From Moraxellaceae bacterium (lineage in GTDB: Bacteria; Pseudomonadota; Gammaproteobacteria; Pseudomonadales; Moraxellaceae): a DNA stretch of 64,000 nucleotides. Each line of letters begins with the position of its first letter. The first letter of the stretch is position 1. A program made the translations under genes and the position numbers. Positions 1-64,000 of this stretch are shown piece by piece. The stretch covers positions 62,001 to 126,000 of the forward strand of contig SECL01000005.1 of assembly GCA_004173455.1 (NCBI GenBank), given 5' to 3'. A model generated the notes under the pieces. The model made no database searches and was not told where the DNA came from. It saw only the letters and a list, made by a program, of their open reading frames with translations.

Positions 1-488
1 TCCTCAAGTTTCTCAAGCGCTTTGGTTTTTAGTTCCTCGTATTTTTCCATGGCCTGAGCTTTTAACTCTTCGACATTGATGTTGTTGTCTTCAAGCTTGC
101 CAACGGCCATGGCTTTAAGCTCATCAAGCTTTTCCATCGCCTGCGCTTTGAGATCAGCCAGTTTGTCAGCATTCTGATCTAGTGTTTCAGAAGCCTGATC
201 TTTAAGATGATCAGCTTGCGCAGTGGCTTTTTCAGTCATTTGATCTTTTAATTCAGTAGCTTTGTCTTTCAGTGTATTAACCTGATCGGCGGCACCTGTT
301 TTTAAATGATCGATTTTTGCACTGACCTGATCATTTAAATCGCTAGCTTTATCTTTAACCTGCTCAACCACACCTTTGTTGTCTTCGGCTGCCTGCTGTG
401 CTGCCTCACGCTTATTGGCGTTTTCTAGCGCTGCTTCAACCAGATTCTTAGTATGCTCTTGAAATTCGTTTGCGTTGTTATTCGCCAT
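1..488 (-). CDS. Hydrophilic LEA/hydrophilin- or apolipoprotein-like coiled-coil protein (C-terminus beyond window)
   Basis: Frame open from ATG at 488 (minus; GGAG upstream) to the window edge: MANNNANEFQEHTKNLVEAALENANKREAAQQAAEDNKGVVEQVKDKASDLNDQVSAKIDHLK...EELKAQAMEKYEELKTKALEKLEE; low complexity, no Cys or Trp. Missing from ORF track because no stop lies in the window. Confidence 0.75.
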   Translation of the reverse strand, partial: MANNNANEFQEHTKNLVEAALENANKREAAQQAAEDNKGVVEQVKDKASDLNDQVSAKIDHLKTGAADQVNTLKDKATELKDQMTEKATAQADHLKDQASETLDQNADKLADLKAQAMEKLDELKAMAVGKLEDNNINVEELKAQAMEKYEELKTKALEKLE

Positions 489-894
489 GGTATTCTCCAA
501 AAATTAAAATGTTAAAAATAAAAACTCATAATTCCAATCTAATATATAAAGTTCATTTGGCGATAACCAAGCGTTTCTTGTGATGTTTTTATACAGCAAT
601 TATCTAATGTGACACTTGTGTAATCAGGCTTTGGTGAGAGTGTGTGATATGTAGCAATCACGCAAATCATGCAGTTAACGTCAGCGAAACGGGCAATTAA
701 TGTAACGCGAATCGATTTTGTGGGAAAACCAGTCGTTTTACATAGACTTTTGACCGACAAATCCGTACAATATGCGGTTAATTCAAGCGAGAAGACTCAA
801 GGAGACCGTGTTACCTCAACACTGTCTATCATTTGGCACGTCTACTCGCTTTTTTACAGCCCCAATTTTCTGGTTCAAGCTCAGGAGCTCAGTT

Positions 895-2034
895 TTGCGC
901 ACCCCTGCCATTTTAGCCCTCGCCGACGGAACGATCTTTCATGGTACGTCTATCGGAGCCACGGGTAGTACGACTGGTGAAGTCGTTTTCAATACTGCCA
1001 TGACCGGTTATCAGGAAATTTTAACTGACCCCAGTTATGCCAAACAAATCGTTACCCTGACCTATCCGCATATTGGTAATACCGGCACCAATGACGAAGA
1101 TCATGAATCCGGCCGTGTCAGCCGCGTATGGGCTAGTGGTCTGGTGATTCGTGACTTGCCGTTGCTTGCCAGTAACTTCCGCTCTTCCAAGCCGCTGGAT
1201 CAATATTTAAAAGAACAAAATATCGTGGCGATTGCCGATATTGATACCCGCAAACTGACCCGTATCCTGCGTGACAAGGGTTCACAAAACGGCTGTATTC
1301 TGGCAGGCGACGACATTACCGAACAACAGGCGCTGGAAGCAGCACGTGCATTTGGCGGACTGGATGGACTGGATCTGGCCAAGGAATGCTGCGACCCGGA
1401 AGGCTATGAGTGGACAGCCGGCTCGTGGGAATTGAATAAAGGTTTTAGCCAGCCAGAAGAAAAATTTCATGTGGTGGCTTACGACTATGGCTTTAAGACC
1501 AATATCCTGCGTATGCTGGCGGATCGTGGTTGCCGCCTGACGGTTGTTCCGGCGCAAACACCTGCTGCGGATGTGTTGGCCATGAATCCTGATGGGATTT
1601 TCCTGTCCAATGGCCCCGGTGATCCGGCAGCCTGTGACTACGCCATTGCTGCGGTCAAAAATATTGTCGATAACACTGAAATTCCGGTGTTTGGCATTTG
1701 TCTGGGACACCAGATTCTGGCGCTGGCCTCGGGTGCCAAAACCATCAAGATGTCGCATGGCCACCATGGTGCCAACCATCCGGTGAAGAATCTGGACGAT
1801 GGCACGGTAATGATCACCAGTCAGAACCACGGTTTTGCGGTGGATGAAAGCACCCTGCCCGACTTTTTACGAGTGACCCATCGCTCGCTGTTTGATGGCA
1901 CCAATCAGGGCATTCACCGTACCGACAAGCCAGCATTCAGCTTTCAGGGTCACCCTGAGGCCAGTCCCGGCCCGCATGACTGTGCGCCGCTGTTTGACCA
2001 TTTTGTCGAATTGATGCAGCAGGCTAGGAAGTAG
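895..2034 (+). CDS. carA: Carbamoyl-phosphate synthase small subunit
   Basis: [22 protein letters not shown]-terminus; class I glutamine amidotransferase motif VFGICLGHQ and [14 protein letters not shown]. Proposed TTG start at 895 with AGGAG at 883-887; ORF track gives an upstream ATG at 772. Confidence 0.93.
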
Positions 2035-2041
2035 ATTAGCT

Positions 2042-2644
2042 ATGAGAGGTAAATATTTTTTTACTTTGATACTTTCATCTATTGCAAGCATAGCTCCTGC
2101 ACATGCAAAAAAAGCAAAAACGTGGGATACACAGACATATTCAGAATTAACTCCTTTAATCTTAAATGCATGGAGTTATCCTGAGTATCAGAAATTTTAT
2201 GGTGTAAAAAAAGTTTCTGAACCTCTTCAATCTTGCTATCTAAGTAAATCAGCTGCTGAGAATGGATTCAGAAGTAATTTAGAATTGCTGCCTTTTTTGT
2301 ATTCCGAATATTCTCAAGATGAAATTCATCAGTTCATTCTATTATTAAAGAATGGCATTACTGATTATTACCACCGATACAGTCTTATGAATTTCTTAGA
2401 ATCAAGAAGTGATTCTCTTGATGAAATTTCTAAAAAAGAAATTTCATCAATTTTAATAGATATGCCAAAAGTCGATACTGATCAAGTAGCCAATACACTT
2501 GCTCGAAACGATATTCGTCCTTATCGAGTATTATTTAGCCTAGGAACACAAGAAATTGTGATGGCTAAGACTAAATATGCTCTTTTAGATAGTTCAGTAA
2601 TTGACTATTGCAAATCAAATATTGGAGCAGGTCAAAATGCCTAA
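2042..2644 (+). CDS. Orphan predicted secreted protein, embedded between carA and carB
   Basis: 200-aa ORF starting 7 nt after the carA stop, AGGAAG upstream, N-terminal signal-peptide-like [24 protein letters not shown]-rich; stop overlaps carB start (ATGCCTAA). Confidence 0.75.
2418..2450 (+). repeat. Perfect 14-bp inverted repeat, AAAAA loop, inside the carA-carB orphan gene
   Basis: TTGATGAAATTTCT-AAAAA-AGAAATTTCATCAA, followed by TTTTAATAG. Confidence 0.85.
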
Positions 2645-5600
2645 ACGTACAGACATAAAAAGCATCCTGATTATTGGTGCTGGCCCGATTGTGATTGGTC
2701 AGGCCTGTGAGTTTGACTATTCTGGTGCGCAAGCATGTAAAGCGCTGCGTGAAGAAGGCTACCGGGTTATTCTGGTGAACTCCAACCCGGCCACCATCAT
2801 GACCGACCCCAGCATGGCCGACTCAACCTACATTGAGCCGATCACCTGGCAGACGGTTGCTCAGATTATTGAAAAAGAACGTCCTGATGCCGTTCTACCG
2901 ACCATGGGCGGCCAGACTGCACTGAACTGTGCGCTGGCGCTGGATGCCAATGGCGTGCTGGAAAAATACAATGTCGAGCTGATTGGTGCGAGTAAAGAAG
3001 CCATTGAAATGGCCGAAGACCGCAAGCTGTTCGATCAGGCTATGCGCCGTATTGGACTGGAATGCCCACGCGCTGCCGTGGCCAGCACTATGGAAGAAGC
3101 CTTTGAGATTCAGGCGACTTTGGGTTTTCCGGCCATTATCCGCCCGTCGTTTACCATGGGTGGTTCAGGTGGCGGGATTGCCTACAACCGTGAAGAATTC
3201 ATTGAAATCTGTGAGCGCGGTTTCGATCTTTCCCCGACCAAACAATTGCTGATTGATGAGTCATTGATTGGCTGGAAAGAGTACGAAATGGAAGTGGTTC
3301 GTGATAAAAACGACAACTGCATTATCGTGTGTTCTATTGAAAATTTTGATCCGATGGGTGTGCATACCGGCGACTCGATTACCGTAGCGCCTGCGCAAAC
3401 CCTGACCGACAAAGAATATCAATTGATGCGTAATGCATCGGTTGCGGTATTGCGTGAAATTGGGGTAGAAACTGGCGGTTCCAACGTTCAGTTCGGCATT
3501 AACCCGGTTGATGGCCGTATGGTGGTCATTGAAATGAACCCGCGTGTGTCGCGTTCATCCGCACTGGCGTCCAAGGCTACGGGCTTCCCGATTGCCAAGA
3601 TTGCCGCCAAGCTGGCAGTGGGCTACACGCTGGATGAGCTAAAAAATGACATTACCGGCGGTGCTACCCCGGCGTCATTTGAGCCATCCATTGATTATGT
3701 CGTCACCAAGATTCCACGCTTTAACTTTGAAAAATTCCCGCAGGCCGAACCAATCCTCACCACCCAGATGAAGTCTGTGGGTGAAGTCATGGCGATTGGC
3801 CGTACCTTTCAGGAATCCATGCATAAAGCCTTGCGTGGTCTGGAAGTGGGTGCGTCCGGTTTTGATGAAAAAATTCCGGTGGGTGCTGAAGGCGCAGAAG
3901 ACAAGCTACGTCTTGAACTCAAAGTCCCCGGCCCAGATCGCATCTGGTACGTGGCGGATGCATTCCGTCATGGCATGAGCATGGAGCAAGTGTTTGAATA
4001 CACCGCCATTGATCCATGGTTCTTGGTGCAGATCGAAGACATTGTTAAAACTGAAGAACAGGTTAAACAACTGGGCTTTGCTGGCTTAACCTACGATGTC
4101 ATGCGCAGCTTAAAACGTAAGGGCTTGTCTGACTTGCGTATTGCTAACCTGCTCGGTATTCGCCAGAAACAATTGCGCAAGCGTCGCTGGGATCTGGGTA
4201 TTCATCCGGTGTATAAACGGGTGGATACCTGTGCTGCCGAGTTTGCCACTAGCACAGCTTATATGTACTCCACCTATGAAGATGAGTGTGAAGCCAATCC
4301 AAGCAACCGTGACAAAATCATGGTACTGGGCGGCGGGCCAAACCGGATTGGTCAGGGTATTGAGTTTGACTATTGCTGCGTACATGCGGCGTTAGCCATG
4401 CGCGAAGATGGTTATGAAACCATTATGGTCAACTGTAACCCGGAAACCGTATCAACCGACTATGACACTTCGGATCGCCTGTACTTTGAACCGGTCACTT
4501 TAGAAGATGTGCTGGAAATTATCCGCCTTGAAAAACCCAAGGGCGTGATTGTGCAGTACGGTGGCCAGACGCCACTGAAGCTGGCTCGGGCACTGGAAGA
4601 AGCTGGCGCGCCTATTATTGGTACATCCCCGGATGCGATTGACCGTGCAGAAGACCGTGAACGCTTCCAGCAAATGATTGAACGCCTGAACCTGCGCCAG
4701 CCGCCAAACCGGATTATCCGTAGTGCTGAAGAAGGCATTGTGGAAGCTGAAAAAGTGGGTTATCCGCTGGTGGTACGTCCGTCATATGTACTGGGTGGCC
4801 GCGCCATGGAAATCGTCTATAACGTGGATGAACTCAAGCGTTATTTGCGTGAAGCGGTACAAGCCTCCAACGAAGCACCGGTATTACTGGATCGTTTCCT
4901 TGACGATGCCATTGAAGTGGACGTGGACTGCGTGTCTGACGGCACTGACGTGGTGATTGGCGGCATCATGCAGCACATTGAACAAGCCGGTGTTCACTCT
5001 GGTGACTCTGCCTGTTCATTGCCACCCTATTCACTGTCTGATGACATTCAAAACGTGATGCGCGAGCAAACCGTTGCCATGGCTAAAGAACTGGGCGTAG
5101 TTGGCCTGATGAACGTGCAGTTTGCGGTCAAAGGCAACGATGTTTATATTCTGGAAGTCAACCCGCGTGCTTCACGGACTGTGCCATTTGTGTCCAAGTG
5201 CATTGGTGAAAGTCTTGCCAAGATTGCCGCGCGCTGCATGGCTGGTAAAACGCTGGTCGAACAGGGCTTTACCACTGAAATTGTACCCAAGTTCTTTGCA
5301 GTAAAAGAAGCAGTATTCCCGTTTGCCAAATTCCCCGGTGTTGACCCGATCCTTGGGCCAGAAATGAAATCTACCGGTGAAGTCATGGGCGTGGGTAAAA
5401 CCTTTGGCGAAGCTTTCTACAAAGCAGTGCTGGGCAGTAATGACCGCCTGCCGGGCAAGCCAGAAGCAGGTGAAATCAAGCGTGCCTTTCTGTCAGTGCG
5501 TGATAGCGACAAGCCTCATATTGCTGCGGTTGCCGAAAAGCTGCGTGCCCTTGGCTTTAAGCTGGTGGCCACTGGCGGTACTTATCGCATGTTGCGGGAT

Positions 5601-5867
5601 CAGGGTATTGAGTGCGAGCGCGTGAATAAAGTCACCGAAGGCCGTCCGCATATCGTGGATCGCTTGAAAAATGGCGAGATTCACCTCATTATCAATACCA
5701 CTGAAGGCAAACAGGCACAGCAGGATTCGTTCTCGATCCGCCGCAGTGCCCTGCAAGGCAAAGTGTATTACACCACGACTTTAAGTGGGGCTGATGCGGT
5801 TTGCCAAGCCGTTAATATTCAACTACCAATGGACGTTTATCGTTTGCAAGACCTGCAAACCATTTAA
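2637..5867 (+). CDS. carB: Carbamoyl-phosphate synthase large subunit
   Basis: [30 protein letters not shown]; two ATP-grasp halves and C-terminal MGS-like domain. Start at 2637 preferred over 2601 (GGAG upstream, conserved MPKR start). Confidence 0.97.
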
Positions 5868-5879
5868 TAACGTCTAAAG

Positions 5880-5916
5880 GGTTCCGCTACTATTTTAGTG
5901 GCGGAGCTTTTTTTTT
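5880..5916 (+). terminator. Intrinsic terminator downstream of carB
   Basis: GTTCCGCTACT-ATTTT-AGTGGCGGAGC followed by T9. Confidence 0.85.
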
Positions 5917-5979
5917 AGGCCTTGATTTATTTTTTTCTGTAATTAGCACAGGTGCTGTACCATTTAAAAGGACATGATT

Positions 5980-6459
5980 ATGCAACGCTATCCCATGACT
6001 CCCCAGGGTGAGCAAGCCCTGAAACAAGAGCTGCAACGTTTAAAATCGGAAGATCGCCCACGTATTATTGCGGCAATTGCCGAAGCGCGGGCGCATGGCG
6101 ATCTGAAGGAAAATGCTGAATACCATGCTGCCAAGGAACAGCAGGGTTTTTGTGAAGGCCGGATTCAGGAAATTGAAGCCAAGCTGGGCGCGGCTGACGT
6201 GATTGAGGTGGCTAAATTACAGCAGGATGGCCGTGTGGTGTTTGGGGTAACAGTTGAAATTGAAAATCTGGATACCGAAGAACGCCGCAGTTATCAGTTG
6301 GTGGGCGATGATGAAGCCGACTATAAGATCAATAAAATTTCTATTAACTCACCGATTGCGCGTGGCCTGATTGGCAAGCGCGAAGGCGATGAAGTGAAGA
6401 TTCAGACACCTAAGGGTGAAGTTGAATATGAAATCATGAGTGTGAAGTATATTGGTTAA
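5980..6459 (+). CDS. greA: Transcription elongation factor GreA
   Basis: [59 protein letters not shown] upstream favours ATG at 5980 over 5974. Confidence 0.96.
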
Positions 6460-6483
6460 TTTCAAGATATTTCACACTTCTAC

Positions 6484-6511
6484 AAAGGCTGCCAGTAGGT
6501 GGCCTTTTTTC
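6484..6511 (+). terminator. Intrinsic terminator downstream of greA
   Basis: AAAGGCTGCC-AGTA-GGTGGCCTTTTTT. Confidence 0.75.
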
Positions 6512-6680
6512 TTATACCATGACAAACATACATTCAAAAAACCAGCTTGTTCTTTTTCAATGAAACACCTATATTCAACCCATGGCTCATTTCATGTTTT
6601 GCGACCAGACCATTTTTAACCACGCACAATACTGTGGCGAACACGCTTGCCTGCACATGAGCCAGCCTAAACATAAGAAA

Positions 6681-6733
6681 CAGTTGCTGATCTGATCGGG
6701 GCAACTGTTCCGTCAGATGAGTGACGGAACAGC
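6681..6733 (+). promoter_or_regulatory. Two overlapping, mutually exclusive hairpins upstream of the DapA-like gene
   Basis: ACAGTTGC (6681-6688) pairs with GCAACTGT (6702-6709); CTGTTCCGTCA (6706-6716) pairs with TGACGGAACAG (6723-6733); both perfect, sharing 6706-6709. Confidence 0.45.
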
Positions 6734-6806
6734 GCAATGCCCTGCTTTACCAATCCCCACCCATCTGATGTCCCCTAAGCCGGTCAGTATTGCTTAGAGA
6801 ACAGCC

Positions 6807-7703
6807 ATGACTTTTGATTTTTCCGGGATCTGGATTCCGCTGATTACCCCATTGCAAGCTGATGATACAGGTACGGATATGGGCGTAGATCATACTGCCC
6901 TGACGCAGCTGGTTGACACTTATCGCAGCAGCGGCATCCGTGGTTTTGCCAGCTTAAGCACCACCGGTGAAGCATCGTTACTGAGCTTTGCCGAACAAGA
7001 TGCTGTGCTTGCAACGACCTTAACCGCAGCCCAGGGCTTACCCGTCATTGCGGGACTAACTGCTGCCACTTATAGCCAAGCCTGCGAGCGCATCCACCAG
7101 CTTAACCAGTATGACATTGCAGGCATCATGCTCAGCTCACCCAGCTATATCCGGCCATCGCAGCAGGGACTGGTTGAGTATTTTATCCGGCTGGCCGATC
7201 TCAGTGAAAAACCACTGGTGATTTATGAAATTCCCTATCGGACTGGTGTTCGACTGGAATTGTCATCCTTGCTCACGCTGGCACGCCATCCTAATATTCA
7301 GGCCATCAAGGATTGTGCGGGTTCGGTGACTATTACACAGGCACTGATTGACGATAGGAATTTACAGGTACTGGCCGGTGAAGATTTGAATATCTTTCCG
7401 ACGCTGTGTATGGGAGGTCATGGTGCCATTGCAGCCGCAACCCATATCCGGCCGGACTTGTATGCCAGCATGATGCATGCCATTCAGTCAGGCCAACTGG
7501 CCAGAGCACGGCAGATTTTTGCCAGTGTCAATCCATTGATCCAGCACTTGTTTGCCGAACCGAACCCTGCCCCGCTCAAAGGTTTGCTGGCACACCAGGG
7601 GCATATTGCCAATCAGTTACGGTTCCCACTGCTAACTGCTTCCACTGGTCTGGTTGAGCAGTTAAAAAATTTAGCGCAGCAACTTGATACGTGGCAAGTT
7701 TAG
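6807..7703 (+). CDS. Dihydrodipicolinate synthase (DapA) family aldolase/lyase
   Basis: FSGIWIPLITPLQ, STTGEASLL, YEIPYRTGV, IKDCAG (Schiff-base Lys context): DHDPS/NAL superfamily. Substrate unclear. Confidence 0.85.
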   Translation: MTFDFSGIWIPLITPLQADDTGTDMGVDHTALTQLVDTYRSSGIRGFASLSTTGEASLLSFAEQDAVLATTLTAAQGLPVIAGLTAATYSQACERIHQLNQYDIAGIMLSSPSYIRPSQQGLVEYFIRLADLSEKPLVIYEIPYRTGVRLELSSLLTLARHPNIQAIKDCAGSVTITQALIDDRNLQVLAGEDLNIFPTLCMGGHGAIAAATHIRPDLYASMMHAIQSGQLARARQIFASVNPLIQHLFAEPNPAPLKGLLAHQGHIANQLRFPLLTASTGLVEQLKNLAQQLDTWQV

Positions 7704-7760
7704 TCAGACTGATTTAGCAAACACTGTGAATGAAGAGCCATGAAATAAAAAATCCTAAAC

Positions 7761-7818
7761 TGGCTGTAATAGGCCAGTTTACACTTAAACTCAAAAATCA
7801 GTTGGCCTATTACAGCCA
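7761..7818. repeat. Perfect 15-bp inverted repeat between convergent genes
   Basis: TGGCTGTAATAGGCC (7761-7775), 28-nt loop, GGCCTATTACAGCCA (7804-7818). Confidence 0.85.
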
Positions 7819-7824
7819 AACTAT

Positions 7825-8409
7825 TCAAACCGGAATCTTGCTTGTATTTTTTTCAATCCGGCTGTCTGGAATGACCCACAACAGTGCCATACCCAGATAA
7901 ATGAGCTGGGAAATCCACTCATGGTAAAACGCCAGCGGTACTGCCAGACAATAACCAACTACTGAAAAAATGCCCTTATAATCGCGGCCAATGGCAAAAC
8001 GTAAGGTGTTATTGTCTTCATCGGCACAGGTAATGCTATGCACCAAAAGCCAGTACGCCACCGCGCAGGCTGCCAGATTGATACCGTAAATCGCAGTGGG
8101 CAGCGCATTAAAATGATTTTCACCCATCCAGCCGGTACTAAACGGCAATAATGACAGCCAGAACAACAAGTGCAGGTTGGCCCACAGCACTCGGCCATTG
8201 ATGTGACGTGTGGCGTGCAGCAAGTGATGATGGTTATTCCAATAAATTCCAATGTATAAAAAGCTCAAGATATAGCTTAAAAACACCGGAATCAGCGGCA
8301 TGAGCGAATGCAGGTCTGAGCCGTGCGGTACTTTTAGCTCCAGCACCATAATGGTAATCACAATAGCCAGCACACCGTCACTAAACGCTTCAAGCCGGTT
8401 TTTTTGCAC
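7825..8409 (-). CDS. TMEM175/DUF1211 family integral membrane protein (putative K+ channel)
   Basis: MQKNRLEAFSDGVLAIVITIMVLELKVP contains the RxxxFSDG signature; multiple TM segments. Confidence 0.85.
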   Translation of the reverse strand: MQKNRLEAFSDGVLAIVITIMVLELKVPHGSDLHSLMPLIPVFLSYILSFLYIGIYWNNHHHLLHATRHINGRVLWANLHLLFWLSLLPFSTGWMGENHFNALPTAIYGINLAACAVAYWLLVHSITCADEDNNTLRFAIGRDYKGIFSVVGYCLAVPLAFYHEWISQLIYLGMALLWVIPDSRIEKNTSKIPV

Positions 8410-8492
8410 AATATATTCCTTGTTTGATGGGTGGTTTTTAACGGATTAATTTTAAAAATTTGTCCTTGCTCAATAACGCAGGATTTAATGAT

Positions 8493-9224
8493 TCAATCCA
8501 GTCGGGTAATTTTTGCCAGTGGAAAGGTCATTTTAAAATCTGTCATTTTAAACGCTGCCAGCACTTTGCCGCCGCTTAAATCCGGAAAATAAACCGGATC
8601 AAACCACCAGTGTTTGACGCTGGCAAAACAGGCGCGCCCGCTAGCTTCTGGCGCGGTATAAAAGCGCTTGCCGCGCCAGTCCTGCACCAATGTCCGCAAG
8701 CGTGCCGGAATAAGTGCGGTATTGACCGGAAATTTGAACCGGCTGGCCTGTAGCTCAATCCGGGCAATGGGCTGCTGGTCTGGCATCGTGACGGTGATGG
8801 ATTTAGCCTGTAATCCGGTGGCTGGTTGGTAGTCAAACAGCGCCAACTCTTTGGGAATACCCCAGTTTTGCTGGCCATTGATGACTGAAGCCATGCTTGA
8901 CACATAAATCCTGTCAATGGACGGATAGCCCTCTACTACGCCATGGCTTAGCTGTGGAATATGCAGCAATTCATCATAAGGCCCCACATCACTCTGGGTG
9001 TAATGGGCAAAAATCAGCAATTGAACCCGACCCTGTGACCACAGCCTGCTGGCTTTGTTGATAGCTTTGCGTGCCAGCGTATGTTCAGATTGTTCGATTG
9101 TATTTTTAAGGTTTGGCATCCAGACAGCCACCACATAGCCATCCCCCATCAGTTGCCATGGCGCAGGTACAGGCGGTTGTGCTAGTTTTTCCCTGTTTTG
9201 AACTGGCATATTGTTAATCGTCAT
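8493..9224 (-). CDS. Acetoacetate decarboxylase-fold family protein
   Basis: YPSIDRIYVSSMASVINGQQNWGIPKELALFDY resembles the ADC-family lysine motif. Confidence 0.7.
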   Translation of the reverse strand: MTINNMPVQNREKLAQPPVPAPWQLMGDGYVVAVWMPNLKNTIEQSEHTLARKAINKASRLWSQGRVQLLIFAHYTQSDVGPYDELLHIPQLSHGVVEGYPSIDRIYVSSMASVINGQQNWGIPKELALFDYQPATGLQAKSITVTMPDQQPIARIELQASRFKFPVNTALIPARLRTLVQDWRGKRFYTAPEASGRACFASVKHWWFDPVYFPDLSGGKVLAAFKMTDFKMTFPLAKITRLD

Positions 9225-9355
9225 GTGCTTCTCAGTCTTATGGATTGGCTCATTAATATCCTGTCTATAGCAAAAAGGCGATACCCTAAAGTTTTAAGTT
9301 TATTTAATAAAATGGCTAATCGGCAATCATCATCAAGATCACGCTAATATATCCT

Positions 9356-10564
9356 TCAGGCTGCTTTTTCATGATGTCGCGTGCCCAGCCAGACTATCAG
9401 CGCCACGCCACTGAGCACTAACCCCAGCGCGGAAACACCAGCCCACGCATAATGCTGGTACATCCATGCCGAAGCCAGCGAACCAAAAGCCCCGCCAATA
9501 AAATAACTGAGCATATAACCTGCATTTAAGCGGTTACGGGCTTCCGGCTTAATCTGGTAAATAATATTCTGGTTAACCACATGCACCAGTTGCACGCATA
9601 GATCCAGCACAATAATGCCTATGATCAATGCAATCACCGAGTGTGCGCCAAAATATACAGGCAGCCACGACAGCATCAGCAAAATGCAGCCTACGGTGGT
9701 GGTTTGTCCTGATTTGCCTTGATCGACCATTTTACCGGCCTTGGTTGCAGCCAGTGCCCCAGCAACGCCAGCCAGACCAAACAGGCCAATCATAAAATCC
9801 GAAAAGCCAAAGGGCGCTTCGGACAACAAAAAAGCCAGCGGTGTCCACAAAATACTAAAGCAGGCAAAAATTAGCCCACCAATGACCGAACGCCACAGGA
9901 ATATTTTTTCAGTTTTAAAAAAAGTGAAAATAGACGCCAGCAATTGCGGATAGGACAAGCCAGCACTGTGATGCCGGGTGGGCAAGTTGCGATATAACAC
10001 CACCGTGGTGAGCAACAGCATGGCAGCCGCACACCAGTAAATGGTACGCCAGTTGCCCAGATCCGATAAAAAGCCTGCCACCGTCCGCGCCAGCAATATG
10101 CCCAGCAACAGGCCACTCATGATAGTGCCCACCACCTGCCCGCGCTGGTGCGGACTGGCCAGTGCCGACCCCAGTGGCACAATCACCTGCGCCACCACCG
10201 AGAAAAAACTGGTAATGCTGGTACCAATAAACAGCATCCAGATATTCATGGATAACGCACTGAGCAGTAAACCACTGGTGGATAATAGCAACATCGTAAT
10301 GATGAGACGACGCTGCTCAAACAAGTCACCCAGTGGCACCAGTAGTACCAAACCTAAGGCATAGGACAACTGCGCCACCGTCACAATCACACCAGCGCTG
10401 GCATACGACAACTGAAAATAGTCGGCAATACTGTGCAGCAGGGGTTGGGCATAATAATTGCTGGCCACGGCAATACCGGTGGTAAATGCCATCAGCATGA
10501 TCATGCCACGACTTAATGAGGCTTCTTGGGATAAATGGTCAGGTACAGCATGGGGAACAGACAT
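9356..10564 (-). CDS. MFS transporter
   Basis: About 12 hydrophobic segments; MFS-like GDLFEQRR loop after TM2 and duplicated topology. Confidence 0.85.
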   Translation of the reverse strand: MSVPHAVPDHLSQEASLSRGMIMLMAFTTGIAVASNYYAQPLLHSIADYFQLSYASAGVIVTVAQLSYALGLVLLVPLGDLFEQRRLIITMLLLSTSGLLLSALSMNIWMLFIGTSITSFFSVVAQVIVPLGSALASPHQRGQVVGTIMSGLLLGILLARTVAGFLSDLGNWRTIYWCAAAMLLLTTVVLYRNLPTRHHSAGLSYPQLLASIFTFFKTEKIFLWRSVIGGLIFACFSILWTPLAFLLSEAPFGFSDFMIGLFGLAGVAGALAATKAGKMVDQGKSGQTTTVGCILLMLSWLPVYFGAHSVIALIIGIIVLDLCVQLVHVVNQNIIYQIKPEARNRLNAGYMLSYFIGGAFGSLASAWMYQHYAWAGVSALGLVLSGVALIVWLGTRHHEKAA

Positions 10565-10768
10565 TGGGCTTTATATGAATGTTGCAAAATAATTGCTGCA
10601 AAGTATGCCCCAATTGAGGGACAACACGCTAATTAAAGTTAATTCCTCCAGCGGGTGATAGCAATGATATGCAATCAGGCTGCAAAATAATTGAAATCAT
10701 CCCTGAAATTAACTCTTGCTTACCCTACTGCTTAATCAAAGCAATAGTTGATAAATTTGGGCACAAAA

Positions 10769-10794
10769 AAAGCACTCAACATGAGTGCTTTTAT
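10769..10794 (-). terminator. Intrinsic terminator for the 10841-11164 gene
   Basis: Minus strand: AAAGCACTC-ATGTT-GAGTGCTTTTTTT. Confidence 0.8.
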
Positions 10795-10840
10795 GCGGTA
10801 TTGCGGTGAGTCGACTTTAAACTTAGCCGTGATCTATAGC

Positions 10841-11164
10841 TTATTTAAACGCTACGGCTGAATTACACAGCGCCATGCGATTGGAGTTTTTGGAAGGTGA
10901 CCAGTCAGTACCTGCATTGGTTTTGAAATAACCCAATGGGCCAACCTGTTTGGCCAGTGCCTGACAGGCTTTCATATCAGCATCACTGCCATCGGCACTA
11001 CCGCTTGCCTTACAACTGCCACTATTGCAACGCCAATCCATGTTATCGCCCTGAACGTTGCCCTGATGGGCGCTACCTGCGCTGTATTCAACTGGTGCAG
11101 CCCACGCCTGTGACATACCCAGCATCAAAAGCCCCATCCCCAACAGATGTTTGATTTTCATCAA
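10841..11164 (-). CDS. Small predicted secreted Cys-containing protein, unknown function
   Basis: Signal peptide MMKIKHLLGMGLLMLGMSQAWA-APVEYS; mature part with four Cys (WRCNSGSC, KACQALA, ALCNSA). Confidence 0.75.
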   Translation of the reverse strand: MMKIKHLLGMGLLMLGMSQAWAAPVEYSAGSAHQGNVQGDNMDWRCNSGSCKASGSADGSDADMKACQALAKQVGPLGYFKTNAGTDWSPSKNSNRMALCNSAVAFK

Positions 11165-11273
11165 ACCACTCCTTCTATAAAGGATCGGTGATACACACGA
11201 TCCATTGATTATAATATACGCTATTTTTCAGTGTAGTTCAGTAGTAAAACAGGCGTCAAATATACATATATTG

Positions 11274-12215
11274 TTACAACTGCGACGCATTGAATGTATC
11301 GCATTGATTGATATCACCTGTTTTAAGACCGGTATTAAACCAGTGTGAGCGCTGCGCACTGGTACCGTGGGTAAAGCTGTCAGGAACCACATGACCCGTT
11401 GCCTGTTTTTGCAAATAGTCATCACCAATCTTATGCGCGGCATCCATGGCTTCTTCTACATCACCCGCCTGCAAGAACTGGGTGCGTTGCTGGTTGTGAT
11501 TGGCCCAGACCCCGGCAAAGCAGTCGGCCTGCAACTCCTGCCGCACAGATAACGCATTGCTTTGGCTTTCACTGGCTTGCTGGCGTGCTTGCTGTACTTT
11601 GGTAGAAATGCCCAGCAGGTTTTGTACATGATGGCCCACTTCATGCGCAATCACGTAAGCCTCGGCAAAGTCGCCTGCCTGATCGTTACGGGTGGTTTCG
11701 CTACTGTTTTGCTGATCGCCGCTAATGCCCATTTGCTGCCGCATTTGCTGGAAAAATGACAGGTCAATATAAACTTTTTGATCGACGGGGCAATAAAACG
11801 GCCCCATAGCCGATTGTGCCGTGCCACACCCAGATTGCACGCCATTACGGAACAGTACTAAAGTTGGCTTTTGATATTGCTGGCCGGAACTGGCAAAAAT
11901 CTGCTGCCAAGTATCTTCGGTATCCGCCAAAATGACCTGCACCATTTGGCGGGTTTGCGCATCTTCCGCGGTTTCCTGATAGGGTTGTGCAGTTTGCTGG
12001 CTGAGTGATTGGCCACCCACAACCGCCAATGGATTAATCCCAAAAACCTTCCAGACGATCAGACCCAGAATCACCACCACAATGGTGCCCTTCACGCCCA
12101 GTCGGGAAAAAATCGCCATCAGCGCCAGTGGGCTGGCACCGCCACCGCCAAAACTACCGCCACTGGCGCGCTGATCTTCAACCTGATTACTTTCACGACG
12201 TCCTTTCCAGCGCAT
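11274..12215 (-). CDS. ypfJ: Putative neutral zinc metallopeptidase (YpfJ family)
   Basis: MRWKGRRESNQVEDQRASGG start, one TM, HEVGHHVQNLLG zinc motif, LQADCFAGVWA. Confidence 0.92.
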   Translation of the reverse strand: MRWKGRRESNQVEDQRASGGSFGGGGASPLALMAIFSRLGVKGTIVVVILGLIVWKVFGINPLAVVGGQSLSQQTAQPYQETAEDAQTRQMVQVILADTEDTWQQIFASSGQQYQKPTLVLFRNGVQSGCGTAQSAMGPFYCPVDQKVYIDLSFFQQMRQQMGISGDQQNSSETTRNDQAGDFAEAYVIAHEVGHHVQNLLGISTKVQQARQQASESQSNALSVRQELQADCFAGVWANHNQQRTQFLQAGDVEEAMDAAHKIGDDYLQKQATGHVVPDSFTHGTSAQRSHWFNTGLKTGDINQCDTFNASQL

Positions 12216-12300
12216 GATGCACCTCTTGTCTGGGGATAATATTTAAAAATTACGCTTAATAAAGCTTAGCAACGCTGCATAATGCTTGTTGTAGCCCAGC

Positions 12301-13236
12301 CTAAGACTTGGCCGTCGTCCAGATTTTCTGACCCAGACTAATCACAATCAATACAATAACACCAGCCACAATACCCAGCAGGCCATTAAGCAGTGTAGGT
12401 AATAAGGCTTCAAACAACTGGCCAAAAGCCGGAATGCCACCCGCCTGCTCGGCACGGTGATCAATCCAGTGGTGAAACAGCGGAATGCCATGCGCAATAA
12501 TGCCGCCTCCAACCAGAAACATGGCCGCAGTCCCAACAATGGAAAGGGTTTTCATTAAATACGGGGCAAAGCTGATTAAGCCCTGCCCGATTCGCTTAGC
12601 CCATGCGCTTGGTTTTTTGAGCAGGTAAAAGCCTGCATCATCCAGCCGCACGATACCGGCTACCAGTCCATACACACCAGCAGTCATGATCACGGCAATA
12701 ATACTGAGCACGATCAGTTGATCCAGTAACGGGGCATCGGCCACGGTTCCCAGACTAATCACAATAATTTCTGCTGATAAAATAAAATCGGTACGAATAG
12801 CGCCCTTGGTTTTTTCTTTTTCAAATTGCGCCAGATTTTGAATATCCAGCTCGGCCTTTTTTTCAGTAGCATTGGCATTCGCGCTGGTTTTATCCTTACG
12901 ATGAAACAAACTATGTGCCAGCTTTTCAACGCCTTCATAACACAGGTATAGACCGCCCAGCATCAGCAGCAACAACACGCCCTTTTCCCAGAACGCACTA
13001 ATCAGCAAGGCAAGCGGCACCAAAATGACTTTATTAATCAGGGAACCTTTGGCCACAGCCCAGACCACCGGAATTTCACGGTCTGCCCGTACACCACTGA
13101 CTTGCTGGGCGTTGAGTGCCAAATCATCGCCCAGTACTCCAGCAGTTTTTTTGGCGGCCACTTTGCTCATTAACGCCACATCATCCAGAATTGTGGAGAT
13201 GTCATCCAGTAAAGTCAGTAAACTGGCTCCAGCCAT
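12301..13236 (-). CDS. DUF808 family inner membrane protein (YedI-like)
   Basis: [48 protein letters not shown] is the DUF808 N-terminus. Confidence 0.92.
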
Positions 13237-13486
13237 CTTGTTCTACCCAATACAATAATTAGCGGTAACATACGGAATTTTAAATTGTAGTTCTATCCAT
13301 AAATTGCTGTAAAAAGATTATTTTTTGCAAACTCTACCTGAAATCGCCTCAGCATTAGCCTCCACAATTGCCAATCAGTTAGGGCAAAGATGCAAAATTT
13401 TGCTGAAATGTTGTGCTGTAACCACATGATCCATAGCCGATCAATAGATAGTGCGGTCATACCCGACAAGTAACTATTCGTTAAAA

Positions 13487-14005
13487 TCAGCGATTAAAAT
13501 CAGTCCTGTCAGTCCATTGCTTGGCACGGTTCTCAGTATCTTGCGGATCAATCGTCACGCGGCTTACTGGCGGGTAGTAGCGTCGCGCCGGATGATACGA
13601 CAGTGAACTGGAAGGATATAAATAATAAGTGTCCTGATTAAAATAGGTATCACTAGTGGCATTTTGTGGAGCAATGACCTGCACTTGCCGGTTAATGACG
13701 GTGCTACTGGGTGCCTGATAATACAGTCGGGCAGCGATGGTTGGTCGCTGGCTCTCGCTACGGCGATGACGCGGATATGCCCCTTGGCGATGATAGCCCG
13801 GCGATTCACCCAGCACTTGCCGATGGTAAGGTGAAGGCAGCGGTTCAGGTTTGACCCGACCTTGATAAATAACCCGTGGGGTTGGCACAGGTTGCGGTTT
13901 TACACTGGCGGCCAGCAATGTGGTGGCGGCCAATGCCGGTAAACTGGCGATCGTGCCAACGCTCAAAGCAAGCAGCGTAAGGACTGTTTTTTTAATGGCT
14001 GTCAT
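13487..14005 (-). CDS. Hypothetical predicted secreted protein
   Basis: MTAIKKTVLTLLALSVGTIASLPALA signal peptide; Pro/Tyr/Arg-rich mature part. ORF track start at 14047 is the alternative. Confidence 0.55.
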   Translation of the reverse strand: MTAIKKTVLTLLALSVGTIASLPALAATTLLAASVKPQPVPTPRVIYQGRVKPEPLPSPYHRQVLGESPGYHRQGAYPRHRRSESQRPTIAARLYYQAPSSTVINRQVQVIAPQNATSDTYFNQDTYYLYPSSSLSYHPARRYYPPVSRVTIDPQDTENRAKQWTDRTDFNR

Positions 14006-14191
14006 AATGAAAGTCTTGTGAATGGGCAGCATCATTTTAATGCGCATGGTTTACTTTAATTTAATTTGGTAAAACTCACAATTCGATCAGATTATATACA
14101 ACAAAAATGGGTTGAATTCTCTACAATATCCGCCTATTTGCAGCCCTTACCTGCCACAATCACTCATTATTATGAAAGCGGAACTGGATTT

Positions 14192-15208
14192 ATGAGCAGT
14201 ACTACCGACAAGCGTCCCGTTGTTTTAACTGGTGACCGAACCACAGGACAACTTCATCTAGGGCACTATGCTGGCTCATTAAAAACCCGTACCACCTTGC
14301 AGGATAGCCATCACCAGTTTTTGCTGCTGGCTGATGCACAGGCTCTAACCGATAACTTTGATAACCCGGAAAAAGTACAGCGCAACGTGCTGGAAGTGGC
14401 GCTGGATTATCTGGCAGTGGGTATTGATCCCACCAAGACCACTATTTTTGTGCAATCCTGTGTGCCAGCATTGTCCGAGCTGACCATGCTGTATTTGAAC
14501 TTTGTGACGGTAGCACGGCTAGAGCGTAACCCAACCATTAAGCAGGAAATTGTGCTGCGCGGGTTTGAACGTGATATTCCGGCGGGTTTCTTGTGCTATC
14601 CGGTGGCACAGGCGGCAGACATTACCGCGTTCAAAGCCACGCTGGTGCCGGTGGGTGAAGACCAGATTCCCATGATTGAGCAAACCAATGAAATTGCACG
14701 ACGCATTAACCGGCAGGTGGGTCAGGATATTTTGCCAGAATGCAAAGCCATGCTGTCCAACGTAGCACGCCTGCCCGGATTTGATGGCAAGGCCAAAATG
14801 AGCAAATCACTGGGCAATACCATCGTGCTGAATGCCAGCGATGATGACATCAAAAAAGCCGTCAACAAAATGTACACTGATGCCAATCATCTTAAAGTCA
14901 GTGATCCCGGTCAGGTGGAAGGCAATGTGGTGTTTACCTATCTGGATGCCTTTGATGAGTTTCCCGAAGAAGTGGCCGAGCTAAAAGCCCATTACCAGCG
15001 TGGCGGCCTAGGCGATTCCGTGCTGAAAAAACGCCTGTATGAGCGTCTGGTGGCCATGCTTGCACCCATCCGCGAACGCCGCAACCAGTTTGCGCAAGAC
15101 CCGGCCTATGTAATGGACGTGCTCCGTGACGGCACGCAAAAAGCGCAACTGGTCACCCAGCAAACGCTGAATGAAGTAAAAAATTCGCTGGGTTTATTCC
15201 GCTTTTAA
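14192..15208 (+). CDS. trpS: Tryptophan--tRNA ligase
   Basis: RPVVLTGDRTTGQLHLGHYAGSL (HIGH-like) and KMSKS motif (GKAKMSKSLGNTI). Confidence 0.95.
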   Translation: MSSTTDKRPVVLTGDRTTGQLHLGHYAGSLKTRTTLQDSHHQFLLLADAQALTDNFDNPEKVQRNVLEVALDYLAVGIDPTKTTIFVQSCVPALSELTMLYLNFVTVARLERNPTIKQEIVLRGFERDIPAGFLCYPVAQAADITAFKATLVPVGEDQIPMIEQTNEIARRINRQVGQDILPECKAMLSNVARLPGFDGKAKMSKSLGNTIVLNASDDDIKKAVNKMYTDANHLKVSDPGQVEGNVVFTYLDAFDEFPEEVAELKAHYQRGGLGDSVLKKRLYERLVAMLAPIRERRNQFAQDPAYVMDVLRDGTQKAQLVTQQTLNEVKNSLGLFRF

Positions 15209-15230
15209 TTGGAAAGCAGTTGACCTTATC

Positions 15231-15266
15231 AAAAGCCTTAAGTCTATTGTTGCTTAAGGCTTTTTT
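15231..15266 (+). terminator. Intrinsic terminator downstream of trpS
   Basis: AAAAGCCTTAAG-TCTATTGTTG-CTTAAGGCTTTTTT. Confidence 0.85.
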
Positions 15267-15584
15267 ATGCGTGTTGATGAATGGATTTTATGGCTACTTG
15301 CACATCTGCTTCTATATAAATGTTAAATTTTAATATTTAAAAAGGAGTTTTCACACGATAGATACTGTTGCCGCAGTACACATTGATGGAGAAAAAATTA
15401 CCATAAGCCAGCGGTTTCTTCAAAAATTCATCATTATTTTTTGACGCCGAGGTATATGATGCGCTGATTCATCTGATGGTTTTGCCAGCAGCCTGATGTA
15501 TAGCAATCCGTGCCCTGAACCCTTTAAGCTTATTTCACCTGTCCTGTGGCAGCGTGATGCTTTTTGCATTTTTGAGTGTGTCAC

Positions 15585-17594
15585 ATGACGCGTTTTTTCT
15601 CCTTATTGTCGATGATATTGTGCATGCTGATTGCCCCGACCAGCTATGCCAAATCCATCACGTTTAATAAATCAACTAATCCGGTTGCTGCACATTTGCC
15701 AGCCGAACTCACTGTGATTGGCTACCATGAAATTGTAGCATCCAAGCAAGCGCTGATTGCCGATTATGCGGTTGCACCGCAGCAGTTTGAACAACAATTA
15801 CTCTGGCTCAAAAGTCATGGCTTTCATTTTGTCAGTATGGATGAGGTGCTGGCTGCCCGGGCCGGTAAACAAGCCCTGCCCGCCAAAGCTGTATTGCTGA
15901 GTTTTGACGATGGCTATGAATCGTTTTATCAGCACGCGTATCCGCTCATAAAAAAATATAACATTCCAGTGGTGCTGGCGCTGGTCGGCAACTGGCTCGC
16001 CCCTGACGATACGCAGCCAGTGGATTTTGATGGCCAGCACATTGACCGCAGCACTATGTTTAGCTGGACGCAATTGCAGGAAATGAATGACAGTGGGTTG
16101 GTGGAAATTGCCAGCCATACTTTTGATTTGCATGATGGCATTCTGGCCAATCCACAAGGCAACATGCAGCCTGCCGTGACCGCGCGCCTCTATGATCCGG
16201 GCAGCCAAAGCTATGAGTCTGATCTGGCCTATCACACGCGCCTGTATAATGACTTTAAGGCCAATAATGACCTGTTGATTAAACATGGCTTAAAAAAACC
16301 GCGGATTATGGTCTGGCCATACGGTCGCTATAATAATGAAGCACTGGACATTGCTAACCAGCTTGGCATGCCGATTACCTTTACACTCGATGATGGCCCC
16401 AACCTGCCCTCTACGCCGCTTTCCGTGTTGCGCCGTATTCTGGTGGACAGCAGCATGACGCCCAGTGATCTCGGTCAGGAAATCAGCATTCGCGAGCAGT
16501 TGCTGACCGACAATAACCGTGCCCAAAAAATCATGCATGTCGATCTGGATTATATTTATGATCCCGACCCCGCGCAGCAGGAGCGTAATCTGGGGCATTT
16601 GCTGGATCGGATTGCGGCCATGCATGTCAATACGGTGTACTTGCAAGCCTTTTCCGACCCAGATGCCAATGGTTCAGCCGATATGGTGTATTTTCCCAAC
16701 CGGCATTTACCGATGCGGGCGGACTTGTTTAACCGGGTTGCATGGCAAATCCGTACCCGCACGCAGGTCAAACGAGTCTATGCATGGATGCCTTTGCTGG
16801 CGTGGGAATTGCCCGACAATGATCCCGCGTCCAAAGATGTGATGATGGCTGAACAGGCTAACGACAGTCAGCACTTGAACATGGGCTATCATCGGCTATC
16901 GCCATTTTCACCGCTGGCACGCCAAACCATTACTGAAATTTATCAGGATCTGGCCAAGTCAGTGCCGTTTGATGGCATTCTGTTTCATGATGATGTGACC
17001 ATGTCAGATTACGAAGATGCCAGCCCCAAGGCTAAAGCCCAATATACAGCTTGGGGTTTGCCCAGTGATCTAAATGCTATTCGGAGTAACGACCAATTAC
17101 TGCAAAAATGGACGGCGCTTAAAACCCAGACTCTGGATGATTTTGCGCTGTCACTGGCCGCCGAAGTCCGCAAGCAGCAGCCTTGTCTGCTTACGGCACG
17201 TAACCTGTATGCGCAGGTCGCGCTCAAAGCCTATGCAGAAAACTGGTATGCGCAATCGCTGGAAAACTCATTGCGCGATTATGATTTTACCGCCATCATG
17301 GCCATGCCTTATATGGAGCAGGCCAAAGACCCGGATGCGTTTTATGCCAGTATCGTCAAACGGGTCAAAAGCTATCCCGAAGGGCTGAAAAAAACCGTGT
17401 TTGAATTGCAGGCAACCGACTGGCGCACCAACACCCCCGTATCGACCGAGGAACTGGCCAACACCATCAGCAAGTTGTATTTACAGGGTGTGCGCCATGT
17501 AGGCTACTATCCGGATGACCCGATCAAGGATCACCCCGATCCATTGATGTTGCGCCGGGTATTTGACAGTAAATCCAGTGCAGCCTTGCCCTAA
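15585..17594 (+). CDS. pgaB: Poly-beta-1,6-N-acetyl-D-glucosamine N-deacetylase PgaB
   Basis: NodB/CE4 motif LLSFDDGYESFYQHAYPLIKKYNIPVVLAL, IASHTFDLH, and C-terminal glycoside-hydrolase-like domain (YLQAFSDPDANG, DGILFHDDVTMSDYEDASP). Confidence 0.93.
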   Translation: MTRFFSLLSMILCMLIAPTSYAKSITFNKSTNPVAAHLPAELTVIGYHEIVASKQALIADYAVAPQQFEQQLLWLKSHGFHFVSMDEVLAARAGKQALPAKAVLLSFDDGYESFYQHAYPLIKKYNIPVVLALVGNWLAPDDTQPVDFDGQHIDRSTMFSWTQLQEMNDSGLVEIASHTFDLHDGILANPQGNMQPAVTARLYDPGSQSYESDLAYHTRLYNDFKANNDLLIKHGLKKPRIMVWPYGRYNNEALDIANQLGMPITFTLDDGPNLPSTPLSVLRRILVDSSMTPSDLGQEISIREQLLTDNNRAQKIMHVDLDYIYDPDPAQQERNLGHLLDRIAAMHVNTVYLQAFSDPDANGSADMVYFPNRHLPMRADLFNRVAWQIRTRTQVKRVYAWMPLLAWELPDNDPASKDVMMAEQANDSQHLNMGYHRLSPFSPLARQTITEIYQDLAKSVPFDGILFHDDVTMSDYEDASPKAKAQYTAWGLPSDLNAIRSNDQLLQKWTALKTQTLDDFALSLAAEVRKQQPCLLTARNLYAQVALKAYAENWYAQSLENSLRDYDFTAIMAMPYMEQAKDPDAFYASIVKRVKSYPEGLKKTVFELQATDWRTNTPVSTEELANTISKLYLQGVRHVGYYPDDPIKDHPDPLMLRRVFDSKSSAALP

Positions 17595-18875
17595 ATGGTG
17601 ACTCTCTTGCTCAATCACCTTGCACACTTATGGCACTTGCTGCTGGGTTTTGTGTTTTATTATCCCCTGTTTATGTCGTATCTGTGGATGATGGGCGCAC
17701 TGCTATTTTACCGGCGCGAACGCAAAGAACCAGCGTACCACACGCCGCCTTTATTGCCCAATCCGCCGGCGGTGAGTGTGCTTGTTCCCTGCTTTAATGA
17801 GGGTGACAATGCCGAAGAAACCATCCGGCATGCACTGGCACTGCACTATCCGGACTTTGAGGTCATTGCCATTAACGATGGCAGCACCGACAACACCGCT
17901 GATGTGCTAAACCGGCTGGCCGCACAGCACGACAGGCTCAAGGTGGTGCATCTGGCACGCAATCAGGGCAAGGCCATGGCATTACAGGCCGGTAGTCTTT
18001 TGGCCAGAGCCGAGTACCTGATTGGCATTGATGGCGATGCGCTGCTTGACCCGCATGCAGCGCACTGGATGGTGCGGCATTTTGAAAAAGACCCAAGCGT
18101 TGCGGCCGTCACCGGCAATCCGCGCATCCGTACCCGTACCACCTTGCTGGGCAAGATTCAGGTGGGTGAGTTTTCTTCCATTGTCGGCATGATCAAGCGG
18201 GCGCAGCGTAGTTTTGGTCGGCTGTTTACCGTGTCGGGGGTGATTACAGCCTTTCGCAAAAGTGCCGTGCATGACGTAGGTTACTGGTCGGCCGATATGC
18301 TCACTGAGGATATTGATATTACCTGGAAACTACAGCGTGCGGGTTGGGACATCCAGTTTGAACCCAATGCTCTGGTGTGGATTTTGATGCCGGAAACCCT
18401 CAATGGCTTGTGGAAACAGCGACTGCGCTGGGCCATGGGCGGCGCACAGGTTTTGCTCAAAAATCTGGATGTGTTTTTTAAACCCAAACAAAACTTTTTG
18501 TGGCCACTCATGCTGGAACTTTGTCTGTCATTGGTGTGGTCATACCTGATGCTGCTGGTGGCCGTGCTGTGGCTAATCAGTTTTATCCTGCCCGTGCATA
18601 CCCTGCCTGTGATTGGCTCACCGTTTGTGCCACATGGAACAGGTATTTTTCTGGGGGCAACCTGCCTGATCCAGTTTGCCTTAAGCAAATGGATGGACAG
18701 TCGTTATGAGTCGCGTCTGGGTCGCAATTATTACTGGATGATCTGGTATCCACTGGTGTTCTGGATGATCAATATTTGCTCCACGATTGTGGCTTTTCCC
18801 AAGGTGTTATTACGCCGCGACGGCAAGCGGGCACGCTGGGTTAGTCCCGATCGTGGTGTTCGTCCTAATCTTTAA
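17595..18875 (+). CDS. pgaC: Poly-beta-1,6-N-acetyl-D-glucosamine synthase PgaC (copy 1)
   Basis: GT2 motifs INDGSTDNT, IDGDALL, TEDIDITW, QRLRWAMGG; C-terminal TM segments. ATG abuts the pgaB stop. Confidence 0.93.
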   Translation: MVTLLLNHLAHLWHLLLGFVFYYPLFMSYLWMMGALLFYRRERKEPAYHTPPLLPNPPAVSVLVPCFNEGDNAEETIRHALALHYPDFEVIAINDGSTDNTADVLNRLAAQHDRLKVVHLARNQGKAMALQAGSLLARAEYLIGIDGDALLDPHAAHWMVRHFEKDPSVAAVTGNPRIRTRTTLLGKIQVGEFSSIVGMIKRAQRSFGRLFTVSGVITAFRKSAVHDVGYWSADMLTEDIDITWKLQRAGWDIQFEPNALVWILMPETLNGLWKQRLRWAMGGAQVLLKNLDVFFKPKQNFLWPLMLELCLSLVWSYLMLLVAVLWLISFILPVHTLPVIGSPFVPHGTGIFLGATCLIQFALSKWMDSRYESRLGRNYYWMIWYPLVFWMINICSTIVAFPKVLLRRDGKRARWVSPDRGVRPNL

Positions 18876-18917
18876 CTACAGCCTTAAATACAGCTTTACC
18901 TCTAACCTTAAATCTAA

Positions 18918-19340
18918 ATGGTCGTGAATCACATGAATCATGCGTTAATTATCGATGCCCGCCAGCAATTGCACTGGCATCAGCGTTTGTTTTCCGATAC
19001 CTCAACTGCCATGATGTGGGGTGTCTGGTTGCTGTTGTGGCGTCCGGTGCTGGTGTTTACTTGGGTGGTCAGCATTCATCATCCGGCATCGCTGCTACAT
19101 CTGGTCAGCATGGCCAGTTTTGAGGACGCCATGACAGCCTTGTTTTCAGCCGTTGCCGCGTTGCTACTGTGGAGTACGCTGCCGTCAGATAAAGTCCAAA
19201 ATCCGGCAAACCGCACGCTGGACGACTATGCCCGTCATTTTAAGATGCAGCCCATTCAGATTGAAGCGGGTCGCGCGCAAAATATCTGTGTGGTGCATCA
19301 TGATGATCACGGCAATATTGTGCGTATTGAATCCGCCTGA
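18918..19340 (+). CDS. pgaD: PgaD-like PNAG synthesis accessory protein (copy 1)
   Basis: Short two-TM protein immediately after pgaC: LIIDARQQLHWHQRLFSDTSTAMMWGVWLLLWRPVL. Confidence 0.8.
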   Translation: MVVNHMNHALIIDARQQLHWHQRLFSDTSTAMMWGVWLLLWRPVLVFTWVVSIHHPASLLHLVSMASFEDAMTALFSAVAALLLWSTLPSDKVQNPANRTLDDYARHFKMQPIQIEAGRAQNICVVHHDDHGNIVRIESA

Positions 19341-19464
19341 TCCCAAAGCATGTTCGAGCGTTCATCATATCCAGCAAGCCTAAGCGCTTTTAAACGGCAG
19401 GTTGCCGATGAACGCTGGTCAAGCTTATTTTTTTATTTTAATCAGTATTTTAACTGAAAATAAC

Positions 19465-20004
19465 TTACACGAGTTTATCATCAGGTAATGGCACAGACGG
19501 CAATGTTGGAAAGGCCATATTGACAATTTTGCCATGCCGATCATAAAAGAACAGATTAATCTGTGCGGCCTGTGCCTGCTCTACCATACCGGTTTCCAGC
19601 TCATAAAAATGCGCGGCATCACTGGGCTGCACATCCGGCATGGCATGACGACGTTCGTTGTTATAAAAACGCAGGATATTATAAGACGCCCACGCCAGTA
19701 GCATTAATCCCAAAATCATGACCAGAGCCACCAGTGCCGTCATGTTCTGGGTAAACCCGTGCTGGTAATCATGAACGATATATTGGTCAAAGCGGTGCCA
19801 GCCAAACCACCATGCCAACAGGCTCAGTAGTGGCACAAACAGGTACAGCCACACCATCAGGCCAATAACTGCAATCGTGCCAAACACACCGCGCTGTGAC
19901 CAGCTTTGCAAATCCGGCCGGTCAATAAAGGCCGGTAACACCACATCTTCATGCTTAAAGTTTTTGTCCAGAATCGTTTCAATGCCTATCTTGGATTTAT
20001 TCAA
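19465..20004 (-). CDS. pgaD: PgaD-like PNAG synthesis accessory protein (copy 2)
   Basis: FIDRPDLQSWSQRGVFGTIAVIGLMVWLYLFVPLLSLLAWWFGWHRF; two TM; downstream of second pgaC. Confidence 0.8.
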   Translation of the reverse strand: MNKSKIGIETILDKNFKHEDVVLPAFIDRPDLQSWSQRGVFGTIAVIGLMVWLYLFVPLLSLLAWWFGWHRFDQYIVHDYQHGFTQNMTALVALVMILGLMLLAWASYNILRFYNNERRHAMPDVQPSDAAHFYELETGMVEQAQAAQINLFFYDRHGKIVNMAFPTLPSVPLPDDKLV

Positions 20005-20061
20005 TGGTGTTCTCTCTTTCTGTGCTCAATACTCAATGGACTCTCGCCCGTTTCCGTTGCG

Positions 20062-21339
20062 TTACACACTAATACCACGATCCGGGCTTTCCCAGCGTGC
20101 GCGTTTTTTTGACCGCTTGAGCAGGGCTTTGGGCACCGCCACCACCGTGGTGAGCATGGACAAAATCCAGTACAGCAACGGATACCAGATCACCCAGATA
20201 TAGTTGCGCAACAAGCGCCCCTGATCATAGCGACGATCCATCCACAGGCTAATCAAAAATTGCACCAGACAGGTCAAGCCCAAGAACAGGCCATACACTT
20301 GCGGTAAAATACTGGCGACGTACCAGCTTTTAGGCAGGTCAATAAATAAGCCCATAAAGTACAAGATAAAAATAATCAGCATGGCATACGACCAACCCAC
20401 GCTCAGCAAATATTCAAACGCCACGCCCCAGAAGCGGCGCGCTTTCCAGTGAAATAACGCCTTGCCATACTTGAGCAATACCTCGACCCCGCCCTGTGCC
20501 CAGCGCAACCGCTGGCTCCATAATCCCTTTAGCGTTTCTGGCATATACAGGTAGCACAAGGCCTGCGCCTCATAGCGAATATCCCAGTGATCCAGTTGCA
20601 GGCGCCATGAAATATCAATGTCTTCGGTGACAATGTTTTCACTCCAGTAACCCACTCGGTGCAATGCGGTTTTACGAAAGCCGGCGATCGCACCCGACAC
20701 GGTAAAGATACGGCCATAAGTCCGCTGTGCGCGCTTGATCAAACCAATAATGGAAGAAAACTCACCCACCTGAATCTTGCCCAGCAAACTGGAACGATTG
20801 ATGATGCGCGGATTGCCTGTCACTGCGCCCACCCGGGGGCCACTCAGCAAATGATCCATCATCCAGTGTACCGTGTACGGATGCAGCAAGGCATCGCCAT
20901 CGATACATACCAGATATTCATGCTTGCTCACCAGCGCACCAGCGCGTAAAGCAAACGCCTTGCCCTGATTATTGGTCAAATGCACGATGCGGATACGTGA
21001 ATCCTGCGCGGCCAGTTCCTCAACAATCTGCTCGGTCTGGTCGGTACTGCCGTCATTAATCACAATGACCTCAATATTGGGATAACGGCTAGCCAGCGCA
21101 AAACGCAAGGTCTCGGTGACATGCTGTTCTTCGTTGTAACAGGGAATCAAAATACTGCAACCCGGTGCAGTCTGATCGAATTGCGGCAAGGCTGGCCGGT
21201 GCAATTCGCGGCGCACATAAAACCAGATACCGCCAATCATCCATAGCCATGCCATCAGCAAGGGATAATAAAAGGCAAAAGCAAACAGCGCATTACGCAC
21301 GGATAAATTCTGTAGCCAGTTTAGGGCATCAATCAACAT
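20062..21339 (-). CDS. pgaC: Poly-beta-1,6-N-acetyl-D-glucosamine synthase PgaC (copy 2)
   Basis: Same architecture as copy 1: INDGSTDQT, IDGDALL, TGNPRI, LLGKIQVGEFSSI, TEDIDISW, QRLRWAQGG. Confidence 0.93.
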   Translation of the reverse strand: MLIDALNWLQNLSVRNALFAFAFYYPLLMAWLWMIGGIWFYVRRELHRPALPQFDQTAPGCSILIPCYNEEQHVTETLRFALASRYPNIEVIVINDGSTDQTEQIVEELAAQDSRIRIVHLTNNQGKAFALRAGALVSKHEYLVCIDGDALLHPYTVHWMMDHLLSGPRVGAVTGNPRIINRSSLLGKIQVGEFSSIIGLIKRAQRTYGRIFTVSGAIAGFRKTALHRVGYWSENIVTEDIDISWRLQLDHWDIRYEAQALCYLYMPETLKGLWSQRLRWAQGGVEVLLKYGKALFHWKARRFWGVAFEYLLSVGWSYAMLIIFILYFMGLFIDLPKSWYVASILPQVYGLFLGLTCLVQFLISLWMDRRYDQGRLLRNYIWVIWYPLLYWILSMLTTVVAVPKALLKRSKKRARWESPDRGISV

Positions 21340-21375
21340 AGGTCATACTCGCATGATTTTTATTGTGGTTATTCA

Positions 21376-24300
21376 TCAAAATACGCCGCTCAACCCTAGC
21401 ACGCCATACGTCCGATGCTCACGGTTGCCGTCATAGACCTGACTGCCCCAGCCCACGCCATAGTTGACTTGCCATGTCCGGCTTAACTGCCATTCATGCT
21501 GATACAGCGCATTGACATAGGATTTTCCAGAAAAGCCAGCTTGCTGGTTAATGCCCGTACCCAGCTCAAAATGCTGATTGAAGGACTGTTGCTCATCACC
21601 GCGCCAAGTCATCCAGTCATGTTGCATATTGATGCCATAGCTGAGATTGTGGTCAGGATTAAAGTAACTGCCGCCGGGCTGACTGTTGGTTTCATAAAAC
21701 GCTTCCAGTCCACCGGTAGTAATGTGTTTTTCATTGGCAAACAGGCGCTGGTTAAAGGCACCCGATAGCGACTGGCGCAAATTGCCATCGCTAATGTCCA
21801 ATGCCTGATAATTAAACGAAGCGTTGCGTGATTCATGCTGCCGCCAGTCCACACCAGCCTGATAACCATTGGCATCTAGCCCTGCTTCCAGCGCACGCAG
21901 CGGAATTTGTGCGCTGTTATAGTCATAACCCAACCGATAACGCCAGTGATCGTTCAGCCAGTGTCCCCAGCCTGCGCTAACCCCTGTTTTATGTTGGCCA
22001 GCTTGCCGGTCACTCTGAGCTTGGCTGGCCTGATTACCCAGTTGCTGATTGATTAAAACCCAAGCACTTTTGCGATCCTGTTGCCACTCGGCGCCCAGCC
22101 CTAGTCGCTGATCACGCTGATGGGTTGGCTCCAGATCAGCCCAGCGATCCTGATGATCGGCAAACATGCGCCAGTGACCAATCATCAGGCCATCTAGCCA
22201 TGGGCTGTTGATGCGGGTATGCCACTCGCGGTCACGACTGCCATTTACACTGTTCAGTGTTTTCTCATCAGCCTGACTACGACCAATGTTCAGATCACTT
22301 TGCAGGGTCACACGTTGGCGATCTTGCCATTCCTGCTGTGCCTTGAGCACACCACTATTGTTGGGGGCTTTTTGACTGGCCTTGTCCAGTGCGTTTTTCC
22401 AGTCTACGTCGTGCTGCAAGTCACGCGCATTGCTGGTGGTGGTTAAATCCAGCGCAACGCTATAAGGCGCTTTTTCATAGGCCTGCTGCACCACCTGATC
22501 CGCAGCTTGCGGTAGACCACGCCAGTTCAAAATCGTGGCGTAATCATTGGCCAGATTAATATTGTCCGGATTTTGCGCAACCAGTTGCTGAAGCTTAGGT
22601 GCGGCAATATCCAGTCGGTTACGGTATGCGGCATCCAGTGCAAGCATCTGTTCTACCCGCACGCGAGTATTGTGGGCATTCACATCGGTCTTACTGTCAG
22701 TGACTGCTGGAAATTGCTGATCCAGTGCGGCCAGTCGCTCACTGGCTTGCGGGTATTGTTCCTGTTCCAGCAAGGCATAATAATCGGCAATTAACAGCTC
22801 GGCATCCGGTTGTAGGACGTTATCCAATAAATATTGATAAATTTCATGCGCTTTTTGTGGCTGCTTGCGTGCCAGATAGGCATCGGCCACAGCCTGCTTG
22901 GCATAGGGCTGCAATTGGAACTGTTCACTCACCGACAGTTGCTGATATTGCTTAATCAGCTCGGGCAACCGCTCATTCACCCGTAAGGCATACAGATAAT
23001 CATTAAACAGCGGCGGATATTGTTCGCTGCTTTTATCCAGTTGATCAAGTGCCTGCCGTAACGCCAGAATATTTTGGTCAATGCGCTGGCGTGCCTGCTG
23101 ATACTGACCCTGTGCTTCCAGTGCATCCTTTTGTTTTAAAGCAGCCTGTAAATTTTGGCTAAGCCAATCTGCTTTAACCGGCCAAAGCATATTTTCCGAA
23201 AAAACCTCAGGATGCTGAAGAGCCAGTTGATAGGCTGCCTCGGTCTGGTTCAGATTGCTCAGCGCGACAAACTGCTGTTCCAGCGCCAGCCGCTGCTGGG
23301 GATTTAAGGCCAGTGCCCGCTGGCTGGAAACAATGGCTTGCTCTGAAAAACCAGCCAGCCGCTGAATATAGGCCAGTCGTGCATATTGATCCGCATCAAG
23401 CTGACCTTGCTGCAATGATGGTATTAGTTGCTGCACTACCGTGGTTTGTCCAGCTTCAGCAGCCAATGTCGCGTAATACCACGGATCAATACGCGCTGGG
23501 TGATGTGGCAAATTATCCGTCTGACGATTGATGTGCTGGGCAATGTCAAAAGCAGACTGGAACTGGCGCTGGTCACGCAAAGCATCTAGCCATGATTTAT
23601 AGGCATAGTCGGGCAGATTTTGCAGTTTGGTCGGTAATTTTTCCTGTTGGCTAAGCTGCACAATATCGGCATTGCGGCCAGCTTTGCGCAGCACCACGAT
23701 CAAATCAGCCGTAATATTGAAATCGTCAGGATTTTGCTGGTGCAACTGGTGGAGCGTGGCAAGTGCCGGTTCAAACTGTTGCTGACTGGCCAGTTTGACG
23801 GCTTGCTGACGCATGAGTTGCTGTTGTTGTGACAAAGCCAGCGGTTGTGCAGGCTGCATACGCAAAGCCTGATCTGCATTGACCAACGCTTTTTGCTCAT
23901 CTCCCGTTAGACGATAGATATAAGCCAGTTGTGCATATTGATCTGCGCTTTGCAGGCTGGCAGGATTAAGGTGCTGTAAAATAGCCTGTGCAGCGCTGAC
24001 CTGACCTGCTTCAGCGGCCAGCGTGGCATAATATAGCGGATCAATCTGAGGAGCTAAACCTTGTGCTGTACGCTGCTGTGCCACCTGATAGGCAAGCTTG
24101 GGTTGCTGGCTATCCCTTAATCCTCCAATCCACGCTATCACGGCATAAGCTGGCATGCGTAATGACTGCTGTTGCAGTGTGGCGCGTCGGGTCAATACAG
24201 CAATGTCTTTATTTCGACCTGCCTGCCGTAAGAGCACCATCAGGTCAGCGGTCACTTTGATGTCGTGAGGTGATCGCTGATGCAACCGCTGCAAAACCAC

Positions 24301-24489
24301 AATAGCCGGCTTTAATTGGCCTTGTCTGGCCAGTTGTACCGCATGTTCACGCTGTTGACTGATACTTAATGCGGTGCCTGCCGGCTTGGCATATAAGGTA
24401 GAAGATACCGAAAAACAGCCTATTTCCAGAAAGAATAAACAACCCAGATAAAGTTTATTTTTTAATGGATCAGGGTAAGATCGCCCCAT
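21376..24489 (-). CDS. pgaA: PNAG outer-membrane export porin PgaA with N-terminal TPR repeats
   Basis: Long TPR region then beta-barrel C-terminus (NSPWLDGLMIGHWRMFADHQDRWADLEPTHQRDQRLGLGAEWQQD ... YGVGWGSQVYDGNREHRTYGVLGLSGVF); adjacent to pgaC/D. Confidence 0.9.
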   Translation of the reverse strand: MGRSYPDPLKNKLYLGCLFFLEIGCFSVSSTLYAKPAGTALSISQQREHAVQLARQGQLKPAIVVLQRLHQRSPHDIKVTADLMVLLRQAGRNKDIAVLTRRATLQQQSLRMPAYAVIAWIGGLRDSQQPKLAYQVAQQRTAQGLAPQIDPLYYATLAAEAGQVSAAQAILQHLNPASLQSADQYAQLAYIYRLTGDEQKALVNADQALRMQPAQPLALSQQQQLMRQQAVKLASQQQFEPALATLHQLHQQNPDDFNITADLIVVLRKAGRNADIVQLSQQEKLPTKLQNLPDYAYKSWLDALRDQRQFQSAFDIAQHINRQTDNLPHHPARIDPWYYATLAAEAGQTTVVQQLIPSLQQGQLDADQYARLAYIQRLAGFSEQAIVSSQRALALNPQQRLALEQQFVALSNLNQTEAAYQLALQHPEVFSENMLWPVKADWLSQNLQAALKQKDALEAQGQYQQARQRIDQNILALRQALDQLDKSSEQYPPLFNDYLYALRVNERLPELIKQYQQLSVSEQFQLQPYAKQAVADAYLARKQPQKAHEIYQYLLDNVLQPDAELLIADYYALLEQEQYPQASERLAALDQQFPAVTDSKTDVNAHNTRVRVEQMLALDAAYRNRLDIAAPKLQQLVAQNPDNINLANDYATILNWRGLPQAADQVVQQAYEKAPYSVALDLTTTSNARDLQHDVDWKNALDKASQKAPNNSGVLKAQQEWQDRQRVTLQSDLNIGRSQADEKTLNSVNGSRDREWHTRINSPWLDGLMIGHWRMFADHQDRWADLEPTHQRDQRLGLGAEWQQDRKSAWVLINQQLGNQASQAQSDRQAGQHKTGVSAGWGHWLNDHWRYRLGYDYNSAQIPLRALEAGLDANGYQAGVDWRQHESRNASFNYQALDISDGNLRQSLSGAFNQRLFANEKHITTGGLEAFYETNSQPGGSYFNPDHNLSYGINMQHDWMTWRGDEQQSFNQHFELGTGINQQAGFSGKSYVNALYQHEWQLSRTWQVNYGVGWGSQVYDGNREHRTYGVLGLSGVF

Positions 24490-24773
24490 AATTATTCCAA
24501 AAATAAAAAGAAAAAAATCAAAGTATGCGGATAAAATGACCGGCTTACGTTGTGCGCTTATTGTCTATATTTATTGCAAAGCTTCAGTGTGTTAATTAGT
24601 CTATATTGGCAAGTTCGCGTAAGTAAACAGGCAAAAACGTAGACTACACGCTGCTTTCGTGTAAATTAAAATAATTTGTTCGCCTTTTTTTGAGGCAAAT
24701 TTGTAATTTCAAATCTCTCGTTTTATCTTTTTGACCTTTTATGTGGTGCGATACTTCAAAAAACCGCTATCGC

Positions 24774-24803
24774 ATAAAAAAAGAGCGCCTAAGCGCCCTT
24801 CTT
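24774..24803 (-). terminator. Intrinsic terminator downstream of sucD
   Basis: Minus strand: GGGCGC-TTAG-GCGCTC followed by T7. Confidence 0.8.
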
Positions 24804-24831
24804 TAAACTTGACCTAAACTACACGATAGCG

Positions 24832-25722
24832 TTAAGCCATGCCTTTGTCTTTTAGCACTTGCAGCATGGTAGAACCCAGCTCGGCAGGGCTACGTGTATA
24901 CGCCATGCCTGCTTTTTCAAACGCTGCAAATTTTTCTTCTGCGGTGCCTTTACCACCAGAAATAATCGCACCAGCATGACCCATGCGTTTGCCTTTAGGT
25001 GCAGTCACACCCGCAATATAACCCACCACTGGCTTGCTCACATTGGACTGGATATATTCAGCCGCTTCTTCTTCAGCAGAACCACCAATTTCACCAATCA
25101 TAATGATGGCATCGGTGTCTGGATCATCCTGAAATAATTTCAGTGCATCAATCTGGTTCATACCCGGAATTGGATCACCACCAATACCGATACAAGTCGA
25201 CTGGCCCAAGCCCAGCTTGGTGGTTTGTGCCACAGCTTCATAAGTCAGCGTACCGGAACGGGAAATAATACCAATACGACCTGGCAAATGAATATGACCT
25301 GGCATGATGCCAATTTTACATTCGCCTGGAGTGATCACACCCGGGCAGTTTGGACCCACCAAACGTGTACCATTGCCATTGGTTTCCAGATAACGCTTGG
25401 CTTTGAGCATATCGATGGTTGGTACGCCTTCAGTGATTACCACAATCAGCGCAACACCGGAATCAATTGCTTCAATAATGGAATCAAGTACAAATGGTGC
25501 AGGTACATAAATGACCGTTGCATCGGCTTGGGTTTGATCTACCGCTTCACGCATGGTGTTAAACACAGGCAAGTCCAGATGGCTTGAACCACCCTTGCCC
25601 GGCGTAACCCCACCCACGACTTTGGTGCCATAAGCAATGGCTTGCTCAGAATGGAATGTGCCGTTTTTACCAGTAAAGCCCTGTACCAGAACTTTGGTGT
25701 CTTTATTAATTAATACGCTCAT
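24832..25722 (-). CDS. sucD: Succinate--CoA ligase subunit alpha
   Basis: [45 protein letters not shown]; phosphohistidine context [14 protein letters not shown]. Confidence 0.97.
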
Positions 25723-25733
25723 GCTAATGCTCC

Positions 25734-26897
25734 TTAGGCTTTGACGGCTGCAACAATTTTTTCCGCAGCATCGGCCAAGCCTTGCGCAGGAATAAGTTTA
25801 AGACCTGATTGCTCCAGAATCTGGGAACCAAGCTCGGCATTGTTACCTTCCAGTCGTACTACCACAGGAACAGTCACATTCACTTCTTTTACTGCCGCAA
25901 TGATCGCTTCGGCAATCATGTCGCAACGTACAATACCGCCAAAAATGTTAATCAAAACACCTTGCACTGAGCTATCAGCCAAAATCAGCTTGAACGCTTC
26001 AATCACACGGTCTTTGGTGGCACCACCACCCACATCCAGGAAGTTGGCGGGCTGACCACCGTACAGCTTGATGATGTCCATGGTCGCCATGGCCAGACCG
26101 GCACCATTGACCATACAGCCAATATTGCCTTCTAGCGCCACGTAGTTTAATTCAAACTCCGAGGCTTTCAGCTCGCGCTCGTTTTCCTGTGACTTGTCAC
26201 GTGAGGCCGCAATAGCTGGCAAACGGTACAGGGCATTGGAGTCGATGCCCACTTTGGCATCCACACACAGGATTTCGCCATTTTCACGTACCGACAATGG
26301 ATTGATTTCAAACAGCGCAAAATCATTGTCAATAAATGCGTTATAAGCACCCATCATGAGTTTAACAAACTGATTAATTTGCTTGTCTTTTAAACCCAAC
26401 TGGAACGCTACATCACGCGCCTGAAAAGGTTGTAAACCCACCAATGGGTCAACCGTGACTTTGAGGATTTTTTCGGGTGTTTCAGCCGCAACGTGTTCAA
26501 TATCCACACCACCTTCGGTAGACGCCATAAAGGTCACACGGCGGGTAGAACGATCAACCACAGCACCCAGATACAGCTCACGCTCTACGGGATAAACATC
26601 TTCACACACTAGTACACTATTCACAGGCTGGCCATCGGCATCAGTCTGATAAGTGACCAAACGCGTGCCAATCAAGTCACGGGCAATTTGAGCAGCTTCT
26701 TCTTTGCTCTTGGCAATTTTTACACCGCCAGCCTTACCACGGCCACCGGCATGAACTTGCGCCTTAATGACGGCAAAGTTACCAATTTTCTCAAACGCTG
26801 CGGCTGCTTCTTCTGGCGTGGTGGCCAAAATGCCTTCTTGTACCGGCATACCGTATTGCTTTAGCAACGCCTTTGCTTGATATTCATGTAAATTCAT
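25734..26897 (-). CDS. sucC: Succinate--CoA ligase subunit beta
   Basis: [54 protein letters not shown]. Confidence 0.97.
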
Positions 26898-27123
26898 TGA
26901 TAGACCTAACCGTATAATCGTTGGTTAATTAAAATACTGCCCTGTCTGATCATCCACAATAATCATTCACTGAGGATGATCCGGCAACGCATTCGTATTC
27001 CACACACAGCCACTTTTTATGACCCGCAACACACTAGTCTAAAAAGTGATCCTGCTTACTTCATTTCAAATTACTGCATGTCAAATTTCTTTATGGCATA
27101 TGCCAGCACAGCAATGCAGCCTG

Positions 27124-28620
<1,497 letters not shown>

Positions 28621-28710
28621 CTAAGAATAGGCAAAAAAATATCATCATTGACTGCTGCCCAAAATCAGTTTAGGCAGCAAATCCTTACATTCCATCATTA
28701 GGCTGAGCAG

Positions 28711-29979
28711 TTACAGATCCAGTAATAAGGACGCCGGATCTTCAATAAACTGCTTAATGGCAACCAGAAAACCAACCGCTTCTTTGCCATCAATCATGCG
28801 ATGGTCATACGACAAGGCCAGATACATCATGGGTAAAATCACCACTTGACCATTTACAGCCATCGGACGGTCCTGAATCTTGTGCATGCCCAAAATAGCA
28901 GTTTGGGGCGGGTTCAAAATCGGTGTCGACAGCAATGAACCAAACGTCCCACCATTTGAAATGGTAAAAGTACCGCCAGTCATGTCTTCGATCGACAGTT
29001 TTCCGTCACGGGCTTTTTTGCCATACTCAATAATATTTTTTTCAACTTCTGCATGGTTCAGACGGTCGGTATCACGTAGCACTGGCACTACCAGACCACG
29101 GTCGCTAGATACCGCAACACCAATGTCATAATAGCCATGATAAACAATATCATCGCCATCAATTGACGCATTCACCGCAGGATAGCGTTTTAAGGCTTCG
29201 GTCACGGCCTTTACAAAGAACGACATGAAGCCCAGTTTGGTGCCATGGCGTTTTTCAAACCGCTCCTGATACAGCTTGCGCATATCCATAATCGGTTTCA
29301 TGTTGACTTCGTTAAATGTGGTCAGCATGGCGGTACTTTGGGTCGCGGATAACAAACGCTCCGCAACACGCTTGCGTAAGCGGGTCATTGGCACACGTTT
29401 TTCAACCCGCTCACCCACGGCCTGACTCAATGCAGTGGGTATCTGTGTGGCAGCAGTTTGCGCTGACGCAGTTTGCGCGGCCTTAGGATTAGACACGTGA
29501 TTGGTGACATCTTCTTTGGTCACACGACCACCGCGCCCAGTCCCTGAAATATCCTTGATATCCAGACCTTGCTCGGAAACTGTTTTACGCACAGCAGGGC
29601 TTTGATCAGTCGATGACGGCGCTGGTTGAGCAGCTTGGGTTGGCGCACTGGCTGGTGGCTCATCACGTTTTACAATCGCTGTGGCACCCGCTTCAGTTTT
29701 TTGAACGTCTTGAGCGACTTGTTGCTCGCTAACTGCACCTACACCGGCTTCAAACGTGGCAATCACTTCACCAGAAAGTACTGTTTCACCTTCTGGTTTA
29801 ACAATACTACTCAAAGCACCATCAGCGGGAGCAACCACTTCTAAAACCACTTTATCGGTTTCAATATCAGCAATCACTTCATCGCGGGCAACAGGCTCGC
29901 CCACTTTTTTGTGCCAGGTCGCAACAGTACCGTCGGCAACTGACTCTGGAAATACAGGGGCTTTAATTTCGGTTGCCAT
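28711..29979 (-). CDS. sucB: 2-oxoglutarate dehydrogenase E2, dihydrolipoyllysine succinyltransferase
   Basis: Lipoyl domain [14 protein letters not shown]; catalytic [19 protein letters not shown]. Confidence 0.97.
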
Positions 29980-29981
29980 GA

Positions 29982-32852
29982 TTAGGCTTCTCCTTGTTGA
30001 TCAGGCTTTGCACTTGTTGAGTCAATACCTAGGGCATCAATAACCAGAGTGGCTTGCTGTTTTGCATGTAAATAAGGTGAACCGCTTGCTGGTGCCGCTG
30101 AAGCTGGTCGACCGGCATAGCTCACTGGAATCAATTGATCAGGACGCAAGCTGGCCACATCACTGTAGATAAGATGTGCAATAAAAAGCCATGCCCCCTG
30201 ATTCTGTGGTTCTTCCTGTGCCCACACCACGCGCTCCAGATTTGGATATTGCGCCAAAACTTCACGCACACGGGTTTGTGGATAGGGATAGAGCTGTTCA
30301 ATGCGCACAATGGCAACATCTTGGATATTTTCTTCGCGGCGTTTTTCCAGCAAATCGTAATAGACCTTGCCGCCACACAGCACCACACGTTTTACGGCAT
30401 TTTTATCTTGATTATCCAGCTCATCAATTACAGTTTCAAAACGACCATCGGCCAGTTCATCCAGACTGGAAACCGCCAGCTTATGCCGCAGCAAGCTCTT
30501 AGGTGACATAATGATGAGTGGTTTACGCGCTGGACGCACGGCCTGACGGCGTAGCAAATGATAAATTTGCGCTGGCGTGGTTGGCGTACATACCTGCATG
30601 TTATCTTCTGCACACAGTTGCAAGTAGCGCTCCAGACGCGCACTGGAATGCTCAGGACCTTGTCCTTCGTAGCCATGAGGCAACAACAAGGTCAAACCGC
30701 ACAAGCGCTCCCATTTGGTTTCGCCCGAGCTAATAAACTGGTCAATCACCACTTGCGCGCCGTTGGCAAAATCACCAAATTGGGCTTCCCAGATAATCAG
30801 GCTATTGGGAATGGTGGTGGCATAGCCGTATTCAAATGCAAGAACCGCCTCTTCCGATAACAGCGAGTCATACAGCGCAAAACGCGACTGATTTTCTTTG
30901 ATATGACACAGTGGAATATAAATTTCACCATTGACTTGATTATGCAGCTTGGCATGACGGTGCGAGAATGTCCCGCGTCCGACATCTTGTCCAGTCAGAC
31001 GTACCAAAAATCCTTCGTCAATTAAAGTGGCATAGGCCAAGGTTTCAGCCGCACCCCAATTGAGTGGCGTTTCACCAGTTTGCATTTGCAGGCGATCATC
31101 AACCACTTTTTTGACCTGACGCTGCAACACAAACCCTTCAGGTAATCGATACATGGCCTGCGCCAGTTCTGTTAGGCGCTCTTTAGAATAGGATGTATCC
31201 CAACTATCCACCAGTTGATGGCCAACATAAGGCGACCAGTCCACATACAGTTTTTTATTGGGTTCACGCACCAGCGCATTGGCAACATGCTTGCCCTCTT
31301 CCAGCGCATTGCGATAATCCTCAACCAGTGTGTCGACCTCACTCCGCGTCACCACGTCTTCCCTGACCAGTTGATCAGCATATAAGGTACGCGTAGTGGG
31401 TAGTTTAGCAATCACTTGGTACATCAAGGGTTGAGTACCTGATGGCTCATCAGCTTCGTTATGACCGCGACGGCGGTAGCAGAACAGGTCAATCACCACA
31501 TCTTTACGAAATTCCTGACGGAAATCCAAAGCAAGCTGCGTAATAAATACCACGGCTTCAGGGTCATCACCATTGACATGAAAAATGGGAGCCTGCACCA
31601 TTTTGGAAATAGCAGTACAGTATTCGGTAGAGCGGGCATCTTCACGCGCACTGGTAGTAAAACCCACCTGATTATTAATAATCACATGAACCGTGCCACC
31701 CACCGTAAAGCCACGAGTCTGTGACATCTGGAAGGTTTCCATCACCACACCCTGACCGGCAAAAGCAGCATCACCATGCACAATAATCGGCAGCACATCA
31801 TCGCCGCCAATACTTCTGCGGCGCACCTGACGCGCACGCACCGACCCTTCTACGACTGGACTGACAATTTCAAGATGCGAAGGGTTAAATGCTAGCGCCA
31901 GATGAATTTCACCACCGGGTGTCATGACGTTGCTGGAAAACCCCTGATGATATTTCACATCACCGGAGCCCTTTTTGTTAAAGGGTTTGCCTTCAAACTC
32001 CTCAAACAGCTCCGTGGGATTTTTACCCAGAATATTGACCAGCATATTCAGGCGACCGCGATGCGCCATGCCAATAACAACTTCCTTAGTCCCCACCTTA
32101 CCGGAACGCTGGATCAGCTCATTGATCATGGGAATAAAGCTTTCCCCACCTTCAAGACCAAAGCGTTTAGCACCGACATAGCGGCTTCCCAGATATTTTT
32201 CCAACCCTTCGGCAGCAGTAATTCGCTCTAAAATACTTCTTTTTTGTTCATTGCTGAAATTAAACTGGCCGCGCGCACCTTCTAACCGCTGTTGAATCCA
32301 GCGTTTTTCTTTGGTGTCGACAATATACATGTACTCTGAGCCAATCGAACCACAATAAATGGCTTCCATGGCATCTACCATTTCACCCAGCGTGGCTTCT
32401 GCTTTACCAATGGCCAGATTACCGGTCTGAAAGACCGTATCAAAGTCTGAACGCGACAGACCATGCGCAGCCAGATCCAGATCAGGAACAGCTTCGCGAT
32501 GGCTTAAATGCAAGGGATCGAGTTTGGCTTTCTGATGTCCGCGGTTACGATAAGCGGCAATCAGTTGTAGTACCCCAACCTGCCGACGCTCATGTTCGGT
32601 ACTGACTGAGCTTTGCGGCATCGGTTGCACACGGGTGCTATTGCGCGCCAGCAATAAAAACTGCTCTTTAACATTGCGGTGGGGTTGATCCCCTTTAGGG
32701 AACTGGTCAAAGTAAGCGCGCCAGTCGTCTCCTACTGTGTCGGGTGCAGTGAGGTAACACTCGTAAAGCTCTTCAATATATGCCGCGTTTTCTGCGGATA
32801 ATTCTGTGTCTAGACGCTGTGCGTCAACAACTTCTTGCATGAGACGACCCAT
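29982..32852 (-). CDS. sucA: 2-oxoglutarate dehydrogenase E1
   Basis: [37 protein letters not shown]; start may instead be ATG at 32840 ([15 protein letters not shown]). Confidence 0.96.
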
Positions 32853-32899
32853 TTTTCAATTGCAAAAATAATAGCCTGCCGGATAAACAAGCCACATGA

Positions 32900-32929
32900 C
32901 ATTAAGGTTTTGGATACAAAACCTTAATG
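32900..32929. repeat. Perfect 13-bp inverted repeat with GATA loop upstream of sucA
   Basis: CATTAAGGTTTTG-GATA-CAAAACCTTAATG. Confidence 0.9.
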
Positions 32930-33482
32930 CTGCGTAAGTAACCACCGTCCGAAGACAGCTATCCTTCACACACGACGACAACACAACCAAGCCAGGTTAA
33001 CTGGCCTATGCATGCTTCCAGAAAAATCAGTCAAGCAGACTAACGTGTTTAACACGCGCTCCCGCTTGACCAGCTTATCTAGCCGTACACCGTACCTGTC
33101 CAAAGACAGGCAATTTTTTGCAAATCGAATTGGCCAAAACAAAAGATAGGGGTCGGGCTAGATCTATTGGCTTGGCGAATGCGACTTAGGGTTAAGGTCT
33201 GATAAACCACTTCATTACAGATAAAAGTTGTTATCAATAATGACGATTATTATGACCCTTCGTCATCTGTATTTCATGTGACAAATCGTATCATGAGTTA
33301 CATAAACATCTGGATTTTTTTATTCAATAGCTATTATTAAGCCGTGAAATAATCCCTTAGATAATGAATAGCATATGTGATTTATGCACCAGTTTCAGCT
33401 CCATTAAGACCAAAGTTGAAGCTTGTTAGCACCAAAAATGAACAGGCGCTTTACTTATAGTGCAAATCCACTCCAAAAAATA

Positions 33483-33512
33483 AAAAACGCGCCTTATAGA
33501 CGCGTTTCTTAT
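33483..33512 (-). terminator. Intrinsic terminator downstream of sdhB
   Basis: Minus strand: AAACGCGTC-TATAAG-GCGCGTTTTTTA. Confidence 0.75.
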
Positions 33513-33530
33513 AGACAGAACAATTCAGGT

Positions 33531-34238
33531 TTAGCCTGCTTGCTCCAAGACCAGATTACGAATATGGCCAATGGCTTTGGTCGGATTTAAGCCTTTTGGA
33601 CAAACCGAAATACAGTTCATAATGCCACGGCAACGGAACAGACTAAAGGGGTCATCCATACGGGACAAACGCTCTGCCTGATCTGTATCACGCGAATCAA
33701 TAATGAAACGGTAAGCCTGAATCAGCGCAGAAGGCCCCAAGAACTTGTCCGGGTTCCACCAGAATGATGGGCATGACGTAGAACAGCATGCACACAAAAT
33801 ACATTCGTACAGGCCATCCAGTTTTTCACGGTCTTCTTGCGACTGTAAACGTTCTCTTGGCGGTGCTGGCTGATCATTAATCAGATAAGGACGTACCTTT
33901 TCATACTGAACGTAGAACTGGTTCATATCCACGACCAGATCACGAATGACCGGCAAGCCCGGCAATGGCCGAATCACAATCTTTTCTGGTAAATCATTAA
34001 GATTCATCAAACAGGCAAGACCATTTTTACCATTAATATTCATGCCATCGGAACCACAGATTCCTTCACGGCATGAACGGCGAAACGACAAGGTTTCATC
34101 TACTTTTTTTAGCTTGAGCAATGCATCAAGCAGCATGCGCTCCCCATCAGCCAGTTCCAGCTTGTAGGTTTGCATGTAGGGCGCTTTATCCTTATCAGGA
34201 TCATAGCGATAGATTTCGAATATACGGGTTCTACTCAT
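33531..34238 (-). CDS. sdhB: Succinate dehydrogenase iron-sulfur subunit
   Basis: RRSCREGICGSDGMNINGKNGLAC; CILCACCSTSCPSFWW; GIMNCISVCPKGLNP. Confidence 0.97.
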   Translation of the reverse strand: MSRTRIFEIYRYDPDKDKAPYMQTYKLELADGERMLLDALLKLKKVDETLSFRRSCREGICGSDGMNINGKNGLACLMNLNDLPEKIVIRPLPGLPVIRDLVVDMNQFYVQYEKVRPYLINDQPAPPRERLQSQEDREKLDGLYECILCACCSTSCPSFWWNPDKFLGPSALIQAYRFIIDSRDTDQAERLSRMDDPFSLFRCRGIMNCISVCPKGLNPTKAIGHIRNLVLEQAG

Positions 34239-34255
34239 CTTTGCAAACTCCTGAC

Positions 34256-36100
34256 TTAGAACGTACGTGGTTTTGGTGGAATTTCTTCCACTGTCAACGG
34301 CTTCTGACGTACCGGTTTGTATTCCAGACGGTTATCGCTTGAATACCACAGGGTATGCTTCATCCACTCATCATCACGACGACCATTGGCATAATTTGGA
34401 TCATCGCCTGGCAGTTCATAGTCAACAACCGTATGGGCACCACGACATTCATGACGTGCCGCAGCAGAAATCATGGTTGCTTTGGCTGCTTCATACAGGT
34501 TTTCAACTTCCAGTGCTTCAATACGCGCGGTATTAAACACTTTGGATTTGTCAGTTAAATGCAGATTACGCACGCGTGGTGCCAGTGCCAGAATTTTCGT
34601 AACACCCTCATCCATCAGCGCCTGCGTACGGAATACGCCTGCATGCTGCTGCATGACTTCACGAATGGCATCGGCAACATCCTGCGCGTTTTCACCCGTG
34701 GTTGAATTTTGCAAAGCATTCAAACGAGTACGAGTGGCTTCCATAACGCGGGCTGGCAATGGCATGTATTCATCGCCATGATGCTTGGTGACATAATCAA
34801 TAATATGTTCACCGGCAGCCTTGCCAAATACCACCAGATCCAGCAGTGAATTGGTGCCCAAACGGTTAGCACCATGAACGCTCACGCACGAGCACTCACC
34901 AATAGCATAAAAGCCCTTGACCACTTGCGTTGGATTGTCGCCTTGAGGCACAACCACCTGACCATGAATATTGGTTGGAATCCCGCCCATTTGATAATGG
35001 ATGGTTGGTACTACTGGAATGGGCTCTTTGGTACAGTCGACGTTGGCAAATTTCTTACCAATTTCAAACACCGATGGCAGGCGCTTCATGATGGTTTCTG
35101 CACCCAGATGGGTCAGATCCAGCACCACATAATCACCGTTTGGACCACAGCCACGACCCTCCTTAATTTCCTGATCCATAGAACGGGAAACGAAGTCACG
35201 CGGTGCCAAGTCTTTTAGGGTTGGAGCATAACGTTCCATGAATGGCTCGCCACTCTTGTTACGCAATACACCACCTTCCCCACGGCAACCTTCGGTCAGC
35301 AACACACCGGCACCAGCAACACCAGTAGGATGGAATTGCCAGAACTCCATATCCTGCAATGGAATCCCTGCACGCGCAGCCATACCCAAACCATCACCGG
35401 TATTGATATAAGCGTTGGTAGATGCACGGAAAATACGGCCTGCCCCACCCGTTGCAAACAAGGTTGCCTTGGCTTGGAATACCGCCACGTTGCCAGTTTC
35501 CTGATCAATCGCAGTCACGCCAATCACATCACCGTCATCATTACGAATCAGGTCAAGGGCAATCCATTCCACAAAGAACTGAGTCCCCAGCTCCAAGTTT
35601 TTTTGGTACAGCGTGTGCAAGAGCGCATGACCTGTACGATCCGCCGCTGCACAGGCACGAGGAACCGGCTTTTCGCCATAATTGGCAGAGTGACCACCAA
35701 ACGGACGCTGATAGATAGTGCCATCCGCATTGCGGTCAAACGGCATACCCATGTGTTCCAGCTCATACACCACTTTGGGCGCTTCGCGGCACATGAACTC
35801 AATAGCATCCTGATCGCCCAGCCAGTCACCGCCTTTTACCGTATCGTAAAAATGGTAGTGCCAGTTGTCTTCCTGCATGTTACCCAGTGACGCACCGATA
35901 CCACCTTGCGCGGCAACCGTGTGGGAACGGGTTGGAAATACTTTGGTGAGTACGGCAACCTTCAGTCCGGCTTCTGCCATCTGCAAGGATGCACGCATGC
36001 CTGAACCGCCGCCGCCAACAATCACGGCGTCAAAGCTCAGGGTTTCAATATTGGTAAAATCTTGTTGAGGGGTTGATTTATTAAGATCAGTTGCTGCCAT
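34256..36100 (-). CDS. sdhA: Succinate dehydrogenase flavoprotein subunit
   Basis: FDAVIVGGGGSGMRASLQMAEAG; TRSHTVAAQGGIGASLGN; HGANRLGTNSLLDLVVFG. Confidence 0.97.
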   Translation of the reverse strand: MAATDLNKSTPQQDFTNIETLSFDAVIVGGGGSGMRASLQMAEAGLKVAVLTKVFPTRSHTVAAQGGIGASLGNMQEDNWHYHFYDTVKGGDWLGDQDAIEFMCREAPKVVYELEHMGMPFDRNADGTIYQRPFGGHSANYGEKPVPRACAAADRTGHALLHTLYQKNLELGTQFFVEWIALDLIRNDDGDVIGVTAIDQETGNVAVFQAKATLFATGGAGRIFRASTNAYINTGDGLGMAARAGIPLQDMEFWQFHPTGVAGAGVLLTEGCRGEGGVLRNKSGEPFMERYAPTLKDLAPRDFVSRSMDQEIKEGRGCGPNGDYVVLDLTHLGAETIMKRLPSVFEIGKKFANVDCTKEPIPVVPTIHYQMGGIPTNIHGQVVVPQGDNPTQVVKGFYAIGECSCVSVHGANRLGTNSLLDLVVFGKAAGEHIIDYVTKHHGDEYMPLPARVMEATRTRLNALQNSTTGENAQDVADAIREVMQQHAGVFRTQALMDEGVTKILALAPRVRNLHLTDKSKVFNTARIEALEVENLYEAAKATMISAAARHECRGAHTVVDYELPGDDPNYANGRRDDEWMKHTLWYSSDNRLEYKPVRQKPLTVEEIPPKPRTF

Positions 36101-36112
36101 GATATATTCCTA

Positions 36113-36481
36113 TCAGTGTGCCCAGAAAATCTGGATACCCCAGACCATAAACACAATTACTGCAATAATGGTTGCACACTGCAAAATCAGACGAAATGCG
36201 GTTGCTGAAGGGCCTACCTGAGCGGGGGTAATATAGTCAGTAAATACTGTCCACATACCAACCCACGCATGACCTACCAGCGATAAAATAGCCAGCAGGC
36301 TAAATATCTTCATGGGTAATGTCATCATGAAGCCATACCATGCAGTAAAGTCAAAACCGGGATGGAGCAAAATCCAGCCCAGAATCAAAATGGTATATAC
36401 CGCCAGAATGACAGCACTAAGACGCTGTACAATCCAGTCACGGGAACCTGATCCGGTCAAACCTGTTGCACTTTTCATCAC
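36113..36481 (-). CDS. sdhD: Succinate dehydrogenase membrane anchor subunit
   Basis: MKSATGLTGSGSRDWIVQRLSAVILAVYTILILGWILLHPG with three TM segments. Confidence 0.92.
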   Translation of the reverse strand: MMKSATGLTGSGSRDWIVQRLSAVILAVYTILILGWILLHPGFDFTAWYGFMMTLPMKIFSLLAILSLVGHAWVGMWTVFTDYITPAQVGPSATAFRLILQCATIIAVIVFMVWGIQIFWAH

Positions 36482-36882
36482 AGCACCACCAACCAGATAA
36501 ATGACGCCACGATACCAATGGCAGAAAGCACCAGTGCAGTCGTTGCAGCAGCACGTCCACTTTGCAGACCCTCAGCAACACCGATATCGCCAAGCAAATG
36601 CTTGATACCCATAATTAAATGGTAGATCAGGCCAGCCACAAATGCCCACACCACCAGACGGACAAGCAGGTTGCCGAAAATCTGGTCATGCACATAGTTA
36701 AAACGTTCTGGGGAAGTCAGGGAACCCTGCAATAGCCAAAGCAACACAGGAATTAAAAGAAATATGATGATTCCAGACACACGGTGTAGAATCGAAGCAA
36801 TAGCCACGGGAGAGCGTAAATTTACCGCTAACACTTGTCCCATGGTCAAATTGACAGGTCTGTTGCTTTTCACAGCGGGCAT
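36478..36882 (-). CDS. sdhC: Succinate dehydrogenase cytochrome b556 subunit
   Basis: NRPVNLTMGQVLAVNLRSPVAIASILHRVSGIIIFLLIP; start uncertain (36903, 36882, or a downstream GTG). Confidence 0.92.
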   Translation of the reverse strand: MPAVKSNRPVNLTMGQVLAVNLRSPVAIASILHRVSGIIIFLLIPVLLWLLQGSLTSPERFNYVHDQIFGNLLVRLVVWAFVAGLIYHLIMGIKHLLGDIGVAEGLQSGRAAATTALVLSAIGIVASFIWLVVL

Positions 36883-37738
36883 CCTGTAGGCAAAAACTCC
36901 CATTGGAGTTTGTATTAATTCGAAAAGGAAAGCTGGCGAAATAGGCAGTTAGCCTATTAAAAACGACATCAAATTATAGTGCTGTTACGACTTAATTACA
37001 AACTAAGCGAAAAAATGAAGCTTATTTTTTTAGAATCGCAAATGAGAATTAATTAAAAATATAATCAGGATTATGGATTTCTCCGGTTTTTGGTTTTATA
37101 TCCCATTAAACAAGGCCTATATTCGTTTAATTTATTGAATATCATTAAAATAATCATAAATAGGACTAGCGAAATCAAAGCAGCTTTGGATTAAAACGTT
37201 CCTGGTATGAATCACAGCTATAGGGTGAAGCTATACGCCAATTTGGCCAATAGCCGATAAATTTGTTTGCTGTCTAGATATTTTATAGGGTGATAGCCAA
37301 AATTTTTTTCTTTTATTTATTTTTTTAAATTTTATATAAAAATCAGTTTTTTACTTAAAAATTCAAGATTTGCACACATTTAACCATCATCAATTAAAAA
37401 AATAATTCGATGAATTTTTTAGTTTTACAAATCTGCTTACAAATCGGATTGCTATAAATAACTTTGGCCTATTGTATGCTATAGCGCCTTGATTGATTAG
37501 CTGTCACTTTGATAAAAGTGCCGAATCAGCAAAGCAATCGATCAAAGTCTACGTAATGATGACTTTTTTTGATTAATTTGGCATTTTAGCGTGAAGTATG
37601 ATTGACAAAATCTGAGTTCAAACTAAGCTTATAGCGCATTTTTTTACATGGCGTTAACGGAACTTTACAATTAGCTCATCGAGTAGTTATTTTTCCGCAC
37701 AATCGCATCCTATAACACCAGGACAGGAGAGTTTTTGA

Positions 37739-39025
37739 ATGTCTGACGCAACTGGCAAAAAAGCCGTTCTTTCGCTTGATGGCAAACAAATTGATCTACC
37801 AATTTACAGCGGCACACTCGGGCCAGACGTTGTTGATGTAAAGGATGTGTTAGCCCAGGGACATTTCACCTTTGATCCTGGTTTTATGGCTACTGCTGCC
37901 TGTGAATCCAAAATCACATTTATTGATGGTGATAAGGGCATTTTATTACACCGTGGCTATCCGATTGATCAGCTGGCTGAAAAAGCTGATTATCTGGAAG
38001 TTTGCTATCTGTTGCTGCACGGTGAGTTACCGAATGCAGAACAAAAGCAAGAATTTTATGGCTTGGTGCGCAACCACACCATGCTGCATGATCAGGTTCA
38101 GCGTTTCTTTAACGGCTTCCGTCGTGACGCGCATCCCATGGCGGTGATGTGTGGTGTGGTCGGTGCGCTGTCTGCGTTCTACCATGACGGTCTGGATGTT
38201 GAAAATCCAAAGCACCGTGAAATCACAGCAATCCGTCTGGTTGCCAAGATTCCAACCATCGCGGCTTGGAGCTACAAGTACACCATCGGCCAGCCATTCA
38301 TGTATCCGCGTAATGACCTAAACTACGCTGAAAACTTCCTGTATATGATGTTTGCTACCCCGGCTGATGTGGACTACAAGGTGAATCCAGTACTGGCAAA
38401 AGCCATGGATCGCATCTTTACCCTGCATGCTGACCACGAACAAAATGCCTCTACCTCTACGGTACGCATGGCTGGCTCTACCGGTGCCAATCCGTATGCG
38501 TGTATTGCTGCCGGTATTGCTGCACTATGGGGTCCTGCGCATGGCGGTGCCAACGAAGCAGTTCTGAAAATGCTGGATGAAATTGGCAGCGTTGAAAACG
38601 TGGCTGAGTTCATGGAAAAAGTAAAACGCAAAGAAGTGAAGCTGATGGGCTTTGGTCATCGTGTTTACAAAAACTTTGACCCACGTGCTAAAGTCATGAA
38701 ACAAACCTGTGACGAAGTGCTAGCAGCGCTGGGTATCAATGATCCTCAGCTGGCTCTGGCGATGGAACTGGAAAAAATTGCGCTCAGTGATGAATACTTT
38801 ATCAAGCGTAACCTGTATCCAAACGTTGATTTTTACTCTGGCATTATCCTAAAAGCCATTGGTATTCCTACTGCCATGTTTACGGTAATCTTTGCACTGG
38901 CACGTACTGTTGGCTGGATTAGCCATTGGTTAGAAATGCACAGCGCGCCTTACAAAATTGCCCGTCCACGGCAGTTGTACACTGGCGCGACCCAGCGTGA
39001 TTTTGTAAAAGTAGACCAGCGTTAA
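37739..39025 (+). CDS. gltA: Citrate synthase
   Basis: [74 protein letters not shown]. Confidence 0.98.
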
Positions 39026-39049
39026 TTTCATCAATTAACACTGCAATGC

Positions 39050-39076
39050 AAAAGGCTCCCGAAAGGGAGTTTTTTG
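39050..39076 (+). terminator. Intrinsic terminator downstream of gltA
   Basis: CTCCC-GAAA-GGGAG-TTTTTT. Confidence 0.8.
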
Positions 39077-39174
39077 TTGGGCGTTTAAAGGGTGTATGTG
39101 CCATTGCTCTACAGTCGCGCGGGCTGACACTACGCAATTATTAATGTTTATAGAAAAATAAAATGTTGTCCAGC

Positions 39175-39207
39175 AAAAAAGAACGGCCTGAACATCCTCA
39201 TCAGGCC
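39175..39207 (-). terminator. Intrinsic terminator downstream of exbD
   Basis: CGGCCTGA ... TCAGGCCG; minus strand reads into CTTTTTT. Confidence 0.7.
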
Positions 39208-39286
39208 GCGTTTTGCACTGTTATTTTAAATTTTTAGACACTTTAAAGGCTGAGATAGTACAACTGGACGAGTAAGACCAGGCTAA

Positions 39287-39700
39287 TCAGGAAGCAGGCG
39301 CATCACTGACAAACGCCAGATCACTTAAACCGGCCTTGCTAGCGCGTGCCATGACCTGCGCCACGGTATCGTAACGGGCATCCTTATCGGCGCGAATTTG
39401 CACAGACGGTTTTTTAGCTTGCTGAGCCGCAGCATTCATCCGCTCAACCAGTTGATCAAGACTCACCGCATCCTGATTCCAATACACTTGCCCCTGTGCA
39501 TTGATATTTACCGATACAATTTCTGGTGGTTGTGGTGGCGTTGAAGCATCGGTTCTAGGCAAGGTCAGTGGAATACTGGGGTTCATGACAGTGGCCGTAA
39601 CCAGAAAGATGATCATGAGTACCAGCATAATATCAATCAGGGGAATGAGGTTCATCTCATTCATGCCCTGCTCGTTTTCTTCTCCCAGATTGAAGGACAT
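39287..39700 (-). CDS. exbD: ExbD/TolR family biopolymer transport protein
   Basis: MNEMNLIPLIDIMLVLMIIFLVTATVM; C-terminal VQIRADKDARYDTVAQVM. Confidence 0.92.
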   Translation of the reverse strand: MSFNLGEENEQGMNEMNLIPLIDIMLVLMIIFLVTATVMNPSIPLTLPRTDASTPPQPPEIVSVNINAQGQVYWNQDAVSLDQLVERMNAAAQQAKKPSVQIRADKDARYDTVAQVMARASKAGLSDLAFVSDAPAS

Positions 39701-40327
39701 TTAGGCCTGTCCTCCCACCAGTGTGCTGGCCGGTGTTTTATGCAATGGTGCAGTGTCTTGCGTAGTGGCACCCGGCAGCAGGTTTTCAATTAAGATACTA
39801 TGCGCCTGATCATGCAACTCATGCGTGAGTACACGGTTCATGCGCGTACAAATGTTGTAGGCCAGTACCGCAGGAATCGCCACGGCCAAGCCCAGACCTG
39901 TCATGATCAATGCTTCACCAACTGGCGCAGCCACTTGTGCCAGACCGGCCTGCCCACTGTTACCAATGGCCACCAGCGCATGAAAAATACCCCAGACTGT
40001 GCCAAACAGGCCAACAAACGGGGCAATCGAAGCAATCGTTCCCAGCACCGGCAATCCACGTTCAATATCTACCCGGCTACGCGCCATTTGCTGCAACAAG
40101 GCTTGTTCTGCCACCACTTTGCGCTGTTCGGCACTTAAGCTAGAAAACTTGCTTTTCAGGTTATCTACCGATTGAGTCAATGCAAGCAGTGCAGTATTTT
40201 TGGCTTGACGGGTGGCCATTACACGCAGGATAAAAATGCACCACGTTGCAATCGACATGGCCAGCAAAACAAAATACAGGGTCTTACTGATGGCATCGGC
40301 ATGTTGCCAGTAGATTGAAAAATTCAT
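39701..40327 (-). CDS. exbB: MotA/TolQ/ExbB proton channel family protein
   Basis: LPVLGTIASIAPFVGLFGTVWGIFHALVAIG ... APVGEALIMTGLGLAVAIPAVLAYN. Confidence 0.93.
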   Translation of the reverse strand: MNFSIYWQHADAISKTLYFVLLAMSIATWCIFILRVMATRQAKNTALLALTQSVDNLKSKFSSLSAEQRKVVAEQALLQQMARSRVDIERGLPVLGTIASIAPFVGLFGTVWGIFHALVAIGNSGQAGLAQVAAPVGEALIMTGLGLAVAIPAVLAYNICTRMNRVLTHELHDQAHSILIENLLPGATTQDTAPLHKTPASTLVGGQA

Positions 40328-40343
40328 GAGCGGGTGCTCCTCA

Positions 40344-41102
40344 TTATTTGGATAAATTCAGTTCAAACGGTTGAATGGTATAAACAGGCACTGCCACACC
40401 ATTAATCCGATGTGGGGTAAATGTGGCGCGCTTTAAGGCACGAGCCACTTTTTGATCCAGCGCCGTTAAACCAGAACTGCTGACCACTTGTACATCATCA
40501 ACCTTGCCACTGGCCGAGATAGAAATTCTTAGTTTTACAGTACGCGCCTGTCCCTTAAGATCACTGTCGGAAATTTGCAAGCGTGGTGGCCGGATATAAG
40601 ATATGCCTTCGACCAATTGTGGTGTGGCAGGCGGCGCCGGTTGCGGCTTAGGCTCAGGCTTGGCAACCGGTTGTGGTACAGGCGCCGGTTCTGGTACTAC
40701 TGGCTTTATCGGCTCGGGTAAAGGTTCAGGTTGTGGCGCAATTACCGGTTGGGGACGCTCGGAAACAGTTGGCGTAGCCAGTACCGGCTTGGGTTTTGGC
40801 AGCGGCTTGGGCTGCTGTTTAACCACCTTAACTTCTTTGGGTTTCGGTTTTGGCTTGGGTTCAGGTTTCGGCGGTTCAGGTTCAGGCTGCTTGGGCTTTG
40901 GCTGTTCAAGCTGGATAAAGCGTACTTCGACCGGTTTTGGTGTTTCAGGCAGGTTAAGCGTCATTGGCTTCATGGTGGCCAAGGCAGCCAGTACAGCCAC
41001 ATGCGCCACCAGCACAATAGCCACGGCAACCAATATACGGGGATTGGCAGAATTTTTCTTTGCTGGCGTGCGATCTGCCTGAATCATTGCAGTCATAAAC
41101 AA
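40344..41102 (-). CDS. tonB: TonB energy transducer
   Basis: N-terminal TM, Pro/Lys/Glu-rich linker, C-terminal GKVDDVQVVSSSGLTALDQKVARALKRATFTPHRINGVAV. Confidence 0.92.
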   Translation of the reverse strand: MFMTAMIQADRTPAKKNSANPRILVAVAIVLVAHVAVLAALATMKPMTLNLPETPKPVEVRFIQLEQPKPKQPEPEPPKPEPKPKPKPKEVKVVKQQPKPLPKPKPVLATPTVSERPQPVIAPQPEPLPEPIKPVVPEPAPVPQPVAKPEPKPQPAPPATPQLVEGISYIRPPRLQISDSDLKGQARTVKLRISISASGKVDDVQVVSSSGLTALDQKVARALKRATFTPHRINGVAVPVYTIQPFELNLSK

Positions 41103-41476
41103 TTACTCATCCGCGAGGATTTTTCAATAAAATATGCCTGATTGACACGTTCCCTTCAAATTATTGCCAGTTTGCAATACCGAGCTGCCTGCTCCCCTGC
41201 ACAAAATGCAAGTGTTGTGAAGTGGTATAATAAATGAGAAGTGTTTTCATTTGCAATGCTGTTTGGTAAAAGTTTTTCAAAATGCCATTTAGTTGCTCAT
41301 TCTTAAGGTTGTTTAGTGGTGACAACAGACTTATTAAGCAAGACCGCTTTGCAATCCACCGCTTTAGCCTAAGACTTCAACTCCTACTATGATTCGATGA
41401 GTTGACAAAATTGCGCTTGCCTTTAGCAGACAGGCTTTTATGATAACGGCTTTATTTTAAGCACCTGTTTGCCGCT

Positions 41477-42403
41477 ATGTTGTCGCTAAATTCTTATCTG
41501 AACCGTTTTTTCCTGCTCCTGCTGAGCTGTACGGTATTGGCTGGCTGTGATAAAAGCAGCAAGACCACCACGCCTGTAACACCAGTGATCAAGCCACGTG
41601 AACCGGTGATTGCACTGGCACTCGGTGGTGGGGGCGCCAAAGGCTTTGCCCATATTGGTGCCATTAAGGTACTGGAATCGCATGGCATTAAGCCCAAGAT
41701 TGTGACAGGAACCAGTGCTGGCAGTTTTGTGGGTAGCCTGTATGCCAGTGGCAAAACGCCTTTTCAACTACAGGAACTGGCGCTAAAGCTTGAAGAATCA
41801 GACATTCGTGACTTAACCATCAGCAAGCAGGGTTTTATTGCGGGTCAGAAATTGCAGGATTATGTCAACAAAAATGTAGGTAACCGGCCAATCCAGCAGT
41901 TTCCCATTCGCTTTGCAGCGATTGCCACCCAACTGGACAATGGTAAAAAAGTGGCCTTTAACCGGGGCAATGCCGGTCAGGCGGTGCGCGCTTCATGCAG
42001 TATTCCCAATGTGTTTATTCCTGCAACCATTGCAGGCAAGCGTTATGTCGATGGCGGTCTGGTGAGTCCAATTCCGGTGCAAACCGCGCGTGATATGGGT
42101 GCAGATATTGTGATTGCCATTGATATTTCAGCACGCCCCAAAGCGGGTCAATCCACCAATTTATGGGGCTTACTGGATCAGACCTTAAATATTATGGGAC
42201 AGCAAAGTATTAATCAGGAGCTGGCGCAGGCCGATATTGTGATTAAGCCAGCTGTCGGTAATTTGGGTGTTATGGATTTAAAATCCCGTCATCAAAGCAT
42301 TCTGGAGGGTGAACGTGCTGCACAGGCACAACTGGCCGCCATTGACCTGAAAATTCAGCAATTCAAGCAGTCTGCGCGAGCACGGCAACCGGCAGCCCGT
42401 TAG
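41477..42403 (+). CDS. Patatin-like phospholipase, predicted lipoprotein (RssA-like)
   Basis: Lipobox LAGC; oxyanion GGGGAKG; nucleophile GTSAGS; DGG catalytic Asp (RYVDGGLVSPIPV). Confidence 0.9.
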   Translation: MLSLNSYLNRFFLLLLSCTVLAGCDKSSKTTTPVTPVIKPREPVIALALGGGGAKGFAHIGAIKVLESHGIKPKIVTGTSAGSFVGSLYASGKTPFQLQELALKLEESDIRDLTISKQGFIAGQKLQDYVNKNVGNRPIQQFPIRFAAIATQLDNGKKVAFNRGNAGQAVRASCSIPNVFIPATIAGKRYVDGGLVSPIPVQTARDMGADIVIAIDISARPKAGQSTNLWGLLDQTLNIMGQQSINQELAQADIVIKPAVGNLGVMDLKSRHQSILEGERAAQAQLAAIDLKIQQFKQSARARQPAAR

Positions 42404-42580
42404 TGCTTTAACAAGAAAACCAATAAAAATAAAAACTTAAGCCAAGCTGTAATTTTAACTTATTTTATCGTATAGCCGCCCATGCTGTGGCGGCTTGCGG
42501 TATGATCAAAACAATAACGTCACCGCACGCACGTTGATTCCTCATAGCAACCAGCAATAAACAGCAAGCAGGAGAAAACT

Positions 42581-43033
42581 ATGGATTTGATCCCTCAACC
42601 CTGGCACTGGATGGTTCTTGGGCTGGTGCTGATTATTTTTGAAATTTTTCTGCCTTCTTTTACCGCACTCTGGTTTGGCGTGGGAGCCTGCGTGGTAGCA
42701 GTGCTGCTGTGGATATTTCCGGGTCTAAGTATAGAGATCCAGTTCATTAGCTGGATTATTTTGTCGATTGCTTTTACGGTATTGTGGTTTAAATTTCTTA
42801 AACCGTTGGCACGCGATAAAACCAAGGCCGGGCTTGCCCGCGAGGCAATACTGGGACAGGTGGGCATTATTATCGCTATTCCACTGGTCGAGCATACTGG
42901 GGTGGTGCGTTTTACTATTCCACTGCTGGGCACTGATGAATGGCGCTGTCGCTCGCAGCAGGAACTGACGGTAGGTGACCGGGTGACTGTAGTTGATATT
43001 CTGGGTAATGAACTGATCGTTACCAAAATTTAG
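42581..43033 (+). CDS. NfeD family membrane protein
   Basis: N-terminal TM cluster, C-terminal OB-fold; upstream of SPFH protein gene. Confidence 0.88.
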   Translation: MDLIPQPWHWMVLGLVLIIFEIFLPSFTALWFGVGACVVAVLLWIFPGLSIEIQFISWIILSIAFTVLWFKFLKPLARDKTKAGLAREAILGQVGIIIAIPLVEHTGVVRFTIPLLGTDEWRCRSQQELTVGDRVTVVDILGNELIVTKI

Positions 43034-43068
43034 GCTATTGTACAGCCAGTAGAACAAGGAGAAAAAAT

Positions 43069-43920
43069 ATGTCGGGTAGTTTTATTGTGGTCGTGGTGCT
43101 GCTGATTTTTGTGGCGGTGACCATTGCCAAAGGGGTGCGTCTGGTTCCTCAAGGTAACAAATGGATTGTACAGCGACTGGGCAAATATCACGGCACGCTT
43201 AATCCGGGGCTTAACTTTGTAATTCCTTATGTGGATGAAGTGGCCTATAAAGTCACCACCAAGGATATTGTGCTGGATATTCCGTCTCAGGAAGTGATCA
43301 CCCGCGACAATGCGGTCTTGATCATGAATGCTGTGGCTTATATCAATTTGGTTGCGCCGGAAAAAGCAGTTTACGGCATTGAAAACTATACGTGGGCGAT
43401 TCAAAATCTGGTGCAAACTTCCCTGCGTTCTATTGTTGGTGAAATGGATCTGGATGATGCGCTGTCTTCACGCGATCATATTAAAGCCAAATTAAAAGCG
43501 TCTATTTCTGAAGATATTGCCGACTGGGGCATTATGCTCAAAACCGTAGAAATTCAGGATATTCGTCCCTCAGTCACCATGCAGCAAGCCATGGAATCAC
43601 AAGCTGCCGCCGAACGTACCCGCCGTGCAACGGTTACTCGCGCCGATGGTGAAAAGCAGGCCGCTATTTTGGAAGCAGAAGGCCGTCTGGAAGCCTCGCG
43701 CCGTGATGCTGAAGCGCAGGTGGTACTGGCCAGAGCCAGTCAGGAAGCGATTGATCTGGTGTCGTCAGCGATTGGTGAAAAAGAGCTGCCGGTGACCTAT
43801 ATTCTGGGTGAGCAGTACGTCAAAGCCATGCAGGACATTGCCAAGTCACCCAACAGCAAAACCGTGGTATTGCCGGCTGATTTACTGAATACCTTACGCG
43901 GATTTATTGGCAAGCCTTAA
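43069..43920 (+). CDS. SPFH/stomatin/prohibitin family protein (QmcA-like)
   Basis: GVRLVPQGNKWIVQRLGKYHGTLNPGLNFVIPYVDEVAYKV; MESQAAAERTRRATVTRADGEKQAAILEAEG. Confidence 0.93.
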   Translation: MSGSFIVVVVLLIFVAVTIAKGVRLVPQGNKWIVQRLGKYHGTLNPGLNFVIPYVDEVAYKVTTKDIVLDIPSQEVITRDNAVLIMNAVAYINLVAPEKAVYGIENYTWAIQNLVQTSLRSIVGEMDLDDALSSRDHIKAKLKASISEDIADWGIMLKTVEIQDIRPSVTMQQAMESQAAAERTRRATVTRADGEKQAAILEAEGRLEASRRDAEAQVVLARASQEAIDLVSSAIGEKELPVTYILGEQYVKAMQDIAKSPNSKTVVLPADLLNTLRGFIGKP

Positions 43921-43955
43921 AGCTGTAAAGGTTGGGTTAATCCAATAAATTGCTG

Positions 43956-43989
43956 TAAAAAAGCGACCTGCAATAAGGTCGCTTTTTTT
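43956..43989 (+). terminator. Intrinsic terminator downstream of the SPFH gene
   Basis: AAAAAGCGACCT-GCAATA-AGGTCGCTTTTTTT. Confidence 0.85.
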
Positions 43990-44043
43990 GGCCTAAATCA
44001 AGGTTAAAATAACCTGTGATGACGGCTTTAACACCACTAACGC

Positions 44044-44973
44044 CTATTGCGCCCTATTCAATAAAAAGCGGGCCAGTCCTTCAAGTGGCTCGATATCCTT
44101 GGCACTATAAGGCAGGTTTTTTAGGGCACTAAAGGCACGCTGATGTAAGTCCTGTGCCAGTGCCGTCGCCTTATCCAGCCCAATAACTGAGGGATAGGTG
44201 GCTTTTTGGTGGCGCTGATCGCTGCCCGCTGGTTTACCCAGCGCATCAGTGCTGGCGGTGACATCCAAAATGTCATCCTGTACCTGATAAGCCAACCCCA
44301 AAAAGCCGCCAAACTCCGTGAGCTGGCTGTACAGCGAATCGCGGATTTCAATACCCACGCTTAACGCCCCCATGCCAATGGCAGCCTGAATGAGCGCGCC
44401 TGTCTTGTTGAGGTGAATGGCTTCCAGATCCAGTTCACTGATGGTTTTGTTTTCTGCGCTTAAATCCAAAACCTGACCCTGTACCATGCGGTTGGCCGCC
44501 TGCGCCAGCACACAGGTTTGTTGGCTGCTCACCACCATGTCGCGTGGTGTTCTGTCGGTGTCCTGAGAAAAATGATTGCTATTAAGCACCTCAAACGCCA
44601 GCGTTTGCAGGATATCACCGGCTAACAATGCAGTGGCTTCACCAAACATTTTGTGGCAGGTGGGCTGGCCACGGCGTAGCTCATCATCATCCATGCAGGG
44701 CAGGTCATCATGCACCAGCGAATAACAGTGAATCAGCTCCACGGCGACAGCTGCACGCCGCGCCGCAATATTGAGGACTGGCTCATGCATAATGGCAGTG
44801 GCATAGGTGAGTGCTGGACGAATGCGCTTACCACCCAGCATGACAGCATGATGTACGGCTTCCTTGAGCGGTGATGGCAATAATTGTTGATCCAGTACAC
44901 TTTGCAGATCAATCTGGATGCGATCACGTGCCGCCGCTAAACTGTCTTTTTCTTCAGTAGTCAGGGTTACCAT
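44044..44973 (-). CDS. ispA: (2E,6E)-farnesyl diphosphate synthase
   Basis: GGKRIRPAL; first Asp-rich motif LVHDDLPCMDDDELRRGQPT; second DDILD; YQVQDDILDVTAS. Confidence 0.95.
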   Translation of the reverse strand: MVTLTTEEKDSLAAARDRIQIDLQSVLDQQLLPSPLKEAVHHAVMLGGKRIRPALTYATAIMHEPVLNIAARRAAVAVELIHCYSLVHDDLPCMDDDELRRGQPTCHKMFGEATALLAGDILQTLAFEVLNSNHFSQDTDRTPRDMVVSSQQTCVLAQAANRMVQGQVLDLSAENKTISELDLEAIHLNKTGALIQAAIGMGALSVGIEIRDSLYSQLTEFGGFLGLAYQVQDDILDVTASTDALGKPAGSDQRHQKATYPSVIGLDKATALAQDLHQRAFSALKNLPYSAKDIEPLEGLARFLLNRAQ

Positions 44974-45150
44974 AACGTTTCTCACGTCTCATTTTATGTT
45001 TTAACTGATTGTGCCTTATCCAAAATAACAAACTGTATTTGTTGTGTTTTTACCGACAGCATTTTTGATTCAGCCTAACTCATTGGTTGGCTTGCTGCCG
45101 GTTAAGTCGCTAATACAACGCCTGACACTGGCGTAACATTCAAAACAGGT

Positions 45151-45495
45151 TTAGGCTTTTTTAACAAATTCAGATTTTAATTTCATGGCACCAATGCCAT
45201 CAATTTTACAGTCGATATCATGGCCGTCACTGGCATCGGGCAATAAGCGGATATTCTTAACCTTGGTACCCACTTTGACCACCAGTGAAGAGCCTTTGAC
45301 TTTAAGATCCTTAATCACTGTCACGGTATCGCCGTCATTGAGCAGATTGCCATTGGCATCTTTAATGGACTGAACCGCCTCAGCAGTTGAGCCATCAATG
45401 GCGCTCCATTCGTGTGCGCATTCGGGGCAAACTAACTGGCTGCCATCTTCATAAGTATAGATAGACTGGCATTGGGGGCAGGCTGGCAAGGTCAT
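45151..45495 (-). CDS. PhnA/YjdM zinc-ribbon protein
   Basis: [30 protein letters not shown] ... [27 protein letters not shown]. Confidence 0.93.
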
Positions 45496-45579
45496 GGGCT
45501 ATTCCCTAAAAAATTTAAGGGATTATACGGGATTTAGTAAATGAATGGCTGCTTTGTGATTGAGCAGAACAGTGCTTTC

Positions 45580-45618
45580 AAACAGGATTGATCAAAACGG
45601 GTGAGATCAATCCTGTTT
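45580..45618. repeat. Perfect 14-bp inverted repeat, intergenic
   Basis: AAACAGGATTGATC-AAAACGGGTGA-GATCAATCCTGTTT. Confidence 0.9.
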
Positions 45619-45670
45619 ATTGTTGCGCTAAACATCTATTCGATGTGCTTGGTTGTATAAGTTAAATTTT

Positions 45671-45700
45671 ATAAAACCAGCTTTATAAACTGGCTTTTAG
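45671..45700 (-). terminator. Probable terminator downstream of darP
   Basis: Minus strand: GCCAG-TTTATAAAG-CTGG-TTTTAT. Confidence 0.5.
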
Positions 45701-45709
45701 CAAGTTGCT

Positions 45710-46255
45710 TTACTTACTCTCATCGGAAAGGAGCGCCACTTGCTGAACATAATTGAGCAGTTTTTGGCGTGATTGTTGTTGAATGTTTTCATCACTACTT
45801 TGAGTCAGATCACGTTGCAAACGCAGGATATGCTGACGCAGGGTATGGCGTTCGGCGGCATGATACTGACGCACAAAATCATTGACCGCCTGATCGCCCT
45901 GCTCCAGCAAGCGGTCAATCCAGCGCATCAGTTGTGCCTGTTTTTTGGCGCCTTGCCTAGGTGAAAGTGCCGCCATTAGCACGCTTTCATCTTCATGGCG
46001 TAGTAGTTTGCCGATACGCTGAAAATGCCGACGCCGTGCTTCAAAGGCAGTAATATCCTTTAGTTGCAGTAGGGCATCTTTTAACAGCTCATCAATCGGC
46101 AGTTTTTTGACCTGATTGGCTGACAGGGTGGCCAGTTGCTCCCCTAATGCAGCAAAGCGCTGCACTGCTTTTTTTTGCTCGGTTTTGCTGGGTCTGCCAT
46201 CAAGGGCTTGCCATTCTTCTTCAATGGTTTTACGTGATGAACTTTTGTGTGACAT
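45710..46255 (-). CDS. darP: Ribosome biogenesis factor DarP (YjgA)
   Basis: SRKTIEEEWQALDGRPSKTEQKKAVQRFAALGEQLATLS; KKQAQLMRWIDRLL. Confidence 0.88.
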   Translation of the reverse strand: MSHKSSSRKTIEEEWQALDGRPSKTEQKKAVQRFAALGEQLATLSANQVKKLPIDELLKDALLQLKDITAFEARRRHFQRIGKLLRHEDESVLMAALSPRQGAKKQAQLMRWIDRLLEQGDQAVNDFVRQYHAAERHTLRQHILRLQRDLTQSSDENIQQQSRQKLLNYVQQVALLSDESK

Positions 46256-46258
46256 GGG

Positions 46259-46528
46259 CTATTCTGCCTCCATGAAACGGGCAGCAAATAAGTCGCGAAT
46301 CGCCTCAAGCGCTTTGTCTTCATCTGGGCCGTTAATGACTAAACGTAGGGTACTTCCCTTGCCGGCACCTAGCATGAGCAATGACATGATATTTTTGGCA
46401 TCAATCAGGTTACTGCCACGCCCCAGCTGAATATCGGAACGATAGCGGGTGGTCACTTCAATCAGGCGACCAGAGGCGCGGGCGTGCAAACCCAGTTTAT
46501 TAATGACATCGATGGTGGTATCTATCAT
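46259..46528 (-). CDS. ptsO: HPr family phosphocarrier (NPr)
   Basis: [20 protein letters not shown] phosphohistidine motif; ATGA overlap with the rapZ stop. Confidence 0.93.
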
Positions 46529-47376
46529 GACCAGTGCTTCATTTCCCGATGCAAGGTTTGGGTGGGCCATTGTAGCTTAAGTGCGTCGCTGAGTCTGTTT
46601 ACCAGATAAACAGACCGGTGCTGTCCACCGGTGCAGCCAATGGCAACGGTCAGGTAATGGCGATGACTTTCGGCAAATACTGGCATCCATTTGCTCAAAA
46701 ATTGGTAAATGTCATCAAACATCCCATTTACATTTTTATCAGAACCTAAAAAATCTTGCACGTCTTTATCCAGTCCGGTTTTGGGACGCAATGCCGCTTG
46801 CCAGTGCGGATTTGGTAAATGGCGCACATCAAAGACAAAATCAGCATCGAGCGGAATACCATGCTTATAGCCAAATGACTGTAAAATCAGAATCATCTGG
46901 TCGCCCTGACCCATCTTGACACTCAAGGTTTGCTTGAGTTCATGCACATTCAGGCTGCTGGTATCAAGCATCAGGGTGGCACGATTGGCAACCGGTGCCA
47001 GCAAGGCTTCCTCGGCAATCAAAGCTTCTTGTAAGGTACTGTGCCGGTCAGCCAGCGGATGACGGCGACGGGTTGCCCCAAAGCGTGCCAGTAAAATATC
47101 ATCACGGGCATTAAGAAACAGTACCTCAACTTCGCCATGCGCTTTAAGCTGCTCTAAAATGGATTCAAATTCCATCAGGTCAGAACGCGGTGTGCGCACA
47201 TCGACACCCAGCGCCAGCATATCCAGATGGTTTTCCTGATCCAGTTTGGCCACAATTTCGGGTAATAGCGATAAAGGCAGGTTATCAATACTGTAATAAC
47301 CGATATCTTCCAGAATATGCAGTGCCGAACTTTTCCCAGAACCGGATCGCCCTGATACAATAAGCAGTCTTTTCAC
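46525..47376 (-). CDS. rapZ: RNase adapter protein RapZ
   Basis: [53 protein letters not shown]. Confidence 0.95.
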
Positions 47377-47476
47377 CCTTCCCCCTCATGATTAAGTCAC
47401 TGATATTTTAATAGTTAGCCCTAATGTCTATCTAAATACGAAACCATGCCAGTAGTTGTAGACTAGGTGTATTGAT

Positions 47477-48325
47477 TTAGTGAGATTGCTTAACGTGCAG
47501 GTTATCAATCAGGCGGGTATTGCCCAGCTTGGCGGCGGCCAGAATCACCATATCCTGTGTCATATCAGTGACCTTTTTCAGGTCAGGCGTGCGAGCTTCC
47601 AGATAATCCAAAATAAAACCCTGACCGGTCAGATTATCACGCCCCTGTTGCAAAATGGCTTCCAGATTGGTGTGACCAGATTTGATCTCCTGCTCCACCA
47701 TTTTCAAGGTTTTATAAATCTGAACGGCAGTGTGTTTTTCTTCCAGTGACAAATAGCCATTGCGTGAACTTAATGCCAGTCCCTGCGCGTCACGGACAAT
47801 CGGTACGCCAATAATATCAATAGAAAAACACAGGTCTGTGGTCAGATGGCGGATCACGGCCAATTGCTGCCAGTCTTTTTCACCAAAGAAGGCGGCATTG
47901 GGCTGTACCATATTAAACAGCTTGGTCACTACTGTAGCCACGCCAGTAAAGTGACCCGGACGGCTTTTGCCACATAGGTCATTGGCAATGTCATTCACCT
48001 GAACCGTAGTGAGCTGCGGCTTGTTGCCATACATTTGCTGCACACTGGGCACAAAAATCATATCGCAGCCTGCATCAGCCAGTAGCTGGCTATCGGCTTC
48101 CAGCGTGCGCGGGTATTTTTCAAAGTCCTCACCGGCACCAAACTGGGTAGGATTGACAAAAATACTCACCACCACTACATCACAGTATTTTTTGGCTTCC
48201 TTGACCAAGGCAAGATGACCCTGATGCAGATTGCCCATAGTGGGCACAAAACCAATGCTCTTGCGCGCCAGACGAATGGGGTTTAGCGCGGCCTGTAGGC
48301 CTTGCAAGGTAACTTCAGTTCTCAT
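47477..48325 (-). CDS. panC: Pantoate--beta-alanine ligase
   Basis: [42 protein letters not shown]. Confidence 0.96.
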
Positions 48326-48503
48326 TGTTATGACTCTATCTCTTATTGGCTAATTTTGATGGCAATGCTGAATCAATGTTAAATCAAAGGGCTGTTGATG
48401 GGTTAAAAACTACACCCGTTATGCTGTTTCGATGTTCAGTAATATGGAAGTTGCCATACTTTAACCCTGCTAAGTACAGCATGATAGCTGCTTGTGCTTC
48501 ACG

Positions 48504-49310
48504 TTATAACTCAATCTGGAACGTATGCTCAGGCGCAGGGTAGGATCCATCACGAACCGCCTGATGATAGCTTTTAAAGGCATCAACAATCGGATTTTCG
48601 CCCTGCTGCTCTTGTAAAAAGTTACGCACAAACCGCGCTGATTTGCCGAAGTTCAAGCCCAGCATATCCTGCATGACCAGAACTTGACCATCACAATGCA
48701 CGCCAGCACCAATGCCAATCACCGGCACACCAAAGCGTGACTGTACTTCGCGGGCTGCCTGTACCGGTACACATTCCAATAGCAACATAACCGCACCAGC
48801 TTCGACCACCGCTTCGCAATCCGCCAGCAACTGATCAGCCGCACTGCGGGTTTTGGCCTGCACTTTATAGCCGCCAAACACATTGACCGATTGTGGCGTT
48901 AAGCCCAGATGCACGCAGGTTGGAACACCGCCCTGTGCCAGCACCCGCACGGTATCTGCCAACCATGCACCGCCTTCAATCTTGATCATTTGCGCCCCGG
49001 CCTGCATCACCTGACGCGCTGCATCAATCGCTTCTGGCACGGTGCTGTAGCTCATAAATGGTAAGTCGGCAATAATCAGCGCATGCTGGTTGCCACGCCG
49101 TACTGCACGAGTATGGTAGGCCATGTCCTGCACGGTCACTGGCAAGGTAGAATCATGCCCTTGGATGGTCATGCCTAGTGAGTCACCAATTAGAATGGTA
49201 TCAATCTGCGCTACTTCCATTGCCTTAGCCATGGTTGCGTCATAGCAGGTCAGACAGGAAAAGCGCGTGCCTTCCGCCTTGTATTGTTGCAACTTGCTTA
49301 GACTAATCAT
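48504..49310 (-). CDS. panB: 3-methyl-2-oxobutanoate hydroxymethyltransferase
   Basis: CLTCYDATMAKAMEVAQIDTILIGDSLGMTIQGHDSTLPVT; start MISLSKLQQYK preferred over ORF-track 49358. Confidence 0.96.
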   Translation of the reverse strand: MISLSKLQQYKAEGTRFSCLTCYDATMAKAMEVAQIDTILIGDSLGMTIQGHDSTLPVTVQDMAYHTRAVRRGNQHALIIADLPFMSYSTVPEAIDAARQVMQAGAQMIKIEGGAWLADTVRVLAQGGVPTCVHLGLTPQSVNVFGGYKVQAKTRSAADQLLADCEAVVEAGAVMLLLECVPVQAAREVQSRFGVPVIGIGAGVHCDGQVLVMQDMLGLNFGKSARFVRNFLQEQQGENPIVDAFKSYHQAVRDGSYPAPEHTFQIEL

Positions 49311-49397
49311 GAGATATTCTCCGTGGCCCGATAAGGAAATAACAGCAAACGATAGCAATACTGCGTGCGGTAACGGTGGTTTTGCTTCAGCGCATGT

Positions 49398-49450
49398 TTA
49401 GAACAAAACTGCTTAGAACAAAATCAGTAGTACAAATCTGTTAATACAAG
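49398..49450. repeat. Short degenerate direct repeat upstream of panB
   Basis: TTAGAACAAAACTGC TTAGAACAAAATCAG, followed by weaker matches (GTACAAATCTG, TTAATACAAGG). Confidence 0.5.
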
Positions 49451-49455
49451 GCTAC

Positions 49456-49995
49456 TTAAGAAATAGTGACCCAGCACGAATCCGCAATCCGGCCAATATC
49501 CGCAGTTTGCTGGGCAGCAGCAGAATCCTTGAGCAGCATCCCACCAATTTGCAACTGCGCATCCAACTCAAGCAATGGCATCACCACAAAATTACGTTGC
49601 AGGACGCCACTATGCGGAATCGTGAGTTCTGGCGTCGTTATACTGAGATCGCCAAATAACAAAATATCCAGATCCAGCGTACGTTCACCCCAGCGACGCA
49701 CGCGAATACGGCCAGCCTGCTGTTCAATCTGTTGCAGCGCAATTAATAGTTCAGGGGCACTTAACGTGGTTTCAAAGGCCGCAACCGCATTGAAATAATC
49801 CGGCTGATCCTGTGGCCCCATCGGTTTGCTCAGATATAAGCCCGACACCTGAACTGTGCCTGTGGCCAGTGTATTTAGCGCACAAACGGCCTGCTGCAAA
49901 ATCTGTCTGGAATCGCCACTGTCATTGGACAAGTTACTGCCCATGCCAATATAAACCCGATTCTTTGTTAACAAATGCTTTGCCACCAGACTCAT
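49456..49995 (-). CDS. folK: 2-amino-4-hydroxy-6-hydroxymethyldihydropteridine diphosphokinase
   Basis: VYIGMGSNL; RRWGERTLDLDILLFGDL; IPHSGVLQRNFVVMPLLEL. Confidence 0.95.
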   Translation of the reverse strand: MSLVAKHLLTKNRVYIGMGSNLSNDSGDSRQILQQAVCALNTLATGTVQVSGLYLSKPMGPQDQPDYFNAVAAFETTLSAPELLIALQQIEQQAGRIRVRRWGERTLDLDILLFGDLSITTPELTIPHSGVLQRNFVVMPLLELDAQLQIGGMLLKDSAAAQQTADIGRIADSCWVTIS

Positions 49996-51500
49996 TTGTT
50001 GCGACCCATTTCCACCTGAAACTGCTCGCGTGGCTTGCGACGACGACGTGTAATGGGATGATTGGCATTTTGCACGGTTTTACCAGAGGCAATGACTGCA
50101 TGATCCAGTGAATTATCAATAGAACGGGCAACCTCGGCATTTTTTGAGGCGCGCCGCCGCGCCGCTGGACGGGTCGATGCCAAATCAGGAATTGATAAAA
50201 TCACCTCATCGGTATCATCGGCGCTGTTATGTGGACTATCCTCTACCACATGGCCTTCAGCAACCCGCTTACGCTTGTCACGAATCAGTTGACGATTATA
50301 TTTCTGGATCGCACGTTCTTTGTCATCAGTGCTGAGTTCCTGATAATCATGCCACCACTGCCCCATACCTTGCGTGCCGGTATCGCCTGATTGCTCACGC
50401 AAATACAGGAAATCATAAGCGGCGCGAAAACGGGCATGGGTTGCCAAGGCTGGAATCTGACGGGTTCTGGGTTCAATCAGTCGGGGCTGCATTTCCCAGA
50501 CTTCGCGGATAAAGTTTTCTGAGTAACGCGGAATGGCAGTTCGTAATGCCTGCCGCCGTAGCGCATCCATGCCTGCTTGCGTACGGGCTTCTACATCTGG
50601 CAAACCTTTGTCTTTTAGAAGTTGTAGGCGTTTTAAATAAGCTTCCCACAACAATACTGCATAGAAAAATGCCGGATTAATGCTTTTGCCCTGCTTGATA
50701 CGCTGGTCAGTATTGATAGCAGCGCGTTCAATAAAGGCATTGACCTGTAACGGCACATCAGCAAATAACTGTGTCCAGATATGATGCTTGATCAGCAGCG
50801 GCAGCAGTTCGGTTAAATGCCCGGCGCTAAACATTTTCTGGCTTTCATCATACAAGCGGTGCGGCGATACTTCGCGCAGCAGCACCGTCATATCTGGCGT
50901 CAGAATATCAAGAATAGGCTGGTCAATCTTAAAGTTGAGCTTGGCCGCAAAGCGCAGTACGCGCAACATGCGAACCGGATCTTCTTCAAAACGCTGCACC
51001 GGATCACCCAGCAAACGCAGTTTTTTAGCCTGAATATCATCCAGTGCGTGGCAAAAATCCAGCAACATGTTCTTTTGTGGATGGTAATACAGCGTATTGA
51101 TCGAAAAATCGCGCCGCGCATAATCCTGCTGAATCGTACCCCAGGCATTATCACGCAATACCATACCGCTGGCACTGGTTTGTGCCTGCCGTGGTGGTGC
51201 CCGAAAGGTCGCCACTTCAATCATGTCACGGCCAATAAACACGTGCGCCAGCTCAAAACGACGGCCAATAATACGGCAACGGCGGCCAAAAGTGTCGCGG
51301 ATCTGGGACGGTGTGGCATTGGTGACCGCATCAAAGTCCTTGGGATGCAAGCCCAGCAGCAAATCACGGACACTTCCGCCAACAATATAAGCCTCATATC
51401 CTGCTTTGGTCAGTGTGTCGATAACTTCCACAATGGCAGGTGACAATAAGGCAATTGATAAACCATAGTCAGACGCGCGCAAAGTTTGCACAGATGGCAA
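49992..51500 (-). CDS. pcnB: Poly(A) polymerase PcnB
   Basis: AYIVGGSVRDLLLGLHPKDFDAVTNATP; RRCRIIGRRFELAHV; R/K-rich C-terminus. ATGA overlap with folK. Confidence 0.94.
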   Translation of the reverse strand: MPSVQTLRASDYGLSIALLSPAIVEVIDTLTKAGYEAYIVGGSVRDLLLGLHPKDFDAVTNATPSQIRDTFGRRCRIIGRRFELAHVFIGRDMIEVATFRAPPRQAQTSASGMVLRDNAWGTIQQDYARRDFSINTLYYHPQKNMLLDFCHALDDIQAKKLRLLGDPVQRFEEDPVRMLRVLRFAAKLNFKIDQPILDILTPDMTVLLREVSPHRLYDESQKMFSAGHLTELLPLLIKHHIWTQLFADVPLQVNAFIERAAINTDQRIKQGKSINPAFFYAVLLWEAYLKRLQLLKDKGLPDVEARTQAGMDALRRQALRTAIPRYSENFIREVWEMQPRLIEPRTRQIPALATHARFRAAYDFLYLREQSGDTGTQGMGQWWHDYQELSTDDKERAIQKYNRQLIRDKRKRVAEGHVVEDSPHNSADDTDEVILSIPDLASTRPAARRRASKNAEVARSIDNSLDHAVIASGKTVQNANHPITRRRRKPREQFQVEMGRNK

Positions 51501-51654
51501 GCTCCTAAAGGCAAATACAGCAAATAATAGTGCGGCTGATAATAGCCTGTTGCCCGGTAATGAGCAATTATGCTTAAGTTTTTTTTCTTAACCGTCCAGC
51601 ATTGGCCAGCATTACAGCGGCATAAATGCAGGGTAAATGCCTACTCAAGTCCGA

Positions 51655-52152
51655 CTAGTTCAGGCGAATCCGGTCACGGTTCTTTTCAAGCGTAGCGGAG
51701 CCAATTCCTTTGACCGCCAATAGGTCTTCTGGCTGTTTGAATTTGCCGTTTTGTTGCCGATATTCCACAATAGCACGTGCTTTGGCGGGGCCAACGCCCA
51801 CCAGCGTATTACTCAGGCTGGTTTCATCGGCGCTATTGATATTGACTGGCGTACTATTTTTTTGTGAAGCTGCTTTTTTGCCAGTTGCCGCCTGTGTACT
51901 GGCCGCAGGATTTTTAATTGCGTTGCTGTTTTTTGCAGGGCTGGGTGTCGATTGGTGAGTGTTAGTGCGCTGCTGTACCAAGCTTTGGTCATGGAGTTGT
52001 TGCTGACGTGCATAGTCATCAAAACTGGTGTGCAATTCACGTGGCGGATCGGCCTGCGCTGGACTGGTCATGATTAACAAACCCAGCAATAAACCCAGTA
52101 GCGTAAACAGGTTCGCCCAGTTATGGTTTGGTTTATAAAATTTCTTGTTCAT
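51655..52152 (-). CDS. ComEA-like helix-hairpin-helix protein
   Basis: Signal anchor, then VNINSADETSLSNTLVGVGPAKARAIVEYRQQNGKFKQPEDLLAVKGIGSATLEKNRDRI. Confidence 0.88.
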   Translation of the reverse strand: MNKKFYKPNHNWANLFTLLGLLLGLLIMTSPAQADPPRELHTSFDDYARQQQLHDQSLVQQRTNTHQSTPSPAKNSNAIKNPAASTQAATGKKAASQKNSTPVNINSADETSLSNTLVGVGPAKARAIVEYRQQNGKFKQPEDLLAVKGIGSATLEKNRDRIRLN

Positions 52153-52366
52153 CACGATTGATTTCCTTTTGTTTTGAGGACTTGTTGTTGAAAAATTAAA
52201 AAACAACCAGTAAAGCCAGTCTTATAAATAGTTTGGCATTTGAAGTCCACTCCTACTTAGCCTCCTCTAAGTTTTTTAAAGTTCGTTAGAAAAAGTATTT
52301 AATTCACCGTACTATTACGGCAGTTTCTTCTTGCACATTAAAAACTAATTTCTCAGGAATGGGTCT

Positions 52367-55108
52367 ATGACAATTTCACGCAATCAAATACAAAAAAATG
52401 CCCGTAAATTTAGTAAAAGTTGGCAAGATATTAGTAGTGAAAAAGCCGAGTCACAAACTTTCTGGAATGAATTTTTTGATGTATTTGGGGTTAACCGTAG
52501 GCTAGTGGGTATATTTGAAGCCAAAGTGACCAAAGCTAGCGGCTATCAAGGGTTTATTGATGTGTTTTGGCCGGGTAAGCTGCTATGTGAGCAAAAAAGT
52601 CGTGGGCAAGATTTAGACAAAGCTTTTAGCCAAGCTGTCGCTTATTTGGAAGCCACTGCAAAAGTGGATGTGAGCCAGTTGCCACGCTATGTCATTGTCT
52701 GTGACTTTGAATATTTGCGCTTGTACGACTTAGAAAATCAGAACAAAACCCAAGACGCTTATACTCAAATTTTAGTGGCTGATCTAGCCGATAATATTCA
52801 TCTATTCAACTTTATTCATGATCAAGTTACCCAAATTAGAAAAGCCGATGAAGCGGCAAATATTGAAGCCGCCGAGAGAATGGGCAAGCTGCACGACCAG
52901 CTTAAAGCCATTGGGTATACAGGCCACGCCCTCGAAGTCATTTTGATTCGCTTGCTGTTTTGTATGTTTGCAGAAGATTCCGGCATTTTTGCAAAGTATC
53001 AGTTTAGAGAGTTTATTGAGCAAAAGACCCGACCCGATGGTTCAGACTTAGCCGCACAACTATCACAGCTATTTTATGTTCTTAACCAACCTTATGAACA
53101 ACGGCTTAAAAACCTGGATAAAGACTTAGCGGATTTTGTCTATATCAACGGGCAACTGTTTGCCGAGCTTCTTCCCCCTGCATCGTTTGATGAGGACATG
53201 CGCTTATTGCTGCTTGAGTCTTGTGCAACCGACTGGACAAAAATATCACCAGAGATATTCGGGGCATTGTTCCAGTCTGTCATGAATCCGGCAGAGCGCA
53301 GAGCTTTAGGCGCGCATTACACCAGTGAGGACAATATCTTAAAAGTGATTAACTCACTGTTTATGGATGAATTACGCGCTGAGTTTCAGGAGATTCAAAA
53401 GAAAGGCCGTGGCAAAGCTCGAACCGCAGCTCTAGATACTTTTCACGACAAGCTGTCCAACCTCGACTTTTTAGATCCTGCTTGCGGCTGTGGTAATTTT
53501 TTGATTGTGGCGTATCGTGAGTTACGTTTGCTTGAGCTGGATGTGATTGAAACTATTTATAAAAAAGACCAGTTGCTGGATGTATCTACCATTGTGCGTT
53601 GTAATATCGGTCAGTTTCATGGGATTGAGATTGATGAGTTTCCGGTACAGATTGCGCGTGTGGCCATGTGGCTGGTAGATCATCAAATGAATATGCTGGT
53701 ATCACAGCATTACGGCACAAACTTTGCGCGTATTCCTCTCAAAATTGCCGCAGATATTCAGCATGCCAATGCCTTGGAAGCCTACTGGCCAGCAGTTGAT
53801 TATATTTTTGGAAATCCGCCTTTTATTGGTGCAAAACTCATTACCAGAGAGCAGCGGCAGAGCTTCGATATTGTAATGTCAGTTTTACCAAAATCAGGGA
53901 CACTAGATTTTGTAACGGCTTGGTATATTAAAGCAGCACTTTTGATGCAAGAAAATCCAGAAGTGAAAACAGCTTTCGTATCAACCAACTCAATCACTCA
54001 AGGTGAACAAGTACCTATTCTATGGTCACATTTATTTAATCAAGGTGTTTTTATTAACTTTGCTCACCGTACATTTCAATGGCAAAGTCCTGCTAAAGGC
54101 AAAGCTGCGGTGCATTGTGTAATTGTTGGATTTTCTTTGAGAAATAATAGTAATAAAGTGATTTTTGATTATCCTGATATTAAGGGTACACCTGTTCTGA
54201 TTGAAGCAAAAAACATTAATCCATATTTGGTTGATGCAGAAAACACGCTGATTGAAAGTAGAAAAATTCCCCTCTCCTCTACCAATTCGATTATACGCGG
54301 TAGTATTCCTTATGATGATGGTCACTTAACTTTGACATTTGATGAGTTCAATCAATTTAGTGAAAATTATCCAAGCGATGTTAGTTTAATAAGAAAATAT
54401 GGTGCAGCAAGAGAAATGCTTTCAAATCAGTGGCGGTACTGTATTTGGTTGCATGATATACCACCACACTTATACTCAAAAAATAAATTTATTATGCAAA
54501 GAGTGGCACAAACAAAACAATTTAGAGAGTCGCCTAAAGCAGGACAATCTGTGAAAAGTAAAGCAAATACCCCTGCATTATTTGGAGATATTAGGCAACC
54601 GATTACAAATTATTTAATGTTCCCTCGGGTATCTTCTGAACGCAGAATATACTTACCAATTGCCTATTTTGAGCCATCCGTTATATTGGGAGATTCAGCT
54701 TACGGCTTACCAAACGCTACTTTATATGAATTTGGTGTCATGACTTCAATCATGCATAATGCATGGATGCGTACAACGTGTGGGCGCTTGAAAAATGATT
54801 ACCGTTATTCTGGAAGCATTGTTTATAACAACTTCCCGTGGCCGCTTAATCCAACTGACAAACAAAAATCTGCCATTGAACTAGCAGCCCAAGCAGTCCG
54901 TGATGCACGCGCAAAATATCCAGACAGTTCGCTAGCGGATTTGTATGATCCATTGCTGATGCCAGCCGATTTGCTCAAAGCCCATAAAACCGTAGATAAA
55001 GCGGTAGATGCAGCTTACGGTCAAACCAAGTTTGCGACAGAAGCAGAGCGAGTGGCATTTTTATTTGAAATGTACGAAAAGTTGGCTGGTGAATCATCAT
55101 CGGTCTAA
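52367..55108 (+). CDS. MmeI-like single-chain restriction endonuclease/adenine methyltransferase (Type IIG/IIL)
   Basis: Nuclease D-X9-EXK (FID VFWPGKLLC EQK); MTase motif X LGAHYTSEDNILKVI; motif I LDPACGCGNFLIVAY; motif IV GNPPFIGA; C-terminal specificity region. Confidence 0.88.
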   Translation: MTISRNQIQKNARKFSKSWQDISSEKAESQTFWNEFFDVFGVNRRLVGIFEAKVTKASGYQGFIDVFWPGKLLCEQKSRGQDLDKAFSQAVAYLEATAKVDVSQLPRYVIVCDFEYLRLYDLENQNKTQDAYTQILVADLADNIHLFNFIHDQVTQIRKADEAANIEAAERMGKLHDQLKAIGYTGHALEVILIRLLFCMFAEDSGIFAKYQFREFIEQKTRPDGSDLAAQLSQLFYVLNQPYEQRLKNLDKDLADFVYINGQLFAELLPPASFDEDMRLLLLESCATDWTKISPEIFGALFQSVMNPAERRALGAHYTSEDNILKVINSLFMDELRAEFQEIQKKGRGKARTAALDTFHDKLSNLDFLDPACGCGNFLIVAYRELRLLELDVIETIYKKDQLLDVSTIVRCNIGQFHGIEIDEFPVQIARVAMWLVDHQMNMLVSQHYGTNFARIPLKIAADIQHANALEAYWPAVDYIFGNPPFIGAKLITREQRQSFDIVMSVLPKSGTLDFVTAWYIKAALLMQENPEVKTAFVSTNSITQGEQVPILWSHLFNQGVFINFAHRTFQWQSPAKGKAAVHCVIVGFSLRNNSNKVIFDYPDIKGTPVLIEAKNINPYLVDAENTLIESRKIPLSSTNSIIRGSIPYDDGHLTLTFDEFNQFSENYPSDVSLIRKYGAAREMLSNQWRYCIWLHDIPPHLYSKNKFIMQRVAQTKQFRESPKAGQSVKSKANTPALFGDIRQPITNYLMFPRVSSERRIYLPIAYFEPSVILGDSAYGLPNATLYEFGVMTSIMHNAWMRTTCGRLKNDYRYSGSIVYNNFPWPLNPTDKQKSAIELAAQAVRDARAKYPDSSLADLYDPLLMPADLLKAHKTVDKAVDAAYGQTKFATEAERVAFLFEMYEKLAGESSSV

Positions 55109-55147
55109 AAAGCCATTAATTCACTTTTAAGCTCAAAAAAACCAAAT

Positions 55148-55191
55148 GTAATAAAGTCCAAGTCTAAAAAATCAGACTTGGGCTTTATTAC
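55148..55191. terminator. Bidirectional terminator-like hairpin between convergent RM gene and mazG
   Basis: GTAATAAAGTCCAAGTCT-AAAAAATC-AGACTTGGGCTTTATTAC; 18-bp arms with one T/G mismatch. Confidence 0.75.
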
Positions 55192-55195
55192 TGGC

Positions 55196-56008
55196 TTATT
55201 TTTTCAAATAAATTTTGGCCTGCTCCCACAACACATCCATTTCCTGCAAATTGCTTTTCTCAGGCGTTTTGCCCTGTGCCGCCAGTTGGTCTTCAATATA
55301 GGCAAAGCGCTGGCGAAACTTAGTTACCGTGCCCAGTAAAGCCATTTCACTTTGAATATTCAGCTTGCGTGCTACATTGATCAGGGCAAAAAAGCAGTCG
55401 CCCAGTTCATCTTCGATTTGTGCCGCTTGCTGGCTCTCAATGGCCTGCTCCAGCTCCGCCAGTTCTTCATTTAACTTATCTTTGGCACCCTGAATATCTG
55501 GCCAGTCAAAGCCCAGTTTGGCTGCCTGTTTTTGCAAGTCCTGTGCCTGCATCAGTGCTGGCCCCGGCTTGACTTCATCCAGACGGCGGCGACTGCTTTT
55601 GCCCTGATCAACCCGTTCGCTTTGTTTGACCTGTTCCCAGAGCTGATTAACCTCTGTCTGGCTGCTTGCACTGGCCTCGCCAAACACATGCGGATGGCGG
55701 CGAATCAGCTTGTGTGCTAGACCATTCACCACATCATGGAAGTCAAAAGTCTGATCTTTACCAAACTGATCATTGCTAAAATCAGGCTCACTAAACATTT
55801 GCGACTGAAATATCACCTGTAGCAGCAGATCACCCAACTCATCCCGAATATTGGCATGGTTGCCAGATTGAATGGCTGCTTCCACTTCATAGGCTTCCTC
55901 AATGGCATAGCGAGTCAGGCTCTGGGGCGTTTGCGCTTTGTCCCATGGGCATTCATTACGTAAGCGCTGCATGATCTGCAATAGGTCATCAATCTGATAG
56001 GTGGTCAT
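55196..56008 (-). CDS. mazG: Nucleoside triphosphate pyrophosphohydrolase MazG
   Basis: LLQIMQRLRNECPWDKAQTPQSLTRYAIEEAYEVEAAI; EDELGDCFFALINVARKL. Confidence 0.96.
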   Translation of the reverse strand: MTTYQIDDLLQIMQRLRNECPWDKAQTPQSLTRYAIEEAYEVEAAIQSGNHANIRDELGDLLLQVIFQSQMFSEPDFSNDQFGKDQTFDFHDVVNGLAHKLIRRHPHVFGEASASSQTEVNQLWEQVKQSERVDQGKSSRRRLDEVKPGPALMQAQDLQKQAAKLGFDWPDIQGAKDKLNEELAELEQAIESQQAAQIEDELGDCFFALINVARKLNIQSEMALLGTVTKFRQRFAYIEDQLAAQGKTPEKSNLQEMDVLWEQAKIYLKK

Positions 56009-56171
56009 GCTCTGTCTTAAAGTCGTTAAAGGGCTGGCGCATTAAACACAAAAATACTGAGTTGACACAACTATCAGATGAATTGAGCAGTAAATGGATT
56101 GACCTTGCAAAATAGTTTCAATAGATTACAAAATATAATGTAATTTCCATAAATCATACAAGGAGCGCCTT

Positions 56172-56711
56172 ATGCGTTTAGCATTACTTGCACTGACTTT
56201 AGGGCTGGGTGTTTCTACTGCACAGGCCGGCATTTTTGACACCCTTAACGCTGTGAGCCAAATTGCCGCCAATGTCAGCAACTCGGGCAAAGTCGTCACC
56301 AATAATACGCCAGCGACTGCTACGACCCCAACGAACAATAGCGTAGTAACCACGCCCATAGCCACCAGCACCCTGTCCCAAATGGACTGTCCTGCGCTGG
56401 AAATCGCTGCCCTCAGCAGTACCCGCGAGCTAGAATTGGTCAAGGCTAATATCGAGCAGATTGATAGCCTGAACAATAATGCCCAGTATCAGCAGCAAAA
56501 AGCAGCCAGTAGTGCGATTGGTGCTTTGGGAAGTTTACTGGCCAGTAAAGGCGGCAAAACCGGAGAATACGCACAGGTTGCCCAGCAACTTGGCGGAGCA
56601 AGTGCGACATCCCCCGATATGGATCTGGATACCCAACTGGCACTGGGCAAAAAATATATGAGTGATCTGGATAATATCCGCATTTATCAAAAACATAAAA
56701 AATGTTCGTGA
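56172..56711 (+). CDS. Predicted secreted protein of unknown function, paralog A
   Basis: Signal peptide MRLALLALTLGLGVSTAQA-GIFDTLNAVSQIA; MDCPALEI; C-terminal IYQKHKKCS; GGAG upstream. Confidence 0.85.
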   Translation: MRLALLALTLGLGVSTAQAGIFDTLNAVSQIAANVSNSGKVVTNNTPATATTPTNNSVVTTPIATSTLSQMDCPALEIAALSSTRELELVKANIEQIDSLNNNAQYQQQKAASSAIGALGSLLASKGGKTGEYAQVAQQLGGASATSPDMDLDTQLALGKKYMSDLDNIRIYQKHKKCS

Positions 56712-57016
56712 TGGTTTAAGATTAATGCTATTTAACTGCATTGCTGCCTAACCGCAGTGTGAGTTGACCTTATGCTGCTGACTGTATTGTTGTCTCAAAT
56801 CGGTCACAGCGTAGCGTCAGCACAATGCGAATATGTGGCAGATTTTAAATCATTTAATTTTATTACTATCCAGCCTGCCAGTTTTTAGTTTAACTTCACC
56901 AAAAAATCAATTTTTGCTTTAATTTCAAAATATTATTGACAATAAATTTTAATTTATATCTAATCGCCGCGCCTCGGCCAATATAACGATCCGGTCAAGG
57001 TAGAATATTTATAAAG

Positions 57017-57544
57017 GTGAATTTTATGTTACGTCAATTATTAATTGCTTCAGCCCTTGCTGCCAGTCTGCCTGCTTATGCAGGTTTGTTTGATACCCTC
57101 AACGCGGTGAGTCAGGTGGCTGCTTCTGCTACTGGAAAAACCACCAATACCACACCATCTGCCGAAACCAGGCAGTATGATGTGACTCCTATGCCAACAG
57201 ATACTGTGGCTGTTATGGATTGCCCCACACTGGAAATTACGACATTAAGTACCAAGCGTGAGCTGGATACGGTTAAAGCCAATTTGCAACAGATCGATGC
57301 ACTCAGCAAAGATGCCAATTACCAGCAACAAAAGAAAGTAAGCGGCACTATTGGGGCTTTGGGCGGATTGCTGGCTGGCAAAGGCGGCAAAACTGGTGAA
57401 TATGCACAAGCGGCTCAGCAGCTTGGCGGTAATGGTGAAGTTGCAGACAGCATGAATCCTGATCTTCAATTGGCACTGGCTAAAAAATACAATACCGATC
57501 TTGAAACTATCAAGGTATATCAAAAACATAAAAAATGTAAATAA
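57017..57544 (+). CDS. Predicted secreted protein of unknown function, paralog B
   Basis: Signal peptide ...LLIASALAASLPAYA-GLFDTLNAVSQVA; MDCPTLEI; GKGGKTGEYAQAAQQLGG; VYQKHKKCK. Start may be the second Met. Confidence 0.85.
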   Translation: MNFMLRQLLIASALAASLPAYAGLFDTLNAVSQVAASATGKTTNTTPSAETRQYDVTPMPTDTVAVMDCPTLEITTLSTKRELDTVKANLQQIDALSKDANYQQQKKVSGTIGALGGLLAGKGGKTGEYAQAAQQLGGNGEVADSMNPDLQLALAKKYNTDLETIKVYQKHKKCK

Positions 57545-57560
57545 TATAAAAGCTTAATTG

Positions 57561-57594
57561 AAAAAATAGCGCAGATATTGCGCTATTTTTTTTG
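57561..57594 (+). terminator. Intrinsic terminator downstream of paralog B
   Basis: AAAAATAGCGCA-GATAT-TGCGCTATTTTTTTT. Confidence 0.85.
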
Positions 57595-57765
57595 AATTGC
57601 ATTTAATTTTTGTAGGTATAACTTCCCGAATCAGAGATGCTGAGCCTATGTGATGAAGCAGGTTTTATTGAATTAATCCCAATCTATCATGCTGCTGATC
57701 AATGCAAAGTTATCCATAAGCCACCACCAACCAGGCTGATTTTTATACAAAATGAGCAAAGTAGC

Positions 57766-60072
57766 CTAGGCATTACCCAACACCAGACGACGGGCGCTAA
57801 TAATCCCCGGCTGCTGCTCAAGACGTGCCAGCAAGCGCGATAATTGCGCCAATCCCTTAACTTCTATGGATAATTTCATATTGGCAATGCCATCAGTTTC
57901 TGAAATAGTATTCACCTGACGGATATTGATGTGATCGGAAAAAATCACTTGGGTTAAATCCTTAAGCAAACCACGGCGGTCATAGGCTTCCACCACAATT
58001 TGCACGCTTTGACCCCGTGTAGGCTGCATTTCCCAATCGGCTTCGATACCCCGTTCAGGTTCATGCTTGATCATGCGGCCATATTCTGGGCAGCTCAGTT
58101 TATGAATGCTCACACCCCGATTTAAGGTAATGTAACCGCCAATCGCTTCCCCATGCACCGGCTGGCAGCATTGCGCCACGTGTAGCTCCACATTATCCAG
58201 CCCATCAATCAAAATGCCGTGCGCGGACAAAGTATGACTGGCACGCGGATTTAAGGTGGGCTTGAGCACCAGTTCCGGCTCGTCCTGATCAAGACGCATC
58301 TGCCGGTTGATCTGGTTCATGAGCTGGTGCAGGCCAATATCGCCAGTCACCAGTCCAATCAGCACGTCATCACCACTTTTAACATTGAACACCTGACAGT
58401 AATCGCTCAGGTCAATACTTTTGGGATGCACCGCCAGCCGTGATAGTTCCTTGTTGAGAATATCCCGGCCAATTTCCAGATTCTTGCTGCGATCCTGCTG
58501 GCGGAACCAGTGGCGCAATTTGTCACGCGCACGCGAGGTGCTAATGTAACCCAGTGAGTTCACCAGCCAGTCACGATTGGGCTCGCGGTCACGCTTGGTC
58601 AGGATTTCAACTTGCTCGCCGGTTTTTAAGCGATAGGTTAATGGCACATAACGCTGGTTGACCCGTGCTGCATAACAATGGTTACCGACTTCGGTGTGTA
58701 CATGATAGGCAAAATCCAGTACGGTAGAATCACGCGGCAATTCCTTGATATCGCCATCACGGGTAAACACATAAATCTGCTCAAAACCATCGATATCCTG
58801 CAACTGCTCGATGTCATCAATATTAGGATCCTGATTGGCGTCTTCATCTTCCAATCGTTCCTGATAATGCTCCAGCACAGCACGCAACGAATGCAACCGA
58901 TGGTTAAACGACTGGTCGGTGCGCTTGGTGCCTTCTTTATAGTTAAAGTGCGAACACACCCCAAGCTCAGCCTCATGGTGCATGGTAAAGGTGCGAATCT
59001 GCACTTCTAGTGACTTATGCTCAGCAATCACCGCCGTGTGCAGCGAGCGATAACCATTGGCTTTGGGGTTGGTAATATAATCATCAAACTGGTTGGGAAT
59101 ATGCCGCCACAACTGATGCACAATACCCAGACTGTGATAGCACTCCGGCACGGTGTTAACCAGCACCCGCAAGGCGCGAATGTCATAGAGCTGGTCAAAG
59201 CTTAATGCCTTGCTGCGCATTTTTCGGTAAATGGAATAAATGTGCTTGGCGCGCCCCGTCACCTCTGCGTTAATGCCCTGTGCGCCCAGTTCGGTTTTGA
59301 GCAGGCTCGTGACATTTTGGATATATTGCTCACGCTCCAGCCGCTTTTCATTCAGCAGGGTGGCAATTTCCTTGTAACGTTCAGGCGACAGATAACGAAA
59401 CGCCAGATCTTCCAGTTCCCACTTGAGCTGGGCAATTCCCAGACGATGCGCCAGCGGGGCATAAATGGACAGGATCTCGCGGCCTACCCGTTCTTGCCGT
59501 TCGCGCGAGGCGCTGGACAGTTCACGCAAGGCAAAGGTGCGTTCGGCCAGTTTGATCAGCACCACACGCACATCTTCAGTGACAGAAATCAGCATCTTGT
59601 AGATGCCAGTCAAATGCTCGCGCTGGTTATTTTCAAAATGATCTTCCAGCCGTTTATTGTTTTCAATCAGGTCAGACAGGCGACCCATGGCCAGCGTGCC
59701 CTTGACCAGTGACGCCACATTGTCGCCAAACAGACTGAGCACTTCATCCAGATTAATGATTTTTTCACGCACACTACGGTACAACAGCGCCGCAACCAGC
59801 GTGTCTTCATCGACCTTAAGATGCGCCAGAATATCGGTCATGCCGACACCGGTGGAAAATGCATTGGAGCGATGGGCTTTTTTTTGTGCCAGCGTGCGCT
59901 CCATCACCAGATGACAGGCACTGGATAGATGGCTTAAATCGTTATCATCCAGCTGGGTACGCAAGCGCTCCAGCCAGATTTCCAGATCAATTTCGCCAAA
60001 GGCCAGCATATCAGCGTGAGCAACACCAGCATCGTCAAGCCGTCTGGGTAACTCTTCGCGTACGGTGACCAT
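57766..60072 (-). CDS. relA: (p)ppGpp synthetase RelA
   Basis: Synthetase YDIRALRVLVNTVPECYHSLGIVHQLWRHIPNQFDDYITNPKANGYRSLHTAVI; TGS, C-terminal ACT; HD hydrolase motif absent (ALLYRSVREK). Confidence 0.95.
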   Translation of the reverse strand: MVTVREELPRRLDDAGVAHADMLAFGEIDLEIWLERLRTQLDDNDLSHLSSACHLVMERTLAQKKAHRSNAFSTGVGMTDILAHLKVDEDTLVAALLYRSVREKIINLDEVLSLFGDNVASLVKGTLAMGRLSDLIENNKRLEDHFENNQREHLTGIYKMLISVTEDVRVVLIKLAERTFALRELSSASRERQERVGREILSIYAPLAHRLGIAQLKWELEDLAFRYLSPERYKEIATLLNEKRLEREQYIQNVTSLLKTELGAQGINAEVTGRAKHIYSIYRKMRSKALSFDQLYDIRALRVLVNTVPECYHSLGIVHQLWRHIPNQFDDYITNPKANGYRSLHTAVIAEHKSLEVQIRTFTMHHEAELGVCSHFNYKEGTKRTDQSFNHRLHSLRAVLEHYQERLEDEDANQDPNIDDIEQLQDIDGFEQIYVFTRDGDIKELPRDSTVLDFAYHVHTEVGNHCYAARVNQRYVPLTYRLKTGEQVEILTKRDREPNRDWLVNSLGYISTSRARDKLRHWFRQQDRSKNLEIGRDILNKELSRLAVHPKSIDLSDYCQVFNVKSGDDVLIGLVTGDIGLHQLMNQINRQMRLDQDEPELVLKPTLNPRASHTLSAHGILIDGLDNVELHVAQCCQPVHGEAIGGYITLNRGVSIHKLSCPEYGRMIKHEPERGIEADWEMQPTRGQSVQIVVEAYDRRGLLKDLTQVIFSDHINIRQVNTISETDGIANMKLSIEVKGLAQLSRLLARLEQQPGIISARRLVLGNA

Positions 60073-60134
60073 GCTACATTCCCCTTGTGCTTTTCAACAG
60101 TCAACTGACCTAAAGCCTTACAAACTGCCAGTTT

Positions 60135-61532
60135 TTAAGCCGAGTTTTTTTCAAACAGGGCAATCGATTCTACATGTCCGGTGTGGGTAAACATGTCCAT
60201 CACCCCGGCCTTTTTCATGCGGTAACCCCATTGCGCGAGTATACCTGCATCACGTGCCAAGGTGGCTGGATTACACGAGACATAAACAATTCGCCGGGCA
60301 TTAAATTTGGGCAAATAATGCATGACTTCTTCGGCACCTGAGCGTGGTGGATCTATTAGCAGGGCATCAAAACCCTGCGCTGCCCACGGTTGATGTGAAA
60401 AGTCCTTGGTGAGGTCTTGCGCGTAAAATTCAAGGTTGCTCATGCCATTTAATGCGGCATTTTCAAACCCGCGCTCCACCATCTCCTGACTGCCTTCCAC
60501 TGCAATCACCTGTCCGGTCGGCCCAACCCGGCGCGCCAGTGGTAGGGAAAAATTGCCCAGTCCACAAAACAGATCCAGTACGCGCTCGCCGGGTTTTAAG
60601 TCAAGCAAATCGCAGGCCAATGTGACCATTTGCCGGTTAATATCGCGATTGACCTGAGTAAAATCCAGCGGCGAAAAAGCAAAACGCACATCAAAGTCCG
60701 GCAGTTCATAGTGCAGACGCATCGGGGCATCCGGCTGATCAATGCGGTGTACCGTGTCATAACCTTCCGGTTGCAAATATAGTTGCCAATTCACATCACG
60801 GGCAAAATCCAGTAACTGCTGCACATCGCTGTCAATGAGCGGTTTCATGTGCCTGACAATCATGGCGACACTCTGTCCGTCCGCAACCTCATCACCCACA
60901 GCAATTTCCAGTTGCGGAATGGTTTCACGGCCAGCAAGGCCTGTCAGCAATTGCTTGAGTTGCTCAAGCCGCTCGCCAATCTGCGCATCCAGTACTTTAC
61001 AAACGCTCAGCTCGGCCAGATAACCACTTTTACGCTCACGAAAACCCACCAGCATGCTGTCTTTCTTGATGACCCAGCGCACACCCAGTCGTGCCTTACG
61101 GCGATAATCGGTACGGGTAGAACGCAAAGGCGCTAGCCACTGTTCTGGCGCGAGTCCGCCAAAATGCTGGAAATGCGAGGCCAGCACGTCCTGCTTGAAC
61201 TTGATTTGTGCATCCACCTGCATGTGTTGCAGGCTACAACCGCCACAAACTCCAAAGTGTGGACATACTGGCACCACGCGGTCAAGGGATGGATTGGCCA
61301 GTACACTTTCGCAATCGGCTTCTTCGTATTTTTTGTGGGTTTCATGCACCTTGGCTGTGACCATTTCACCCGGCAAACCAAAAGCCACAAATACTTTTTT
61401 GCCAGTTTTATCAGTGGGATGATCTGGTTGCTCGCCATAATGGCTAATACCACGGCCTTCGTGGCTTAATGTTTCAACCGCAAAAGTTAAAGGAGGTTGC
61501 TGGCGCAGTTTGTCACGCTGTTTACGTCTCAT
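60135..61532 (-). CDS. rlmD: 23S rRNA (uracil(1939)-C(5))-methyltransferase RlmD
   Basis: CPHFGVCGGCSLQHM Fe-S Cys motif; VLDLFCGLGNFSLPLA; IDPPRSGAEE; VYVSCNPATLARD. Confidence 0.95.
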   Translation of the reverse strand: MRRKQRDKLRQQPPLTFAVETLSHEGRGISHYGEQPDHPTDKTGKKVFVAFGLPGEMVTAKVHETHKKYEEADCESVLANPSLDRVVPVCPHFGVCGGCSLQHMQVDAQIKFKQDVLASHFQHFGGLAPEQWLAPLRSTRTDYRRKARLGVRWVIKKDSMLVGFRERKSGYLAELSVCKVLDAQIGERLEQLKQLLTGLAGRETIPQLEIAVGDEVADGQSVAMIVRHMKPLIDSDVQQLLDFARDVNWQLYLQPEGYDTVHRIDQPDAPMRLHYELPDFDVRFAFSPLDFTQVNRDINRQMVTLACDLLDLKPGERVLDLFCGLGNFSLPLARRVGPTGQVIAVEGSQEMVERGFENAALNGMSNLEFYAQDLTKDFSHQPWAAQGFDALLIDPPRSGAEEVMHYLPKFNARRIVYVSCNPATLARDAGILAQWGYRMKKAGVMDMFTHTGHVESIALFEKNSA

Positions 61533-61642
61533 GCTGTGTGTCTCAAAACGGTATTCCTGACTGGCAGACAGACTTTAAAATAAAAATCTGAAGCGGGCTT
61601 TAAAAAATGAAAAAATAAACAATAGATTAAAAATGACTAGAT

Positions 61643-62449
61643 TTAGCCCAGTGGATTAAAAGGTGTGGCCATGGCCTGCTGTTGCCAATTGGCGAGAAAT
61701 TCATGCTGGTTGGGCACCTGTTCGGCAATATAATCATGCGTCAGGCGCACCCAAGACTGGTGCTGCTCTAACGTGAGATGACCGCGCAGCAATTGCCAGC
61801 GCAAGTAAATCAGCCAGGTGTTTAGCACATCGCTTTCACAATACTGGCATAGCGCTGCCCAGTGCTGGTTTTTCACATAATCATAGACATTATAACCGCT
61901 TTGGCCTTGTTTGCCCGGAAAACCAAGCAGCAGCGCCATATCATCCAGTTTTTGAAAATTACGCGCATTAAACTGTGCCAGACAATCCATCACATCAATA
62001 TGGCAATGATGGTAGCGGTTCTGGTAATTGTGATATTTACGTTTATCGTCAAACTCACCCTGATCCAACAAATTTTTGGCAGTCAGACCATGCAGCATGG
62101 CGCGCAGGGTAATGACCGGAATATCAAAGCCCTTGCCATTCCAGCTCACCAGACAGGGAAAATATTGATCCAGACTGCGTAAAAACCGTTCGATAATCTG
62201 TTTTTCGCTCAGTTCATTACGGCAAAACGAAAATAGTTTAATGCCGCTTTCAGTCACCCACAGTATGGAAATACACACGATTTCATGCAGGGGCAAGCGT
62301 GGAAAATCACTGCTGGACTCTTGCCGGCGCAGGTTATTCATGGCCAGTACAGTGTCTTCATCCGACAGGTTTAAGTCATAAAAACGTGCTCCGGCCTGAA
62401 TATCCGGTACGGTTTCAATATCAAACACCAGCGCGGGCAGCTTAAACAT
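61643..62449 (-). CDS. Predicted 3'-5' exonuclease of PolB-like family
   Basis: VFDIETVPD (ExoI), LVSWNGKGFDIPVI (ExoII), YCESDVLNTWLIYLR (ExoIII). Confidence 0.88.
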   Translation of the reverse strand: MFKLPALVFDIETVPDIQAGARFYDLNLSDEDTVLAMNNLRRQESSSDFPRLPLHEIVCISILWVTESGIKLFSFCRNELSEKQIIERFLRSLDQYFPCLVSWNGKGFDIPVITLRAMLHGLTAKNLLDQGEFDDKRKYHNYQNRYHHCHIDVMDCLAQFNARNFQKLDDMALLLGFPGKQGQSGYNVYDYVKNQHWAALCQYCESDVLNTWLIYLRWQLLRGHLTLEQHQSWVRLTHDYIAEQVPNQHEFLANWQQQAMATPFNPLG

Positions 62450-62461
62450 GGGTCTGCTCCT

Positions 62462-63403
62462 TTAGCCCGCGATGGGATCGGTCGGGTGGCTGTCGCTAAT
62501 CTTTTGTGCCAGCAAGGTAGCAAACCGCTGCTTAATGCGCTGGCCTTGCGCATCGACCCGATGCAACTCACCGACGTTTTCATTATATTTGATGATTTTC
62601 CAGCCGGCATAATATTGGCTGAGTTCATCGGGCTTAAAGCTAAAGGGAAAATCAGGCTGTACCGGATAATCGGCAGTATCCATGGCGCATACAATCAGGT
62701 TGTGGCCGTGTAGCCGGGTGGCCTGTTGCATCTGGGCAATTAAAGTGGCAATGGTCGCGGGTTGCAAAAACATCATCACCACCGTGCTATAGACAAAATC
62801 ATAGCATGCGGTGAACTGGGCAGCGGCTTGCGCAGGCTGGTTTAAATCACAAACCGTGGCGTTGATGGTTTGAATGTGCTCGGCTGCAATAATTTCTTTT
62901 AATTTATCAATAGCCTGCACGTTGACATCACAGGCATCTACTGTAAAACCCTGCTGCGCCAGATACAGCGCATTACGGCCACTGCCACAGCCCACATCGA
63001 GCGCAGTAAGTGGATGATTGTCGCTGGCTTGCACATACGGCAAAGCCGCGATCACTTCAGAATGCGTGGGGCTAAGCTGGTATTTTTTGGCAAAATACTG
63101 TTCAGGCTGGCAATAAAAACTCAGTTGGCACTCCAGATCATCACTGGCCGATACAATTTTGTGCCATGCCTGAGGCTCGATGCGCGTGGGTTGCTGCTGC
63201 ACTGAAAAATCATGCGACGACAGGATGTCACCCTGTTCAGTTAAGAGAGCAAACTTGAGCGAGCCTTTGAAAATATGCAGTTGCGCCCATGTGCCTGCCT
63301 TGGTGTTGTGCTGTTGCTGGAATAGTTTTGGCAGTGTTGCCTTGGTCCAGACCGGCATTTGCTTATAACACAACAGCGAGGACGTGATATTTTCCTTATC
63401 CAT
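62462..63403 (-). CDS. tehB: TehB-like SAM-dependent methyltransferase with N-terminal DUF1971-type domain
   Basis: MPVWTKATLPKLFQQQHNTKAGTWAQLHIFKGSLKF; ALDVGCGSGRNALYLAQQGF. Start at 63403 supported by AAGGAG. Confidence 0.88.
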   Translation of the reverse strand: MDKENITSSLLCYKQMPVWTKATLPKLFQQQHNTKAGTWAQLHIFKGSLKFALLTEQGDILSSHDFSVQQQPTRIEPQAWHKIVSASDDLECQLSFYCQPEQYFAKKYQLSPTHSEVIAALPYVQASDNHPLTALDVGCGSGRNALYLAQQGFTVDACDVNVQAIDKLKEIIAAEHIQTINATVCDLNQPAQAAAQFTACYDFVYSTVVMMFLQPATIATLIAQMQQATRLHGHNLIVCAMDTADYPVQPDFPFSFKPDELSQYYAGWKIIKYNENVGELHRVDAQGQRIKQRFATLLAQKISDSHPTDPIAG

Positions 63404-63439
63404 ATTCATTCTCCTTAGCAACTCAAGCAAGCAACGCCA

Positions 63440-64000
63440 TCAATCCTGTACTGAAAACAGGCCAGTGGACAAATAACGATCACCGCGGTCGCAAATAATG
63501 CAAACAATCACTGCATCCGGTTGCGCCTGAGAAATGCTTTCGGCCACCTGAATGGCAGCCCATGCCGCGCCACCCGATGATACGCCAGCAAAAATTCCTT
63601 CCTGCCGCGCCAACTGCCGCATGGTGACTTCAGCTTCATGCTGGGGAATATCAATGGTGCGATCTACCAGTGCCGGATTAAAAATAGTGGGTAAATATTC
63701 TTTATTCCAACGCCGTATCCCAGCAATAGCAGCTCCTTCCGAAGGTTGCAGTCCAATAATTTGAATGGCGGGATTTTTTTCTTTGAGGTATTTTGCCACG
63801 CCCATAATCGTGCCGGTAGTACCCATGGAGCTGACAAAATGGGTAATTTTACCGTCAGTTTGCTGCCAGAGTTCGGGGCCGGTGGTCAGGTAATGGGCTT
63901 CACTGTTGTCGGGATTGCCAAACTGGTTAAGCACGAACCCTTTGCCATCTTTTTGCATTTGCAACGCCAGATCACGTGCGCCTTCCATGCCCACTGTCTT
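63440..64000 (-). CDS. cysM: Cysteine synthase B (O-acetylserine sulfhydrylase), N-terminus beyond window
   Basis: NQFGNPDNSEAHYLTTGPELWQQTDGKITHFVSSMGTTGTIMGVAKYLKE; CDRGDRYLSTGLF. Confidence 0.93.
   Translation of the reverse strand, partial: KTVGMEGARDLALQMQKDGKGFVLNQFGNPDNSEAHYLTTGPELWQQTDGKITHFVSSMGTTGTIMGVAKYLKEKNPAIQIIGLQPSEGAAIAGIRRWNKEYLPTIFNPALVDRTIDIPQHEAEVTMRQLARQEGIFAGVSSGGAAWAAIQVAESISQAQPDAVIVCIICDRGDRYLSTGLFSVQD

Follow-up and report, generated by a model that had tools for sequence, protein, structure and literature searches.

Two convergent pga units in Alkanindiges

The window analysed here, a 64,000-nucleotide stretch of Alkanindiges DNA, contains between trpS and sucD six intact open reading frames arranged as two convergent transcription units, pgaB–pgaC1–pgaD1 on the forward strand and pgaD2–pgaC2–pgaA on the reverse strand, a head-on layout that the first-pass annotation had described and that was recovered gene for gene at the same positions. 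The forward unit comprises pgaB (15585..17594, +), encoding a 669-aa two-domain protein with deacetylase and GH153 hydrolase activities predicted from its Pfam domains (Polysacc_deac_1 and GHL13); pgaC1 (17595..18875, +), encoding a GT2 synthase of the biofilm sugar PNAG; and pgaD1 (18918..19340, +), encoding its 140-aa synthase partner. In the reverse unit, pgaA (21376..24489, -) encodes the 1037-aa export porin (TPR and beta-barrel, Pfam PgaA_barrel), directly next to pgaC2 (20062..21339, -), a second GT2 PNAG synthase gene, and pgaD2 (19465..20004, -), which starts with TTG and encodes a 179-aa synthase partner. All six products passed the NCBIfam equivalog cut-offs, with 850 bits for PgaB (TIGR03938), 616 and 581 bits for PgaC1 and PgaC2 (TIGR03937), 100 and 87 bits for PgaD1 and PgaD2 (TIGR03940) and 447 bits for PgaA (TIGR03939). 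The intergenic distances are 0 nt (pgaB–pgaC1), 42 nt (pgaC1–pgaD1), 124 nt (between the convergent pgaD1 and pgaD2), 57 nt (pgaD2–pgaC2) and 36 nt (pgaC2–pgaA). The TPR block of PgaA is duplicated internally (residues 50–222 against about 230–406, 46%), a feature overlooked in the first pass.

The description of the locus as other than a canonical pgaABCD operon also stood. A single co-directional A-B-C-D order is not present: pgaA lies 5 kb from the pgaB–pgaC1–pgaD1 half, in the convergent unit, and is followed by pgaC2 with no pgaB in between. This missing pgaB had gone unremarked. Across the whole genome, searches revealed two PgaC, two PgaD, one PgaA and one protein over the PgaB cut-off; there was no further pgaA, pgaC or pgaD, and no second protein attained the PgaB cut-off. 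Comparison with two sister species indicated purifying selection on six of six genes (dN/dS 0.03–0.16), with values of 0.05 for pgaC1, 0.08 for pgaD1, 0.03 for pgaC2 and 0.08–0.12 for pgaD2.

As had been claimed, the two halves have separate upstream regions, and comparison of these regions revealed that they differ. Upstream of pgaB lies a 24-bp block (15414..15437, +), a candidate operator or promoter element that is conserved in three Alkanindiges species, with 0–2 mismatches in the sister species, and is absent upstream of other Moraxellaceae pgaB1 genes; its 19-bp core has no other match in the genome at <=2 mismatches. Separate regulation of the halves is plausible. A riboswitch in the leaders was considered and rejected, as no Rfam match was found and the pgaB leader folded no better than shuffled sequences. 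Scans for consensus promoters and terminators gave matches that did not rise above shuffles.

Ancestry of the two halves

PgaC1 and PgaC2 share 55% identity, and the DGST, DGDALL, TEDID and QRLRWA sequences are present in both. Each passes the PNAG-synthase equivalog cut-off with its D, DGD, TED and QxxRW motifs and has an adjoining PgaD (TIGR03940). The earlier view that neither synthase looks decayed was right: both PgaC1–PgaD1 and PgaC2–PgaD2 look functional. A sequence search for a solved PgaC or PgaD structure found none. In the PgaC tree, C1 and C2 form separate clades, both spread across Moraxellaceae. PgaC1 belongs to the clade of Moraxellaceae BCD loci (SH-aLRT 99), and PgaC2 groups with the canonical operons of Acinetobacter and of genome G187.

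The first-pass annotation had called the locus split, but an origin from one operon by splitting and synthase duplication is contradicted by the PgaC tree, which places the halves in two anciently diverged Moraxellaceae loci. Recent tandem duplication of pgaCD was ruled out by the 55% identity and the two ancient clades. More broadly, we consider it highly improbable that pgaCD was duplicated recently inside one operon or that one half was gained recently from outside the family: the first contig search did return Halothiobacillus, Thioalkalivibrio and Xanthomonadaceae as the best matches of PgaC2 outside the family, but the copies are just 55% identical, the nearest kin of both PgaC proteins in a well-supported tree are in Moraxellaceae, and the trpS–sucD site is common to the canonical operon of Acinetobacter. 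Acquisition of pgaA–pgaC2–pgaD2 from Halothiobacillus or Xanthomonadaceae was ruled out once Moraxellaceae canonical operons had been sampled.

Both lineages are known from Acinetobacter baumannii, which has two pga operons, pgaBCD (A1S_0938-0940) and pgaABCD (A1S_2162-2159) (PMC9935895). The forward half of the window is of the A1S_0938-0940 type, with PgaC1 in the BCD-locus clade, PgaB in the PgaB1 clade and the gene order B-C-D, and the Alkanindiges PgaA–C2–D2 lineage corresponds to the second operon. In A. baumannii, however, a long distance separates the two loci and the canonical operon retains PgaB2, whereas in Alkanindiges they adjoin in convergent orientation and no canonical pgaB is left. 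The reverse half matches the Acinetobacter operons at sucD/trpS in position and orientation, and its protein families are shared with canonical pgaABCD (E. coli, and Acinetobacter at the sucD site). In the canonical operons of Acinetobacter, G187 and the outgroups pgaB sits between pgaA and pgaC, but not in Alkanindiges, where the convergent gene supplies PgaB, there is a further C–D pair and PgaA has a doubled TPR block. Neither the splitting of one operon nor a recent duplication describes the locus; its halves are two ancient Moraxellaceae systems, a porin-less pgaBCD and a canonical pgaABCD, which normally lie at a distance from each other and here lie tail to tail, with the canonical pgaB lost.

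The question of whether this layout is ordinary across the genus has a divided answer among three informative Alkanindiges genomes. The layout of Alkanindiges illinoisensis is identical, whereas Alkanindiges hydrocarboniclasticus has deleted pgaC1–pgaD1, leaving a pgaC1 stub and a complete set of one each of A, B, C2 and D2; per genome, a single PgaA and a single PgaB exceed the cut-off. Genome G002, of the same genus, was dropped as a pga-less control, as sucD and sucA were also not found in it and trpS gave merely a weak 33% match.

One pathway or two outputs

We think it reasonably probable that the composite locus serves one PNAG pathway in which PgaB and PgaA are shared and PgaC1–PgaD1 is an accessory synthase. 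PgaC2–PgaD2 would be the core synthase; PgaB, with deacetylase and GH153 sites intact, would partially deacetylate and trim the polymer in the periplasm before export through the single PgaA; and PgaC1–PgaD1 would be a second, dispensable synthase expressed from the pgaB promoter and feeding the same PgaB and PgaA. Synthase and deacetylase could then rise together, independently of the porin operon. We favour this reading because the two PgaC clades have the expected Moraxellaceae relatives and PgaB falls in the PgaB1 clade, because A. hydrocarboniclasticus keeps pgaB and pgaA–pgaC2–pgaD2 with the pgaC1 stub and there is one PgaA and one PgaB per genome, and because all six genes are under purifying selection. 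AbPgaB1, a PNAG deacetylase that contributes to biofilm formation in A. baumannii (PMC9935895), was counted on the same side. The earlier proposal that one half gives deacetylated and the other non-deacetylated polymer is unlikely, given one PgaA and one full PgaB in the genome and a sister species that runs on B and A–C2–D2; a second polymer from the locus is conceivable but has no support.

Two observations count against a single pathway. Strong purifying selection on PgaC1–PgaD1 argues that the pair is not simply redundant in two species, and in about 70 Moraxellaceae genomes BCD loci persist although no PgaA is recognised, with no pgaA or other porin gene adjoining; they must have some function in those genomes that does without PgaA, so PgaC1–PgaD1 may have a porin-independent job. 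(Another porin was considered upstream of Acinetobacter pgaBCD, but none was recognised among the neighbours inspected, which by eye resemble an FKBP-type isomerase, an acyltransferase and an aconitase.) Such a PgaA-free function, the ancient divergence of C1 from C2 and the differing upstream regions would fit two outputs, with PgaB–C1–D1 in an ancestral porin-independent role (poly-GlcNAc, periplasmic or differently exported) and A–C2–D2 exporting PNAG and borrowing PgaB as needed. We regard this as unlikely: both PgaC proteins exceed the same PNAG-synthase cut-off, PgaB remains with A–C2–D2 once C1–D1 is gone in A. hydrocarboniclasticus, A. baumannii makes less exopolysaccharide and less biofilm when AbPgaB1 is deleted (PMC9935895), and the BCD-only genomes possibly have a porin that went unrecognised. 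Less likely again is that C1–D1 is a spare synthase kept for dosage or backup, without a role of its own and heading for loss: one of three species did delete it yet kept pgaB, but in the other two, at near-saturated synonymous divergence, C1 and D1 have dN/dS of 0.05–0.08 and intact catalytic motifs.

A possible separation of GH153 hydrolysis from deacetylation

The distribution of the GH153 hydrolase is a stronger lead than the gene layout. Every deacetylase and GH153 residue checked in the window PgaB is intact, including the Asp-Asp and two His metal/catalytic residues of the deacetylase (D108, D109, H178, H183) and the equivalents of Bordetella D326, D328, D364, H473, D474 and E585 in GH153 (PMC5933820). 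Canonical Acinetobacter PgaB, in contrast, is without the catalytic Asp and His: the Asp (Bordetella D474) was present in none of 43 copies, and 20 more agree (63 in total). Among the Acinetobacter examined, an intact GH153 was always encoded elsewhere, carried either by PgaB1 or by a stand-alone gene that lies tail to tail with pgaD. Relative to pgaD, this gene occupies the place held by pgaB in Alkanindiges. The literature searched yielded no description of this pattern.

We tentatively propose that deacetylation has been separated from hydrolysis in Moraxellaceae, canonical Acinetobacter PgaB having lost its GH153 site and GH153 acting in trans from PgaB1 or the gene beside pgaD; Alkanindiges would be a variant with a full-length PgaB1 and a synthase pair in that place and the canonical PgaB discarded. 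The GH153-only gene could not be shown to derive by truncation from a local PgaB1: the tree puts it sister to all Moraxellaceae PgaB1, although AU tests (p 0.29, 0.32) do not reject the alternative. A tree-aware test of whether BCD is lost only where GH153-only occurs scored 3 to 0 with three ties, numbers too small to reach significance.

The locus is a natural experiment on the exchangeability of the parts of the PNAG machine: the PgaB of one lineage would serve a synthase and porin from another, and the C1–D1 synthase pair is kept by two Alkanindiges species and deleted by a third. Because canonical Acinetobacter PgaB has lost the GH153 active site, the sequences suggest that polymer trimming in Acinetobacter depends on PgaB1 or the stand-alone GH153, which might help to explain why A. 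baumannii forms less biofilm when PgaB1 alone is deleted (PMC9935895). Why PgaB has a hydrolase domain is now a question testable by genetics.

Composition of the convergent pga locus

All six open reading frames proposed in the first-pass annotation are present in the window as described, with pgaB-pgaC1-pgaD1 on the forward strand running head-on into pgaD2-pgaC2-pgaA on the reverse strand (15585-24489). In searches with NCBIfam equivalogs and Pfam domains, PgaB, both PgaC, both PgaD and PgaA scored above the equivalog cut-offs. The intergenic gaps are 0 (pgaB-pgaC1), 42 (pgaC1-pgaD1), 124 (pgaD1-pgaD2, convergent), 57 (pgaD2-pgaC2) and 36 nt (pgaC2-pgaA). The 3.0-Mb genome, of the same genus as Alkanindiges illinoisensis and Alkanindiges hydrocarboniclasticus, encodes two copies each of PgaC and PgaD, one PgaA and a single above-cut-off PgaB; a 276-aa deacetylase-like protein encoded elsewhere falls far under the PgaB cut-off. 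Pairwise comparison with the sister species yielded dN/dS values of 0.03-0.16 across all six genes, synonymous sites being close to saturated. The convergent layout is genuine and old, and it has been maintained.

Ancestry and genomic site of the two halves

A phylogeny of 104 PgaC proteins (SH-aLRT support), a check suggested at first pass, placed PgaC1 and PgaC2 in separate main clades. The PgaC1 clade (99) consists exclusively of Moraxellaceae PgaC from pgaB-pgaC-pgaD loci, with Acinetobacter nearest to PgaC1 (98), and PgaC2 groups in the other main clade with the canonical pgaABCD operons of G187, a genome of the same family (97), and then with Acinetobacter. The window PgaB belongs to the Moraxellaceae clade of PgaB1, the PgaB of the porin-less pgaBCD locus, with Acinetobacter PgaB1 as its sister in the tree. 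In Acinetobacter and other genera this locus is solitary, with no adjoining pgaA; 69 of 149 PgaC-bearing genomes have no TIGR03939 PgaA. Around 60 genomes have two PgaC matches, and having two pgaC genes is therefore commonplace in Moraxellaceae. A solitary locus alongside a canonical operon fits the literature on Acinetobacter baumannii, in which pgaBCD (A1S_0938-0940) and pgaABCD (A1S_2162-2159) encode PgaB proteins (AbPgaB1 and AbPgaB2) of 32% identity (PMC9935895), a situation formerly interpreted as a partial operon duplication (PMC7112194). In Alkanindiges, by contrast, the loci are neighbouring and convergent and the canonical one lacks pgaB, a combination unique to this genus among the retrieved loci.

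Other unusual layouts were retrieved. G187 (MAG REEB393) holds a tandem pair of complete pgaABCD operons (L143, 1470-15064), with PgaB GH153 residues partly lost in both copies, and a third locus, pgaBCD, on a separate contig (L144). In Wenzhouxiangella MAGs (L057, L076, L091) and HTCC2143 (L121), pgaA is followed by pgaC and pgaD with no intervening PgaB match, making these further pgaACD operons without pgaB. Two Lysobacter loci (L102, L112) have two tandem pgaC-pgaD pairs after pgaA-pgaB, an independent two-synthase layout.

The Alkanindiges pga pair is flanked by trpS and sucD. Because canonical pgaABCD adjoins sucD in matching orientation in many Acinetobacter species, the canonical half occupies an old family site; trpS lies near pgaABCD on the side opposite sucD in a single retrieved Acinetobacter case (L209). 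At the position of Alkanindiges pgaB, many sucD-site Acinetobacter hold a convergent GH153-only gene (approximately 390-470 aa), that is, a stand-alone GH153/GHL13 gene without the deacetylase domain. G002, the remaining genome from this genus, is uninformative about the layout, since neither sucA nor sucD was found in it either and trpS gave just a weak match.

Sister species and a proposed single pathway

The possibility that this layout is simply usual across the genus was borne out in part: Alkanindiges illinoisensis has the identical set of six genes, but Alkanindiges hydrocarboniclasticus lacks PgaC1 and PgaD1, its order being trpS, pgaB, pgaD2-pgaC2-pgaA, sucD. There, 115 nt located 3′ of pgaB are 75% identical to the end of the window pgaB plus the first approximately 80 nt of pgaC1 but lack its start codon; this remnant indicates that pgaC1-pgaD1 was once there and was later deleted. 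This genome encodes PgaC, PgaD and PgaA once each, together with a single above-cut-off PgaB, a gene set that provides the strongest support for a model in which PgaB would partner PgaA-PgaC2-PgaD2 and pgaC1-pgaD1 would be dispensable.

PgaA is the PNAG exporter. PgaC-PgaD is the c-di-GMP-activated PNAG polymerase (reviewed in PMC8461298), and PgaB is a PNAG deacetylase also able to cleave dPNAG (PMC5933820). We suggest that two synthases would serve a single pathway, PgaC2-PgaD2 being co-expressed with PgaA and PgaC1-PgaD1 with PgaB, such that more pgaB transcript would raise deacetylase and synthase jointly and leave the porin unchanged. A 24-bp block 5′ of pgaB is kept in all three Alkanindiges species, whereas the regions preceding pgaB1 in other Moraxellaceae did not show it; its 19-bp core has no second match in the window's genome at ≤2 mismatches. 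This candidate element would be compatible with separate control of the pgaB unit.

The window PgaA (21376-24489) contains an internal duplication of approximately 175 residues of the TPR region. PgaA proteins of >1000 aa also occur in G187 and one Acinetobacter (L172). Because the E. coli PgaA TPR region binds PgaB (as cited in PMC9935895), the doubled block could be tied to adopting a PgaB of another lineage; the link is weak, since G187 pairs a 1002-aa PgaA with its own canonical PgaB.

GH153 hydrolase residues in Acinetobacter

The window PgaB retains its deacetylase residues (D108, D109, H178, H183) and its GH153 residues D320, D322, D358, H468, D469 and E578, equivalent to D326, D328, D364, H473, D474 and E585 of Bordetella PgaB. 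Both sets are likewise intact in 29/29 other Moraxellaceae PgaB1, and the GH set is intact in all 17 GH153-only proteins checked. In the tree, the GH domain of the latter branches as the fully supported sister group of Moraxellaceae PgaB1; an alternative origin within the Acinetobacter/Alkanindiges PgaB1 group was not rejected (AU p 0.29-0.32). GH153-only genes lie tail to tail with canonical pgaD in Acinetobacter (L156:6195-7472, L166:3394-4632, L209:9165-10364) and in similar places in L165, L170, L174, L177, L179-L182, L185, L188, L192, L193, L196, L198, L202, L208, L210-L213, L216-L218 and L220.

Canonical Acinetobacter PgaB has intact deacetylase residues in 43/43 copies; in the alignment, none of the 43 has Asp at the GH153 catalytic site or His just ahead of it, and HDD does not occur as a string in the C-terminal half of any. 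The GH domain is approximately 20% identical to that of PgaB1, which makes the alignment less certain, but the motif is plainly absent. Twenty more copies are consistent, giving 63 altogether (including L132, L155, L166 and L175). We infer from these residues that canonical Acinetobacter PgaB may have lost hydrolase activity.

Within the Acinetobacter genus (group g2), each of the 74 genomes that has a canonical PgaA also encodes an intact-type GH153 homologue. A second PgaC, counted as a BCD locus with PgaB1, occurs in 60 of them; the 14 others all carry a GH153-only gene, as do 13 of the 60. One of those 14, G047, nevertheless keeps a PgaB1-length protein. GH153-only presence is associated with second-PgaC absence (Fisher p 4e-8, relatedness ignored). 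With the PgaC2 tree taken into account, a pairs test came out at 3 to 0 with 3 ties, too few pairs to attain significance. Against a strict link count three genomes with a GH153-only gene though without a PgaC or PgaA match (G053, G136, G173) and in-frame stops, seen in the search alignment, in three GH153-only copies (G040, G132, G173).

Prior work already covers the protein families, each of the two loci and genomes that contain two pga loci. In the literature searched we found no description of a tail-to-tail composite whose sole PgaB comes from the other lineage, nor, in titles and abstracts of the openly readable GH153 literature and in passages of PMC5933820 and PMC9935895, of GH153-residue loss in canonical Acinetobacter PgaB together with GH153 in trans. 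This hydrolase pattern is the part most worth following up.
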